DNA of 39,217 nucleotides from a virus. Location of the stretch: IMG/VR virus record IMGVR_UViG_3300045005_000291, positions 1-39,217 of that record. One strand, given 5' to 3'. Every line of letters begins with the position of its first letter. Within the stretch, counting starts at the first letter, position 1. The notes under the pieces are model-generated. The model was not told the DNA's origin, did no database searches, and saw only the letters and a program-made list of their open reading frames with translations. Below, piece after piece: positions 1-39,217 of this stretch. The translations under genes were made by a program, and so were the position numbers.

Positions 1-777
1 TCACCAGTTGCGGATAATCAACTCTCCTTTCTTGTCCTTGCTGCGGCCGGCACCGCCCACGGTGTAGTTGATGTCTACCCGGTCGATGGTCAGCCCGTGG
101 AATGCCTGGCGCATTTCCGGGATGTCGTTGACCGAGATAATCATGCGCCCCTGGATGGTTTTGGCCAGCTCGGCCACGCGCTGGTACTGGTGCAGGCCGA
201 AGTCGACGCCATAGCCTTCGGTACCCCAGTACGGCGGGTCGCAGTAAAACAGTGTGTGTTCGCGGTCGTATTTGCGGATGCAGTCGGCCCAGTCCAGGTT
301 TTCGATGTAGGTACGGCTCAAGCGCAGGTGTGCGGCTGACAGGTCTTCCTCCAGGCGCAGCAGGTTCAGTTTGGGTGGGCTGGTGGTGGCCGTGCCGAAA
401 GTTTGTGATTCCACCTTGCCACCAAAGGCCATCTTCTGCAGGTAGAAGAACCGCGCGGCACGCTGGATGTCGGTAAGGGTTTCTTCCGGTGTGGTTTGTA
501 GCCAGTGGTATATCTGCCGCGAGGTGAGCGCCCATTTGAATTGCTGCACGAAGGCCTCGAGGTGGTGACGTACTACCCTGTACAGATTCACCAGCTCGCC
601 ATTGACGTCGTTGATGACCTCTACCTTGGCCGGTGCTTTCATGAAATACAGTGCAGCGGCGCCACAGAATGGCTCTACGTAGCAGGTGTGCTGCGGGAAC
701 AGCGGCAGGATATGCTTTGCCAGCCGGCGTTTACCGCCGATCCAGGGCACGATGGGTGTTGCTGTTGCTTGTAACAT
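1..777 (-). CDS. DNA adenine methylase (Dam/D12 class)
   Basis: Predicted N6-adenine methyltransferase of the D12 class, 258 residues, transferring methyl from S-adenosylmethionine to adenine in a short DNA site. Visible motifs are PWIGGKRRL near residues 11-19 (motif X), YVEPFCGAAAL near 33-43 (motif I, AdoMet binding) and DPPYW at 180-184 (catalytic motif IV). A TTG 18 bases upstream also opens the frame, but the ATG at 777 has an AAAGAGG ribosome site about eight bases before it and is preferred. It is the last gene of the late arm, the position that mom holds in Mu, so it may protect packaged DNA from restriction. That role and the target sequence are inferences. The stop codon is exactly at the window edge. 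Confidence 0.93.
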   Translation of the reverse strand: MLQATATPIVPWIGGKRRLAKHILPLFPQHTCYVEPFCGAAALYFMKAPAKVEVINDVNGELVNLYRVVRHHLEAFVQQFKWALTSRQIYHWLQTTPEETLTDIQRAARFFYLQKMAFGGKVESQTFGTATTSPPKLNLLRLEEDLSAAHLRLSRTYIENLDWADCIRKYDREHTLFYCDPPYWGTEGYGVDFGLHQYQRVAELAKTIQGRMIISVNDIPEMRQAFHGLTIDRVDINYTVGGAGRSKDKKGELIIRNW

Positions 778-823
778 CTGCAAGCCTCTTTCCAAATGTG
801 AAAATCACCGATAGGCTTGACTC

Positions 824-839
824 ACCGTAGGCCTACGGT
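824..839. repeat. 16-base perfect palindrome upstream of the methylase
   Basis: ACCGTAGGCCTACGGT is a perfect palindrome about 47 bases before the methylase start. TAGGC recurs in the same spacer at 812-816, 828-832 and 839-843. It lies in the only sizeable gap at this end of the late arm (778-927) and could be an operator, for example for autoregulation of the methylase. No promoter is convincing here. Confidence 0.4.
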
Positions 840-885
840 AGGCGGCCTTGGGTTGACTTGCAGGCTAGCTCTGCGGGTCAGCTGG

Positions 886-913
886 CCGGCCGGGTGTTAG
901 CGCACCCAGCCGG
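886..913 (-). terminator. GC-rich hairpin after the HEXXH gene
   Basis: An 11-base stem with one mismatch (CCGGCCGGGTG / CACCCAGCCGG, six-base loop TTAGCG) starts 15 bases after the stop of the preceding - strand gene. There is no T-run, so it could be a weak or Rho-assisted terminator, or a pause hairpin before the methylase. Confidence 0.35.
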
Positions 914-927
914 TCGCTGTCTCTCCC

Positions 928-1353
928 TTACGCGCCCAGCAGGCGGCGCGCTTCCTTGTCTTTCAATCCGAATCCATAGCACGGGCTCATTAGCCTGGCC
1001 GCCGCCGTGTCGGCGTCCAGGCCGTAGCGCATCTGCACACGGTAGGCTTCCAGCTCGGCCCACAGCCGGTAGCGCGGCCACAGCAGGTAGGCCAGCGGGT
1101 GGCTGGCCAAGCTGGCAGGCAGCAGGGGCAGCAGCTGCCACCATGGCAAACCGCTGGCCATGGCCAGGCAGGCCAGCATGGCGGCGGTCATGGCGGCCGC
1201 GTGGTACCACTGTTGTACATGGCGGTACTCGTGCGCGTGCAGGCCGGCATCGCTGCGGTAGGCCGGGCGGATGCGCACCAGCGGGCCGTTGGCCGCACCG
1301 GCCACCCCGTCCGGCAGGCGGTCGGTGTAGATCACCAGGTGGGGCAGTTTCAT
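928..1353 (-). CDS. Membrane protein with a HEXXH metallopeptidase motif
   Basis: A 141-residue protein starting MKLPHLVIY, translationally coupled by an ATGA overlap to the upstream chaperone gene. It carries HAHEYRHVQQW (an HEXXH zinc motif, near residues 40-50), then one or two hydrophobic segments (about 55-90). After these comes WAELEAYRVQM, whose glutamates could supply the third zinc ligand, as in gluzincin-type peptidases. The family is not recognised by name. Position between the tail-fibre chaperone and the methylase suggests a late, non-structural role such as envelope processing or host modification; this is inference. No export signal is obvious apart from the internal hydrophobic stretch. 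Confidence 0.7.
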   Translation of the reverse strand: MKLPHLVIYTDRLPDGVAGAANGPLVRIRPAYRSDAGLHAHEYRHVQQWYHAAAMTAAMLACLAMASGLPWWQLLPLLPASLASHPLAYLLWPRYRLWAELEAYRVQMRYGLDADTAAARLMSPCYGFGLKDKEARRLLGA

Positions 1354-1622
1354 GGCTGCTCCGGCCACATGACGTCATGTAGCCCGGCAGTCGTTTCCGG
1401 TACATCACGCAAGGCCTGGCGATAGGCGGCCCAGGCGGTTTTCTGTGCTTTGTCCAGTGGGGCATCGGCGATCTGCGTCCAGTCACACTCGGCCAGGCGC
1501 CGGTTGCGCTCGGCGCGTAGTGCCGCCTGTTGCAGGGCGTCTGGTGAGGCCAGGCCGCTACTGGTCATGATCAGGGTATGGTTGCCGTCACGGTCGGAAT
1601 GGCTGTCTGGCAGGTGGGTCAT
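1350..1622 (-). CDS. Tail fibre assembly chaperone-like protein
   Basis: A 90-residue protein. Its C-terminal half, RNRRLAECDWTQIADAP...W..YRQALRDVP, matches the pattern of small phage tail assembly chaperones (the 'L..TDWT.L.D.....W..YRQ.LRD.P' motif). These proteins help fold or attach tail fibres without being part of the virion. The start at 1622 has AAGGA seven bases before the ATG. It directly follows the two tail-fibre genes, as expected, and overlaps the next gene by ATGA. The N-terminal 20 residues are polar and uninformative. Confidence 0.8.
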   Translation of the reverse strand: MTHLPDSHSDRDGNHTLIMTSSGLASPDALQQAALRAERNRRLAECDWTQIADAPLDKAQKTAWAAYRQALRDVPETTAGLHDVMWPEQP

Positions 1623-1631
1623 GGGATGTCC

Positions 1632-2441
1632 TTAGCGATTGAGGTTGCTGATGCCGGCAAAGGATCCCCCCAGCATGCCTGCCGGAGGGGCGCCGCTGGC
1701 AACGACATCCAGAACGATGTCGTACACGTTGTAAAGCTGCGGGCAGCGGCGGGCCGGATTCCACTTGCCCGGTATGATTTGCGGCAGTGCGAGGTAGAGG
1801 GTGTCCCCCACGCCTGCCAGGCCACCTATGCCGATATCCACATGGTTGTAGCCACCGGCATCGTTGCTGTTGGCGTGGTGGGTAACCTGATGCCACTGCC
1901 CTTTGACGCCATTGTTCATCCAGCTCCAGTCCGCCCCGCCGATGATCTTGTGGTACATCACCACGCTGTTGAACGTGCCCACCTTTACGTGCTGGTAGGG
2001 TATGTGGAACACATAGGGGCCAAAGCCGCTGCCGATGCTCTTGATGGTGAGTTTGAGAATGTCGAACCAGCCGGAAAAGTGTTCACGGTCGCAGCCCATG
2101 TATTGCAGCAACTCGCGCACGACGGGCGGGCGTGTCAACGGGTCGGTGCCACTGCGGACCGGGATCAGCTCGGCATCGAACTTGCTCCAGAAGTCCCCGC
2201 CGGCATTCACGCCCATGGCCAGTGGCAGCGTGTTCGGCCCGCTGCCGCCATGGGCTGTCATACGGGCATTGAAGTTGATGGCCATGGCGGCATGCTCGTC
2301 CAGATGGCTGCCACGCCATGCCTCCAGTTCGTCACGTTTCTGGGTAACGCGCTGGTCGATGTGCGCCATCTTGGCGGCCACCTCGTCCAGCAGGTTGGCC
2401 GTACGCCCCACTAGGGTGGCGATCTGTTGTTCCAGGCTCAT
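1632..2441 (-). CDS. Putative distal tail fibre / receptor-binding protein
   Basis: A 269-residue protein from MSLEQQIATL. Residues 1-45 look like a short heptad-rich helix (LEQQIATLVGRTANLLDEVAAKM), a possible trimerising stalk. The rest is rich in Gly, Asn, His and aromatic residues, as in receptor-binding or carbohydrate-contacting domains. It is coupled by ATGA to the collar/fibre gene before it and followed by a fibre chaperone, which supports a role at the tail tip. I do not recognise a specific family. It lies where host range is normally set, so it should be among the least conserved genes of the phage. Confidence 0.65.
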   Translation of the reverse strand: MSLEQQIATLVGRTANLLDEVAAKMAHIDQRVTQKRDELEAWRGSHLDEHAAMAINFNARMTAHGGSGPNTLPLAMGVNAGGDFWSKFDAELIPVRSGTDPLTRPPVVRELLQYMGCDREHFSGWFDILKLTIKSIGSGFGPYVFHIPYQHVKVGTFNSVVMYHKIIGGADWSWMNNGVKGQWHQVTHHANSNDAGGYNHVDIGIGGLAGVGDTLYLALPQIIPGKWNPARRCPQLYNVYDIVLDVVASGAPPAGMLGGSFAGISNLNR

Positions 2442-2953
2442 GGGTGGTTTCCTTGCAGATAGGGTTTCAGGGTGAGGTGCTGCAGCGCCACCATGGCGCT
2501 GGCCAGCGTGGCGAATTCCTCGGCCATGGCCAGGTTCAGCCCGGCGCCGGTGCTGTGCACGGTGACGCTGTCGGCCGGCACCGCCGACAACGTGAGGTCG
2601 TAGGCCAGCAGCAGGTCGACCCCGGCGGCTTTGTAAGCCAGGGGCCGCGCCGGGTCGCTCCACAGCGCCAGGCAGGTGCCGTCGGCCAGGTAAAAGCCCA
2701 CCTCGCGCACCCAGAACTCGGTATTGCCATCGGCCAGCGCGGTGAGGTGGATCTGGCGGCTGGATAGCTGTTTGCCATCGGCCACCGGGTAGCGGGCGCG
2801 CTCGGCTTGCAGCCGCGTCATGCCCTGGTTGGGTGTATACGCGGCGTCGCCCAGCGCGATATGGGTGATCTGGGCCGCCACACCGTCACCGGATGCGCGC
2901 CAGATGGCGTTCAGGCCGGCCTCGGTCATCGTCGGTAATAAGGGCGTATTCAT
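2438..2953 (-). CDS. Tail fibre N-terminal (DUF3751-like) protein
   Basis: A 171-residue protein starting MNTPLLPTMTEAGL, ATGA-coupled to the gpI gene. The stretch TEAGLNAIWRASGDGVAAQITHIALGD and the following REVGFYLADG..LALWSDP pattern is that of the conserved N-terminal, baseplate-attaching part of P2/Mu-type tail fibres (gpH-like). The usual long distal part is missing; the next gene may supply the receptor-binding portion as a separate chain. The protein is short but has an intact reading frame with no sign of frameshift decay. Confidence 0.82.
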   Translation of the reverse strand: MNTPLLPTMTEAGLNAIWRASGDGVAAQITHIALGDAAYTPNQGMTRLQAERARYPVADGKQLSSRQIHLTALADGNTEFWVREVGFYLADGTCLALWSDPARPLAYKAAGVDLLLAYDLTLSAVPADSVTVHSTGAGLNLAMAEEFATLASAMVALQHLTLKPYLQGNHP

Positions 2954-3714
2954 CGGGCCTCCATGGTGACGCTGAGAAAGGAAAGCGGCCGCACCACATT
3001 GGCCAGCCGCACAGGGTTGAGGGTGGCTGCCGGTTGCACGGCGGCCGGTGTGGCGCTGGATCGGGCAGCGGCGTGGGTGTGCTGGGTGTTGGCCAGGCGC
3101 AGCGGCTGCCCGGCAGGCGTTGGTTGCACGGCCTGGGTGGTGCTGTCCCAGCGGCCGACAGCGGCAGCTTGCTGGGCGTTGGCCAGCGACCAGGCGGGCT
3201 GGTCGAAGCGCACGCCCAGCTTGAAGTCGAAGCTGGCGCGTACCGGTTTCACCATGTCCACCATGCGCTGCAGCCGCTCGTACAGCCCGGCCGTCAGCAC
3301 CGGTGCGCCAGGCAACAAGTTGCTGTTGACCCAGGCTGTCAGCGCGAAGGTGTACGGTGCGGCCGCCGGCTGCTGCTGCCACCACTCCACCAGTTCCACG
3401 TCCACGGCCAGTACGCCGAACACTTCCTTCACGGCCCACACCGTGCCCTTGTAGCGGTGCAGCAGGGCGGCCCGCTTGATCAGGGTGCGGCGCTGGTCGT
3501 CGGTATTGGCCAGCAGCCAGCCTTCGTCGCCCATCACATGCATCTGCTCGGCCAGCACCGGCAGCAGGTCGGTGCCGACCAGGTCGACCAGGTAAACCAG
3601 CAGTGTCGACAGGTCGAGCCGAGAAAAGCGCTCGGTCAGGGTGGCGAGCGGGCCGAAGCGTGGATCATTGGCCAGTACGCCCGGCACAGCGGTCTGCTGC
3701 AGGCGGTCAGCCAT
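2950..3714 (-). CDS. Baseplate/tail protein I (Mu gp48-like)
   Basis: A 254-residue member of the P2 gpI family, a baseplate protein that joins the wedge to the tail fibres. The conserved core covers roughly residues 1-165, including LLVYLVDLVGTDLLPVLAEQ and HRYKGTVWAVKEVFGVL. The last 85 residues are an Ala/Pro/Gln-rich extension with a repeated RLAN motif (LRLANTQ, VRLANVV) not typical of gpI. It overlaps gene J by eight bases and is ATGA-coupled to the fibre gene, in the standard J-I-H order. Confidence 0.9.
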   Translation of the reverse strand: MADRLQQTAVPGVLANDPRFGPLATLTERFSRLDLSTLLVYLVDLVGTDLLPVLAEQMHVMGDEGWLLANTDDQRRTLIKRAALLHRYKGTVWAVKEVFGVLAVDVELVEWWQQQPAAAPYTFALTAWVNSNLLPGAPVLTAGLYERLQRMVDMVKPVRASFDFKLGVRFDQPAWSLANAQQAAAVGRWDSTTQAVQPTPAGQPLRLANTQHTHAAARSSATPAAVQPAATLNPVRLANVVRPLSFLSVTMEAR

Positions 3715-4855
3715 CGATGCCTCCCGCCAGCTCTACGCTGATCCCGGTGCAATGCGCCCACCCTTGCGGCGGCACAGCCAGCGCCTGCAGTGGGGCCAAC
3801 AGCTCTACCTGGTACACGCCGGCCACCGACAGCACCGCGACGATCTGCGACGGCACCGGGTCGCGGCCCATGGCGGCGGACTGGGCGAGTGTGTAAGCGG
3901 CCGCCGCATCGTGGGCGGCATCCAGCGTGGCGCGGGCATCGGCGCTGCTGAACAGGGTCAGTCGGGCACGAATCGTGTAGGGGTATGCCACTGGTGGCAA
4001 CACGTCGACCAGGTCGGTCAGCGGCCGTGTTTTGTCCGCGCTGCAGGCAGCGGCCACCGCCGCCAGCGTGGCCGCGTCCGGCAGGCCGGACTTCAGCAGC
4101 GGAAACAGCCGCACCACGCCCGGTGGCACACCGTTTTGCGAGACCAGCTGGCCGTTCTGCAGCACCAGCTGCGGGCCCACCACCGCCACGTCCACAATGT
4201 CCTGATGCGCACGCAGGGCGTGGTGGCGGTACGCCAGGCGGCTGCCGGCCACGGTGAAGCTCTCCGGCGCCAGGCGGATGCGATCGCGCAGGCGGTCGTC
4301 GGTTTCCTCGTCAGCCCCGCCCTGCGTCACGCCTAGGTTGGCCACCGTCTCCACATCCACACCCACGTCGTCGACCAGCGCATTCACCTGGCCCGGCAAG
4401 TAGCCGTTGGCAGCCGCGCCGGGTTCGATCGCCACCACAGCCAGGTCGGCATAGGTGGCGGCGGCCGGGACGATGATCTGCGCTTCGGTCTGGAACTGCA
4501 CACCGCTGCCGGTCTCGACGCGGGTCTCGGCGGGGATAGCCAGGCTGCTTGCCAGGGCTTCGGTGAAGGTCAGGCGCACGGTGCAGCGGGCGCTTTGTGC
4601 CGGCAGCCGGCTTACCCCCACCAGCTCGCCCAGATAGTCCAGCATCGGGGCGCGGGCGAAGGCCACCAGGTTCTGGCGGCCGGTGTCGTTGATAGCGGCG
4701 CGGGTCACGCTCTCGCGGTAGGCAATCAGGTCGATCATCAGGCGGTCGACATGGGCCGGGTACAGCGTCTTGCCGGTCATCGCCTCGTAGGCGCTGATCA
4801 GCTCCTGGGTGACCGCAGTCGGGTCGTCGGTAATGAACTTCGGGAGGTCGCTCAT
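3707..4855 (-). CDS. Baseplate wedge protein J (Mu gp47-like)
   Basis: A 382-residue Baseplate_J family protein. The N-terminus (FITDDPTAVTQELISAYEAMTGKTLYPAHVDRL) and the central EETDDRLRDRIRLAPESFTVAGS, followed by YRHHAL, are characteristic of the family. It forms the wedge of the contractile-tail baseplate together with gpW and gpI. ATGA overlap with the upstream W gene and eight-base overlap with I show tight coupling. Length and order are normal, with nothing missing. Confidence 0.95.
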   Translation of the reverse strand: MSDLPKFITDDPTAVTQELISAYEAMTGKTLYPAHVDRLMIDLIAYRESVTRAAINDTGRQNLVAFARAPMLDYLGELVGVSRLPAQSARCTVRLTFTEALASSLAIPAETRVETGSGVQFQTEAQIIVPAAATYADLAVVAIEPGAAANGYLPGQVNALVDDVGVDVETVANLGVTQGGADEETDDRLRDRIRLAPESFTVAGSRLAYRHHALRAHQDIVDVAVVGPQLVLQNGQLVSQNGVPPGVVRLFPLLKSGLPDAATLAAVAAACSADKTRPLTDLVDVLPPVAYPYTIRARLTLFSSADARATLDAAHDAAAAYTLAQSAAMGRDPVPSQIVAVLSVAGVYQVELLAPLQALAVPPQGWAHCTGISVELAGGIDG

Positions 4856-5217
4856 AGCGCCACCTCCGTCTCGATCTGTACGCCGCCCGCCAGGCGAGAT
4901 TGCACCCGCAGGCGGACGTGGCCAGGCGTGAGGTGGTCAAATAGCACGCGCTGTACGGTGACACGCGGCTCGCCGTACAGTGGGTCGCTAATGGCTTCCA
5001 CCACCTCGCGCACCACGTGCGGCCGGGCGCGGTCCACCGGGTAATCGAGATACGGGTGCAGCTTGCTGCCAAACTGCGGCCGCAGCGGATCGGCGCCCTT
5101 GGGGGTGCGCAGGATCACGCGGATAGCCTGGTGGATGTCGTCGACGTTTTCGACGACGCCGTCGCCGCCAAGGGCGGGCTGCCAGTGCAGGGAGGAAATG
5201 TCAGATAGCCGGGTCAT
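4852..5217 (-). CDS. Baseplate wedge protein W (T4 gp25-like, Mu gp46-like)
   Basis: A 121-residue protein of the gpW/gp25 lysozyme-like baseplate family. DDIHQAIRVILRTPKGADPLRPQFGSKL and the following YLDYPVD are the conserved family core. It seeds sheath attachment in the baseplate. The start codon lies directly after a seven-base-pair hairpin (5218-5234) and a copy of the late promoter-like element, so this gene probably heads a separate late transcript (W-J-I-fibres). Confidence 0.93.
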   Translation of the reverse strand: MTRLSDISSLHWQPALGGDGVVENVDDIHQAIRVILRTPKGADPLRPQFGSKLHPYLDYPVDRARPHVVREVVEAISDPLYGEPRVTVQRVLFDHLTPGHVRLRVQSRLAGGVQIETEVAL

Positions 5218-5266
5218 GGCGACAGGATGTCGCCGGCCGGGGGCATGGGCTAGTAAAGCGGGTTAG
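5218..5266 (-). promoter_or_regulatory. Late promoter-like element C, upstream of gpW
   Basis: On the + strand, GGGCTAGTAA at 5247-5256, then six bases, then TTAG at 5263-5266. This matches the elements before the endolysin and protease genes (GGGCTTTTAA-N6-TTAA) in layout, and its N6 (AGCGGG) is close to that of the protease copy (ATCGGG). Between it and the gpW start lies a perfect hairpin GGCGACA-GGA-TGTCGCC (5218-5234). It also overlaps a TAGAAT -10-like box (5264-5269) pointing the other way, towards the DUF4145 gene. Confidence 0.55.
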
Positions 5267-5294
5267 AATCGGGGTATGACATTCGGAGATGACT

Positions 5295-6002
5295 ATGCAC
5301 TACGTCGCACCTGCCTTTTACAAAAAAGCATTCAACTGCCCGCATTGCAATGCACACACACAGATGCATTGGTTCCCCTGCTATATCTTCCTGGAAGGTA
5401 AAGGTAGGGTTGACGTTCACATGCATCGAGTCACTTGCGATGTCTGCGAGGATCATGCCTACTGGTTAGGAGAACGTCTGACTAAACTAAATGAAGGGAT
5501 GCGACCACACGATTTTCATGAATATAACCGGATTGCAGCTGAGAAAAGTTTTCAGGTATTTCCATCTATTAGCACTGCACCGATGCCCAACCCCGACCTG
5601 CCAGAAAACTGCCGCGACGACTACATGGAGGCGCGCGACATCTTTGCCCGCTCTCCTCGGGCTGCAGCCGCCTTGCTGCGGCTGGTTGTCCAGAAACTCT
5701 GCAAGCACTTTGGTGAACCTGGTCGAGACATCAATCAGGATATTGGTCGTCTAGTCGACAAAGGCTTGCCTAGAACGCTACAACAGGCACTAGACACCGT
5801 GCGGGTAATCGGTAACGAGGCAGTACACCCCGGAGAGCTGGATTTGAATGATAGTCCCGAGGCCGTAGCTGCACTCTTCAAACTGGTAAATCTGATTGTG
5901 GAAAAAATGATCACAGAACCCAAGCAGATCGCGGAGTTATACCAGACAATCCCTGAAAAGAAGCTGCAAGGTATCGAGCAGCGAGATAAACCCAAACCCT
6001 AA
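5295..6002 (+). CDS. Zinc-ribbon DUF4145 (HEPN-like) moron protein
   Basis: A 235-residue cargo gene on the strand opposite to the tail operon. The N-terminus has CPHC (about residues 15-18) and CDVC (about 50-53), a likely zinc ribbon. Residues about 105-215 form a DUF4145 domain, with ARDIFARSPRAAAALLRLVVQ and the conserved VRVIGNEAVHPGEL. DUF4145 belongs to the HEPN-like helical group often found with restriction and other defence proteins. The ATG at 5289 sits against its ribosome site, so the ATG at 5295, six bases after GGAG, is preferred. Its stop overlaps the stop of gpV tail-to-tail (CTAA). GC is visibly lower than in neighbours, pointing to separate acquisition. The biochemical role is unknown. 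Confidence 0.8.
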   Translation: MHYVAPAFYKKAFNCPHCNAHTQMHWFPCYIFLEGKGRVDVHMHRVTCDVCEDHAYWLGERLTKLNEGMRPHDFHEYNRIAAEKSFQVFPSISTAPMPNPDLPENCRDDYMEARDIFARSPRAAAALLRLVVQKLCKHFGEPGRDINQDIGRLVDKGLPRTLQQALDTVRVIGNEAVHPGELDLNDSPEAVAALFKLVNLIVEKMITEPKQIAELYQTIPEKKLQGIEQRDKPKP

Positions 6003-6634
6003 TGGCTATGGTGGTTCGAGTTACCCCCACCATCCATCACGCTGCCACTGGCGGTGATATTTCCGTCAACCTGCACATCTCCCGTAACCTGCACGCCACC
6101 GCTGATGGTGGCGGCTGCACCACCGCCACCCGAGCCGGCCATGCCGCCCTGGTAGGTCAGCTTGCCCTGCACCAGCAGGTTGCCGGTGGCTTCGGTGTCT
6201 GGCGCGTCGATGGTTACCTTGCTGCCGGCACGTAGCAGGATGGTGGCGCCGACCTCGACGATCACCTGCTGGATGCCGCCCTTGATCGTCAGCACGTGGC
6301 TGGCGCGGTCGTATTCCAGCTCGGTATCGTCGGCAAAGCGGCGGTGCCATTTGTCGCGGCTGGCCACCGGCACCGCGTCGGCCTCCGAGAAGATGGCGCC
6401 CAGCACCACGCCGTCTTCGCCGCGTGCATCCAGCAGCACCGCCACGTGCTCGCCCAGGTCGGGCAGCCAGTAGTCCTTGTCCCGCGCCGCTTTACGCGCC
6501 AGCACGGGTAGCCAGGCGGTGCGCAGGTTGTCCAGCTCCGGCAGGCGCACCCGCACGCGCAGGGTCTGTTCGTCCACGGCGGCCACGGTGCCGAATTTCA
6601 GCGTGGTGCCGGCTTCGGTAAAGGTCTCGTTCAT
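5999..6634 (-). CDS. Baseplate spike protein V (Mu gp45-like)
   Basis: A 211-residue gpV-family spike that pierces the outer membrane at the centre of the baseplate. It has an OB-fold N-terminal part (FGTVAAVDEQTLRVRVRLPE; WLPDLGEHVAVLLD). A Gly/Val/Thr-rich stretch of about 110 residues follows that would form the intertwined beta-helix. The C-terminus ends NSNHHSH, giving an HxH tip of the kind that binds iron in P2 and Mu spikes. ATGA-coupled to gene D. Confidence 0.94.
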   Translation of the reverse strand: MNETFTEAGTTLKFGTVAAVDEQTLRVRVRLPELDNLRTAWLPVLARKAARDKDYWLPDLGEHVAVLLDARGEDGVVLGAIFSEADAVPVASRDKWHRRFADDTELEYDRASHVLTIKGGIQQVIVEVGATILLRAGSKVTIDAPDTEATGNLLVQGKLTYQGGMAGSGGGGAAATISGGVQVTGDVQVDGNITASGSVMDGGGNSNHHSH

Positions 6635-7797
6635 GTCGGTTTCTTCTTGGTTGTAGTGCCTACTGCCTGCACTTTGCCGTCCTTCACGCCGTACACCGTC
6701 AGCCTCTTGGGTGCGGCCGGCTTCTTACTGGTGCGCTGGGCTTTGGCGGCCGGTGCCACGCGCTTTAGTTCCAGCGTGGTGAGGTAGCCCTCGCCCCGGC
6801 TGATGCGGTGGGTGGCGCGGGTGATGGTGTAGCGGCCGGACAGCTTGCCCAGCCCGGTCAGCGTGATCACGCTGCCGGCAGCCAGTACCGGGTCGCCCTC
6901 GAGTGTGACCTCCATGCGGGTGCGGTCCAGCAGGCGGCGATCCAGGTGGGCGCGGGCCTGCGCCTCGGCGGCCTGCTTGGTCGGCGCACGGCGGGTGAGC
7001 TTGACGGTGTCGGCGCTGCTGTCCTTGCCACCATCAGCGTTACCCGTCACCGTGGTCTCGCCGTTTTGCACACCGTACACCACCAGCTGCTTGCGCTGCG
7101 GGTCGTGGTATTTCACCCGGGCCGCGGCTGGCACGTTGCTCAGCTTGTCGGTGGCCTGCCAGCTGAGCAGCTGCGCCGGGCCGTAGCTGCGCACGGCCTT
7201 GGCCAGGTGCAGATCAGCATGCATCCAGAACACGAGCTTGCTGTTGTTCTCGGTGACCTTGAAAGCGTAGCCGTACTCGCCGGCCAGGCGGGCGAGGAAG
7301 GCCAGATCGGTCTCGTGGTACTGCGTGGCGCGGTCGATGGCGATGGCGTCGATCTTGCCCACCAGCGTCATCTTGTGCGCCTTGGCCACGCGCTGGGCGA
7401 TGGCCGCCAGCGTGGTCTTCTCGTAGGCACGGCCTTTGCGGGTGCGGACGGCCTGCTGCACGCCGGTGGCCAGGGCGCGGATACGGACAGTGGACGGTGG
7501 TGCCTGGTAGCCGACCTCGTCGATATCGAAGCGGCCAACGGGCACCAGCGGCGTGCCCAGGTAACCCAGCGCCAGCGTGAGCGCTGCGCCCTTGTCCGGG
7601 TACCAGCTGTCCAGCCAGCGGCCGTCGCTGTCTTCCAGCTCGACATCCAGCTCGTCCGACTCACCCGACAAGTGGTCGGTGTAGGTGATGCCCAGCACGA
7701 AGGGGGCAATGTCGGCGGTGATGGCCTTGCCGTTGTAGGCCAGGTCGAAGGCCGGTGCCGGCACCTCCGCCAGCCGGTAGTCGTTCAGCGTTTCCAT
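6631..7797 (-). CDS. Baseplate hub protein D (late control D family)
   Basis: A 388-residue gpD-family (VgrG/gp27-like) baseplate hub protein. It carries the family features ITYTDHLSGESDELDVELED near residues 38-57, the central TLAAIAQRVAKAH and RATQYHETDLAFLARLAGEYG, and a Lys-rich C-terminal tail. It connects tail tube and spike. Start overlaps gene X by 13 bases and its stop overlaps V (ATGA), the usual U-X-D-V cluster. Confidence 0.95.
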   Translation of the reverse strand: METLNDYRLAEVPAPAFDLAYNGKAITADIAPFVLGITYTDHLSGESDELDVELEDSDGRWLDSWYPDKGAALTLALGYLGTPLVPVGRFDIDEVGYQAPPSTVRIRALATGVQQAVRTRKGRAYEKTTLAAIAQRVAKAHKMTLVGKIDAIAIDRATQYHETDLAFLARLAGEYGYAFKVTENNSKLVFWMHADLHLAKAVRSYGPAQLLSWQATDKLSNVPAAARVKYHDPQRKQLVVYGVQNGETTVTGNADGGKDSSADTVKLTRRAPTKQAAEAQARAHLDRRLLDRTRMEVTLEGDPVLAAGSVITLTGLGKLSGRYTITRATHRISRGEGYLTTLELKRVAPAAKAQRTSKKPAAPKRLTVYGVKDGKVQAVGTTTKKKPT

Positions 7798-7997
7798 GGT
7801 GGCAGCGCCTCCAGCGCGGTGGCGGCCTCGGCCTCGATCACCGGGATGGCCAGGTTCAGGCCACCGGGCAGTACGTCCTGCACCGGCACGTGCGGGTTGG
7901 CCGCAATCAGCAGCGCCAGGTGTTTGACGTCGCCGTAGTAGCGCCAGGCCAGGGTGTCCCAGCGGTCGCCGTCTTGGGTCAGGTGGTTCAGGTACAT
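7785..7997 (-). CDS. Tail protein X (LysM-like)
   Basis: A 70-residue gpX-family protein with the small LysM-like fold: GDRWDTLAWRYYGDVKHLALLIAANPHV followed by LPGGLNLAIPVI. Tail protein X is needed for baseplate/tail completion in P2-like tails. Located between U and D as in other Mu- and P2-type phages. Confidence 0.94.
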   Translation of the reverse strand: MYLNHLTQDGDRWDTLAWRYYGDVKHLALLIAANPHVPVQDVLPGGLNLAIPVIEAEAATALEALPPWKR

Positions 7998-8005
7998 GGC
8001 GGGCC

Positions 8006-8935
8006 TCAGGACAGGGTGCTGCGCGTGGCAGCTTTGGCGGCCAGACGCGCCAGCGGTACCGCCAGCGCGTCCAGCTCTTGTGCGGTGCGCTCGCTCAGGC
8101 CGCCGGCCGCCGACAACTTGCCCGGCAGGTTGTGGCCATCGGCGCCGGACAGCAGGCCAGGCAGCGAGGCCAGGTCGCTTTTGACCCGCGCCAGCCCCTT
8201 GGCCAGCCGCTCGGTATCGCCGGCCGTGGCGGCGAGCTGGCCAAACTGCTGGATGCTGACGCTGGCCAGCCCCAGGCCGGGCAGCACACCCTGGGCGTCG
8301 CGCATTACCCCCGGCAGGCGGCCGATGACCGCCAATGGGTCGCGGCCAGCCAGGCTGCGCAAGCCCTGCAGCGTTCGGATCACGCCATGGGTGGTGGCCA
8401 GCGCACTCTTGGCGCGCGCCACCGCCAGGCCCAGGCCGCCCGCGTTGGCTTTTAGCAGCACGCCGCTGGCCTGCGGAAAAGGCTTGGCTAGCGGTACCCG
8501 GCTGGCCGGCAAGCGCGCGCTGGTGAGCCCCTGTAGCGCGGGGGCCTGGGGCTTACGCGCCTGGCCGGTGAACTCTTTCAGCGACAGCTGTGCCTCCGCC
8601 GCCAGCAGGCTGCCGGTGCGGTCGGTATGGCGGCCAGTGGCCTGCAGCTCGGTAATGACGAAGCGGCCTTTGTAGTCGCCATTGCCCAGTACCAGCGCCA
8701 AGGCGGTGCGTAATTGCATGGCCCCGCGCAGGCGGGTCAGCTCGGCCTCCGGGTGGCAGTAGGTAGCGTGAAACACCAGGTCGATGCGAATTTCGTCCAG
8801 CTTGTCGCCGACGAACTGCAGCGCCGGCTTGCCGCCGATCAGCGCGTGTTCGGCGTAGTCGCTGCCGAAGCGCGCTTCCATACCGTCGAAATAGGTAATC
8901 AGGTCGAATTCGATCTCACCCAATACGGCATACAT
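8006..8935 (-). CDS. Tail protein U with long C-terminal extension
   Basis: The first 125 or so residues are a P2 gpU domain (VLGEIEFDLITYFDGMEA; LRIDL-type strand; LQFVGDKLDEIRIDL; SLKEFTG), which acts at tail-tube completion. The remaining 180 residues are an Ala/Gly/Leu-rich, apparently helical tail, making the protein more than twice the usual gpU length. The start overlaps the tape-measure stop (TGATG). Confidence 0.9.
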   Translation of the reverse strand: MYAVLGEIEFDLITYFDGMEARFGSDYAEHALIGGKPALQFVGDKLDEIRIDLVFHATYCHPEAELTRLRGAMQLRTALALVLGNGDYKGRFVITELQATGRHTDRTGSLLAAEAQLSLKEFTGQARKPQAPALQGLTSARLPASRVPLAKPFPQASGVLLKANAGGLGLAVARAKSALATTHGVIRTLQGLRSLAGRDPLAVIGRLPGVMRDAQGVLPGLGLASVSIQQFGQLAATAGDTERLAKGLARVKSDLASLPGLLSGADGHNLPGKLSAAGGLSERTAQELDALAVPLARLAAKAATRSTLS

Positions 8936-11900
8936 CAGCTGTTACCTCCATAGCTGCGGCGTTGCTTGTCGGCTTCGTAGCGCTTCATCATGCGCTCGAA
9001 CTCGGCAAAGGAAAGCTGCATCGCCTGCTTGACCTGCTGCTGTACCTCCTTGGCCGTGCCCGGCTGCAGGGTGATCTGCGGCGAGAACAAGATACGCCCT
9101 GGCGGCTGCCGCGCCGGTGTGGCAGCGCGCGTCTGCTGCAGCCGGGCTGCCAGCCACTGCTGCGCCGGCATGACCGGCGGGCGGGATGCCAGCACGGGTG
9201 GCGGATAGGGTGTGCGCGGCGGCACCCCCGCGCCTGGCCGCTGCAGTACCGGTGCCAGGGCGGTGGCAGGCAGCAGGCGCTGGCGTACCGTCTGCAGGGC
9301 GTCTGCCGGTGCGGGCAAAGCATTGACAAGGTGCCGCGTCACCGCTTGCTGCAGCGGCGCCAGTGCCGGCTTGGCCGCCGTGATGATGCGCTGGCGTACC
9401 GTCTGCAGGACGTCTGCCGGTGCCGGCAAAGCATTAACAAGGTGCCGTGTCCCCCCTTGCTGCAGTGATGCCTGAGTCAGGGCGGTGGCAGGCAGCAGTC
9501 GCTGGCGTACCGCTTGCAGGGCGTGTGCCGGTGCGGGCAAGCGGCTTGCCAGGCCGGGTGCCAGCGCCTGCCGTGGCGGCGCCTGCGTGACGGAGGTGGC
9601 AGGCGAGATGCCCGGCACGGGTATAGGCAAGGCCGGCTGGCCCCAGGCACTGGTGGTGGCCAGCGCCATGCCGGCGGTGGCACGGGCCACGATACCGGCG
9701 GTGCGGCCTATGCCGATGGCCGCGCCCTGGCCGATGTTATCGCCAAAGCCCATGAACACCCGCGACGGCGAGCGGATGCCCAGCGCCGACTTGAACTTGC
9801 CCGCCACGCCGCTGGCCAGGTCACCCACTGCCGCCATCGCCGTACCCACCTTGGCCTTGATGCCGCCTACCAGCCCCATCACCATGTCCTGGCCAAACTG
9901 CAGAAAGCGCCCGGGCAGCGCCTGCACGTACGCGACCACCGGCCGCCAGTAAACGACGAAGCCGGCGATCTTGCTGCGCATCCAGTCCCAGGCGGTGGTC
10001 ATTGACTGTTTGATACCCTGCCACAAGCCGCTGAACCAGGGTTTGATCTTGTCCCAGTGGCGATAGATAAGCCAGGCGCCCAGCGCGATGGCGGTAATGG
10101 CCAGGCCGATAGGGTTCAGCATCAGGGCGCGGCCCAGCCACAGTACGGCGCGCCCGGCACCCAGCAGGCTGCGTATCAGGCTGCCCCCCAGCTGAGCCCC
10201 CAGGCGCAGCGCGTGCAGGCCCAGCCGCCCCAGGCCGGCCCCCAGGCGCAGGCTCAGCGACAGTGCCATGCGCATGCCGCTGCCCAGCCCGGCAAACAGC
10301 CGCCCGCCCAGCCCGGCACCCAGCGCCCGTGCCTGGCGTGATACTGCCGCCAAACCACTACCCAGCCGGCCCAGGCCGGCGGCCCACCTGCCGGCCTGCC
10401 GTGCCCCCATACCCATCAACTGCAGCAGCTGCGGCAGGCGCGCGCCACCGCCGGCCACCATGGCGCGCAACAGGGCAAAGCGCCCGGTCAATACCTGCCA
10501 GGCGGTACCCACCGCATTGGCCGGGGCGAGAAACAGGAAGTTACCCAGAAACTTCAGCCCGAAGGCGGCGGTGCGCAGGGCCACCATGCCGCCGACCACG
10601 CCGATGATGCCGCGCAAGACACCGGGGTGCTTGCCGGCCCAGTCGCCAAAGCGCTTCAGCATGGGCACGAAGGCATCCAGTGCGCTGGTAAGCGATGGCA
10701 GCAGCGCATTGCCGATGGTGATGGCTACATCGCTTACCTGCGTGGTGAAGCGCTGCCAGGCCTTTTGCGCCGTTTGTGCCCGCCGGGCGTAATCGGTATC
10801 GATGGTGCCCTGCGCCTGCGGGCTGGCCATCTGTTTTTTGTTTTGCTGGTACTTGTCCCAGTTCTGGCGCATGGCCAGCAGGTGGTTGATGGTCTGGATG
10901 TCGGTGAAGATCTCGCTCAGGCCAAAGCTCTCCATCAGCTGGCGCTGGGCGTTCTCGTCGCCGGCCTTGCCGGCCTTTTGCCATTGCGCCATGAAGGCCT
11001 TGCCCTTGCCGGTAATGAACTTGTCGGCGATCTGCAGGCTGGCCTCGTAGCTGGAATAGCCCTGTGCCACCAGGTTCTGCATGGACTGCTGGTAATCCAC
11101 CCCCGCCTTGCTGTACGCCTTGGTGGTGTGCCCGGTATTCATGTGGCTCATCCAGTTGACCAGGTTTGTCACCGCCTCGCCATCGCTACCGGCTGCGCTG
11201 CGACCTACCTCCAGGCTGGCAATGATCTGGGTCAGCGCCGCTTGGCCCTGCATGCCCTTGGCCGCAAAGGTACTGGTGAGCGTGGGCAGGTATTGCGCCA
11301 TGGCTTTGAGCTCGAACTGGCCGAGCTTGGCACCGTAGGCCGCCCGGTTCAGCGCGGCTTTCAGATGGGACTCGCCTTTGATGCCCAGGCTGCCGGACAG
11401 CGAGAACATCATTCTGGCCAGGTCGTTCATGTCGGCGTTGGTGGCGGTAGCGGCTTTACCCAGCAACGCGGCGTACTTGCCGGCCTCGGTGGCGCTCATG
11501 CCCTGGGCCACCAGGGTGCCCACGCCCTGCAGGATGGCCTCGTGCCCCTGACTGGTGGCCAGCGCTGACTGCCGCAGGGTGTTGCCCAGGGCGATTTCTT
11601 CCCGCATCTTGAGATTGCCGGTGATGGCGATGTCGCGCAGCCCGGCCTCGAAGCTGGCGGCCTGCTTGACGGCACCCAGCAGTGGCGCGCCAACCGCCAC
11701 CGCCGTGGCGGCACTTTCTTTCAGGCCACCCAGGTGCTGCTGCCGCGCCTCACCCAGTGCCTGACCGTGCTGCATACTGGCGCGCAGGGCTTTTTGCCTG
11801 GCCTGCACACGGGCAATGGCCTGGCCAAGGCTATCGTATTGCTGGCGCAGCGCACCGATACCGGCCCTGGGGCTGGCCATGGCCTGTGCCAGCGCCTTGC

Positions 11901-12042
11901 CCATCTGCCCATGCTGCTTGCGCAGGGTGTCGGCGCTGTTGCCCAGCTCGCCCAGGGTTTTGCGTGCGCCGCTAAAAGTGGCCAGATAAGACGCCTGCAG
12001 TACTGCGCCAATCGCCACACTGACCAGCAACTCTTTCGCCAT
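8935..12042 (-). CDS. Tape measure protein (Mu gp42 equivalent)
   Basis: A 1035-residue tail tape measure protein that sets tail length and is passed out with the DNA. The N-terminal 150 residues are a coiled-coil (LGELGNSADTLRKQHGQ and following). A TP901-type core follows at about 150-330 (ISITGNL-like repeat, GKAATATNADMNDLARM). Hydrophobic segments lie at about 480-510 and 645-665 (LMLNPIGLAITAIALGAWLIYRHW). A three-fold 37-residue repeat covers about 835-945, and the C-terminus is Gln-rich. The gene is preceded by a + strand moron rather than directly by E/E', an interruption of the normal E-E'-tape order. Confidence 0.95.
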   Translation of the reverse strand: MAKELLVSVAIGAVLQASYLATFSGARKTLGELGNSADTLRKQHGQMGKALAQAMASPRAGIGALRQQYDSLGQAIARVQARQKALRASMQHGQALGEARQQHLGGLKESAATAVAVGAPLLGAVKQAASFEAGLRDIAITGNLKMREEIALGNTLRQSALATSQGHEAILQGVGTLVAQGMSATEAGKYAALLGKAATATNADMNDLARMMFSLSGSLGIKGESHLKAALNRAAYGAKLGQFELKAMAQYLPTLTSTFAAKGMQGQAALTQIIASLEVGRSAAGSDGEAVTNLVNWMSHMNTGHTTKAYSKAGVDYQQSMQNLVAQGYSSYEASLQIADKFITGKGKAFMAQWQKAGKAGDENAQRQLMESFGLSEIFTDIQTINHLLAMRQNWDKYQQNKKQMASPQAQGTIDTDYARRAQTAQKAWQRFTTQVSDVAITIGNALLPSLTSALDAFVPMLKRFGDWAGKHPGVLRGIIGVVGGMVALRTAAFGLKFLGNFLFLAPANAVGTAWQVLTGRFALLRAMVAGGGARLPQLLQLMGMGARQAGRWAAGLGRLGSGLAAVSRQARALGAGLGGRLFAGLGSGMRMALSLSLRLGAGLGRLGLHALRLGAQLGGSLIRSLLGAGRAVLWLGRALMLNPIGLAITAIALGAWLIYRHWDKIKPWFSGLWQGIKQSMTTAWDWMRSKIAGFVVYWRPVVAYVQALPGRFLQFGQDMVMGLVGGIKAKVGTAMAAVGDLASGVAGKFKSALGIRSPSRVFMGFGDNIGQGAAIGIGRTAGIVARATAGMALATTSAWGQPALPIPVPGISPATSVTQAPPRQALAPGLASRLPAPAHALQAVRQRLLPATALTQASLQQGGTRHLVNALPAPADVLQTVRQRIITAAKPALAPLQQAVTRHLVNALPAPADALQTVRQRLLPATALAPVLQRPGAGVPPRTPYPPPVLASRPPVMPAQQWLAARLQQTRAATPARQPPGRILFSPQITLQPGTAKEVQQQVKQAMQLSFAEFERMMKRYEADKQRRSYGGNS
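9208..9540 (-). repeat. Three tandem 111-base repeats in the tape measure gene
   Basis: Three consecutive units, about 9430-9540, 9319-9429 and 9208-9318, each encoding about 37 residues beginning LPAPA(D/H) and containing LQTVRQR; the first two end TRHLVNA. The third diverges after its middle. A gain or loss of a unit would change the protein by exactly 37 residues in frame. Confidence 0.85.
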
Positions 12043-12064
12043 GTAAAAAACCCTTTGCTATACT
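12034..12064 (+). promoter_or_regulatory. Possible promoter for the small membrane moron
   Basis: TATACT at 12059-12064 is a good -10 box 36 bases before the + strand gene at 12101. The best -35 candidate, TTTCGC at 12034-12039, is weak and spaced 19 bases away. It overlaps the start of the tape measure gene on the other strand. Confidence 0.35.
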
Positions 12065-12100
12065 GAACGCATATCCGCGCTAACTCCGGAAAGTGACGCC

Positions 12101-12397
12101 ATGACCGAGCGTTTTTTTGCTGCCCTAGACCAGACGCTGCAAACGGGGGCCATCATCAGCAAGATGGCCCTGGTGCTGCTGCAGGCAGCGGCCTTGATGA
12201 CCCTGGGGTATTGGGCCTGGCAGTTGGCGGATGGCAGCATGGCGGGCACGGTGTTTTTCACGCTACTGGCGCTGTTTTTCACCTGGCCCATTCTGGCTTG
12301 GGGTGTGCCTGCTCTCGCCATGCTGCTAGGCATGGGCTGTGGCGCACTGATCCAGGCCACGGCGGCCCTTATTCGCCGCTGCCGTGCTCGTGTTTGA
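12101..12397 (+). CDS. Small two-helix membrane protein (moron)
   Basis: A 98-residue protein on the strand opposite to the tail operon, inserted between E/E' and the tape measure gene. It has two or three hydrophobic stretches (about 22-41 ALVLLQAAALMTLGYWAWQL, 48-70, and 70-88) and an Arg-rich C-terminus (IRRCRARV), suggesting an inner-membrane protein with a basic cytoplasmic tail. A TATACT box lies upstream. Its last 29 bases overlap the E' frame tail-to-tail. No family recognised. Small membrane morons of this type often block superinfection, but nothing here proves that. Confidence 0.6.
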   Translation: MTERFFAALDQTLQTGAIISKMALVLLQAAALMTLGYWAWQLADGSMAGTVFFTLLALFFTWPILAWGVPALAMLLGMGCGALIQATAALIRRCRARV

Positions 12398-12497
12398 TCT
12401 GCTCTGCCGCCGCGTCTACCCAGCGGAAAAAGTCTGGCACCGTGAGCCGGTCGATTTCACCCGGCTGAAAGCGGAACCACCTCGCCAGCAGTGCCGC
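12369..12497 (-). CDS. Tail chaperone extension E' (reached by frameshift)
   Basis: In the frame shifted -2 (equivalently +1) from gene E the sequence encodes LARWFRFQPGEIDRL and then TVPDFFRWVDAAAEQI, ending HGSGE. This is the typical small GpE/E' chaperone segment of P2- and Mu-type tails. It has no start codon or ribosome site of its own close by. The E frame passes GGG-GGC-GGC at 12493-12501, where a slip of the Gly tRNA from GGC back to GGG would enter this frame. The fused product would be about 131 residues. The stop is TAA at 12369-12371. Confidence 0.75.
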   Translation of the reverse strand, partial: AALLARWFRFQPGEIDRLTVPDFFRWVDAAAEQIKHEHGSGE

Positions 12498-12762
12498 CCC
12501 CGTCCATAGCGTTTGCGCTGATACCCAGCACGTCCAGAAATCGCGCCTTCAGGCGCTGGTAATCTGCCGCGTCCATGTCGTCCAGGTCTTCCGGCACCAG
12601 GCCTGCCATGCGCGCCACGCCCAGTAGCTCCATCTGCGCCGGCTGGGCGTCGCCCTGGTCGCTGATGGCCTTGATGTCGCGCACCTTCAGGCGGCGCAGG
12701 GTCAGTGCCTCGATGCGCAGGCCGGACGGGGCGGTGTAAGGGTAAAGAAGGGTGAATTCCAT
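12457..12762 (-). CDS. Tail assembly chaperone E (Mu gp41-like)
   Basis: A 101-residue Phage_TAC-type protein: LRIEALTLRRLKVRDIKAI followed by LGVARMAGLVPEDLDDMDAADYQRL. It binds the tape measure during tail assembly and is normally made in two forms, E alone and E-E' by ribosomal frameshifting. The ribosome site CAGGAG precedes the ATG at 12762. The G-rich slip site lies 14 codons before the TGA stop. Confidence 0.92.
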   Translation of the reverse strand: MEFTLLYPYTAPSGLRIEALTLRRLKVRDIKAISDQGDAQPAQMELLGVARMAGLVPEDLDDMDAADYQRLKARFLDVLGISANAMDGGGTAGEVVPLSAG

Positions 12763-12854
12763 GATGGCTCCTGCCGGTGTGGGGTATGGCAGGATGGTGG
12801 GCTTAGCTGGCGCGGAAGTCGGTTAAACCTGTTTACGAATAGAGAACACGCAAA

Positions 12855-14117
12855 ATGACCAGTACAGATACAGACAAGACTGAAAACGCTTCGAATGGCT
12901 GGGTAGCTATTCAAAGCCAGTTCAAGGAGCTTGAGGACGATATACAGCTCTACTATTCGGAGCCAGGGACGTTAGAGTTTGATGTGGGTGATGGTGAGAA
13001 ATTCAGCATCCGTAAATCTGAAGTAATTCAACTTTACAGCCAATGCAGCATGTACCTTGAAGTATTGACTGCAATCAATAATATCAATGACAGAACTCAG
13101 ATTTACATTGATGAAGTTAGTAAAATTCTTCAGGAAGCAAAATCTCAGGGGGTTGCTAACAAAGAATACCCTACTTGGCGATTGCGCAGTAAGGGTTTTA
13201 TTCAAAAATTCTTGGCCATTAAGATTGCCCAAGTAATTTATACCTTGTACGAGATTGTTCCTCTGGCTGATCGAATAGAGGCAGTAATGCCTGATGCTGT
13301 TCGAACGCTAGCTACGCTCAACGAAGAATCAAATGAGAACACTATTGGTGAAGCTAAGGGTCTAGTCTTTACTATAAAGCGTCATGAGGAGGCCGCCACC
13401 TTCACTCTCGATAATATAAAAAGCATAGCTGGGAAAACCGAGGCGCTGCACACCAAGATTTTCGCAGAATCTACGATGATCGACGAGGCACTAAATAAGT
13501 TAAGGGGTGTCGATGATCACCTTGCTAAAGCCAACGAGAAAATAGATGGTCTATTGGCGAATGCCAGCAAGATTGGCTTGGCGAAATCGTTCCAGGATCG
13601 CAGGATCATTCTAGAGGAAGCCCAGAAGCAATGGAGAAAATTGTTTGTTGGTGGCATTGCTTTAATTTTTTTGGCCGTATTTCTGGAGCAGTTCATAATC
13701 CAGAAAGAAACCGCTTTAACCATTAACGCGGTGTTGACCAGAATGTTGCTGGCAGCGCCAATGGTGTGGCTAACCTGGTTTGCCGCGCGCCAGTTCGGTA
13801 ATAACGCGCGCCTGATCGAGGACTACGCGTTCAAGGAAAGCTCGGCGCTGGCCTACCACGGCTACAAGAACGAGTTCTTGGGCGATCAGGACCACGAAAC
13901 GCTCACCGTGCTGCGCAAGGTGGCCGCTGAGAACTTTGGCGCCAACCCCACGCGCATGCTGCCGGGGCAGGAGGCGGCGTCGCCCTTGCACGAGCTGCTG
14001 GAAGGCGCGCTGAAAAAAGAAGGCTTTGACAAGATTGTGACCGTGCTGAATGCGCTGAACCCCAAGGCCAAGGGCGATGACAGCGCCGCCAAAAAGGACG
14101 ACAAGAAAGACGCCTAG
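12855..14117 (+). CDS. Coiled-coil membrane moron, possible exclusion protein
   Basis: A 420-residue protein encoded against the tail operon between the tube and E genes. Residues 1-255 are charged and largely helical. Two membrane helices follow at about 262-281 (LFVGGIALIFLAVFLEQFI) and 294-313 (LLAAPMVWLTWFAARQF). The C-terminal cytoplasmic part contains NNARLIEDYAFKESSALAY, a motif resembling C-terminal membrane modules of DUF6161-like proteins, and ends in a Lys/Asp tail. Codon and base use change inside the gene: AT-rich to about 13740, then GC-rich like the phage core. A strong hairpin follows the stop. No function can be assigned; a phage-exclusion or defence role is inferred from its moron position and membrane topology. 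Confidence 0.7.
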   Translation: MTSTDTDKTENASNGWVAIQSQFKELEDDIQLYYSEPGTLEFDVGDGEKFSIRKSEVIQLYSQCSMYLEVLTAINNINDRTQIYIDEVSKILQEAKSQGVANKEYPTWRLRSKGFIQKFLAIKIAQVIYTLYEIVPLADRIEAVMPDAVRTLATLNEESNENTIGEAKGLVFTIKRHEEAATFTLDNIKSIAGKTEALHTKIFAESTMIDEALNKLRGVDDHLAKANEKIDGLLANASKIGLAKSFQDRRIILEEAQKQWRKLFVGGIALIFLAVFLEQFIIQKETALTINAVLTRMLLAAPMVWLTWFAARQFGNNARLIEDYAFKESSALAYHGYKNEFLGDQDHETLTVLRKVAAENFGANPTRMLPGQEAASPLHELLEGALKKEGFDKIVTVLNALNPKAKGDDSAAKKDDKKDA

Positions 14118-14203
14118 CACCCAGGCCGGGCACGCAGCGTCGCCACCCTTTGTTTGTCCATTGTGGTGGGAATGGCTTGTTCCCCCCTCTCGGAACCCGT
14201 GCA

Positions 14204-14235
14204 CACAGCCCGGCCGCTAAAGCGGCCGGGCTGTG
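14204..14235. terminator. 14-base-pair hairpin between converging genes
   Basis: A perfect stem CACAGCCCGGCCGC / GCGGCCGGGCTGTG with loop TAAA lies between the stop of the + strand moron (14117) and the stop of the - strand tube gene (14241). It has no long T-run on either side, but the position and strength suit a bidirectional terminator. Confidence 0.7.
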
Positions 14236-14240
14236 GTGCT

Positions 14241-14765
14241 TTAGCCGCCGATATGGGCGCGGTAGGTGTCCAGCATGTCCTCGCCGCCCACGCGGAAGAT
14301 GTTGGCCAGGTAGTCCAGCTCCAGGATGTCCTCGCCGTCCAGCACCTGCTTGATATAGGTGGCAGAAAAGCTGGAGGCGAACTCGGCGTTGTCGTGCTGC
14401 TTGTACGTGCCGAGCGGGTTTTTCTTGAACATCACGGTGAGGTAGGTGACCAGCGGCTTTTCTTCCACGCGGCCACCCTGGCCGTAGGTTTCCACGCTGG
14501 AGCGGCACTGCAGCTGCACCGTCTGGTACGGGTTGGCCGTGGTTTTCATCGCCTCGGGGTAGAAGCTGTTCCACTTGATCTCGCCTTCCAGCTTGTCGAA
14601 GCCGGACGGCAGCTCGATCTTGCCGATCATGCCCAGCGCCTTGTGCTCGGTCATGATGGCCTGCACGTCGGGTAGCTTGATCTCTTCGGCGCGGCCCAGC
14701 AGGCTGTTGCCTGCCATATAGATGTTGGCGTTGGTGATGCGGTTGACCTGGATTTTGCCAGCCAT
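14241..14765 (-). CDS. Major tail tube protein (Mu gpM-like)
   Basis: A 174-residue P2 FII-type tail tube protein: MAGKIQVNRITNANIYMAGNS at the start, EEIKLPDVQAIMTEHKALGM, PSGFDKLEGEIKW and KHDNAEFASSF-like strands. It polymerises into the inner tube within the sheath. Start ATG at 14765 follows AACCTCC-complement (GGAGGTTTGAATC spacing) on the - strand. The sheath gene is upstream, separated by a 146-base spacer with several hairpins. Confidence 0.95.
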   Translation of the reverse strand: MAGKIQVNRITNANIYMAGNSLLGRAEEIKLPDVQAIMTEHKALGMIGKIELPSGFDKLEGEIKWNSFYPEAMKTTANPYQTVQLQCRSSVETYGQGGRVEEKPLVTYLTVMFKKNPLGTYKQHDNAEFASSFSATYIKQVLDGEDILELDYLANIFRVGGEDMLDTYRAHIGG

Positions 14766-14785
14766 GATTCAAACCTCCGGTAACG

Positions 14786-14882
14786 CCGCCCCAAGGGCGG
14801 CAGTGGGTAATGGTGAACGGGTGGCGGGCAATTAAGCCTCCCGAAGAGCCGCCTCAAGGGAGGCGTCGCCCCCTTGGGGGGC
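14786..14882. repeat. Cluster of three short hairpins between sheath and tube genes
   Basis: Three inverted repeats occur in a row: GCCGCCC-CAA-GGGCGGC (14786-14802), CGCCTC-AAGG-GAGGCG (14850-14865) and GCCCCC-TTG-GGGGGC (14868-14882). GTGAACG recurs at 14814-14820 and twice after 14882. The first and third motifs are shared with the spacer at 17081-17116. They could tune tube versus sheath transcript levels or be host-type intergenic repeats. Confidence 0.6.
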
Positions 14883-14911
14883 AGTGAACGACAGTGAACG
14901 TGGGGGGTACA

Positions 14912-16342
14912 TCAAGCGCCGCCTTTCAGGGTGGCCAGGTAGTCGTCGGTGATCTCGGTCTCGAAGGTGAGCCGTTCCATCGGCGGCGGCGGGGTGTATT
15001 TGTAGCTGATCAGCACGTGGCCGGCGGCCAGCTCGGTCTTGGGGTTACGCGCCGGGTCATACCACGCTTTGAAACCCAGCACCGCGCCGTCGCCAATCAG
15101 CTTGCGCCCATAGCCGTTCACCGACTCCACCAGGGCATCGATCAGCGCTTGCTCTATCGGCCGGTCCATATACTGCAGGCTGAAGTAGCGGATCGACTCG
15201 TTGATGATGTCGCCGGTGCGCCGTACCGGGATGAAGTTCTTCATGTGCGTGAGCACCGGCCAGGCAGCCGAACGGTTGCCCCATACCCGCAGGCCACTAC
15301 CGAAGCTGTTGAACACGGTGACGATACCGGCCTCGTTCAGCAGGTTCACTTCCGCATTCGGGTCGTCGATCATGGCCGACAGCTTGCGCTCCAGGCCGAC
15401 GATGCCCTTGATCTCGGTATTGGACGGCGACCACCAAAACCCGCGCGCCAGGTCTTTGGCCGCCATCACGCCGGCCAGGCGCTGGCTATAGGGTTCCAGC
15501 CGCTCGCTATCGCTGGCGGCGTCGTACACCTTCAGGTGCGGGTAACACAGGATGGCCCGCTCGCTGGTGGTGTTGAAGTTGATGCTGCCAGCGGGGCCAC
15601 GCCCTGCCAGCGCCTGGGCGAAGGTGGTCCCCACCGGTGCGTCGATCAGCGCGAAGGCGTCCAGGTAGTCGGCCATGGCAATCAGCTCGGCCGACACCGA
15701 GGTCTGCGTGCAGTACGCCGGAGCGATCAGCAGCTTGGCGAAGAAGCCCATCAGGTTGTAGGTGTCGCGCAGCGCCTGCATGCCGGTACGCTGGCCGGCG
15801 GCGTTGACGGTACCGATGATGTCGGCGGCCGTGACCTTGCCCGGGTCGGCGTAATCGTAGCCGGCCTTGATGCTGGCGCCGGCGGCGATGGCGCCGCCCT
15901 TGAGGCGGACAATCTCGCCCGTGACCGGGGTGACGGTGTAGTCGGTGTCCTTCACGTAGGGGGGCGCGTTGTCGTGGCTCTTCAGCACCAGATTGGCCAC
16001 CGCACCGTGGGCCAGCTTCGCGCGGTCGGTCGAGGCGTCGAAGGTGATGGCTTCGCCCGCTACGTTGGTCTTGTGGATGGCCGGGTCGAGCACGTTGATC
16101 ACGATCACCGTGCCGGCACCCTGGTCGTAGATGGCATCCAGCGCCTGCGGGATGGTGAAGCCGGCCAGCTGCGGGCCAAAGCCTGCCGCGTCGCGGTCGG
16201 ACAGCACCAGCACGGGCTGGTTGATGTCGCCGGCCGGCGCGGTGCCGATCAGGCCGATGACGGCACTTTTGACGGTTTTGACGGGGCGCCCGCCGTTATC
16301 CTTTTCGATGCTTTCGACGCCGTGCAGGAAACTAGCTGGCAT
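14912..16342 (-). CDS. Tail sheath protein (Mu gpL-like)
   Basis: A 476-residue contractile tail sheath protein. Family features are the N-terminal KSAVIGLIGTAPAGDINQPV, the ALDAIYDQGAGTVIVINV segment, and the C-terminal core with NSFGSGLRVWGNRSAAW and FIPVRRTGDIINESIRY. It overlaps the preceding small gene by 11 bases. Length is normal for Mu-type sheaths. Confidence 0.96.
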   Translation of the reverse strand: MPASFLHGVESIEKDNGGRPVKTVKSAVIGLIGTAPAGDINQPVLVLSDRDAAGFGPQLAGFTIPQALDAIYDQGAGTVIVINVLDPAIHKTNVAGEAITFDASTDRAKLAHGAVANLVLKSHDNAPPYVKDTDYTVTPVTGEIVRLKGGAIAAGASIKAGYDYADPGKVTAADIIGTVNAAGQRTGMQALRDTYNLMGFFAKLLIAPAYCTQTSVSAELIAMADYLDAFALIDAPVGTTFAQALAGRGPAGSINFNTTSERAILCYPHLKVYDAASDSERLEPYSQRLAGVMAAKDLARGFWWSPSNTEIKGIVGLERKLSAMIDDPNAEVNLLNEAGIVTVFNSFGSGLRVWGNRSAAWPVLTHMKNFIPVRRTGDIINESIRYFSLQYMDRPIEQALIDALVESVNGYGRKLIGDGAVLGFKAWYDPARNPKTELAAGHVLISYKYTPPPPMERLTFETEITDDYLATLKGGA

Positions 16343-16601
16343 GGTTGCTCTCCTTGGCTGGGGTGGGCTGGGCGACTGGCGTCAGGTGGCCGAGTGCCAG
16401 CAGGGTCTGGGTGTAGTCGTGCGCTGCCGGCAGCGTGACCACGCCGCCGGGGCACAGCATGACTTGCTGGCCATCGGCCAGCGTGACGCCGCTCATCGGG
16501 CCGGCATACCGGTATTGACCGGCCTGCATGGCGGCTGTCGCGGCGGCACTGGCATGGTCCGTTTGGGCGGTTGCCGGCACGGTGTTGTCACTGGGTTTCA
16601 T
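16332..16601 (-). CDS. Small gp38-like protein (DUF2635-like)
   Basis: An 89-residue protein starting MKPSDNTVPA, ATGA-coupled to the gp37-like gene. The ending resembles the short DUF2635/Mu gp38 proteins found just before sheath genes: SGVTLADGQQVML, then VTLPAAHDYTQTLLALGHL. Function unknown; probably tail related. The N-terminal 35 residues are low-complexity Ala/Thr. Confidence 0.65.
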   Translation of the reverse strand: MKPSDNTVPATAQTDHASAAATAAMQAGQYRYAGPMSGVTLADGQQVMLCPGGVVTLPAAHDYTQTLLALGHLTPVAQPTPAKESNHAS

Positions 16602-17062
16602 GGTTGTTCCTCGTGTGTTACGACGGTGAGAAGGGGTTCGGTGCCGGTGTCGGCGTCTTCGACCAGCATCGCCTGGCCGGCAAAGTCGACGGCGTACTGC
16701 CACAGGCCGGCGTTTTCGCCGAGGAAGGCCTCGGACACGGCCGCGAGCTGCCCGCAGTCCGGTGGGCGAAAGCCCGCCAGTGCCTGGCGTACCCGGTCCA
16801 GCACGTCGACCGCGCCGCCCGGGCCATTGAGCTGGCGCAGCACCACGGTGACCGACAGCTTCACGGTGCGTGGCTGGGCGACGTAGCGGGTATCGACGCT
16901 GCGGCCAAACTGGCTACCCAGGTAGCTCACCAGCAGCGCGCCCAGCGGGTGGTTCAGGCGGTAGTCGGCGGGCTGGTCGGGGAAGTATTCGACAGCCAGG
17001 GCGGGCAGCCTGCTGCGCAGGCAGCCCACCACGGCGTCGATGATCTCTAGCGTGGTGGCCAT
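16598..17062 (-). CDS. Gp37-like head-tail protein
   Basis: A 154-residue protein from MATTLEIIDAVVG, matching the Mu gp37 family in position and pattern (a P-loop-free alpha/beta protein with HPLGALLVSYLGSQFG and TVVLRQLNGPGGAVDVLDRVR). It likely forms the tail terminator or head-tail joining ring, as does gp37/gpK in Mu. The start is chosen at 17062, because the upstream part of the open frame lies in a spacer with hairpins and has no coding character. Confidence 0.85.
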   Translation of the reverse strand: MATTLEIIDAVVGCLRSRLPALAVEYFPDQPADYRLNHPLGALLVSYLGSQFGRSVDTRYVAQPRTVKLSVTVVLRQLNGPGGAVDVLDRVRQALAGFRPPDCGQLAAVSEAFLGENAGLWQYAVDFAGQAMLVEDADTGTEPLLTVVTHEEQP

Positions 17063-17080
17063 CAGTGCATCCTCCGCCGG

Positions 17081-17116
17081 GCCGCCCCAAGGTGGGTGCG
17101 CGCCCCCTTGGGGGGC
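17081..17116. repeat. Second copy of the intergenic hairpin motif
   Basis: GCCGCCCCAAGG at 17081-17092 followed by GCCCCCTTGGGGGGC at 17102-17116. Both strings also occur in the sheath-tube spacer (14786-14797 and 14868-14882), and a TGAACG-type string follows each. The spacer separates the DUF1320 and gp37-like genes. Confidence 0.6.
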
Positions 17117-17147
17117 GGTGCAGCCGCAGGCTGAACGGGGGGCGTAT

Positions 17148-17600
17148 TCATTGATAGCGATCCAGCAAGTTGGCACTGAAGCGGCGCGGTCGTGCCCGCA
17201 CCTTCATCTCGCCCGGCTCCGGGGCCGCCTCGCCGGTCGGCACGCCGATGGTGAGCTTGCCGTCACGGATCGCCTCCAGCATTTGCAGGGCGGACTTGTA
17301 GGTGCGGGTCACCGCGTCGGGCAGCTCGCTGCCTTCCGGCCGCCGGGCATACAGCCAGTGCCGCGCCAGGTTGACCGTGATGTTCTTGACCATCGACGGC
17401 ACCGTGGCCAGCGGCAGGTGGTAGCGGCCACGCAGGTGGGCGTCGACCAGCTCCTCGCCTTGGTGCACGGCTTCTTCCACCACGGCCAGATTCAGCGTGG
17501 GCCCGGGCTGGCCATAGCCGGCCACCGCGTCGTTCGACAGCTGGATCAGGGTGGCCAGCGGCATGGCCAGCTGCAGGTCGGCCAGCGAGCAGTAGCGCAT
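17148..17600 (-). CDS. Head completion protein, DUF1320 (Mu gp36)
   Basis: A 150-residue DUF1320 family protein with the family start MRYCSLADLQLAMP and the central VVEEAVHQGEELVDAHLRGRY, followed by LPL and NLARHWLYARRPEG. In Mu gp36 (gpJ) this is a head-tail connector component. It follows the cement gene with a two-base gap. Confidence 0.93.
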   Translation of the reverse strand: MRYCSLADLQLAMPLATLIQLSNDAVAGYGQPGPTLNLAVVEEAVHQGEELVDAHLRGRYHLPLATVPSMVKNITVNLARHWLYARRPEGSELPDAVTRTYKSALQMLEAIRDGKLTIGVPTGEAAPEPGEMKVRARPRRFSANLLDRYQ

Positions 17601-17602
17601 GG

Positions 17603-17935
17603 CTAGATGCCCCGCACGATGCGGATCAGCTCACCGGCGGCCGTGGCCGTATCCCAGGCGATACCGTTGGCGACACCAGCGGCCTGGGTGATGGCACGGC
17701 CCTGGCCGTCTGCCTGTACTTCGGCACCCGCCGCGATGGCGGCGCCGGCCTCCACCAGGATCACGCCCAGCACGTTGGCCGGGGCCATGTTGCCCGCTGC
17801 GGTGTCGGTCTCCGTCACGCCCAGCGCCTTGGCGCCCTCGGCGCAGACGCCACCGTTGAAGCCGACGAAGCGGCGGGCGGAAAGGTCCGCGCTGGCCAGC
17901 ACCGAGGCGGTCAGGATCACGTTTTGTGACTTCAT
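17603..17935 (-). CDS. Capsid cement/decoration protein (DUF2190)
   Basis: A 110-residue DUF2190 family protein resembling gpD-like capsid cement proteins that trimerise on the head surface: SADLSARRFVGFNGGVCAEG, VILVEAGAAIAAGAEVQAD and a C-terminal GIAWDTATAAGELIRIV. ATGA-coupled to the small gene before it; GGAGA precedes its start. Located directly after the capsid gene, as expected. Confidence 0.9.
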   Translation of the reverse strand: MKSQNVILTASVLASADLSARRFVGFNGGVCAEGAKALGVTETDTAAGNMAPANVLGVILVEAGAAIAAGAEVQADGQGRAITQAAGVANGIAWDTATAAGELIRIVRGI

Positions 17936-18168
17936 TGCTTGTCTCCTTCACCCTGGTCGGCGGACTGGCCCTTGTCGTCGGCCTTGGCGGTTTTCGCCGG
18001 CTTTGCTTGCTCGACCAGGGTCAGCGGCTCGGTGGGGGCTACCGGCTCCAGCCAGCGGCGCTTCCCGGCGGCCTCGTCGTCACCCAGTTCGATGGTGCTG
18101 CCTTCCGGGTAGCGTTTGCCGTCGTGATCCAGATCGATGCCGCGCACGCGGTAAGTTGTCGTCGCCAT
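17932..18168 (-). CDS. Small head protein next to the capsid gene
   Basis: A 78-residue protein. Residues 5-45 (YRVRGIDLDHDGKRYPEGST and IELGDDEAAGKRRWLEPV) follow the beta-rich 'DUF7210-like' pattern seen next to Mu-type capsid genes. The last 25 residues are a Lys/Ala/Asp-rich disordered tail. Function unknown; its place between capsid and cement genes suggests a head-assembly role. Confidence 0.7.
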   Translation of the reverse strand: MATTTYRVRGIDLDHDGKRYPEGSTIELGDDEAAGKRRWLEPVAPTEPLTLVEQAKPAKTAKADDKGQSADQGEGDKQ

Positions 18169-18177
18169 GCTGCCCCC

Positions 18178-19104
18178 TTAGTTGACGTCTGCAATCAGAT
18201 AGCCGGCGTCGGCACCGACCACCACCAGCTTGTAGATATCGGTGTGACGCACAAAGCTGACCTTGCCGCCTTCGGCGTCGTACTTGTCGGTTTCCGGCAT
18301 ACCCCTCTTGCGTAGGGTGTAGCCGAATGACGGGGTGTCGTGGTCGGCATGCTGGCCGGCACCCGGCTTGGCCACGTAAGCCAGCACCACGTTGTCGCCC
18401 CAGATATCACCGGTGGCACCTGCACCATTGGCGGCGAGGGCTTCGCCGATGAAGATGTCTTCCACACCCCACAGGGCTTTGAGGTGCTCCAGTGTGATGA
18501 GCTTGCGCTCACCGCTGCCCAGCGCGGCGGCCAGCTTGGTGTGGAACTTCAGGGAGGCGTAGGTGGCTGCACCGATCACTGCGGTATTGGGGCGCATGCC
18601 GGTGCGCTGGCGGATGACTTCCTTGCCGTCTTCCACGTCCTTGACGGGGTCACCACCGTTATTCACCCATTTGCTGGCGCCAGACAACGTCACTTTGGCG
18701 CCGGACAGGTAGGTACTCGGGTTCTGCGCCAGGTAGGCCGCGCGTACCTCACGGCCCAGGTCGATGGCGTCCTTGACGCGCCGTGCCGCCTTGGCTTCTT
18801 CGTTGAACATGGCCTCGGCCTGTTCGCGGTAGTCCACCGGGTAGGCCAGGTCGTGCTCGCGTAATACCACGTCCAGGGTGTCGGCATCGTCCGCCGTCAT
18901 CACGTTGGACTTGGCACGGATAGCGCGTTCGGTGTCCCACAGCCGGAAAGCTTCCTTGCCGAACAGCGGGATGATGCCGGACTCTTTGTCGATGTCTGCC
19001 ACCGGGAACAAGTGCTCGCCGATGTACTGCGCGTTGCGGTAGCCACGCGCCAGGCTGGTCAGTACCGGGTCGACGACCCGGAGTTTTTTCAAACGGTCTG
19101 CCAT
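18178..19104 (-). CDS. Major capsid protein (Mu gpT equivalent)
   Basis: A 308-residue major head protein of HK97-fold type: VDPVLTSLARGYRNAQYIGEHLFPVADI, REHDLAYPVDYREQAEA, ARRVKDAIDLGREVRAA, then MRPNTAVIGAATYASL and DIWGDNVVLAYV. It forms the icosahedral shell and follows the protease/scaffold gene. No propeptide is evident. Confidence 0.94.
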   Translation of the reverse strand: MADRLKKLRVVDPVLTSLARGYRNAQYIGEHLFPVADIDKESGIIPLFGKEAFRLWDTERAIRAKSNVMTADDADTLDVVLREHDLAYPVDYREQAEAMFNEEAKAARRVKDAIDLGREVRAAYLAQNPSTYLSGAKVTLSGASKWVNNGGDPVKDVEDGKEVIRQRTGMRPNTAVIGAATYASLKFHTKLAAALGSGERKLITLEHLKALWGVEDIFIGEALAANGAGATGDIWGDNVVLAYVAKPGAGQHADHDTPSFGYTLRKRGMPETDKYDAEGGKVSFVRHTDIYKLVVVGADAGYLIADVN

Positions 19105-19131
19105 GACAGCTTCCTTGCAAGTGGGGGGTGG

Positions 19132-19602
19132 TTACAGCAGCTGGCGCACAGCCTGCTCGTAGGGGATGCCTTTTTCGGCGGCCAGCTCGGTGGCGCGTAC
19201 ATGCAGGCTCAGGCGATCGGGGTCGGTGGGCTTTTCGGCAAACTCGGCGGCATGGGTGTCGCCGCCTTTGCCGGACTTGTCCTTGGTGGCGGTCTCGCCA
19301 AACTCGACTACTTTGGGCATATCGCCCAGGAAGGACTTGAAGGCGGTGGCCAGCGGTTGCTTGGCATCACCCTCGCCAAATGCCACCGCACGCTCGCCAT
19401 CGGCAAAGTCGAGGAACGCCACCACGGTGCCCTTGTGTTTCGGCGCCAGCTTGCCTTCGCCGACCAGCTGCTCGGCAAAGGCGGCGTGCTCGCCGTGGCG
19501 CCGGGCTGCCGCTGCCGATTTCGTCGCGGCCTCCGCCGCTGCCAGGCGTTGTTTCAGCTGGGCGTTTTCGGCCTCCAGCGCGGCCTTTTCTTCAGGGGTC
19601 AC
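19132..19602 (-). CDS. Nested scaffold protein (gpZ-like) from internal GTG
   Basis: Inside the protease frame a GTG at 19602 is preceded, seven bases away, by a perfect GAGGAG ribosome site (19610-19615). It begins VTPEEKAALEAENAQL, exactly at the coiled-coil scaffold domain, and would give a 156-residue protein sharing the protease C-terminus. Mu makes its scaffold Z the same way from within gene I. Confidence 0.75.
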   Translation of the reverse strand: MTPEEKAALEAENAQLKQRLAAAEAATKSAAAARRHGEHAAFAEQLVGEGKLAPKHKGTVVAFLDFADGERAVAFGEGDAKQPLATAFKSFLGDMPKVVEFGETATKDKSGKGGDTHAAEFAEKPTDPDRLSLHVRATELAAEKGIPYEQAVRQLL

Positions 19603-20256
19603 ATGACGCTCCTCTTCGGTGGTTCGGGTCGGGGAAACAGTGGTGTCAGCAGGGTCAGCGAAGGCCAAGCGCGAGCTGTCGCCTTGCAGCGCCAGCTCGC
19701 GCAGTGATTCGATCTGCCAGTCGGGCACCACCTGGTCGGCGGTTTCCTGATCGAACTTGGCCAGCAGCCATTCACGCAGGCGGCGCCACAGCGAGGCGGT
19801 GTCGTACAGGCCGCTGGCGGCAAACTCGACCACGCCTGCTTCGGCATCGGCGAAGGCGGCTTGCTTGAGGCCCTTCACGGCTGGTGGCTGGGCACCCAGA
19901 AAACCGACATGGCGCAGGTAGTACACGCCGGGTACCGGATTGTTGGGGGCATCGGGCAGGTAGAAGCTGGCGCTGATCTTCTTGTAGCGGCCAGCGGCCA
20001 CCAACTCGGCGAAGGCGGCATCCACCTGCTGCGGTGTGGCCTCCAGGCCGTCACTGCCTGCAGCCAGCGACCTCACCCAGCCGTAGGCCGGGGCATCGTG
20101 TTTGGGGTGTCCGATGACGATGGGCGCTTCATGCAGTGCCGGATCGTAGGCGCGGGCACTGGCCGCGAGGTCGGACTCGGAGAAATCAAGCACCGCACCA
20201 GACATCGCGGTCTGACGGCCGGGCTTGAAAATGTGCAGGGGTTTGGTCGCGTTCAT
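19132..20256 (-). CDS. Prohead protease I with C-terminal scaffold domain
   Basis: A 374-residue Mu gpI-type protein. The N-terminal about 160 residues hold the protease domain, with FSESDLAASARAYDPALHEAP, GHPKHDAPAYGWV (likely catalytic His region) and YKKISASFYLP (likely active Ser). Residues from about 219 on form a coiled-coil scaffold (EEKAALEAENAQLKQRLAAAEA). The protease matures the prohead and removes the scaffold. The start codon sits inside a hairpin of late element B, and the gene probably heads its own late transcript. An internal in-frame start produces the scaffold alone. Confidence 0.93.
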   Translation of the reverse strand: MNATKPLHIFKPGRQTAMSGAVLDFSESDLAASARAYDPALHEAPIVIGHPKHDAPAYGWVRSLAAGSDGLEATPQQVDAAFAELVAAGRYKKISASFYLPDAPNNPVPGVYYLRHVGFLGAQPPAVKGLKQAAFADAEAGVVEFAASGLYDTASLWRRLREWLLAKFDQETADQVVPDWQIESLRELALQGDSSRLAFADPADTTVSPTRTTEEERHVTPEEKAALEAENAQLKQRLAAAEAATKSAAAARRHGEHAAFAEQLVGEGKLAPKHKGTVVAFLDFADGERAVAFGEGDAKQPLATAFKSFLGDMPKVVEFGETATKDKSGKGGDTHAAEFAEKPTDPDRLSLHVRATELAAEKGIPYEQAVRQLL

Positions 20257-20306
20257 GCCACCATGATCGGCGGCATGAACGGAAAGGGCTTTTAAATCGG
20301 GTTAAA
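20248..20306 (-). promoter_or_regulatory. Late promoter-like element B with start-codon hairpin (protease I)
   Basis: On the + strand, GGGCTTTTAA then six bases then TTAA (dyad 20292-20305). Next to it is a hairpin GTTCATGCC / GGCATGAAC (20251-20280) that contains the protease start codon. The 59 bases align without a gap to 27821-27879 before the endolysin. The stem bases differ in a compensatory way (AACATG..CATGTT there, TTCATG..CATGAA here). Confidence 0.65.
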
Positions 20307-20357
20307 GCTTTACAAGGAGCACTTCAGCCCCTGAGGAAACGTCAAGGTGTAGTCTAA

Positions 20358-20732
20358 TTAAGACATCAAGTTGCTGATGATGGTCTGAGCCTGGGGGCTT
20401 GCCGCAATTGTGGACAAATTAGCCAGAAGAGTTACGCCTTCCATTCCTAACCCTACCAGCGTCTTAAAAAGCCCACTGCTCTGAACTATCCTGGCACGCT
20501 CAGCTTGCGGGCTGTTAGTTAGCAGAGTTAGTAGTTCAGCTAGCTCTTTGGGATCAGTTTCTTTGGGTAAACCTAACTGCTCCAACAGTCCGGCATGCTT
20601 AATGATGTTGATGCCTTGGCCACCATTGTTAAACGCTTCAAAGCCAATGACATTTGCCTGTACATCACCTTCAATCCGGAGGCCATCTCCGCCATTCCCA
20701 AAGGATTTACACCCAATTAAAGTGATAGTCAT
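20358..20732 (-). CDS. Small moron with beta-helix-like repeats
   Basis: A 124-residue protein, unrelated to known head genes, inserted between gpG and protease I. The first 45 residues repeat a G-rich strand pattern (LIGCKSFGNGGDGLRIEG and VIGFEAFNNGGQGINII), as in right-handed beta-helices. The rest is helical (DPKELAELLTLLTNSPQAER). Base composition is clearly more AT-rich than the flanking head genes. A GGGGGGAG ribosome site precedes the ATG. Function unknown; the mixture resembles fragments of secreted or cell-surface repeat proteins, but that is only an impression. Confidence 0.65.
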   Translation of the reverse strand: MTITLIGCKSFGNGGDGLRIEGDVQANVIGFEAFNNGGQGINIIKHAGLLEQLGLPKETDPKELAELLTLLTNSPQAERARIVQSSGLFKTLVGLGMEGVTLLANLSTIAASPQAQTIISNLMS

Positions 20733-20852
20733 ATGAAACTCCCCCCACGTAAAAGTATTAATGCGTAAAGCCTTTATAAAGCTTTATGAGGAATACATCC
20801 ACCCATTGGACTATCGTTGCATATCCTAGGCACTCCAAACCCGCCAGAGCGG

Positions 20853-21305
20853 CTAGATTCCGGCCGCTGTTTTGAGGTGGCGCAGTACGGTAGCCAGCAC
20901 CGCTTCGCTGGCTTCGGGCTGCAGATCGCCGTCAGCGGTGACGGGCAGATAGGGGCGTGCAGGCAATTCTACCGAGTGGCCACGGCCGGCTTTGCCGCCG
21001 AGCTGGTGGATACGGGCGTACTCGGCGTTGCTGCCGATCACTACCGAGCTGGCGTCGTAATCCGTGACGATGGACGAGGCCAGGCGGCCGGTTTGCTGCA
21101 GGGTCTTGCCGCCGCTGCTGGCGGCACGCTGGCTGGGCTGCCAGCGTGGCCGGCCTTCGGCGGCAAAGTTGTCTTCCACCACCATGGCCAGCGTGCCGGC
21201 GATCTTGCGCATGGCCGGGGTCATGTCGAGCACGGACGACGCCAGCTGCGCTAGCGCAGCCTGTAGCTGCTTGTCGTCGACGGTGATGCTGACGACTTCG
21301 CTCAT
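20853..21305 (-). CDS. Virion morphogenesis protein G
   Basis: A 150-residue Mu gpG/P2 gpS-type protein: ITVDDKQLQAALAQLASSVLD, MRKIAGTLAMVVEDNFAAEG, WQPSQRAAS and the LQQTGRLASSI, YARIHQLGG and PARPYLP signatures. It acts in head or tail completion. ATGA overlap with MuF. Confidence 0.93.
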   Translation of the reverse strand: MSEVVSITVDDKQLQAALAQLASSVLDMTPAMRKIAGTLAMVVEDNFAAEGRPRWQPSQRAASSGGKTLQQTGRLASSIVTDYDASSVVIGSNAEYARIHQLGGKAGRGHSVELPARPYLPVTADGDLQPEASEAVLATVLRHLKTAAGI

Positions 21306-22135
21306 TGCAGCACCTTCTTGGCCAACGTGGCCAGGTCGCCGGTATAGCGCCCGAGATCGGGCACCCAAGTGGCGGCACCAGGGTTGTAGCTCCAACCCAC
21401 GTCTGGCGAGACGGTGACCGTTTTGCCAGTGGCAGGGTCGATCGCACGGAAGGTGGCCACCTCGCGCTCCTCGCCGGTTTTCACCGACACAGTTTTCATT
21501 GTGCTAGCCAGCTTGCCTTCGGAGGTTTCTACCTGCACGCCCCCCGCCGCGATGTCGTCTGCCGACAGGGTGGTAACCCGGCAGCGGCAGCCCCAGCCGT
21601 TGGGCGGGTAGAACGATTGCCAGAACGGGTCGTCGTAGCGCAGCACCTTGCCGTTCATCGCGCGGTGGCTGGGCCGGGTACGGCCGTCCAGGATGCCGAC
21701 GTAGCGCCAGTACGGCCGGTCGTCTACGTTCTCGATCTGGGCTTGCCAACGGCCCGCCATGTAGGCGGTCTGCAGGTTGGTGCGGAAGATGGTCTGCAGG
21801 CGCCACGGGCTGCCCAGCTGCACCTGGCTGACCTCGCCGGTGTCGGTGTCGACGTGTTCCTGCCGGCCCCACCAACCCTTGGCCTGCAGCACTGGCGTCA
21901 GCGCCTTTTTAAACCAGGCAAAGGTCTTGCCCTCGGCCAGTGCTTTTTCCACCTCTTCGCGGATGTCCTGCAGGATGTCCAGGCGCGTGGCCTTGGCCAC
22001 GGTGAACGCCTGGGCCTGGGCGTCTTGCCATAGTTCCTCCCAGTGCCAGGTGATGGCGTAGCCCTTGTTCTTCAGGTATGCCACCGCCTCTTTGGGCGGC
22101 AGGCTCATGCAGTAGGCGAGATCCACTTTAGCCAT
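21302..22135 (-). CDS. Minor head protein F (SPP1 gp7 / MuF family)
   Basis: A 277-residue MuF-type head morphogenesis protein from MAKVDLAYCM. The conserved domain (about residues 150-230) shows FRTNLQTAYMAGRW, WRYVGILDGRTRPSHRAMNGK and PPNGWGCRC, typical of the family. It is a minor capsid component ejected or sited near the portal. The N-terminal part resembles the Mu gp30 N-terminus (LPPKEAVAYLKNKGYAITW). It overlaps the portal gene by eight bases. Confidence 0.93.
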   Translation of the reverse strand: MAKVDLAYCMSLPPKEAVAYLKNKGYAITWHWEELWQDAQAQAFTVAKATRLDILQDIREEVEKALAEGKTFAWFKKALTPVLQAKGWWGRQEHVDTDTGEVSQVQLGSPWRLQTIFRTNLQTAYMAGRWQAQIENVDDRPYWRYVGILDGRTRPSHRAMNGKVLRYDDPFWQSFYPPNGWGCRCRVTTLSADDIAAGGVQVETSEGKLASTMKTVSVKTGEEREVATFRAIDPATGKTVTVSPDVGWSYNPGAATWVPDLGRYTGDLATLAKKVLQ

Positions 22136-23594
22136 GGAGGCGCCCCCACAGCTTGGCAACAAAGAGGGCTCGCGCCAGGCGCGCCTGCAGACCTGTAGCA
22201 TCCATCTGCGGGTATAGCTCGGCCAGCGTGCCAAGCAGTGCGTCGGGCTGGGCGCCGCCTTCAATCCGCTCTAACAGCGGCGCCAACATCGCCTGGGCGT
22301 CGGTATTCAGGGCGTCGGCTGATAGCGCATCGAGGGCGGCGTCCAGCGCATCCTGGTCGGGTGCTTCTTCGCGCTCGGCAAACTCGGCCGCTGGTACGTC
22401 CGGTGTGGCAGCCTCGACCAGGTCGCCGTCCTGCAGCTGGTAGGCGCGTTTGAAGTAGGCTGGCGTCAGCTTGGCCCCGGCGCGCACCAGCTTCTCGTCG
22501 CGCTCGGCCAGTACCTTGTCGACTTCTTCTTGTTCCCACAGCGAAAACACCGGCCGGGCACCGTCGCCCCAGTTCAGCTCGCACACCCAGCGGATCAGGG
22601 TATTCATGGCCTCTTCGACGATGGCTTTGTCGCCGTCGCGGATGTCGCGGGTCACTTCCAGCCCGGCCTGGGCCGAGGCACGGTTGGCGGTGGCCTCGGT
22701 GGTCTGGTTTTGCCCCAGTAGCGCTATCGATACCTCGGAGCGGCAAAAGTGCAGCAGGCGCTCGTACACCTCGGCGCTGCCGGTCTTGCCGGCGGCTTCC
22801 TTGATCTCCACGCTGGCATCGTCCGGGATCACTGCCACCGCGTCCTGCACCATGGCTTCCAGGTTGTCCAGCAACAGATCGGTCTCGGCCGGCGTGGCGC
22901 TACGTGGGTGTTTGCCGATGATCCACGGCGCACCGTACTTCTCGGTGAACTGCACCCAGAACTTGAGCCCCCCCTTCTTGAAGGTGGTGGGCCAGAACAC
23001 CATGGACAGGTCGGCAAAGCCGTAGGGGTTGTCGTAGCTGGCGTCCTGGCGCGGCACCAGGAACTTGCGTGCGGGTAGCGCCTCGCCCTGCAGGCGGTTG
23101 TTTTTGGAGCGAAAGCGCAGCTGGTTGGCCGCGTCGTACACGAACCAGTCGGCCGGCTTGCCGACGATGTCGACCGGCACCACGTAGCCGCCAACCTTGC
23201 CCCACATCACCTCCATCGGCTGGTAGCCGTAGAGCACCGCGTCCAGCATCTCGGTGATGATGCGCGACAGGTCCAGGTCTGCAACGATGCTTTCGATCGA
23301 CCGGATGACGCGGCTCTTGGCCTGGTCACGGTCTACGCCCCATTCCAGCGCCTTCACCGCCGCCTTGCGACGGCGGATGCAGCCGCCTACATGGGCATCG
23401 GCACGCAGCTCGCGATAGACCTTGATGTCTTTGCCCAGCGCTTTGAGTACGCTGTCCGGGTTGGGTAGGTACATGCCCAGGGTGTGGAAGTCGATACTGC
23501 GCTCGCGGGTGGCGATCTGCTCGGACAGCGATTTGCGCGGCTCCCCGAACTGGACAAACTCGGTGGGGCTGACCCACATGCCTTTCGCTTTCAT
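22128..23594 (-). CDS. Portal protein (DUF935, Mu gp29)
   Basis: A 488-residue DUF935 portal protein forming the dodecameric DNA channel of the head. Family hallmarks include GMYLPNPDSVLKALGKDIKVY, DAHVGGCIRRRKAAVKALEW and WIIGKHPRSATPAETDLLLD. ATGA-coupled to the large terminase, overlap with MuF downstream. Confidence 0.95.
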   Translation of the reverse strand: MKAKGMWVSPTEFVQFGEPRKSLSEQIATRERSIDFHTLGMYLPNPDSVLKALGKDIKVYRELRADAHVGGCIRRRKAAVKALEWGVDRDQAKSRVIRSIESIVADLDLSRIITEMLDAVLYGYQPMEVMWGKVGGYVVPVDIVGKPADWFVYDAANQLRFRSKNNRLQGEALPARKFLVPRQDASYDNPYGFADLSMVFWPTTFKKGGLKFWVQFTEKYGAPWIIGKHPRSATPAETDLLLDNLEAMVQDAVAVIPDDASVEIKEAAGKTGSAEVYERLLHFCRSEVSIALLGQNQTTEATANRASAQAGLEVTRDIRDGDKAIVEEAMNTLIRWVCELNWGDGARPVFSLWEQEEVDKVLAERDEKLVRAGAKLTPAYFKRAYQLQDGDLVEAATPDVPAAEFAEREEAPDQDALDAALDALSADALNTDAQAMLAPLLERIEGGAQPDALLGTLAELYPQMDATGLQARLARALFVAKLWGRLHG

Positions 23595-25210
23595 TGGTAC
23601 CCCTGGGTGATTCTGGCGCCAGCGCGACGGCGGCGGGACTTCACCGTGACCGGGCCTTTGTTGATTTCGCGGCTGGCGTAATACGCCAACGCTACGGCCA
23701 CTGCAGCATCACCGTGGCGTTTGCCTTGGTCGTCTCCGGTGCTGCGGGCTTCGGGGATGCGTGGTACGCCCTTGACGATTTGTACCGCCCGCAAGTCAGC
23801 CAGCACATCGGCGTCCTTGGGCAGGCTATCCAGCGTGCCGTCCTCTAGGGCAGCTTTCACTGGCGGCATGTGTTCGCGGTACCAGGACTCGGTGAGCATC
23901 ACCTGCTGGATACGGCTGGCGCCGTAGCGCTGCATGGCGTACTCGGCCAGAAACTGGCCGTTGCCACGTGCATCGAAGGCACCGCCGGTAAAGCCCGGCA
24001 AGCGATCCAGCAGGTAAAAGCACACCTGTTCCTGCTGACGGAACGGCACATTGCGCAGCTCCAGGATAAAGGGCACACGGCGTACCAGGTTTTGCTGCTG
24101 GATCAGCGGCACGTGCACGGTAAGGTCGCCGCTGCGGCCAAAGTCTTCGCCGTTAAAGCTGATGGCATCTGTCGGTAGTGCGGCCAGTAGTGGGGCCAGA
24201 TTGGCCTCCAGCCAGTCGCGGCAATCGGCGATGCGGATGTGGTCGGGCAGCAGCTCGAAACCCGGCGGGCATGCCCAGCGCAGCACCGGGGTAGCGGCCG
24301 ACATGCGCGACTCCACCAGGGCACGGGACAGCCAGGCACCGCCGCTGTGCTTGGGAATGCAGCCGTATTCTTCCTCGGCAGACTCGGTGTTGGGCGCGTT
24401 CTTATACAGGTCGTCGCGCCATGTCTTTTCGCCTTCCGGCGACCAGGTCTGGCCGGTGACGTAGCAGATGCGCTTGTACAGGCCATCCGCGATGGCATCG
24501 TCCAGCGTGATGCGGTGGATGCTGTAATCCTTGCGGCCGGCGCGGGCGTCTTCGATGTACTGGTTGAACAGGTTCTCCACACCATTGTGTGTGCTGATCA
24601 GCCGTACCTTGTTGCCCCACATGGTCAGTGCCAGCGCGGCCTTCAGCAGCTCTTCCAGGCTGTCGTGGAAGGCCGCCTCGTCGATCACTACATCGCCCTG
24701 CAGGCCACGCAGGTTAGACGGCCGGCTGGATAGCGCCTGGATCTTGAAGCCACTTTTGGGGAAGCGGATCATGTAGGTGAGGATGTCTTCCTGCTTGCCT
24801 TCGTCCCAGAATGTCTGCTCATACACGTCGGCCTGCGCCAGCTCGTTAAACGCCTTGGCGAACAGCGCGCAGGCGGCGATGTACTCCAGCGCCATTTCCT
24901 TCTTGCTGCCGACGTAGAAGGTATTGCAGCCCTGGCGGCGGCGCGGCCGGGCCGCCTTCACCACGTTGCGGCCGGCCTCTGCCCAGGTCAGGCCGGTACG
25001 GCGCGACTTCTCCGCGAACATGATCTGGGCTTCGTCTTCGAACCAGCGCTGCTGGTACGGCAGGAATACCGGCTGATGAGCAGGGATAGCGTCGGCCACC
25101 TCTTGCGGCACCACCACGCCGGCTAGCGCCAGCTCCTCGGCCAGGTCGATCTTGCGCGGCGTGCCGACCGGCGTCAGCGTCGAGGCGGCTTGTGCAGCTT
25201 GCTTGGCCAT
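23591..25210 (-). CDS. Large terminase subunit (Mu gp28)
   Basis: A 539-residue Mu-type packaging ATPase/nuclease. The ATPase domain has a Walker A-like AEKSRRTGLTW (about residues 66-76) and a Walker B DVVIDEAAFHD (about 173-183). The nuclease domain carries acidic motifs SFNGEDFGRSGDL and GAFDARGNGQFLAEYA. It cuts and pumps phage DNA headful-wise from integrated copies. The ATG at 25210 overlaps the small-subunit stop (TGATG). Confidence 0.95.
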   Translation of the reverse strand: MAKQAAQAASTLTPVGTPRKIDLAEELALAGVVVPQEVADAIPAHQPVFLPYQQRWFEDEAQIMFAEKSRRTGLTWAEAGRNVVKAARPRRRQGCNTFYVGSKKEMALEYIAACALFAKAFNELAQADVYEQTFWDEGKQEDILTYMIRFPKSGFKIQALSSRPSNLRGLQGDVVIDEAAFHDSLEELLKAALALTMWGNKVRLISTHNGVENLFNQYIEDARAGRKDYSIHRITLDDAIADGLYKRICYVTGQTWSPEGEKTWRDDLYKNAPNTESAEEEYGCIPKHSGGAWLSRALVESRMSAATPVLRWACPPGFELLPDHIRIADCRDWLEANLAPLLAALPTDAISFNGEDFGRSGDLTVHVPLIQQQNLVRRVPFILELRNVPFRQQEQVCFYLLDRLPGFTGGAFDARGNGQFLAEYAMQRYGASRIQQVMLTESWYREHMPPVKAALEDGTLDSLPKDADVLADLRAVQIVKGVPRIPEARSTGDDQGKRHGDAAVAVALAYYASREINKGPVTVKSRRRRAGARITQGYQ

Positions 25211-25779
25211 CACGCTTTACCCAGCAAAATGCGGCGGATGCGGACTTCCATCTGCTCGCTCATACCATCTGCGCCGCGCATCTCTTCCAGCTTTTCTTCC
25301 TGCTCGGCCAGCAGCTGGGCGCGGGCCTCGCGCTCGATGCGGGCCTGCTCGTCCAGGCGGAAGCGTTTCTGGTTCACGCTGGCACGGGCCAGGGTGGCAA
25401 TGTTCTTGGCCGCACTGGATAGCAGACCGATGCGCTCGGCCGGGTCGACGTCTTCGTCACCGGCCTCCTGCAGGTTGACGATGCTCTCGAACAGCTCGGT
25501 CTGCACCAGGGCGATGACGGCCTCGGAGCGGGCGTCCTGGTCGTCGGCCGCACCCTCGGTGAGCAGGCGCGCCGCCTCGGTGCTGGCCTTGATGGCGGCG
25601 AAGCGGCGCTCGATCTTCTGGCCGTAGCGGTGGATGGCCGATTTGCTGATAGCGAAGCCCTTGTCGCGCAGCGCGGCTTCCAGCAGCTGGTAGCCACTGA
25701 AGTTACCCTCTACCAGTGACTTATCCAGCCACTCGCGTACCGGCTGGGGCAGTTGGCCGACACTGTGGCGGCGGGCCAT
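25210..25779 (-). CDS. Small terminase subunit (DUF3486, Mu gp27)
   Basis: A 189-residue DUF3486 protein starting MARRHSVGQLPQPVREWLD. The DNA-binding N-terminal part (ALRDKGFAISKSAIHRYGQK) is followed by a long helical oligomerisation region. It recognises the packaging start at one phage end. It lies just before the large subunit with a one-base overlap. Confidence 0.93.
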   Translation of the reverse strand: MARRHSVGQLPQPVREWLDKSLVEGNFSGYQLLEAALRDKGFAISKSAIHRYGQKIERRFAAIKASTEAARLLTEGAADDQDARSEAVIALVQTELFESIVNLQEAGDEDVDPAERIGLLSSAAKNIATLARASVNQKRFRLDEQARIEREARAQLLAEQEEKLEEMRGADGMSEQMEVRIRRILLGKA

Positions 25780-25780
25780 A

Positions 25781-26092
25781 TCACTGGTTCCAGTATTGCT
25801 GCGGCCGGGCAATGCCGGGCTCGCAGGCGATGGTGTACTCGGCGATGTCTACGCCGTAGCGGGTAAGCTCGCCCCACCAGCGGCCGGAGGGCTCCTTGCG
25901 CAGCCGCACCAGGTCGCGCTCGGCCAGGTAGTCCAGCTCGCGCCGGACTTCGATCGGCGTCACGTCCGGGTAGATGGATTGCATGGTCATCTGGATAGGC
26001 CCTTCGGACAGCTCTTCCGGGCGGGCGTTGTACAGCGCCAGCAGCAGGTACCAGCGCAGGCTTTCACGGCGTACTTTGGCTTGATCAATCAC
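25781..26092 (-). CDS. Winged-helix-like phage protein (Mu gp26 position)
   Basis: A 103-residue protein probably starting at GTG 26092 (VIDQAKVRRESLRWYLLLAL), overlapping the upstream stop by eight bases with AAGGGG upstream. The body (ITPIEVRRELDYLAERDLVRL and GRWWGELTRYGVDIAE) looks like a winged helix and resembles the VpaChn25_0724-type proteins found before Mu terminases. Function unknown. Confidence 0.75.
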   Translation of the reverse strand: MIDQAKVRRESLRWYLLLALYNARPEELSEGPIQMTMQSIYPDVTPIEVRRELDYLAERDLVRLRKEPSGRWWGELTRYGVDIAEYTIACEPGIARPQQYWNQ

Positions 26093-26462
26093 GGTTGGCC
26101 CCTTTGAGTTGCCAGTTTTCCAGGCGCAAGGCCACCGCATCGAGCTTGGCCTCGATCACGGTCTGGTTGCGGATATAGTCTTCGCGGCGCACGTACTGCA
26201 GCGGCAGCTCGGCTTTCCACTGCAGAAAGTCGCGGTCCAGTGCCTGCAGCCGCGTCACCACCTTCTGTTCTTCTTCGGCGTGGCGGGTGAGCGTGGCCTG
26301 CATGGCGGTGTCGGCCATCTTGCGGGCGTCTTCCAGCGCCTTGAAGCGCTCGTCCAGGCGGCGGCCTATCTGGCTGAACAGCACCTTGGCACCGCCGGCG
26401 ACAAAGCCGAAAAAAGCCAGTAGCAGCGTGAGCAGCTGCCAGAACTCTACTTGTACGGTCAT
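26085..26462 (-). CDS. Membrane-anchored coiled-coil phage protein (gp25 position)
   Basis: A 125-residue protein with an N-terminal membrane helix (about 8-30, LLTLLLAFFGFVAGGAKVLF). A long charged coiled coil follows (RRLDERFKALEDARKMADTA, EEEQKVVTRLQALDRDFLQW). It occupies the Mu gp25 (DUF2730) position between lysis genes and gp26/27. ATGA-type overlap with the spanin gene. Confidence 0.75.
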   Translation of the reverse strand: MTVQVEFWQLLTLLLAFFGFVAGGAKVLFSQIGRRLDERFKALEDARKMADTAMQATLTRHAEEEQKVVTRLQALDRDFLQWKAELPLQYVRREDYIRNQTVIEAKLDAVALRLENWQLKGANRD

Positions 26463-27061
26463 GGCTTGCTCCCGTCGTGCCAGTCCAGCAGGCGGTTCAG
26501 CTGGGTGTCGATGTCGCGGCAGCGCTGCCCGTAGTCGGTGATGTGCGCCAGGATATCGGCCGGCTGTAGCCCGGCATCAAGGGCTGCGGTGGGGTTGGCC
26601 GCATCAGCAGCGCCGGTGGCAGTGTCGGCTGCGGGCAGATCGGCGGCACCGATGGCGGCGTTGTACACGCTGACAAAGCCATGAGTGAAAACGCACTGAG
26701 GAACAGGCTGCAGCGGCGCGCCTGGCGCCGGGCGGTATTGGCTGGTGACACGGGCGATACTCCGCTTGAGGGTGGTGGTGTCCCGGGCGTGCCGGGCTTG
26801 CGCCTGCAGCAGCTGGAAGCCCAGCTGGTGGGCGGTGGCGGTCAGCTCGCGCTCTTTGGCCCGCGCTTGCGCGGTGGCGGCGGCTACCGCCGTGGCGTGG
26901 CTGCGCTGCAGCCTGGCCAGCGCGGCATCCCCCGTGGCCTGGGCTCGGCCATGCCCCAGCCAGTAGCCAACGCTACCGGCGGCCAGCGTGGTGATGGCCA
27001 CCAGGCCCAGGCTGGCCAGTGCCGTCTGCAGGCGGGTGGCGATGAAGGGGCTATCCAGCAT
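26459..27061 (-). CDS. Inner-membrane spanin (Rz-like)
   Basis: A 200-residue protein from MLDSPFIATRL. One membrane helix (about 13-35, LASLGLVAITTLAAGSVGYWL) is followed by a long helical periplasmic part with AKERELTATAHQLGFQLLQAQ, typical of i-spanins that link with Rz1 to fuse inner and outer membranes at lysis. The start overlaps the holin stop by 11 bases and has GGGGG upstream. A separate lipoprotein frame lies inside it. Confidence 0.85.
   Translation of the reverse strand: MLDSPFIATRLQTALASLGLVAITTLAAGSVGYWLGHGRAQATGDAALARLQRSHATAVAAATAQARAKERELTATAHQLGFQLLQAQARHARDTTTLKRSIARVTSQYRPAPGAPLQPVPQCVFTHGFVSVYNAAIGAADLPAADTATGAADAANPTAALDAGLQPADILAHITDYGQRCRDIDTQLNRLLDWHDGSKP
26497..26751 (-). 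CDS. Outer-membrane spanin lipoprotein (Rz1-like), embedded
   Basis: An 84-residue frame wholly inside the Rz gene. Positively charged N-terminus (RRQARRC), hydrophobic stretch, lipobox LSAC with Cys29, then a very proline-rich mature part (TTPPSVPPICPQPTLPP). This layout is that of Rz1 o-spanins, short outer-membrane lipoproteins. The nested arrangement in another frame is known from lambda and many phages. Confidence 0.85.
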   Translation of the reverse strand: MSPANTARRQARRCSLFLSAFSLMALSACTTPPSVPPICPQPTLPPALLMRPTPPQPLMPGYSRPISWRTSPTTGSAAATSTPS

Positions 27062-27284
27062 CGCTGCCCCCTGGCTGGCCGCGCTGGCTGGCGATCCAGC
27101 TGCGGGCAGCCGAGTAGCCCCCCACCATGCCCAGGTAGGCCAGCCAGATGTCGGCCCCCAGCGTGCCGCGCCAGCCTTGCTGGATGAACATGGCGGTGGC
27201 CACCGCGCAGGCCACATTGGCCCACAGCTTGCTGTGGCTGAGGCGGCCGGTGGCAGGGTTGGTAAACAGATCAGACAGTCGCAT
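27051..27284 (-). CDS. Putative holin / small phage membrane protein
   Basis: A 77-residue protein: RLSDLFTNPATGRLSHSKLW, then two hydrophobic stretches (ANVACAVATAMFIQQGW, WLAYLGMVGGYSAARSW). The pattern LFTNxxTGRLSHSKLW matches a family of small phage membrane proteins (DUF2644-like) found between endolysin and spanin. Placement implies a holin that releases the endolysin, though this family's holin activity is inferred from position. Confidence 0.75.
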   Translation of the reverse strand: MRLSDLFTNPATGRLSHSKLWANVACAVATAMFIQQGWRGTLGADIWLAYLGMVGGYSAARSWIASQRGQPGGSDAG

Positions 27285-27288
27285 CGGC

Positions 27289-27807
27289 TTAGTCCTGCAG
27301 GCTGCCAGCCAGTGGCTTCATCCCGCCCTGCAACCAGTCGGCTACATTGAAGCCGGGGCAGGTTTTGAGCCATTCCCCTGGTTCAACCGTGCCGTCGCCA
27401 TCCTTGTCTGGCGACAGGTCACGGTGGCCCACCACACGGGCCGCCGGGTACTGCGCCTTCAGCGCTTTTACCAGGCTGTGCAGTGCAGCCCACTGCGCCC
27501 GGGTAAAGCGGCTGGTGCCTACCAGACAGATGCCGATGGATTGGGCGTTGAAGCCCTGGACGTGCGCGCCGACCTCGGCAATGCCTCGGCCGGTGTGCTT
27601 GCTGCCATCGGTATCCAGCACGAAGTGGTAGCCGATGGCGGGTAGATGCGGGTTGAGCTGTGCCAGCGCAGCAGGCTGGCGTTTGAAGCCACGCTGGGCA
27701 TGCCAGCTATCGATGACCGCTGCGGTGCTTTTGGTCGGGCTACCCAGCTGCCGGCCATTGGCGCTGGCCGAGCAGTGGATAACGATGCAGTTGATGGTGC
27801 GGGACAT
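27289..27807 (-). CDS. Endolysin, N-acetylmuramoyl-L-alanine amidase
   Basis: A 172-residue Amidase_2 (T7 lysozyme-like) protein from MSRTINCIVIHCSA. It cuts the amide bond between muramic acid and the peptide stem. Zinc ligands are likely His11, the His of VVGHRDLSPD and the Cys of KTCPGF; IGYHFVLDTDG and a DKDGDGTVEPGEW loop are family features. AGGAGGGG lies directly before this ATG. Heads the lysis cassette. Confidence 0.94.
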   Translation of the reverse strand: MSRTINCIVIHCSASANGRQLGSPTKSTAAVIDSWHAQRGFKRQPAALAQLNPHLPAIGYHFVLDTDGSKHTGRGIAEVGAHVQGFNAQSIGICLVGTSRFTRAQWAALHSLVKALKAQYPAARVVGHRDLSPDKDGDGTVEPGEWLKTCPGFNVADWLQGGMKPLAGSLQD

Positions 27808-27820
27808 GATCCCCTCCTGA

Positions 27821-27879
27821 CGCGAACATGCCGCCATTGTCGGCGGCATGTTGGGGAGGGGCTTTTAATGGGGTTTAAT
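27821..27879 (-). promoter_or_regulatory. Late promoter-like element A with hairpin leader (lysis cassette)
   Basis: On the + strand the element reads GGGCTTTTAA, six bases, TTAA (dyad 27865-27878). An 11-base-pair hairpin AACATGCCGCC / GGCGGCATGTT (27825-27852) lies between it and the endolysin start. Same layout and sequence as the element before protease I; about three quarters of 59 bases are identical with no gaps. The position is that of Mu's Plys. Confidence 0.65.
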
Positions 27880-27901
27880 GTTGGTAGTTAAAAAAACGCT
27901 T

Positions 27902-29179
27902 TTAAAACTTTATCTTCGCTATTCCAGCCATGCCTTGAAGCTTTTTCTTAAATTTCTCTGGAAGCCATTTCACTACTGTCCAGGCTAGCACGTCGTATGT
28001 CAGCATTGGTAACGCGCAGTAAATACCCCAAAGGAGTGATTCAATTAATAATTCACGTGAGACCGAGAAATGCAAGAGCATCCCAGTGGTAACAGCTAGT
28101 GCTAGCGCAACAAGTAGATCTACAACCCTGATCAAACGCTCTTGATGCCTATATCGTTTGTCAAGTTGTTTGTAGCTAGCACTAAACCTGTCAGCGACAG
28201 AGTGATGCTTGCCTTTAATTTGTTGCCACTGCTGGTCAATCTCCTGCTGCACTGCATGTAGGGTATGGCGCTGATTTCTAACTAGCAAGGTCATTAAGAC
28301 GGCGAACACTAGAACTCCCAGCCAAATTAGAAGATTTTTACTGGACCAGGCGGCTTTATCTTCCATTTGGCCACCAGCCAAAACCAAAGCAGCAGGAACA
28401 GCTAGCAACTGATTCTGAATATCCGAGAAGACTTTGTTTAGTTTGGTTGTTGCATCTAACTTTTCCTTTTCTACTTCGGCTTTAACCTTTTGGAACGAGA
28501 ATTCGGAAACATAAAGCTGATAACTGGCCTGCACCTTCTCTAAGAATTCACTAAATTGTGATAATAATTCAGAGAATGGAACCCGACTTCGGCCTGTGAA
28601 CATTTCTAGTAAAACCGTTTTGATGATTGTCTTCTTTTGTTCCTTATGTGTTTTTGATTCAGTGAATTCAGATTGAAATTCGGAAATTCCCGTTAGGGTA
28701 CAGAGATTTTCAGAGTTGTATTCTGGGGCAAATTCGATTTTTTCCTTCTGAAGGAAGATCAATGTTTTTGCACTGCCAATGCCACCTTGGTGGTCAGCGG
28801 TTTTTTCTAGAAGCGAGTACAATTTTGTTGCGGCAATGTAGCGCTCAACGGGCTCTGGGGGTGAAACTGAATCATTCTTGTGCTGATAATCACAGTCTGC
28901 CAAGTAAAAGCGAGGTGGCGGTGTAATTCGCCGACTTGGCGCCTCTAGCAGTGCGGACAAGGATATGAAAAAATCTATAGGGAGGTGGAACTCCAAAAAT
29001 CTGAGATTCTTGTTTGCTGCAATCAGCAGATCACAAGAGTCGAGGCGCGCCTCAACCGCCTCGAAATCAATTTCATCAGAGACAGTCCCACTAAGTTGCC
29101 CAGACGCGACTTCACGATTCGGCATGCTTTTATATAGCAGAATCGTGAGATCAAGCGGGTCGTCAGGTAGCAGGTTCAT
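27902..29179 (-). CDS. Multi-pass membrane protein paired with NdpA (cargo unit gene 2)
   Basis: A 425-residue protein not recognised by family. Residues 1-185 look soluble, about 190-260 are helical (LLSQFSEFLEKVQASYQLYV, VEKEKLDATTKLNKVFSDI), and three membrane segments follow near 283-303, 350-370 and 378-402. The C-terminus is basic. It overlaps the NdpA-like gene by 17 bases, so the two are co-translated. Base composition is strongly AT-rich relative to the phage core, indicating recent or separate acquisition. A membrane effector coupled to a nucleoid-associated sensor is one plausible reading; no function is established. Confidence 0.7.
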   Translation of the reverse strand: MNLLPDDPLDLTILLYKSMPNREVASGQLSGTVSDEIDFEAVEARLDSCDLLIAANKNLRFLEFHLPIDFFISLSALLEAPSRRITPPPRFYLADCDYQHKNDSVSPPEPVERYIAATKLYSLLEKTADHQGGIGSAKTLIFLQKEKIEFAPEYNSENLCTLTGISEFQSEFTESKTHKEQKKTIIKTVLLEMFTGRSRVPFSELLSQFSEFLEKVQASYQLYVSEFSFQKVKAEVEKEKLDATTKLNKVFSDIQNQLLAVPAALVLAGGQMEDKAAWSSKNLLIWLGVLVFAVLMTLLVRNQRHTLHAVQQEIDQQWQQIKGKHHSVADRFSASYKQLDKRYRHQERLIRVVDLLVALALAVTTGMLLHFSVSRELLIESLLWGIYCALPMLTYDVLAWTVVKWLPEKFKKKLQGMAGIAKIKF

Positions 29180-30200
29180 CTTTTTTTGCTTTGTGCGTCT
29201 TTATCTCTTTGATTAGTTCTTCCGGCAGGTCTGAGATGACCAAGCTGTTACTGGTCTCATCATAGTCAACACGCCCATCCATCAGGTCCTGAACATCAAA
29301 GCTCACTTTCACAGAGCCGAACTGACGACTGATCCGCTTGAACCGGACATAGGTCTCTTTATGGGGCTTGAATGTTTCGCTGACTTCGTAGCCGTTTTCC
29401 CGTACGAAACCTACAAACGCATCAGGCTGTTGATCATTGACCACTGCGGAAAGTGCAGTCAGGTTGACTGGCTCCTCTGCTTTCGTTTTGGCTTCGCAGT
29501 ACTCGTAGACACGTCGCCGTGCCTCACGCTTTTGCTCTGTTGTCCAGTCTTGCGAGAGACAGTAGGCTTCGACAGCATCGCGCATCTGCTGGGTATTATG
29601 CTTGGATTCGTTGTATTCGGTACAGCCCAAAGCCTTGCGGAAGTACAGGGTAACGTCTTCGCCACCGCTACGCTTTTTGATGAAAGATAGATAGGGCTGC
29701 TGATTTCTCTGCCACCTACCCAGGTCGATACGTGCAGCTTCGTGCAGATGATCAACATCAAAAGTCAATGTATCCAGAAGCTCAAGCGTCGTCTGATTGA
29801 TACCTGTGCCTGCCTTAAGCTTCAACATCACTACTAGCAACCAGTCTTGTCCTTGATTGATATAGCGAAGGAACAATGCATACCCGCCAGTCGCAAAAAA
29901 TGCGCTACTCATCTCCTTGGCAATCAAGTCAGTAGTTGACTCAGTAAAACCAATAAAGTCAGTGCCATTTACAGCATAGTTGCGTAGTAGTACGGGGAAA
30001 GGATACAAAATTTCATTAGCATCAAAGGTGCCGTATCCGCTGATGGACTTTGCATAAATCTTGAGAACATTCTCGGCTGTTTTCTGAAGCCGGTCATCAA
30101 TAGCTAGGCGTGTCTTTCTAGGGGTAACAGACACTGAATCGGCACCAGTCGTTTTTTCTTCCTTGGAAATCTTATGAAGAATAGCTTCTTGGATTTGCAT
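29163..30200 (-). CDS. NdpA/YejK-type nucleoid-associated protein (NA37 family)
   Basis: A 345-residue member of the 37-kDa nucleoid-associated family (YejK/NdpA, about 335 residues in E. coli). Visible family features: ATGGYALFLRYINQGQDWLL, LKLKAGTGINQTTLELLDTL, DVDHLHEAARIDLGRW, PYLSFIKKRSGG, YFRKALGCTEYNESKHNT and the C-terminal SFDVQDLMDGRVDYDE. Known relatives bind DNA, but their exact role is unclear. As a prophage cargo gene with a linked membrane protein it may sense invading or replicating DNA. AT-rich compared with neighbours. No strong ribosome site is seen before 30200. Confidence 0.9.
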   Translation of the reverse strand: MQIQEAILHKISKEEKTTGADSVSVTPRKTRLAIDDRLQKTAENVLKIYAKSISGYGTFDANEILYPFPVLLRNYAVNGTDFIGFTESTTDLIAKEMSSAFFATGGYALFLRYINQGQDWLLVVMLKLKAGTGINQTTLELLDTLTFDVDHLHEAARIDLGRWQRNQQPYLSFIKKRSGGEDVTLYFRKALGCTEYNESKHNTQQMRDAVEAYCLSQDWTTEQKREARRRVYEYCEAKTKAEEPVNLTALSAVVNDQQPDAFVGFVRENGYEVSETFKPHKETYVRFKRISRQFGSVKVSFDVQDLMDGRVDYDETSNSLVISDLPEELIKEIKTHKAKKDEPAT

Positions 30201-30276
30201 GTAATTTGCTCTACGTTATTTCAATTTCAGGTGAGTGCTCAGCAAGCGGCGTCACCGTTGGGTGTGCTCTGTATCG

Positions 30277-30303
30277 GGGCAAGTATCGCGTTGATACCTG
30301 CCC
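30277..30303. promoter_or_regulatory. Imperfect inverted repeat in the NdpA upstream spacer
   Basis: GGGCA-A-GTATC GCGTT GATAC-C-TGCCC: two five-base-pair arms around one mismatch, in the 260-base gene-free stretch 30201-30460. An additional GTATC stands at 30271-30275. It could be a terminator for the repressor transcript or an operator for the NdpA unit; there is no T-run. The rest of the 30201-30460 spacer shows no convincing gene. Confidence 0.4.
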
Positions 30304-30460
30304 GTAGCCAGAGTGGCATGGTGACCTTTGTTGTGCTGATGCCGCTGCAATGAGGCCTGCAGCCGCGTGTCATGGCTGCATGTTAATACCATATTGCATA
30401 GTCGCATAGCATTGCCTGCCTGACGGGATGCACGCCATGTGGTATTGGCTGGCGATGCGC

Positions 30461-31036
30461 TTACCTGAGCAGGCGCAGGGCCAGCAGCATCAGTACGAAG
30501 CCACCCAGCCCGGGCCATGCGGGGGCCTGGGTGTGGGGTGCCAGGGCGAGGCCACCCATGCCCAGGGTGGCCAGGGTGGCGGCCAGGATGAGCTGGCGGC
30601 AGGTGGCGGCGTGGCTGCCGGGCACCGGCTGCCGTAGCCAGCGATGTATGGCGAGGTAGAGGCCGTACAGGATGCTGCCGGCCAGCAGGGCCAGCAGCGT
30701 GGCGGCGAGCTGGTGGTGCGCGGGGGGTATGCCCAGCAGGCCGCTGAGGCTATAGCCGGCAGCCAGCAGGATGAGGCAGGCGAGCAGGAGCAGGATGCCC
30801 TGCGACTGGCGCTGTTGTTGCAGGGCATGGCTGGTGCAGTGATGGCATTGCGGCATGTGGGCGCGAACCAGGCGCTGCTCGCACACGGGGCATGGCACCA
30901 CGTCCAGCTGGGGTGGCTGGCTTAGGGTCAGGCCGTTGACCTGGTGTACTTCGACGTAGTTACCCAGGGCAATGCGGTGGTGATGGCCGCTTACGTCGGC
31001 GTGCGGCGCTTTATGGCTTTTGCTGTGCGTCTCCAT
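30461..31036 (-). CDS. Zinc-ribbon four-helix membrane protein behind the repressor
   Basis: A 191-residue protein most likely starting METHSKSHKAP, overlapping the repressor end by 26 bases. The N-terminal part has VSGHHHRIALGNYVEVH, then a likely zinc ribbon CPVC..CHHC (about residues 49-68). Four hydrophobic segments follow (ILLLLACLILLAAGYSLSGL, QLAATLLALLAGSILYGLYL, LILAATLATLGMGGLALA, GLGGFVLMLLALRLL). It is expressed with the repressor and therefore probably in the lysogen, consistent with a superinfection-exclusion or sensor role. No family recognised. The VSG..R(I/V)..Y.E.H string echoes the repressor C-terminal part. Confidence 0.65.
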   Translation of the reverse strand: METHSKSHKAPHADVSGHHHRIALGNYVEVHQVNGLTLSQPPQLDVVPCPVCEQRLVRAHMPQCHHCTSHALQQQRQSQGILLLLACLILLAAGYSLSGLLGIPPAHHQLAATLLALLAGSILYGLYLAIHRWLRQPVPGSHAATCRQLILAATLATLGMGGLALAPHTQAPAWPGLGGFVLMLLALRLLR

Positions 31037-31466
31037 CTTGCTGTTTACCCTCATCGCTGGCGTGGTGTTCGTGGTAGTCACGCACACCGACGCGGTTGCC
31101 TGAACCGCTTACGACTACTGATTGGGGGGGGCTGGCTATGGCGGCGCCTGCGGCCAAGCCGGCTACGGTAGATGCTTTGACTGCAATGGGTGCGGCACGG
31201 AATAGCGCCAGCAGCTGTTGTTCGTCTGCGGTCAGGGCTGCCGATGAGCGCACCCCGGTAACCACGTACTGTGTGTCGAACCCCAGTGGTGCCAGTTTTT
31301 TCAATTTATCTGCCGGGATGGCGATTTCTCGTTCCCAACGGCCTACGGTTTTCACGGCTACTTCTGCTGCAGCGGCGATGACGGCCTGGCTTAGCCCCAG
31401 GCGGTCGCGCTCTTTCTGTAGCCAAAAACAGACTGATGTGTCTTTTGAATCTTGCATATCAGACAT
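31011..31466 (-). CDS. XRE-family prophage repressor (c-like)
   Basis: A 151-residue protein with an N-terminal helix-turn-helix (LQKERDRLGLSQAVIAAAAE, VAVKTVGRWEREIAIPADKL). A linker follows, with YVVTGVR and DEQQLLALFRAAPIAVKAST, as in BcepMu-type lysogenic repressors. The C-terminal part has VVVSGSGNRVGVRDYHEHH, an N-x-V-x-x-RDY type motif. It faces the early arm across 91 bases. It is expected to repress early transcription and to be the switch between lysogeny and transposition. Confidence 0.85.
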   Translation of the reverse strand: MSDMQDSKDTSVCFWLQKERDRLGLSQAVIAAAAEVAVKTVGRWEREIAIPADKLKKLAPLGFDTQYVVTGVRSSAALTADEQQLLALFRAAPIAVKASTVAGLAAGAAIASPPQSVVVSGSGNRVGVRDYHEHHASDEGKQQDGDAQQKP

Positions 31467-31557
31467 ATGTGTCCCATAATCACTTCAACAAATCGCCAAC
31501 ATCATTCACACAGCCTACCCCGCCAGGTGGCTGCGAAAACACGAAGGAGCCACTGAG

Positions 31558-31749
31558 ATGACCCCTGCGCAAGTGAAGGCCCAGTTCCGCCGCGAGGGTA
31601 AGACCTTTACCCAGTTTGCAGAAGAACACGGCTATACCCGCAACGCTGTGTACCGCGTGCTGAACGGTTTCGACAAGGGCCACTACGGCAAAGCGCACGA
31701 GATTGCCGTGAAGCTTGGCCTGAAGCCTGAGCAGCAGCACGCGGCATGA
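31558..31749 (+). CDS. Small Ner/Cro-like DNA-binding protein
   Basis: A 63-residue protein, first gene of the early arm: FTQFAEEHGYTRNAVYRVLNG, then KGHYGKAHEIAVKLGLKP. The helix-turn-helix pattern matches small Ner/Cro-type proteins of transposable phages that shut off repressor transcription. Ribosome site GAAGGAG precedes the ATG; a GTGGCT/AGCCAC inverted repeat brackets it. Confidence 0.8.
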   Translation: MTPAQVKAQFRREGKTFTQFAEEHGYTRNAVYRVLNGFDKGHYGKAHEIAVKLGLKPEQQHAA

Positions 31750-31798
31750 AACGCACGATGGCTGTTTCATGCCCGCCGGCTGGGTGGCGTGCGGGTGT

Positions 31799-32095
31799 TC
31801 AGTGGCCGGATGGGTCCTTGTCCGCTTGGCCCTGGTATAGCGCTGTAACTACCCGTGCCTCTGTCCAGGCCGGCAGCGACGCGGCAATGGTGGCCGCCAT
31901 AGCGGCCATGCCAGATGCGCTTTGCTGCATCTGGGGGATGGTGTTATCCAGCTGCCCCGCTAGCAGATGCATTTCACGCGTCAGGTCCGGGGCATCAATG
32001 ATGCCTTTGACGTGTAACTGCCGGATGAGCAGGCCCAGGGTACGAAAGAGTGCATCGTCGCGCCCGGCTAGCAGGCTGGCATCTTGTTCATTCAT
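31799..32095 (-). CDS. Conserved-looking hypothetical protein, antisense in the early arm
   Basis: A 98-residue protein from MNEQDASLLAGRDD, with AGGTG seven bases before the ATG. It has helical segments (LFRTLGLLIRQLHVKGIIDA, MHLLAGQLDNTIPQMQQSA). It lies against the early transcript and shares a 109-base regulatory gap with the gene at 32205. Function unknown; its opposite direction suggests lysogen-phase expression. Confidence 0.65.
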   Translation of the reverse strand: MNEQDASLLAGRDDALFRTLGLLIRQLHVKGIIDAPDLTREMHLLAGQLDNTIPQMQQSASGMAAMAATIAASLPAWTEARVVTALYQGQADKDPSGH

Positions 32096-32110
32096 TGATA
32101 ACACCTGTTT

Positions 32111-32164
32111 GCAGATTATCTGCTTTTCATTCTATGGGCGGCAAATGGTTTGCATAGATGCAAA
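32111..32164. promoter_or_regulatory. Cluster of palindromic operator-like sites
   Basis: Within the divergent gap 32096-32204: perfect palindrome GCAGAT-T-ATCTGC (32111-32123), and the interlocking arms GCAAA-TGG-TTTGC (32141-32153) and TTTGCAT-AG-ATGCAAA (32149-32164). TTTGC therefore pairs with either neighbour. Likely binding sites for one of the small HTH regulators encoded on either side. Confidence 0.6.
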
Positions 32165-32204
32165 ACGGGAATTTGTTTGGAGCCTATCGAAATGAGGCAC
32201 TCCA

Positions 32205-32684
32205 ATGACTAAGCGCAATTGGAAGCGCATGCGGCCGCATAGCCTGCGCCACGCGCTGGAACTGTGTAAGGACTACGCACGCGAGCGCCATAACCTGTCT
32301 GTGGAGCGCATTGCCGAGCTGATGGGGCTGACGGACCACTGGACGCTCTACAAGTGGTTTCAGACCGGGCGTATGCCTACCAACCTGATTCGCCCTTACG
32401 AGACGGCGTGTGGCATTGACTTTGTCACCCGCTGGCTGGCGGCCAGCAGCGGCCGCTTGCTGATCGACATGCCCAGCGGTCGTAACACCACCGCCCAGGA
32501 CATGCAGGTGTTACAGGGTGTGCTGAACGATACGGTGGGCCAGCTGTTGCAGTTTTACGCGGGCAAGACCAGGGAGGCGGACACACTGGCTGCTATCCAG
32601 CAGGCGATGGAGGGCTTGGCCTGGCATCGCGGCAATGTCGAGAAGCACTTGCAACCCGAGCTGGAGCTGGGAGCACACGAATGA
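32205..32684 (+). CDS. HTH phage regulatory protein
   Basis: A 159-residue protein with an N-terminal helix-turn-helix (LSVERIAELMGLTDHWTLYK, WFQTGRMPTNLI), then CGIDFVTRWLAASSGRLLIDMP and a helical tail. Regulators of this size and pattern are found in the early region of BcepMu-type phages. It directly follows the palindrome cluster and is ATGA-coupled to the next gene. Confidence 0.75.
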   Translation: MTKRNWKRMRPHSLRHALELCKDYARERHNLSVERIAELMGLTDHWTLYKWFQTGRMPTNLIRPYETACGIDFVTRWLAASSGRLLIDMPSGRNTTAQDMQVLQGVLNDTVGQLLQFYAGKTREADTLAAIQQAMEGLAWHRGNVEKHLQPELELGAHE

Positions 32685-32989
32685 GCATGCCGAACCACAC
32701 CGCTAAAAGTGCCGAGAAAGTGCTGGAGGTATTGACGGTACTACTGGGCCACTTTGCCTATGGCCTGACGCCGGGCGAGCTGGCGCGGGCTACCGGGCTG
32801 TCGCCGTCCAACATTACCCGCTACGTGGCCACGCTGGAGGAGAAAGGCTTTGCCGAGCGCATACCCGAGACGGGCCGGATTCGGCCTTCGGTGAAGTTTG
32901 CTGCCCACGCTATCGGGATTCTGCGCAGTGTGGAAAACGCCCGTAGCCGGCTGGATGAATTGAGTACCCGCCTGAGTACGACACGATAA
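32681..32989 (+). CDS. IclR-type winged-helix DNA-binding protein
   Basis: A 102-residue protein with an IclR-like N-terminal winged helix: KSAEKVLEVLTVLLGHFAYG, LTPGELARATGLSPSNITRYV, ATLEEKGFAERI. There is no effector-binding domain, so it is only the DNA-binding half of an IclR regulator. Common in BcepMu-type early regions. ATGA overlap with the preceding gene. Confidence 0.85.
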   Translation: MSMPNHTAKSAEKVLEVLTVLLGHFAYGLTPGELARATGLSPSNITRYVATLEEKGFAERIPETGRIRPSVKFAAHAIGILRSVENARSRLDELSTRLSTTR

Positions 32990-32998
32990 GGAGCACAT

Positions 32999-33931
32999 AT
33001 GGCACGCACCGCGCACACAACCCTTCCGCCTGGCACACAAGCGGTGGCTTTGCCACCGGATGTGGTAACGGCAAGCTCGCTGATGGCAGCACACTCGGCG
33101 GTGATTGCCGAGCAGTTTGGCGATGGTTTGCCTTATGACCGCACACGTGTGGTGAACGAAGCACGCTTTTATATGGCGCAGAGTGCGGAGGCACTGCTGG
33201 AGGCCGGTAAGCGGCTGATCTTGCTGAAAGAGAACGAGCCACATGGCGAGTTTGAAGGGGTGGTGCGTGAGCAGCTGGGCCTGCCGGCGCGTACGGCGCA
33301 ACGGATGATGGCGGCCTCGCTGAAGTACCTGTCGCCTGCGCTGCAGGCAAAAGCGCCAGCGCTGGCGCTTTTGGGCAAGACCAAGTTGTTCGAGCTGATG
33401 ACGGAGGGCGACGAGGAGCTGGCGGCGCTGGCGGATGGCGGCACGGTGGCGGGCATGACGCTGGACGATATCGACCGCATGACTAGCCGTGAGCTGAAAA
33501 TGGCCCTGCGCGAAGCACGCGGCAACGCCGAGGCGCAAAGCCGGCTGCTGGCGGACAAGAACACCAAGATTGACGAACTGGCCGCCAAGCTCACCACGCG
33601 CAAGACCCATGTCAAGACTCCGCCGCCGGATGTGGAGGGTGAGGCGATGCGCAAGGAGGCCAGTGCGTTTGCCTTTGAGGCGGAGTCGGTGGTGCGCGGC
33701 AAGCTGCGCGCCGCTTTCCAGGCCCTGACCGAGCACACCGAGAAGCATGGCATGCCGCACGACGATTTCATGGCGGGTCTGCTGGGCCAGATGGCACTGG
33801 CGGTGCGCCAGCTGCGCAGCGAATTTGGCGTGAAGGATGCGCCGGATGGCGAAGAGGTGCCGGACTGGCTGCGTGAGGCGGGCCCGCAGCGGGTACTGGA
33901 CGCGGCCCCGGCCGGCCTGGGCGGGGTGTAG
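32999..33931 (+). CDS. DUF3102 family protein
   Basis: A 310-residue protein with a DUF3102-type segment (about 58-110: ARFYMAQSAEALLEAGKRLI, LLKENEPHGEFEG, GLPARTAQRMMAASLKYL). A long helical middle follows, with NAEAQSRLLADKNTKIDELA. AAGGAG precedes the start. Such proteins recur before transposase A in BcepMu-type phages; role unknown, possibly DNA-binding or transposition accessory. Confidence 0.85.
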   Translation: MARTAHTTLPPGTQAVALPPDVVTASSLMAAHSAVIAEQFGDGLPYDRTRVVNEARFYMAQSAEALLEAGKRLILLKENEPHGEFEGVVREQLGLPARTAQRMMAASLKYLSPALQAKAPALALLGKTKLFELMTEGDEELAALADGGTVAGMTLDDIDRMTSRELKMALREARGNAEAQSRLLADKNTKIDELAAKLTTRKTHVKTPPPDVEGEAMRKEASAFAFEAESVVRGKLRAAFQALTEHTEKHGMPHDDFMAGLLGQMALAVRQLRSEFGVKDAPDGEEVPDWLREAGPQRVLDAAPAGLGGV

Positions 33932-33934
33932 AGG

Positions 33935-35722
33935 ATGGGCGCCGTACTGACCGAACGATTGGTGGCCGTGGCTCACGCCGCCCGCATTGCCGGGCACGGC
34001 GGCAAAGGGGCTGTCTACGATGCCGCGTGCCGTGAGCTGTGCCTGTCGCGGGCCTCGCTGCTGAAGAAGATCAAGGAGGTCTCCGTGACCCCGCCGCGCA
34101 AACGCCGCTGCGATGCCGGGCAAAGTGCCTTGACACGAGACGAGGCCATGCTGATCTCCGCGCTACTGATGGCGTCCACCCGGAAGAACGGCAAGCGCCT
34201 GTACTCGGTGGGTGATGCCATTGAAACCCTGCGCGCCAACGGCATGATCCGCGCCGAGTGCCTGGACAAGGAGAGCGGCGAGCTGCGCCTGCTGTCCGAG
34301 AGCACCATCATCCGCGCCCTGCGCTCTTACGGCCTGCACCCGGATCAACTGATGGCACCGGCACCGGTCACCGAGCTGGCCAGCCGGCACCCGAACCATG
34401 TCTGGCAGATCGACGCCAGCTTGTGCGTGCTCTACTACCTGAAGCCCTCGGCTGACCGCCGAGCGAATGGCCTGCGGGTGATGGACCATGCCGAGTTCTA
34501 CAAGAACAAGCCCCGGAATCTGGCACGCATTGCGAATGACCGGGTGTGGAGCTACGAGATTACCGACCATGCAAGCGGCTGGATTTACGTCGAGTACGTG
34601 ATGGGCGCCGAGTCGGGTGAGAACCTGTGCTCGGTACTGATCAATGCCATGCAGGCGCGCGGTGGTGCTGACTTGATGCACGGAGTGCCGCTGATCCTGA
34701 ATATGGACCCTGGCTCGGCTAACACGGCATCGATGACACAGAACCTGTGCCGGGCTTTGGGCATACAGATGATGGTGCACAAGGTGGGCAATGCGCGCGC
34801 CACCGGGCAGGTGGAGAACGCCCGCAACATCATCGAGCGCAAGCTGGAGCCGGGTCTCAGGTTTCAGCCGGTCAACAGCCTGGACGAACTTAACGCACTG
34901 GCCAAGAAATGGCGCAGCCATTTCAACGCGACGGCCGTGCATGGCCGCCACGGCAGGACCCGCAGCCAGGTGTGGATGTCAATTCTGGCCAGCCAGCTGA
35001 TACAGGCGCCCTCGGTCGAAGTGTGCCGCGAACTGGCGGTGGCTAGCCCGGAAAGCCGCAAGGTATCGCCGAAGCTGCGCGTGTCCTTCCAGGGCCGCGA
35101 GTACGACGTGTCGACTGTGCCGGGGGTGATGGTGGGCGAGAAGCTGATGATTACCCGCAACCCTTGGCGGCAGGACGCTGCCCAGGTGGTGCTGGTGGGC
35201 GAGGATGGCCGCGAGGTGTGCCATGTGGTGAGCGAGGTGGTGAAGAACGAGTACGGCTTTGCCGGGACGGCCGCCACCATCGGCGAAGCGTTCAAGCGCC
35301 ACGCAGACACCCCGGCACAGAAAGCCATCAAAGACATCGAGCAGCTCGTTACCGGCACGGACAGCCTGGCGGCAGCCGAGGCCGCGCGCAAGGCGAAGGC
35401 GCTGCCGTTCGGTGGTCGACTCGACCCCTACAAGCACATCGACGAGGCCGAGCTGCCGACCTGGCTGCCGCGTCGCGGTACCGCCCACGATCTGGCCGCG
35501 CCCAAGGTCGAGTTTCCGCCGCTCTCGCACATTGAAGCAGCCAAGCAAATCAAGCCGATGGTCGCGGCCGCAGGTGGTGAATGGACGGCGGATCACTTCC
35601 AGTGGTTAGCCCAGCGCTTTCCGGCCGGCGTACCCCAAGACCAGCTGGACGCCATTGTGATGCAGCTGACCTGCCGTGCCGAGGGGGCGATGCCGCCCGG
35701 CGCGCTGGCACAAACCGGCTGA
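33935..35722 (+). CDS. DDE transposase A
   Basis: A 595-residue Mu A-type transposase with an rve catalytic core. Catalytic triad by position: D160 (HVWQIDASL), D258 (LILNMDPGSAN) and E294 (ATGQVENARNIIE), with the 35-residue spacing of DDE enzymes between the last two. Residues 1-130 are the DNA-binding region and the C-terminal part after about 375 contains a beta-barrel-like VSPKLRVSFQGREYDVS segment. It joins phage ends to target DNA for integration and replicative transposition. Confidence 0.95.
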   Translation: MGAVLTERLVAVAHAARIAGHGGKGAVYDAACRELCLSRASLLKKIKEVSVTPPRKRRCDAGQSALTRDEAMLISALLMASTRKNGKRLYSVGDAIETLRANGMIRAECLDKESGELRLLSESTIIRALRSYGLHPDQLMAPAPVTELASRHPNHVWQIDASLCVLYYLKPSADRRANGLRVMDHAEFYKNKPRNLARIANDRVWSYEITDHASGWIYVEYVMGAESGENLCSVLINAMQARGGADLMHGVPLILNMDPGSANTASMTQNLCRALGIQMMVHKVGNARATGQVENARNIIERKLEPGLRFQPVNSLDELNALAKKWRSHFNATAVHGRHGRTRSQVWMSILASQLIQAPSVEVCRELAVASPESRKVSPKLRVSFQGREYDVSTVPGVMVGEKLMITRNPWRQDAAQVVLVGEDGREVCHVVSEVVKNEYGFAGTAATIGEAFKRHADTPAQKAIKDIEQLVTGTDSLAAAEAARKAKALPFGGRLDPYKHIDEAELPTWLPRRGTAHDLAAPKVEFPPLSHIEAAKQIKPMVAAAGGEWTADHFQWLAQRFPAGVPQDQLDAIVMQLTCRAEGAMPPGALAQTG

Positions 35723-35743
35723 AACCGGTGTAAGGAGCCCGCG

Positions 35744-36964
35744 ATGTTGAAGCTGAAATATGTATTGCAGAAGGTTGGCCGCAAGCAGGCCGACCTGGCC
35801 GGACACCTGGGTCTGTCACAAGCTGCGGTGGCCCAGATGGTGAATCACGGTGAATGGCCGAAAAGCCTGGATGAACTGGATTTGCAGGAAAGCATTCTGG
35901 TTTATCTGGAAAAGCATGGCGCTAGTGAGGCCGATGTGGCTAGTGCCTTCAAAAAGGTGAGCGAGCCGCGCGATGTCTTGGCGGATAAGGCGGCCCGCTC
36001 GGTCTCCCCACTGAAAACAGGCAGTAAAACCACCACCGAATCCAACCAGGAGGACGCCATGCTACTGCGCAAACAGACCCTTTATCCAGCCACCCGCAAA
36101 CATTTCAACCTGTTCCGCGACCCGTTCTCGGATGACGCCATCCAGTCGCACGAGGATATGTACGTTAGCCCCGACATTCGCTATGTGCGCGAGGCCATGC
36201 TGCAGACCGCCAAACACGGCGGCTTGCTGGCGGTGGTGGCCGAGTCTGGCGCCGGCAAGACCACGCTGCTGCGCGATCTGGAGGACCGTGTGCTGCGCGA
36301 GACCCAGCCGGTGCTGCTGATCAAGCCTTATGTGCTGGCAATGGAGGATAGTGACCAGAAGGGCAAGACGCTGAAGGCCACCCACATCGCCGAGGCGATC
36401 ATGGCCGCCGTGGCCCCGCTGGAGAAGCCGAAGAGCAGCCCGGAGGCGCGCTTTGCCCAACTGCACAAGGCATTGAAGGAAAGCCATGCTGCCGGCTACC
36501 GCCATTGCCTGGTGATTGACGAGGCGCACGCGCTGCCGATCCCGACTATCAAGCACCTGAAGCGCTTTTTCGAACTGGAGCTGGGCTTCAAGAAGCTGCT
36601 GGCCATCATCTTGATCGGCCAGCCGGAGCTGAAAACCAAGCTGTCCGAGCGCGACGCTGCCGTGCGCGAAGTGGTGCAGCGCTGCGAGATGGTGGAGCTA
36701 GCCCCGCTCGAGGGCGGCCGCCTGGATGAATACCTGAAGTTCAAGTTCGAGCGCCTGAGCAAGCAGGTGGGCGAAGTGATCGACGCCAGCGGCATCGACG
36801 CCTTGCGCGCCAAGCTGACCCTGACCTCTCCACGCCGCGACCGGCCGGAGACGGTGTCGCTGCTGTACCCGCTGGCGGTGGGCAACCTGCTGACTGCCTG
36901 CATGAATCTGGCGGCCGAGGTGGGCGTGCCGGTGGTGAACGCTGATGTTGTGAAGGGGGTGTGA
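35744..36964 (+). CDS. AAA+ transposition protein B (ExeA-like) with N-terminal HTH
   Basis: A 406-residue protein. Residues 1-60 form an XRE-like helix-turn-helix (KQADLAGHLGLSQAAVAQMV), residues 70-105 a linker, and 106-400 an ExeA/GspA-type AAA+ ATPase. Its Walker A AESGAGKTTLL lies at about 166-176, its Walker B CLVIDEAHALP at about 255-265, and LAIILIGQPELKTKL resembles a sensor. B selects target DNA, activates A and gives target immunity. AAGGAG precedes the first ATG; a second strong internal start lies at codon 106. Confidence 0.93.
   Translation: MLKLKYVLQKVGRKQADLAGHLGLSQAAVAQMVNHGEWPKSLDELDLQESILVYLEKHGASEADVASAFKKVSEPRDVLADKAARSVSPLKTGSKTTTESNQEDAMLLRKQTLYPATRKHFNLFRDPFSDDAIQSHEDMYVSPDIRYVREAMLQTAKHGGLLAVVAESGAGKTTLLRDLEDRVLRETQPVLLIKPYVLAMEDSDQKGKTLKATHIAEAIMAAVAPLEKPKSSPEARFAQLHKALKESHAAGYRHCLVIDEAHALPIPTIKHLKRFFELELGFKKLLAIILIGQPELKTKLSERDAAVREVVQRCEMVELAPLEGGRLDEYLKFKFERLSKQVGEVIDASGIDALRAKLTLTSPRRDRPETVSLLYPLAVGNLLTACMNLAAEVGVPVVNADVVKGV
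36059..36964 (+). CDS. Possible internal-start short form of B (ATPase only)
   Basis: In frame at codon 106 of B, an ATG at 36059 follows an AGGAGG site by six bases. It begins MLLRKQTLYPATRKHFNLF, which is where stand-alone ExeA-like phage ATPases usually begin. A second, 301-residue product lacking the HTH is likely, or the long form is a recent fusion of two once-separate genes. Confidence 0.5.
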   Translation: MLLRKQTLYPATRKHFNLFRDPFSDDAIQSHEDMYVSPDIRYVREAMLQTAKHGGLLAVVAESGAGKTTLLRDLEDRVLRETQPVLLIKPYVLAMEDSDQKGKTLKATHIAEAIMAAVAPLEKPKSSPEARFAQLHKALKESHAAGYRHCLVIDEAHALPIPTIKHLKRFFELELGFKKLLAIILIGQPELKTKLSERDAAVREVVQRCEMVELAPLEGGRLDEYLKFKFERLSKQVGEVIDASGIDALRAKLTLTSPRRDRPETVSLLYPLAVGNLLTACMNLAAEVGVPVVNADVVKGV

Positions 36965-36965
36965 C

Positions 36966-37274
36966 ATGGCGGCTGCGATGGCGGTGGCGCCACCTTGCCA
37001 GCCGATGAATGCCTTGATGCTGGCGGCGACGTTGAAAGCGGCTGCGGCGATTGAGGCCTTGAGCTTGAGCGGGTTTACGGTGATTGGCGTGGTGCTGGAT
37101 GCACCGTCCCGGCCGACTATCCGTATCCAGACTTGCAGCTTGTGCCAGCGGCTATTGCTGCGGGGCGAGGCGGTGTATTTCAGCTTTGGGCAGCGCGACC
37201 ATGTTGGCCCGTATCGCGAGGGGCAGTTTGCCCTGGGGGGCTGCCGGATTGTGTGGACCGAGTTTGGTCATTAA
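36966..37274 (+). CDS. Hypothetical early protein with CxxC motif
   Basis: A 102-residue protein: Ala-rich helix (about 15-35), then a beta-rich part with TIRIQTCSLCQRLLLRG and QFALGGCRIVWTEF. One CxxC and a later Cys hint at a metal site but a full zinc finger is not seen. AAGGGGG lies before the ATG, one base after the B stop. Function unknown. Confidence 0.75.
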   Translation: MAAAMAVAPPCQPMNALMLAATLKAAAAIEALSLSGFTVIGVVLDAPSRPTIRIQTCSLCQRLLLRGEAVYFSFGQRDHVGPYREGQFALGGCRIVWTEFGH

Positions 37275-37290
37275 CGGAAGGGAGATCGTT

Positions 37291-37542
37291 ATGGGTAAGC
37301 AGGGTAAGGATTATCGCGCTTTGCGTAGTGGCAAGGGACTGAACCAGTGTGATTTCTGGGCTCAGGTGGGGGTGACGCAGTCCGGTGGCAGCCGCTATGA
37401 GAGTGGCCGCAACGTGCCCAAGCCGGTGGCGGAGCTGGTTCGCCTGCACCACGAGCTGGGGATTGATACCCGCTTGATCACGCATGAGAACGTGGTGCGG
37501 ATTCTGGCGGTGCTGGAGCACAAGGTGACGGTGAGCCTTTAA
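37291..37542 (+). CDS. Small XRE-like HTH protein
   Basis: An 83-residue protein from MGKQGKDYRALRSGKGLNQ with GGAAGGGAG upstream. The segment FWAQVGVTQSGGSRYESGRN, then VPKPVAELVRL, is an XRE-type helix-turn-helix. Probably an early-phase regulator. Confidence 0.8.
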   Translation: MGKQGKDYRALRSGKGLNQCDFWAQVGVTQSGGSRYESGRNVPKPVAELVRLHHELGIDTRLITHENVVRILAVLEHKVTVSL

Positions 37543-37561
37543 CAGGATGGAGGAGCGCGTG

Positions 37562-38185
37562 ATGGGTGCGACCAAACAGGATGTACCGGCAGGCTACTGG
37601 AAAGACGCCAAGGGCTGCTTGATCCCGGAAAGCATGATCAAACCGATCGACAAAGAGCGCGACCGCCTGGTGAACGAACTGGTGGGCAAGGCGCGTGGCG
37701 TGACGGATGTGCTGGCCAGATTCAAGGCGGAAGCTTTTGGCGATATTGCGGCGTTTCTTGAGCTGTCGGCCGAGCAGTACGACGCCAAGCTGGGTGGCAA
37801 GAAAGGCAACCTGACGCTGTATAGCTTCGACGGCAAGTACCGTATCCAGCGCGCCATTCAGGATCGCATCGCATTCGACGAGCGCCTGCAGGCGGCACGG
37901 GTGCTGATTGATGAGTGCCTGGCGGACTGGACGGAGGGCGCCAGCCCGGAGCTGCAGGCTATCGTGAACCAGGCGTTCGACACGGATAAGGAGGGGCAAA
38001 TCAATACTGGCCGGGTGCTGTCGCTGCGCCGCCTGGCTATCCAGGATGAGCGCTGGCTGCGCGCGATGACGGCGATTGGCGAGGCCGTGCAGGTGGTGGG
38101 CAGCAAGTGCTATATCCGCGTGTACGAGCGCATTGGGGATACCGACCAGTACCAGCCGATTGCGCTGGATATTGCAGGGGTGTGA
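37562..38185 (+). CDS. DUF3164 family protein
   Basis: A 207-residue DUF3164 protein: GYWKDAKGCLIPESMIKPID, KERDRLVNELV, GKKGNLTLYSFDGKYRIQRA and LRRLAIQDERWLRAMTAI. The family recurs in Mu-like early regions with unknown function. The ATG at 37562 follows GAGGAG; an ATG five codons upstream has a poorer site. Confidence 0.9.
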   Translation: MGATKQDVPAGYWKDAKGCLIPESMIKPIDKERDRLVNELVGKARGVTDVLARFKAEAFGDIAAFLELSAEQYDAKLGGKKGNLTLYSFDGKYRIQRAIQDRIAFDERLQAARVLIDECLADWTEGASPELQAIVNQAFDTDKEGQINTGRVLSLRRLAIQDERWLRAMTAIGEAVQVVGSKCYIRVYERIGDTDQYQPIALDIAGV

Positions 38186-38255
38186 GGGGCGCAACGGTGC
38201 CCGTGCCGGGGCGGTTGGCCTGGCGCGGTGGCCGGGTGACGAGGAGCAGCCAGAT

Positions 38256-38870
38256 ATGCATGCACAGGAAATACAGCAAGCCCGCCAGCGCCTGATCAAG
38301 CTGATCCACGTTGCCAAGCGGGACATTGCACTGGATGACGATAGCTACCGTGCCATCTTGCTACGAATTGGTAACAAGGCTTCTGCGGCCGATTTGACCG
38401 TTCCAGAGCTGGAGAAGGTTTTGGAACACATGAAGCGTAGCGGCTTCAAGGTGCGTTCCAAGAAGAACGATCGGCCGCAGGCCAGCGACGATCAGTCGAA
38501 GATGATTCGCGGCCTGTGGCTGGCGCTGGCTGGCATGGAAGTAGTACGCAACTCATCCGAGGCAGCCTTGGGTGCCTTCGTGAAGCGTATGACCAAGGTC
38601 GATACCCTGCAATGGCTCTCGACCGAGCAGGCCAGCCAGGTGATTGAGCACTTAAAGGAATGGCGCGAACGCGTGACCAAGGATCGCCGTGCCAAGCTGG
38701 CCAAGGCCATGCACCTGGCGCTACCGACCAGCTACGAGATGCTTATGGCCCAAGAAGAGCAGTTGCGTGATGGTGCCGGTCTAGTACTGGGTCGCAAGGC
38801 CAGCGTGGCAGACATGACCGAAACCGAGTTTCAAACCGTATTGAGGCACTATGCCGAGGAGGAAGCATGA
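38256..38870 (+). CDS. Gp16/GemA-family regulatory protein (DUF1018)
   Basis: A 204-residue Mu gp16/GemA-type protein from MHAQEIQQARQRLIKLIHVA. Family features are KRDIALDDDSYRAILLRIGN, SKMIRGLWLALAGMEVVRN and HALPTSYEM-like segments. In Mu, GemA alters host gene expression and DNA supercoiling. GAGGAG lies ten bases upstream; overlap with Mor is ATGA. Confidence 0.92.
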   Translation: MHAQEIQQARQRLIKLIHVAKRDIALDDDSYRAILLRIGNKASAADLTVPELEKVLEHMKRSGFKVRSKKNDRPQASDDQSKMIRGLWLALAGMEVVRNSSEAALGAFVKRMTKVDTLQWLSTEQASQVIEHLKEWRERVTKDRRAKLAKAMHLALPTSYEMLMAQEEQLRDGAGLVLGRKASVADMTETEFQTVLRHYAEEEA

Positions 38871-39217
38871 AGGGAGAATTCCGAAGTAAAGGCCCGGAGC
38901 TGCTGGTCGATCTCTCCGTGCATGTCGCCGCTACGCTGGTCGAGCTGGCCAATATCGATCATGACAAGGCCGAGCAGCTGGGCCGCGAGATCGCGGACCG
39001 TATGGCGGCTCACTGGGGCGGGCAGAACATCTACTTTCCGATGGGCCTGTCCGTGAAGCTGTCTCGGCGCGATCAACAGATTTACGATGAATTCAACGGG
39101 ACTAACCATAGCGAGCTGGCACGCAAGTTCGGCGTGTCGCTTCAGTGGATTTACAGGATTGTGAAGACGGTACGCCAAGAAGAGATCGCCCGACGCCAGG
39201 GCGACATGTTCACCTAA
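38867..39217 (+). CDS. Mor-family middle/late transcription activator
   Basis: A 116-residue Mor-type activator: ATLVELANIDHDKAEQLGRE in the dimerisation part, GGQNIYFPMGLSVKLSRRD, then a C-terminal helix-turn-helix (HSELARKFGVSLQWIYRIVK). Mor dimers bind a dyad near -40 and recruit RNA polymerase. No separate C gene is seen, so Mor may act on the late elements at 27865, 20292 and 5247. Its stop codon is the last codon of the window. Confidence 0.94.
   Translation: MKGEFRSKGPELLVDLSVHVAATLVELANIDHDKAEQLGREIADRMAAHWGGQNIYFPMGLSVKLSRRDQQIYDEFNGTNHSELARKFGVSLQWIYRIVKTVRQEEIARRQGDMFT

Follow-up and report, generated by a model that had tools for sequence, protein, structure and literature searches.

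Several membrane proteins and cargo genes that act against phages provide the closest comparisons for the locus considered here. Superinfection exclusion at DNA entry is represented by proteins of the SieA, Imm and Sie2009 type. The SLATT proteins (SMODS/SLOG-associated 2TM effectors) combine two transmembrane (TM) helices with a helical cytoplasmic part, and ZorA of the Zorya system is a membrane protein whose long helical tail lies in the cytoplasm. The annotation of the P2 record credits the genes fun(Z), tin and old with blocking T5, T-even phages and lambda. The place between gpA and the portal gene has been reported as a defence hotspot (PMC9122126), and a second report describes both this place and the fun place as such (PMC9519451). 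The passages concerned do not name the protein family described below, which also has no name in Pfam, NCBIfam or PADLOC.

A cargo gene between the tail tube and chaperone genes

The window, that is, the whole stretch of 39,217 bases that was analysed (record IMGVR_UViG_3300045005_000291), comes from a Mu-like phage. Profile matches identified an rve transposase next to an AAA ATPase, a Mu-type portal and a minus-strand contractile-tail cluster. The gene under study lies on the plus strand in the gap between the tail tube and tail assembly chaperone genes, antiparallel to the tail genes (Table 1). The open reading frame and its minus-strand flanks confirmed the first-pass annotation, which had described a 420-residue membrane protein running against the tail operon between these two genes.

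Table 1. Coordinates of the features of the cargo locus in the window
Feature	Position	Strand	Basis or remark
Tape measure gene	8935..12042	-	
Tail assembly chaperone gene, flanking	12457..12762	-	PF10109 Phage_TAC_7, 6e-18
Cargo insert, DNA unshared with closest relative phage (L095)	12767..14242		blastn pieces stop at 14243 and resume at 12766
Cargo gene, 420-aa membrane protein	12855..14117	+	ATG start; C-module HMM E 1.1e-51 (profile A7, whose rows include the window's own module)
N-terminal domain, residues 1-174	12855..13376	+	No relative detectable in the N-domains of the 124 other members of the family; model of low confidence
Coiled-coil stalk, residues 175-263, where the conserved module begins	13377..13643	+	Long model helix 165-282; phrog_30912 match 173-395
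TM1, residues 264-282	13644..13700	+	Hydropathy 2.36; model
Composition break point, after codon 290	13722..13727	+	End of modelled TM1-TM2 loop
TM2, about residues 294-312, with W305/W308	13734..13790	+	Alignment to relatives; W305 invariant in alignment A4
Juxtamembrane motif R-L-I-E-D-Y-A-F-K, residues 319-327	13809..13835	+	Conserved columns
Tail tube gene, flanking	14241..14765	-	PF04985 Phage_tube, 1e-54
Tail sheath gene	14912..16342	-	

A hydropathy scan of the protein gave TM1 as the single clear TM helix. TM2 falls below the hydropathy threshold, yet it aligns with TM2 of the relatives and is modelled as a helix. By this alignment and the invariant columns, the protein carries the two TM helices with W..W and EDY.FK that define the family. 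Residues E322, D323, Y324 and K327 are invariant in 31 aligned proteins and in 44 modules, and single relatives match the C-module of the window pairwise, down to 2e-43. Pfam, NCBIfam and PADLOC gave no noteworthy match to the protein, which matched PHROG 30912 over residues 173-395 (2e-15) and PHROG 34659 over residues 293-401 (4e-10).

The two closest relatives of the phage by tube protein, L094 and L095, have 93% identity in that protein, with flanking DNA mostly at 79-93%. In L095, whose flanks match mostly at 79-92%, only 131 bp separate the tube and chaperone genes. A survey of this gap covered 80 loci kept from 220 confirmed tube relatives, and 68 of them had a recognisable chaperone gene. 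The gap measured at most 200 bp in 37 of these, 201-530 bp in 27 and more than 530 bp in four. The family was absent from all 80 loci in a search that recovered the window as positive control (E 1e-51), and no member was seen in seven sister-phage records, a search run without a positive control. The gap of about 131 bp in the closest relative and the unrelated inserts in others mark the window gene as cargo. It is prophage cargo, a moron, since the site is empty or replaced in sister phages and the gene has its own orientation and an odd composition; the earlier use of the term moron is borne out by sister phages in which the site is empty or differently filled. In Mu-like phages and their relatives with contractile tails, the gap between these two genes would merit searching as a cargo slot.

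Other contents of this gap were also recorded. In L094, a different small protein with one likely membrane helix (by eye) is encoded at 6524-7189, in the orientation of the tail operon, in a gap of 880 bp. The large gap of L105 (7019-8343) holds a PAAR gene beside an N-acetylmuramoyl-L-alanine amidase gene, so that a pair resembling secretion effectors lies within a phage tail cluster. The large gap of L108 (6815-8166) holds a PAAR gene and one unidentified gene, and L106 likewise has a PAAR-motif gene at this place. A small Fer2-like (2Fe-2S) ORF occupies the gap in L126 (5116-5445), L136 (5114-5458) and similar loci, with a Pfam match above the cut-off in L126 (4e-6) and below it in L136.

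The window contains further candidate cargo genes. A second plus-strand gene within the minus-strand tail cluster (5289-6002, 237 aa) matched DUF4145 (6e-16) and phrog_1305, "DNA binding protein". Its GC3 of 0.53, against 0.8-0.9 in the tail genes, suggests that it is probably another cargo gene. On the minus strand, 27902-30200 includes a 425-aa gene with GC3 0.44 and no Pfam match, which overlaps a gene for an NA37 nucleoid-associated protein (6e-67); these two genes are possibly a third cargo unit. A 98-aa ORF with hydrophobic stretches between the tape measure and chaperone genes (12101-12397, plus strand; GC3 0.73; no clear family) may be spurious.

Composition break and the N-terminal domain

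The GC content is 0.37-0.48 over 12.8-13.8 kb and 0.56-0.64 beyond. The switch is at synonymous sites: GC3 is 0.45 in codons 1-290 and 0.83 after codon 290, and the phage tail genes have a GC3 of 0.79-0.90. The best single break was placed at about window position 13725, with a likelihood ratio of 57.6 that was reached by none of 2000 permutations, and in the model it lies where the TM1-TM2 loop (residues 283-289) ends. Given this break and the place of TM2, the first-pass annotation was accurate in putting a switch from AT-rich to GC-rich DNA near 13740, close to the second membrane helix. Among 126 family genes (median likelihood ratio 4.1) the break of the window gene ranks first. The second-ranked break, in L212 (49.8), comes from a 779-codon reading whose start was probably set too far upstream by the script. 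Across 54 genes compared beforehand, the GC3 of the C-end minus that of the N-part had a mean of 0.003 (sd 0.077) against 0.39 in the window, and the switch is therefore a property of the window gene and not of the amino-acid make-up of the family.

The nearest relatives by C-module are nine genome members (L174-L182), which have 37-48% identity to the window depending on the cut, and one N-domain is common to all nine. In leave-one-out HMM comparisons, the window scored 212.7 bits for the C-module against 259-324 for the core members, and 3.0 bits for the N-domain against 72-114, where the best of 100 shuffles reached 9.9. Window residues 175-290 also resemble the core less (66.5 bits against 97-132) than do those after 290 (138.3 against 151-188). 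The C-module tree places the window and the nine core members in one clade (support 100/99), with L185 and L189 outside it. The core N-domain is also kept in two more distant members, giving eleven carriers in all. An AU test rejected a clade of these eleven that excludes the window (p 0.0085), on a quick tree and with the group taken from the N-domain clusters, though the first tree had already been seen. L183 and L184 are farther by C-module too and lack the core N-domain (8.7 and 2.1 bits).

Because the window C-module groups with the nine members, and these and the two distant members share an N-domain that the window lacks, replacement is the best reading of the N-terminal part. The GC3 break, the missing core N-domain and the tree discordance together point to recombination as the way in which the 5' part was replaced. 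By these comparisons the N-domain was very probably replaced by recombination, leaving a synonymous-site break in the TM1-TM2 loop. An exact-peptide search of viral contigs turned up neither a donor for the AT-rich 5' part nor a close relative of the window protein. Alternatively, the composition switch would be no recombination scar: the AT-rich gene would have been imported long ago, its 3' end would have shifted towards the phage composition or been gene-converted, and its N-domain would simply have evolved past recognition. Family-wide, N parts diverge much faster than C-modules, and the long branch of the window in the C-module tree (1.6 changes per column) fits faster erosion of the N-domain. 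Such an origin is nevertheless unlikely, as the break is a sharp one that no other of the 126 genes exceeds, and L185 keeps the N-domain (29.0 bits against 3.0) although its C-module is farther from the core (122.9 against 212.7). An overwritten 3' end, moreover, would leave a mosaic gene in any case.

Replacement by recombination is the exception in the family. Among 54 proteins, mostly P2-type, N homology (E<1e-3) was kept in 130 of 130 pairs at a C identity of at least 60%, in 384 of 416 at 50-60%, in 468 of 627 at 40-50%, in 40 of 97 at 30-40% and in 0 of 158 at 20-30%. These bins make fast divergence the rule, and N parts within the large P2-type clade mostly evolve fast by descent. For close relatives, the counts led to rejection of the idea that N-domains are freely shuffled throughout the family. 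The first-pass proposal of a swapped N-terminal region on a conserved C-terminal module is supported for the window gene by the GC3 break, the missing N homology to the nearest C relatives and the tree discordance. Its boundary has to be moved, as homology at the protein level starts near residue 174 and not 290, and residues 175-290 are conserved in the family but encoded by AT-rich DNA. Against swapping as a general rule speaks the fast divergence by descent of N parts in the mostly P2-type set of 54 proteins. The first-pass annotation is thus largely right on anatomy, whereas its sensor role and exclusion are inferred.

Family distribution, structure models and proposed function

Searches by tblastn with the window protein returned one phage record and 30 plasmid records, and each of the 21 listed places matches only from about residue 160 on. 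Two overlapping scans of viral contigs gave 42 and 35 confirmed members, and a scan of genome contigs gave 82, of which 80 were kept. In E. coli the family was present in 56 of 5426 genomes. A class sample had it in 2 of 274 genomes, one of which is the genome of L174, used as search seed. Viral contigs, genomes, plasmids and E. coli together yielded 133 distinct proteins, mostly of 400-480 residues, from Pseudomonadota, Acidobacteriota, Nitrospirota, Spirochaetota, Bacteroidota, Verrucomicrobiota and others. The C-module consists of the coiled-coil stalk, the TM hairpin and R-x-x-EDY-x-FK, and forms one connected cluster that takes in all 125 sequences compared. The N-domains of the same 125 form two clusters, of 104 and 11, and leave ten singletons, including the window; these are clusters of sequences and not of folds, and the cluster of 104 is perhaps inflated by single linkage via the coiled coil. 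In a literature drawn mostly from non-subscription papers, no mention of WP_001583354 was found, and the matches listed for coiled-coil membrane proteins that defend as single genes do not name the family.

Eleven of the 41 distinct viral loci adjoin the P2-type portal gene Q (the tin/old slot), one is in the fun slot, 27 have none of 14 marker proteins and two have markers farther off. Among 78 distinct genome loci, 77 have no marker and one adjoins a portal gene. The family gene lies between gpA and Q in the E. coli loci L088 and L089, and between the fibre-assembly gene and sheath FI in L092. In a further E. coli locus (L091) it is split into two annotated ORFs, and one E. coli copy is in an island beside an integrase and tRNA-Asn. 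Other members are on plasmids, upstream of the terminase of a lambda-like phage, or beside an integrase. Among the plasmid settings are a P2-like prophage and a Tni-type transposon, and two of the plasmids read are typed conjugative. Little signal of defence-island enrichment was seen in 114 genes near genome members: the best PADLOC families match 2 of the 114 and integrases 3 of the 114, both as raw counts.

The model of L025, a P2-type member, has a mean pLDDT of 82.6. It comprises a compact helical head (about residues 1-125; pLDDT 85-97 over 1-120) and a helix of about 150 residues (130-282) that enters the membrane and turns tightly into another long helix (289-347), after which the C-terminal helices are short. 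The model of the window protein agrees with it from residue 175, with pLDDT mostly 66-97 up to residue 400, and is unreliable before residue 175 (pLDDT 45-69). No solved structure related by sequence was found. Fold comparison with the PDB gave only coiled-coil and helical-bundle look-alikes, with Z values common for helical models. Those of the L025 head include the CC domain of a plant NLR, a four-helix bundle (4m70; Z 10.3, rmsd 2.6, 100 aligned), and the executioner domain of MLKL (6zz1; Z 8.3, rmsd 3.1, 109 aligned). This resemblance is treated as no more than a curiosity, and the look-alikes are generic. As no PDB fold match stands out, the terms pore and sensor are drawn from the architecture alone.

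The preferred reading, with about an even chance of being right (a probability near 0.5), is that the gene is prophage cargo encoding a single-protein membrane system that protects the lysogen by phage exclusion or abortive infection, in the broad form. Both ends of the protein would be cytoplasmic. The fast-changing or exchangeable N-domain would recognise a phage product, and recognition would be passed down the stalk to the TM hairpin. The hairpin would oligomerise and then either block DNA entry or permeabilise the inner membrane, so that the infection aborts. The lysogen, and hence the resident prophage, would be protected against other phages. Exclusion or abortive infection is favoured by where relatives occur: in the tin/old and fun(Z) slots of P2, on plasmids, and in a Tni-type transposon. 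The missing PADLOC model for the window protein, the weak defence signal in the 114 neighbours and the failure of any PDB fold match to stand out weigh against it.

Two other functions have been considered. The protein might act in superinfection exclusion at DNA entry only, as an inner-membrane block to genome translocation by related phages, with no killing. A membrane protein in a prophage cargo slot, and P2 slots that hold exclusion genes, are consistent with such a block. It is rated as quite improbable, however, because a stalk of about 120 residues with a folded, fast-evolving head (as in the L025 model) looks like an intracellular recogniser, and excluding a sister phage would be less useful to the members on plasmids and in the transposon. 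The gene might instead serve prophage fitness without any relation to phages, as a membrane protein of the envelope-stress or toxin-like kind, or take part in conjugation or replicon exclusion. The occurrence on plasmids, of which two among those read are typed conjugative, would suit such a role, and so would the lack of a defence-model match and the weak defence neighbourhood. Recurrence in two separate P2 phage-exclusion slots speaks against a role of this kind, which is likewise regarded as rather doubtful.

Tentatively, and at somewhat less than even chances, the window gene and its relatives could constitute a widespread anti-phage family in which one membrane effector module is joined to unrelated N-terminal recognition domains exchanged by recombination, a one-protein "receptor plus pore" in prophage cargo slots. 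If so, one gene family for which Pfam, NCBIfam and PADLOC have no model would span many phyla and use both P2 defence slots. Recognition domains would be traded on a fixed membrane effector, and head swaps would test whether phage specificity follows the head.

Comparison with known systems

PADLOC-DB 2.0.0 gave no family for the window protein at E 0.1, and other members gave weak matches of the coil type. The two PHROG families match only the C-module, and no function is attached to either. The ZorA2 profile matched the coiled coil of P0002 (residues 138-262, E 9e-4), the only ZorA match among nine proteins. A match to ZorA over its membrane part was not found, the window protein having no ZorA match and the sole one among the nine being confined to that coiled coil; ZorA was also not among the PDB fold matches listed.

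One viral protein with a SLATT name appeared at rank 4 in a BFVD search (E 0.07), and comparison with a two-sequence SLATT_5 alignment gave a probability of 0.6%. No such name was among the best 25 of 39 Pfam families listed for 44 modules, and the SLATT_1 profile matched neither the family modules nor the controls, a result that carries no weight. SMODS and SLOG were absent among the best 25 of 127 families listed for the 114 neighbour genes. The window family differs from SLATT in that a long stalk precedes the hairpin.

By annotation, P2 tin and old are different proteins from the family. Homology to P2 Fun(Z) was not found, at an hhalign probability of 0.1% against the C-module profile, and tblastn with a fun-slot member, to E 1, had only PSTCR8lys and two Mycobacterium phage records among the matches listed. 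The family shares with P2 tin, old and fun(Z) the use of the same two genomic slots and the nature of cargo genes, and the family genes in P2-like phages are AT-richer than their flanks.

Follow-up and report, generated by a model that had tools for sequence, protein, structure and literature searches.

Our results suggest that a Mu-like phage, like many of its relatives, hides its late promoters inside its own RNA structures. In the 39,217 nucleotides of viral DNA analysed here (the window), Mor/C-type late promoters probably lie within translation-blocking RNA hairpins that are opened only by initiation at that very place. From the computed anatomy, fixed spacing, complementarity and covariation of these regions we infer start sites, activator binding, read-through and a translation block. 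Instead of a -35 box there would be a dyad near -42.5 to which the activator binds, and RNA polymerase would take the hairpin loop as -10 box, so that RNA starts at 27829 (the lysis operon, lys), 20256 (gene I) and 12787 (tail). Transcripts that begin elsewhere, for example in the cargo genes directly upstream of lys, would read through with both arms of the hairpin and fold in a way that ties up the Shine-Dalgarno sequence (SD; lys and tail) or the start codon (gene I) in a stem and prevents translation. RNA from the late promoter itself would lack the 5' arm, leaving the ribosome site free. Such a lock would keep lysis and head-processing genes silent in the prophage and before the late phase.

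The earlier note on this DNA had described a dyad and an 11-bp hairpin before the endolysin gene. A sequence search confirms both, on the minus strand, which is the late strand (all features below lie on it unless stated otherwise). The lys leader consists of TTAA-N6-TTAA (27865-27878, from a motif search), AAGCCC and then AACATGCCGCC-GACAAT-GGCGGCATGTT. The perfect stem spans 27825-27852, with its 5' arm at 27842-27852, its loop at 27836-27841 and its 3' arm at 27825-27835, and it is among the longest perfect short-loop hairpins of the window. The gene I leader, delimited by motif search, folding and alignment of relatives, has the same order: TTAA-N6-TTAA (20292-20305), AAGCCC, then CGTTCATGCCGCC (20269-20281), GATCAT (20263-20268) and GGTGGCATGAACG (20250-20262), with the gene I start codon (20256) inside this second hairpin. 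The two leaders are alike in 44 of 59 bases without gaps, as had been claimed; the next best place on either strand of the window reaches 32 of 59. GGGCTTTTAA-N6-TTAA occurs without mismatch at exactly two sites, 27859-27878 and 20286-20305. The genes behind the leaders are indeed unrelated, one being an amidase endolysin, the first gene of the lys operon (27289-27807; phrog_822, 5.7e-47), and the other a Mu I-type head maturation protease (gene I, 19132-20256; alignment of relatives and family match). The claim that the stems differ in a compensatory way also holds: outer pairs change from AA/TT to TT/AA between the two leaders, and one G-C is replaced by G-U. No relatives of the leader DNA were found in phages or plasmids with blastn, and no Rfam family matched the window.

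To place these parts in a wider set of phages, 80 viral and 36 genomic loci were fetched with protease I and their leaders aligned on the hairpin loop. About 100 relatives were examined, and because their sequences are related the counts are not independent. The aligned leaders run from the activator dyad over a fixed gap to NANNNT and six further bases, mostly followed by the gene I ATG. A weight matrix made from the dyad alone finds three late promoters (lys, I and tail) in many phages. With no -10 condition imposed, A...[AC]T stands at one exact spacing in 100 of 116 activator dyads, and at any other spacing in at most 20. This single fixed spacing points to the hairpin loop being the -10 box, which in turn predicts late starts at 27829, 20256, 12787 and, more weakly, 5217; the last two belong to two further late promoters of the same type in the window. 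The dyad is centred at -42.5 from the predicted start, has a spacer of about 6 bp and replaces the -35 box, as expected of a Mor/C promoter. At Mu Pm, the Mor dimer site is centred at -43.5, with two 5-bp repeats around a G/C-rich 6-bp spacer, and likewise replaces the -35 box (PMC4390567). The phage also encodes a Mor-family activator (38867-39217, plus strand; PF08765, 9e-44), which is presumed to act at the late promoters. Hence, the dyad is consistent with an activator site of the Mor/C type, and binding is predicted. This part of the earlier reading stands, although its plus-strand version of the dyad runs opposite to the direction in which the motif functions.

The earlier note had expected transcription to start around 27850 and had treated the hairpin as part of a 5' leader. 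Given the loop as -10 box, the predicted +1 (27829) falls inside the 3' arm, and the 5' arm would lie outside the late mRNA and pair only in read-through RNA. The term "leader hairpin" is therefore not quite right. One could still argue that late RNA starts around 27850 or upstream and that every late mRNA carries the hairpin, which would stabilise it or regulate its translation. Hairpin and covariation are as real under this explanation as under ours. We nevertheless consider it quite unlikely, since the loop matches a -10 box at the spacing seen in those 100 of 116 sites, the endolysin SD would stay permanently paired, the tail promoter has the same -10 box at the same spacing without any inner hairpin, and the gene I start codon coincides with the predicted +1 in most relatives.

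With the 5' strand of the hairpin predicted to lie ahead of the late RNA start, gene I appears to be leaderless, its AUG lying within the stem. In some Burkholderia/Pandoraea-type phages lys would be leaderless too. A second phage group (L033, L040, L042, L062, L064, L094, L099) carries CGGAA-N-TTCCG dyads instead of TTAA-N6-TTAA, and has a leaderless gene I and a -10-centred palindrome downstream, as in the TTAA group. The fourth promoter of the window (5217-5266, from the dyad search) has a weaker activator site at 5247-5266 and a -10 box CATCCT in GGCGAC-ATCCT-GTCGCC. It precedes a baseplate-wedge gene that comparison with relatives predicts to be leaderless, starting at 5217 (promoter/gene region 4852-5266). 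Outside the window, a strong palindrome is seen at this promoter only in L127 and L135; among the relatives L126-L145 the leaderless start is kept and the palindrome varies. Pseudomonas phage B3 (NC_006548) offers a close likeness. Its gene 36 (protease I) has CGCCGCC-tcactct-GGGCGGC and then directly ATG, downstream of an A/T dyad, which is the leaderless form predicted here. The dyad sequence is a different one, and the annotated start is an upstream CTG. This CTG start looks wrong, and the ATG at L120:9989 (region L120 9959-9989) fits the leaderless pattern. The arrangement seems to have gone unnoticed in the B3 record.

The earlier note missed an outer stem at lys, which gives the structure its likely purpose. 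In read-through RNA the inner hairpin is extended by CCCCTCC (27855-27861; -32 to -26, upstream of the predicted start), an anti-SD that pairs with the endolysin SD GGAGGGG (27811-27817). This RNA folds at -30.8 kcal/mol (z -3.7) with the SD paired; for gene I read-through RNA the z-score is -5.4. In the late RNA of lys in the window, the SD is partly paired with codons 2-3 (0.52 vs 0.80 in read-through RNA), and the predicted gain is moderate. Gene I has no SD, so that even a read-through RNA lacking this hairpin might be poorly translated. Both sides of the lys outer stem vary together in relatives (CCCTCCAGAT/GTCTGGAGGG, CCCCTCCTGAAATG/CATTTCAGGAGGGG and GCTCCAGA/TCTGGAGT).

Tail promoters contain a shorter version, in which the anti-SD sits between the -10 box and +1. 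In the window, the third late promoter has its activator site at 12823-12836 (dyad search) and, by dyad spacing, a -10 box CACCAT at 12794-12799 with its predicted +1 at 12787. TCCTGCC at -7 to -1 (12788-12794; 3 of 200 shuffles are as good) is complementary to GGCAGGA (12769-12775), which contains the SD of the tail gene at 12457-12762. The corresponding pairs elsewhere are GTCCTC/GAGGAC, CCTTAG/CTAAGG and CCTTCG/CGAAGG, and in most tail promoters the anti-SD ends at -3 to +4, right at the predicted start. A palindrome-only test had suggested the tail promoter as a negative control; we rejected it as such because of the anti-SD at -7 to -1.

Across 65 SD-type late promoters, mean SD pairing is computed to be 0.86 for read-through RNA, falls to 0.59 for late RNA and lies at 0.72 when the upstream part is shuffled. 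The SD-complementary helix is better than 95% of shuffles in 43 of the 65 (23 lys, 1 gene I and 19 third promoters), two of the 65 having no helix at all in this test. Among 150 other SD genes of the same phages, only two have an SD-linked anti-SD that beats shuffles. When the sequences are clustered, the test is passed by 15 of 28 clusters. Roughly one in three SD-type promoters fails it, and the lock is weak or missing in several clades, for example at the third promoter of L007 and at gene I of Gallibacterium-type phages.

The earlier note had also proposed that the structure itself is selected, and named a covariation check, which we ran. The lys inner stem is 96% paired, with both sides changed at 7 of 12 pairs; none of 500 shuffles reaches this, and slid registers fail the test. 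Covariation in the gene I stem is weaker (10 cells with two-sided changes vs 4.5), again with none of 500 shuffles as high. Hence, selection on the structure is borne out in both stems, and a structure conserved by covariation is what would be expected of a T4 gene e-type lock. Templated mutation of quasi-palindromes is known in general, and quasi-palindrome correction during replication could match arms without selection and would also yield double changes such as those in the lys stem. We regard this explanation as extremely improbable: the placement on the -10 box in distant phages, the occurrence of loops in two registers (5 and 6), the complementarity of the outer stem to the SD and the tolerance of G-U are all left unexplained by it.

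It is also conceivable that the pairing acts in DNA, where the inverted repeat that surrounds the -10 box could be the target of a dimeric protein or could open the promoter by cruciform extrusion. In favour of this, the -10 box forms the centre of the repeat in many phages, at lys as well as at gene I. The mispairs within arms, however, comprise 27 G-U (G-T in DNA) and 4 A-C. G-T and A-C are the same DNA mismatch seen from either strand, so this asymmetry, unexpected under DNA symmetry, indicates pairing of the sense-strand RNA; strand-biased cytosine deamination could contribute to it. Furthermore, the 5' arms of lys and gene I have 3.24 of 6 bases in common within a phage and 3.25 of 6 between phages. 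Arms that are no more alike within than between phages are strong evidence that the repeat is not there to be read by a shared sequence-specific protein. Many arms are just 6 bp long, and tail promoters have no repeat yet carry an anti-SD. We rejected a protein operator or cruciform at the -10 box because the arms are uncoupled within a phage and the mispairs are biased towards G-U, and consider any element of this kind unlikely.

For a lock on read-through RNA to matter, such RNA has to reach lys. Read-through is plausible because the window and 12 of 14 relatives have the gene next upstream of lys directed toward it. In L019 and L029 the lys structure is kept though the upstream genes are not directed toward lys. 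In the window, the slot upstream of lys (27902-30200) holds a cargo pair, an NA37-family nucleoid-associated protein (PF04245) and a phrog_5023 protein, for which PADLOC gave no match. An NA37 pair is also present in L006; the slot of L003 is filled by other genes and that of L049 by a type I restriction fragment. The cargo differs even where endolysins are nearly identical. Hairpins that lie between operons, with plausible read-through from upstream genes, could also serve as insulators, terminating transcription or directing RNA cleavage rather than hiding the ribosome site. That is very unlikely, as no U-run follows the hairpins, the lys hairpin is absent from the output of a terminator scan and the complementarity of the outer arm to the SD would be left unexplained.

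A translational lock of this kind is known from phage T4. Genes e (lysozyme), soc, 49 and I-TevI of T4 have a late promoter within a hairpin that sequesters the ribosome binding site: longer RNAs initiated upstream form an inhibitory helix over the SD and/or AUG, transcripts begun at the late promoter next to it do not contain the helix's 5' part and are well translated, and the helix lowers lysozyme synthesis 100-fold (PMC3014915). The logic computed here from sequence is the same, since transcripts that run through the promoter have their SD and/or AUG paired, and the best-documented T4 case is also a lysis gene. There are several differences. The phage groups are unrelated. Instead of TATAAATA, the promoters here are predicted to use sigma70 together with a Mor-family activator, and their -10 box forms the loop. 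One and the same phage would carry the lock at three or four late operons, leaderless genes included, and at lys two stems are nested.

Mu itself is closer in promoter type. Plys, PI, PP, Pmom and Pm share with our promoters late operons headed by lysis and protease I genes, a dyad for the -35 box and a -10 box at fixed spacing (PMC4461284, PMC4390567), whereas the activator sequence here is TTAA-N6-TTAA. At Mu PI and Plys an SD lock is not significant against shuffles, and CTGCTCA-N10-TGAGCAG around the -10 box and +1 of PI is a hint only. In read-through RNA of Mu com/mom (L125 12340-12385), GCGAATTGAT and ATCAATTCGC would form a stem of some 11 bp around the SD and start codon of com; the 5' arm of this stem is upstream of the annotated Pmom start. 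A literature search, with most subscription papers outside its reach, found no report of a promoter-in-hairpin mechanism in Mu-like phages.

With less confidence than for the mechanism itself, we lean towards a common lock on the late operons of an entire group of Mu-like phages, which would have evolved independently of T4. It would take three forms: a nested anti-SD, an anti-SD between the -10 box and +1, and a leaderless start codon in a stem. The lock on the lysis gene would face a variable cargo slot, so that read-through from cargo cannot lyse the lysogen. If this is true, then a late promoter within an RNA lock is not a peculiarity of T4 and instead represents a general, repeatedly evolved way to silence lysis and head-processing genes until the late phase. 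It would also predict leaderless late mRNAs and correct gene starts, and would provide a rule for finding late promoters, namely that the segment from -7 to -1, or a C-rich stretch upstream, is complementary to the SD. Finally, it would make clear how a temperate phage can afford expressed cargo directly before its lysis cassette.
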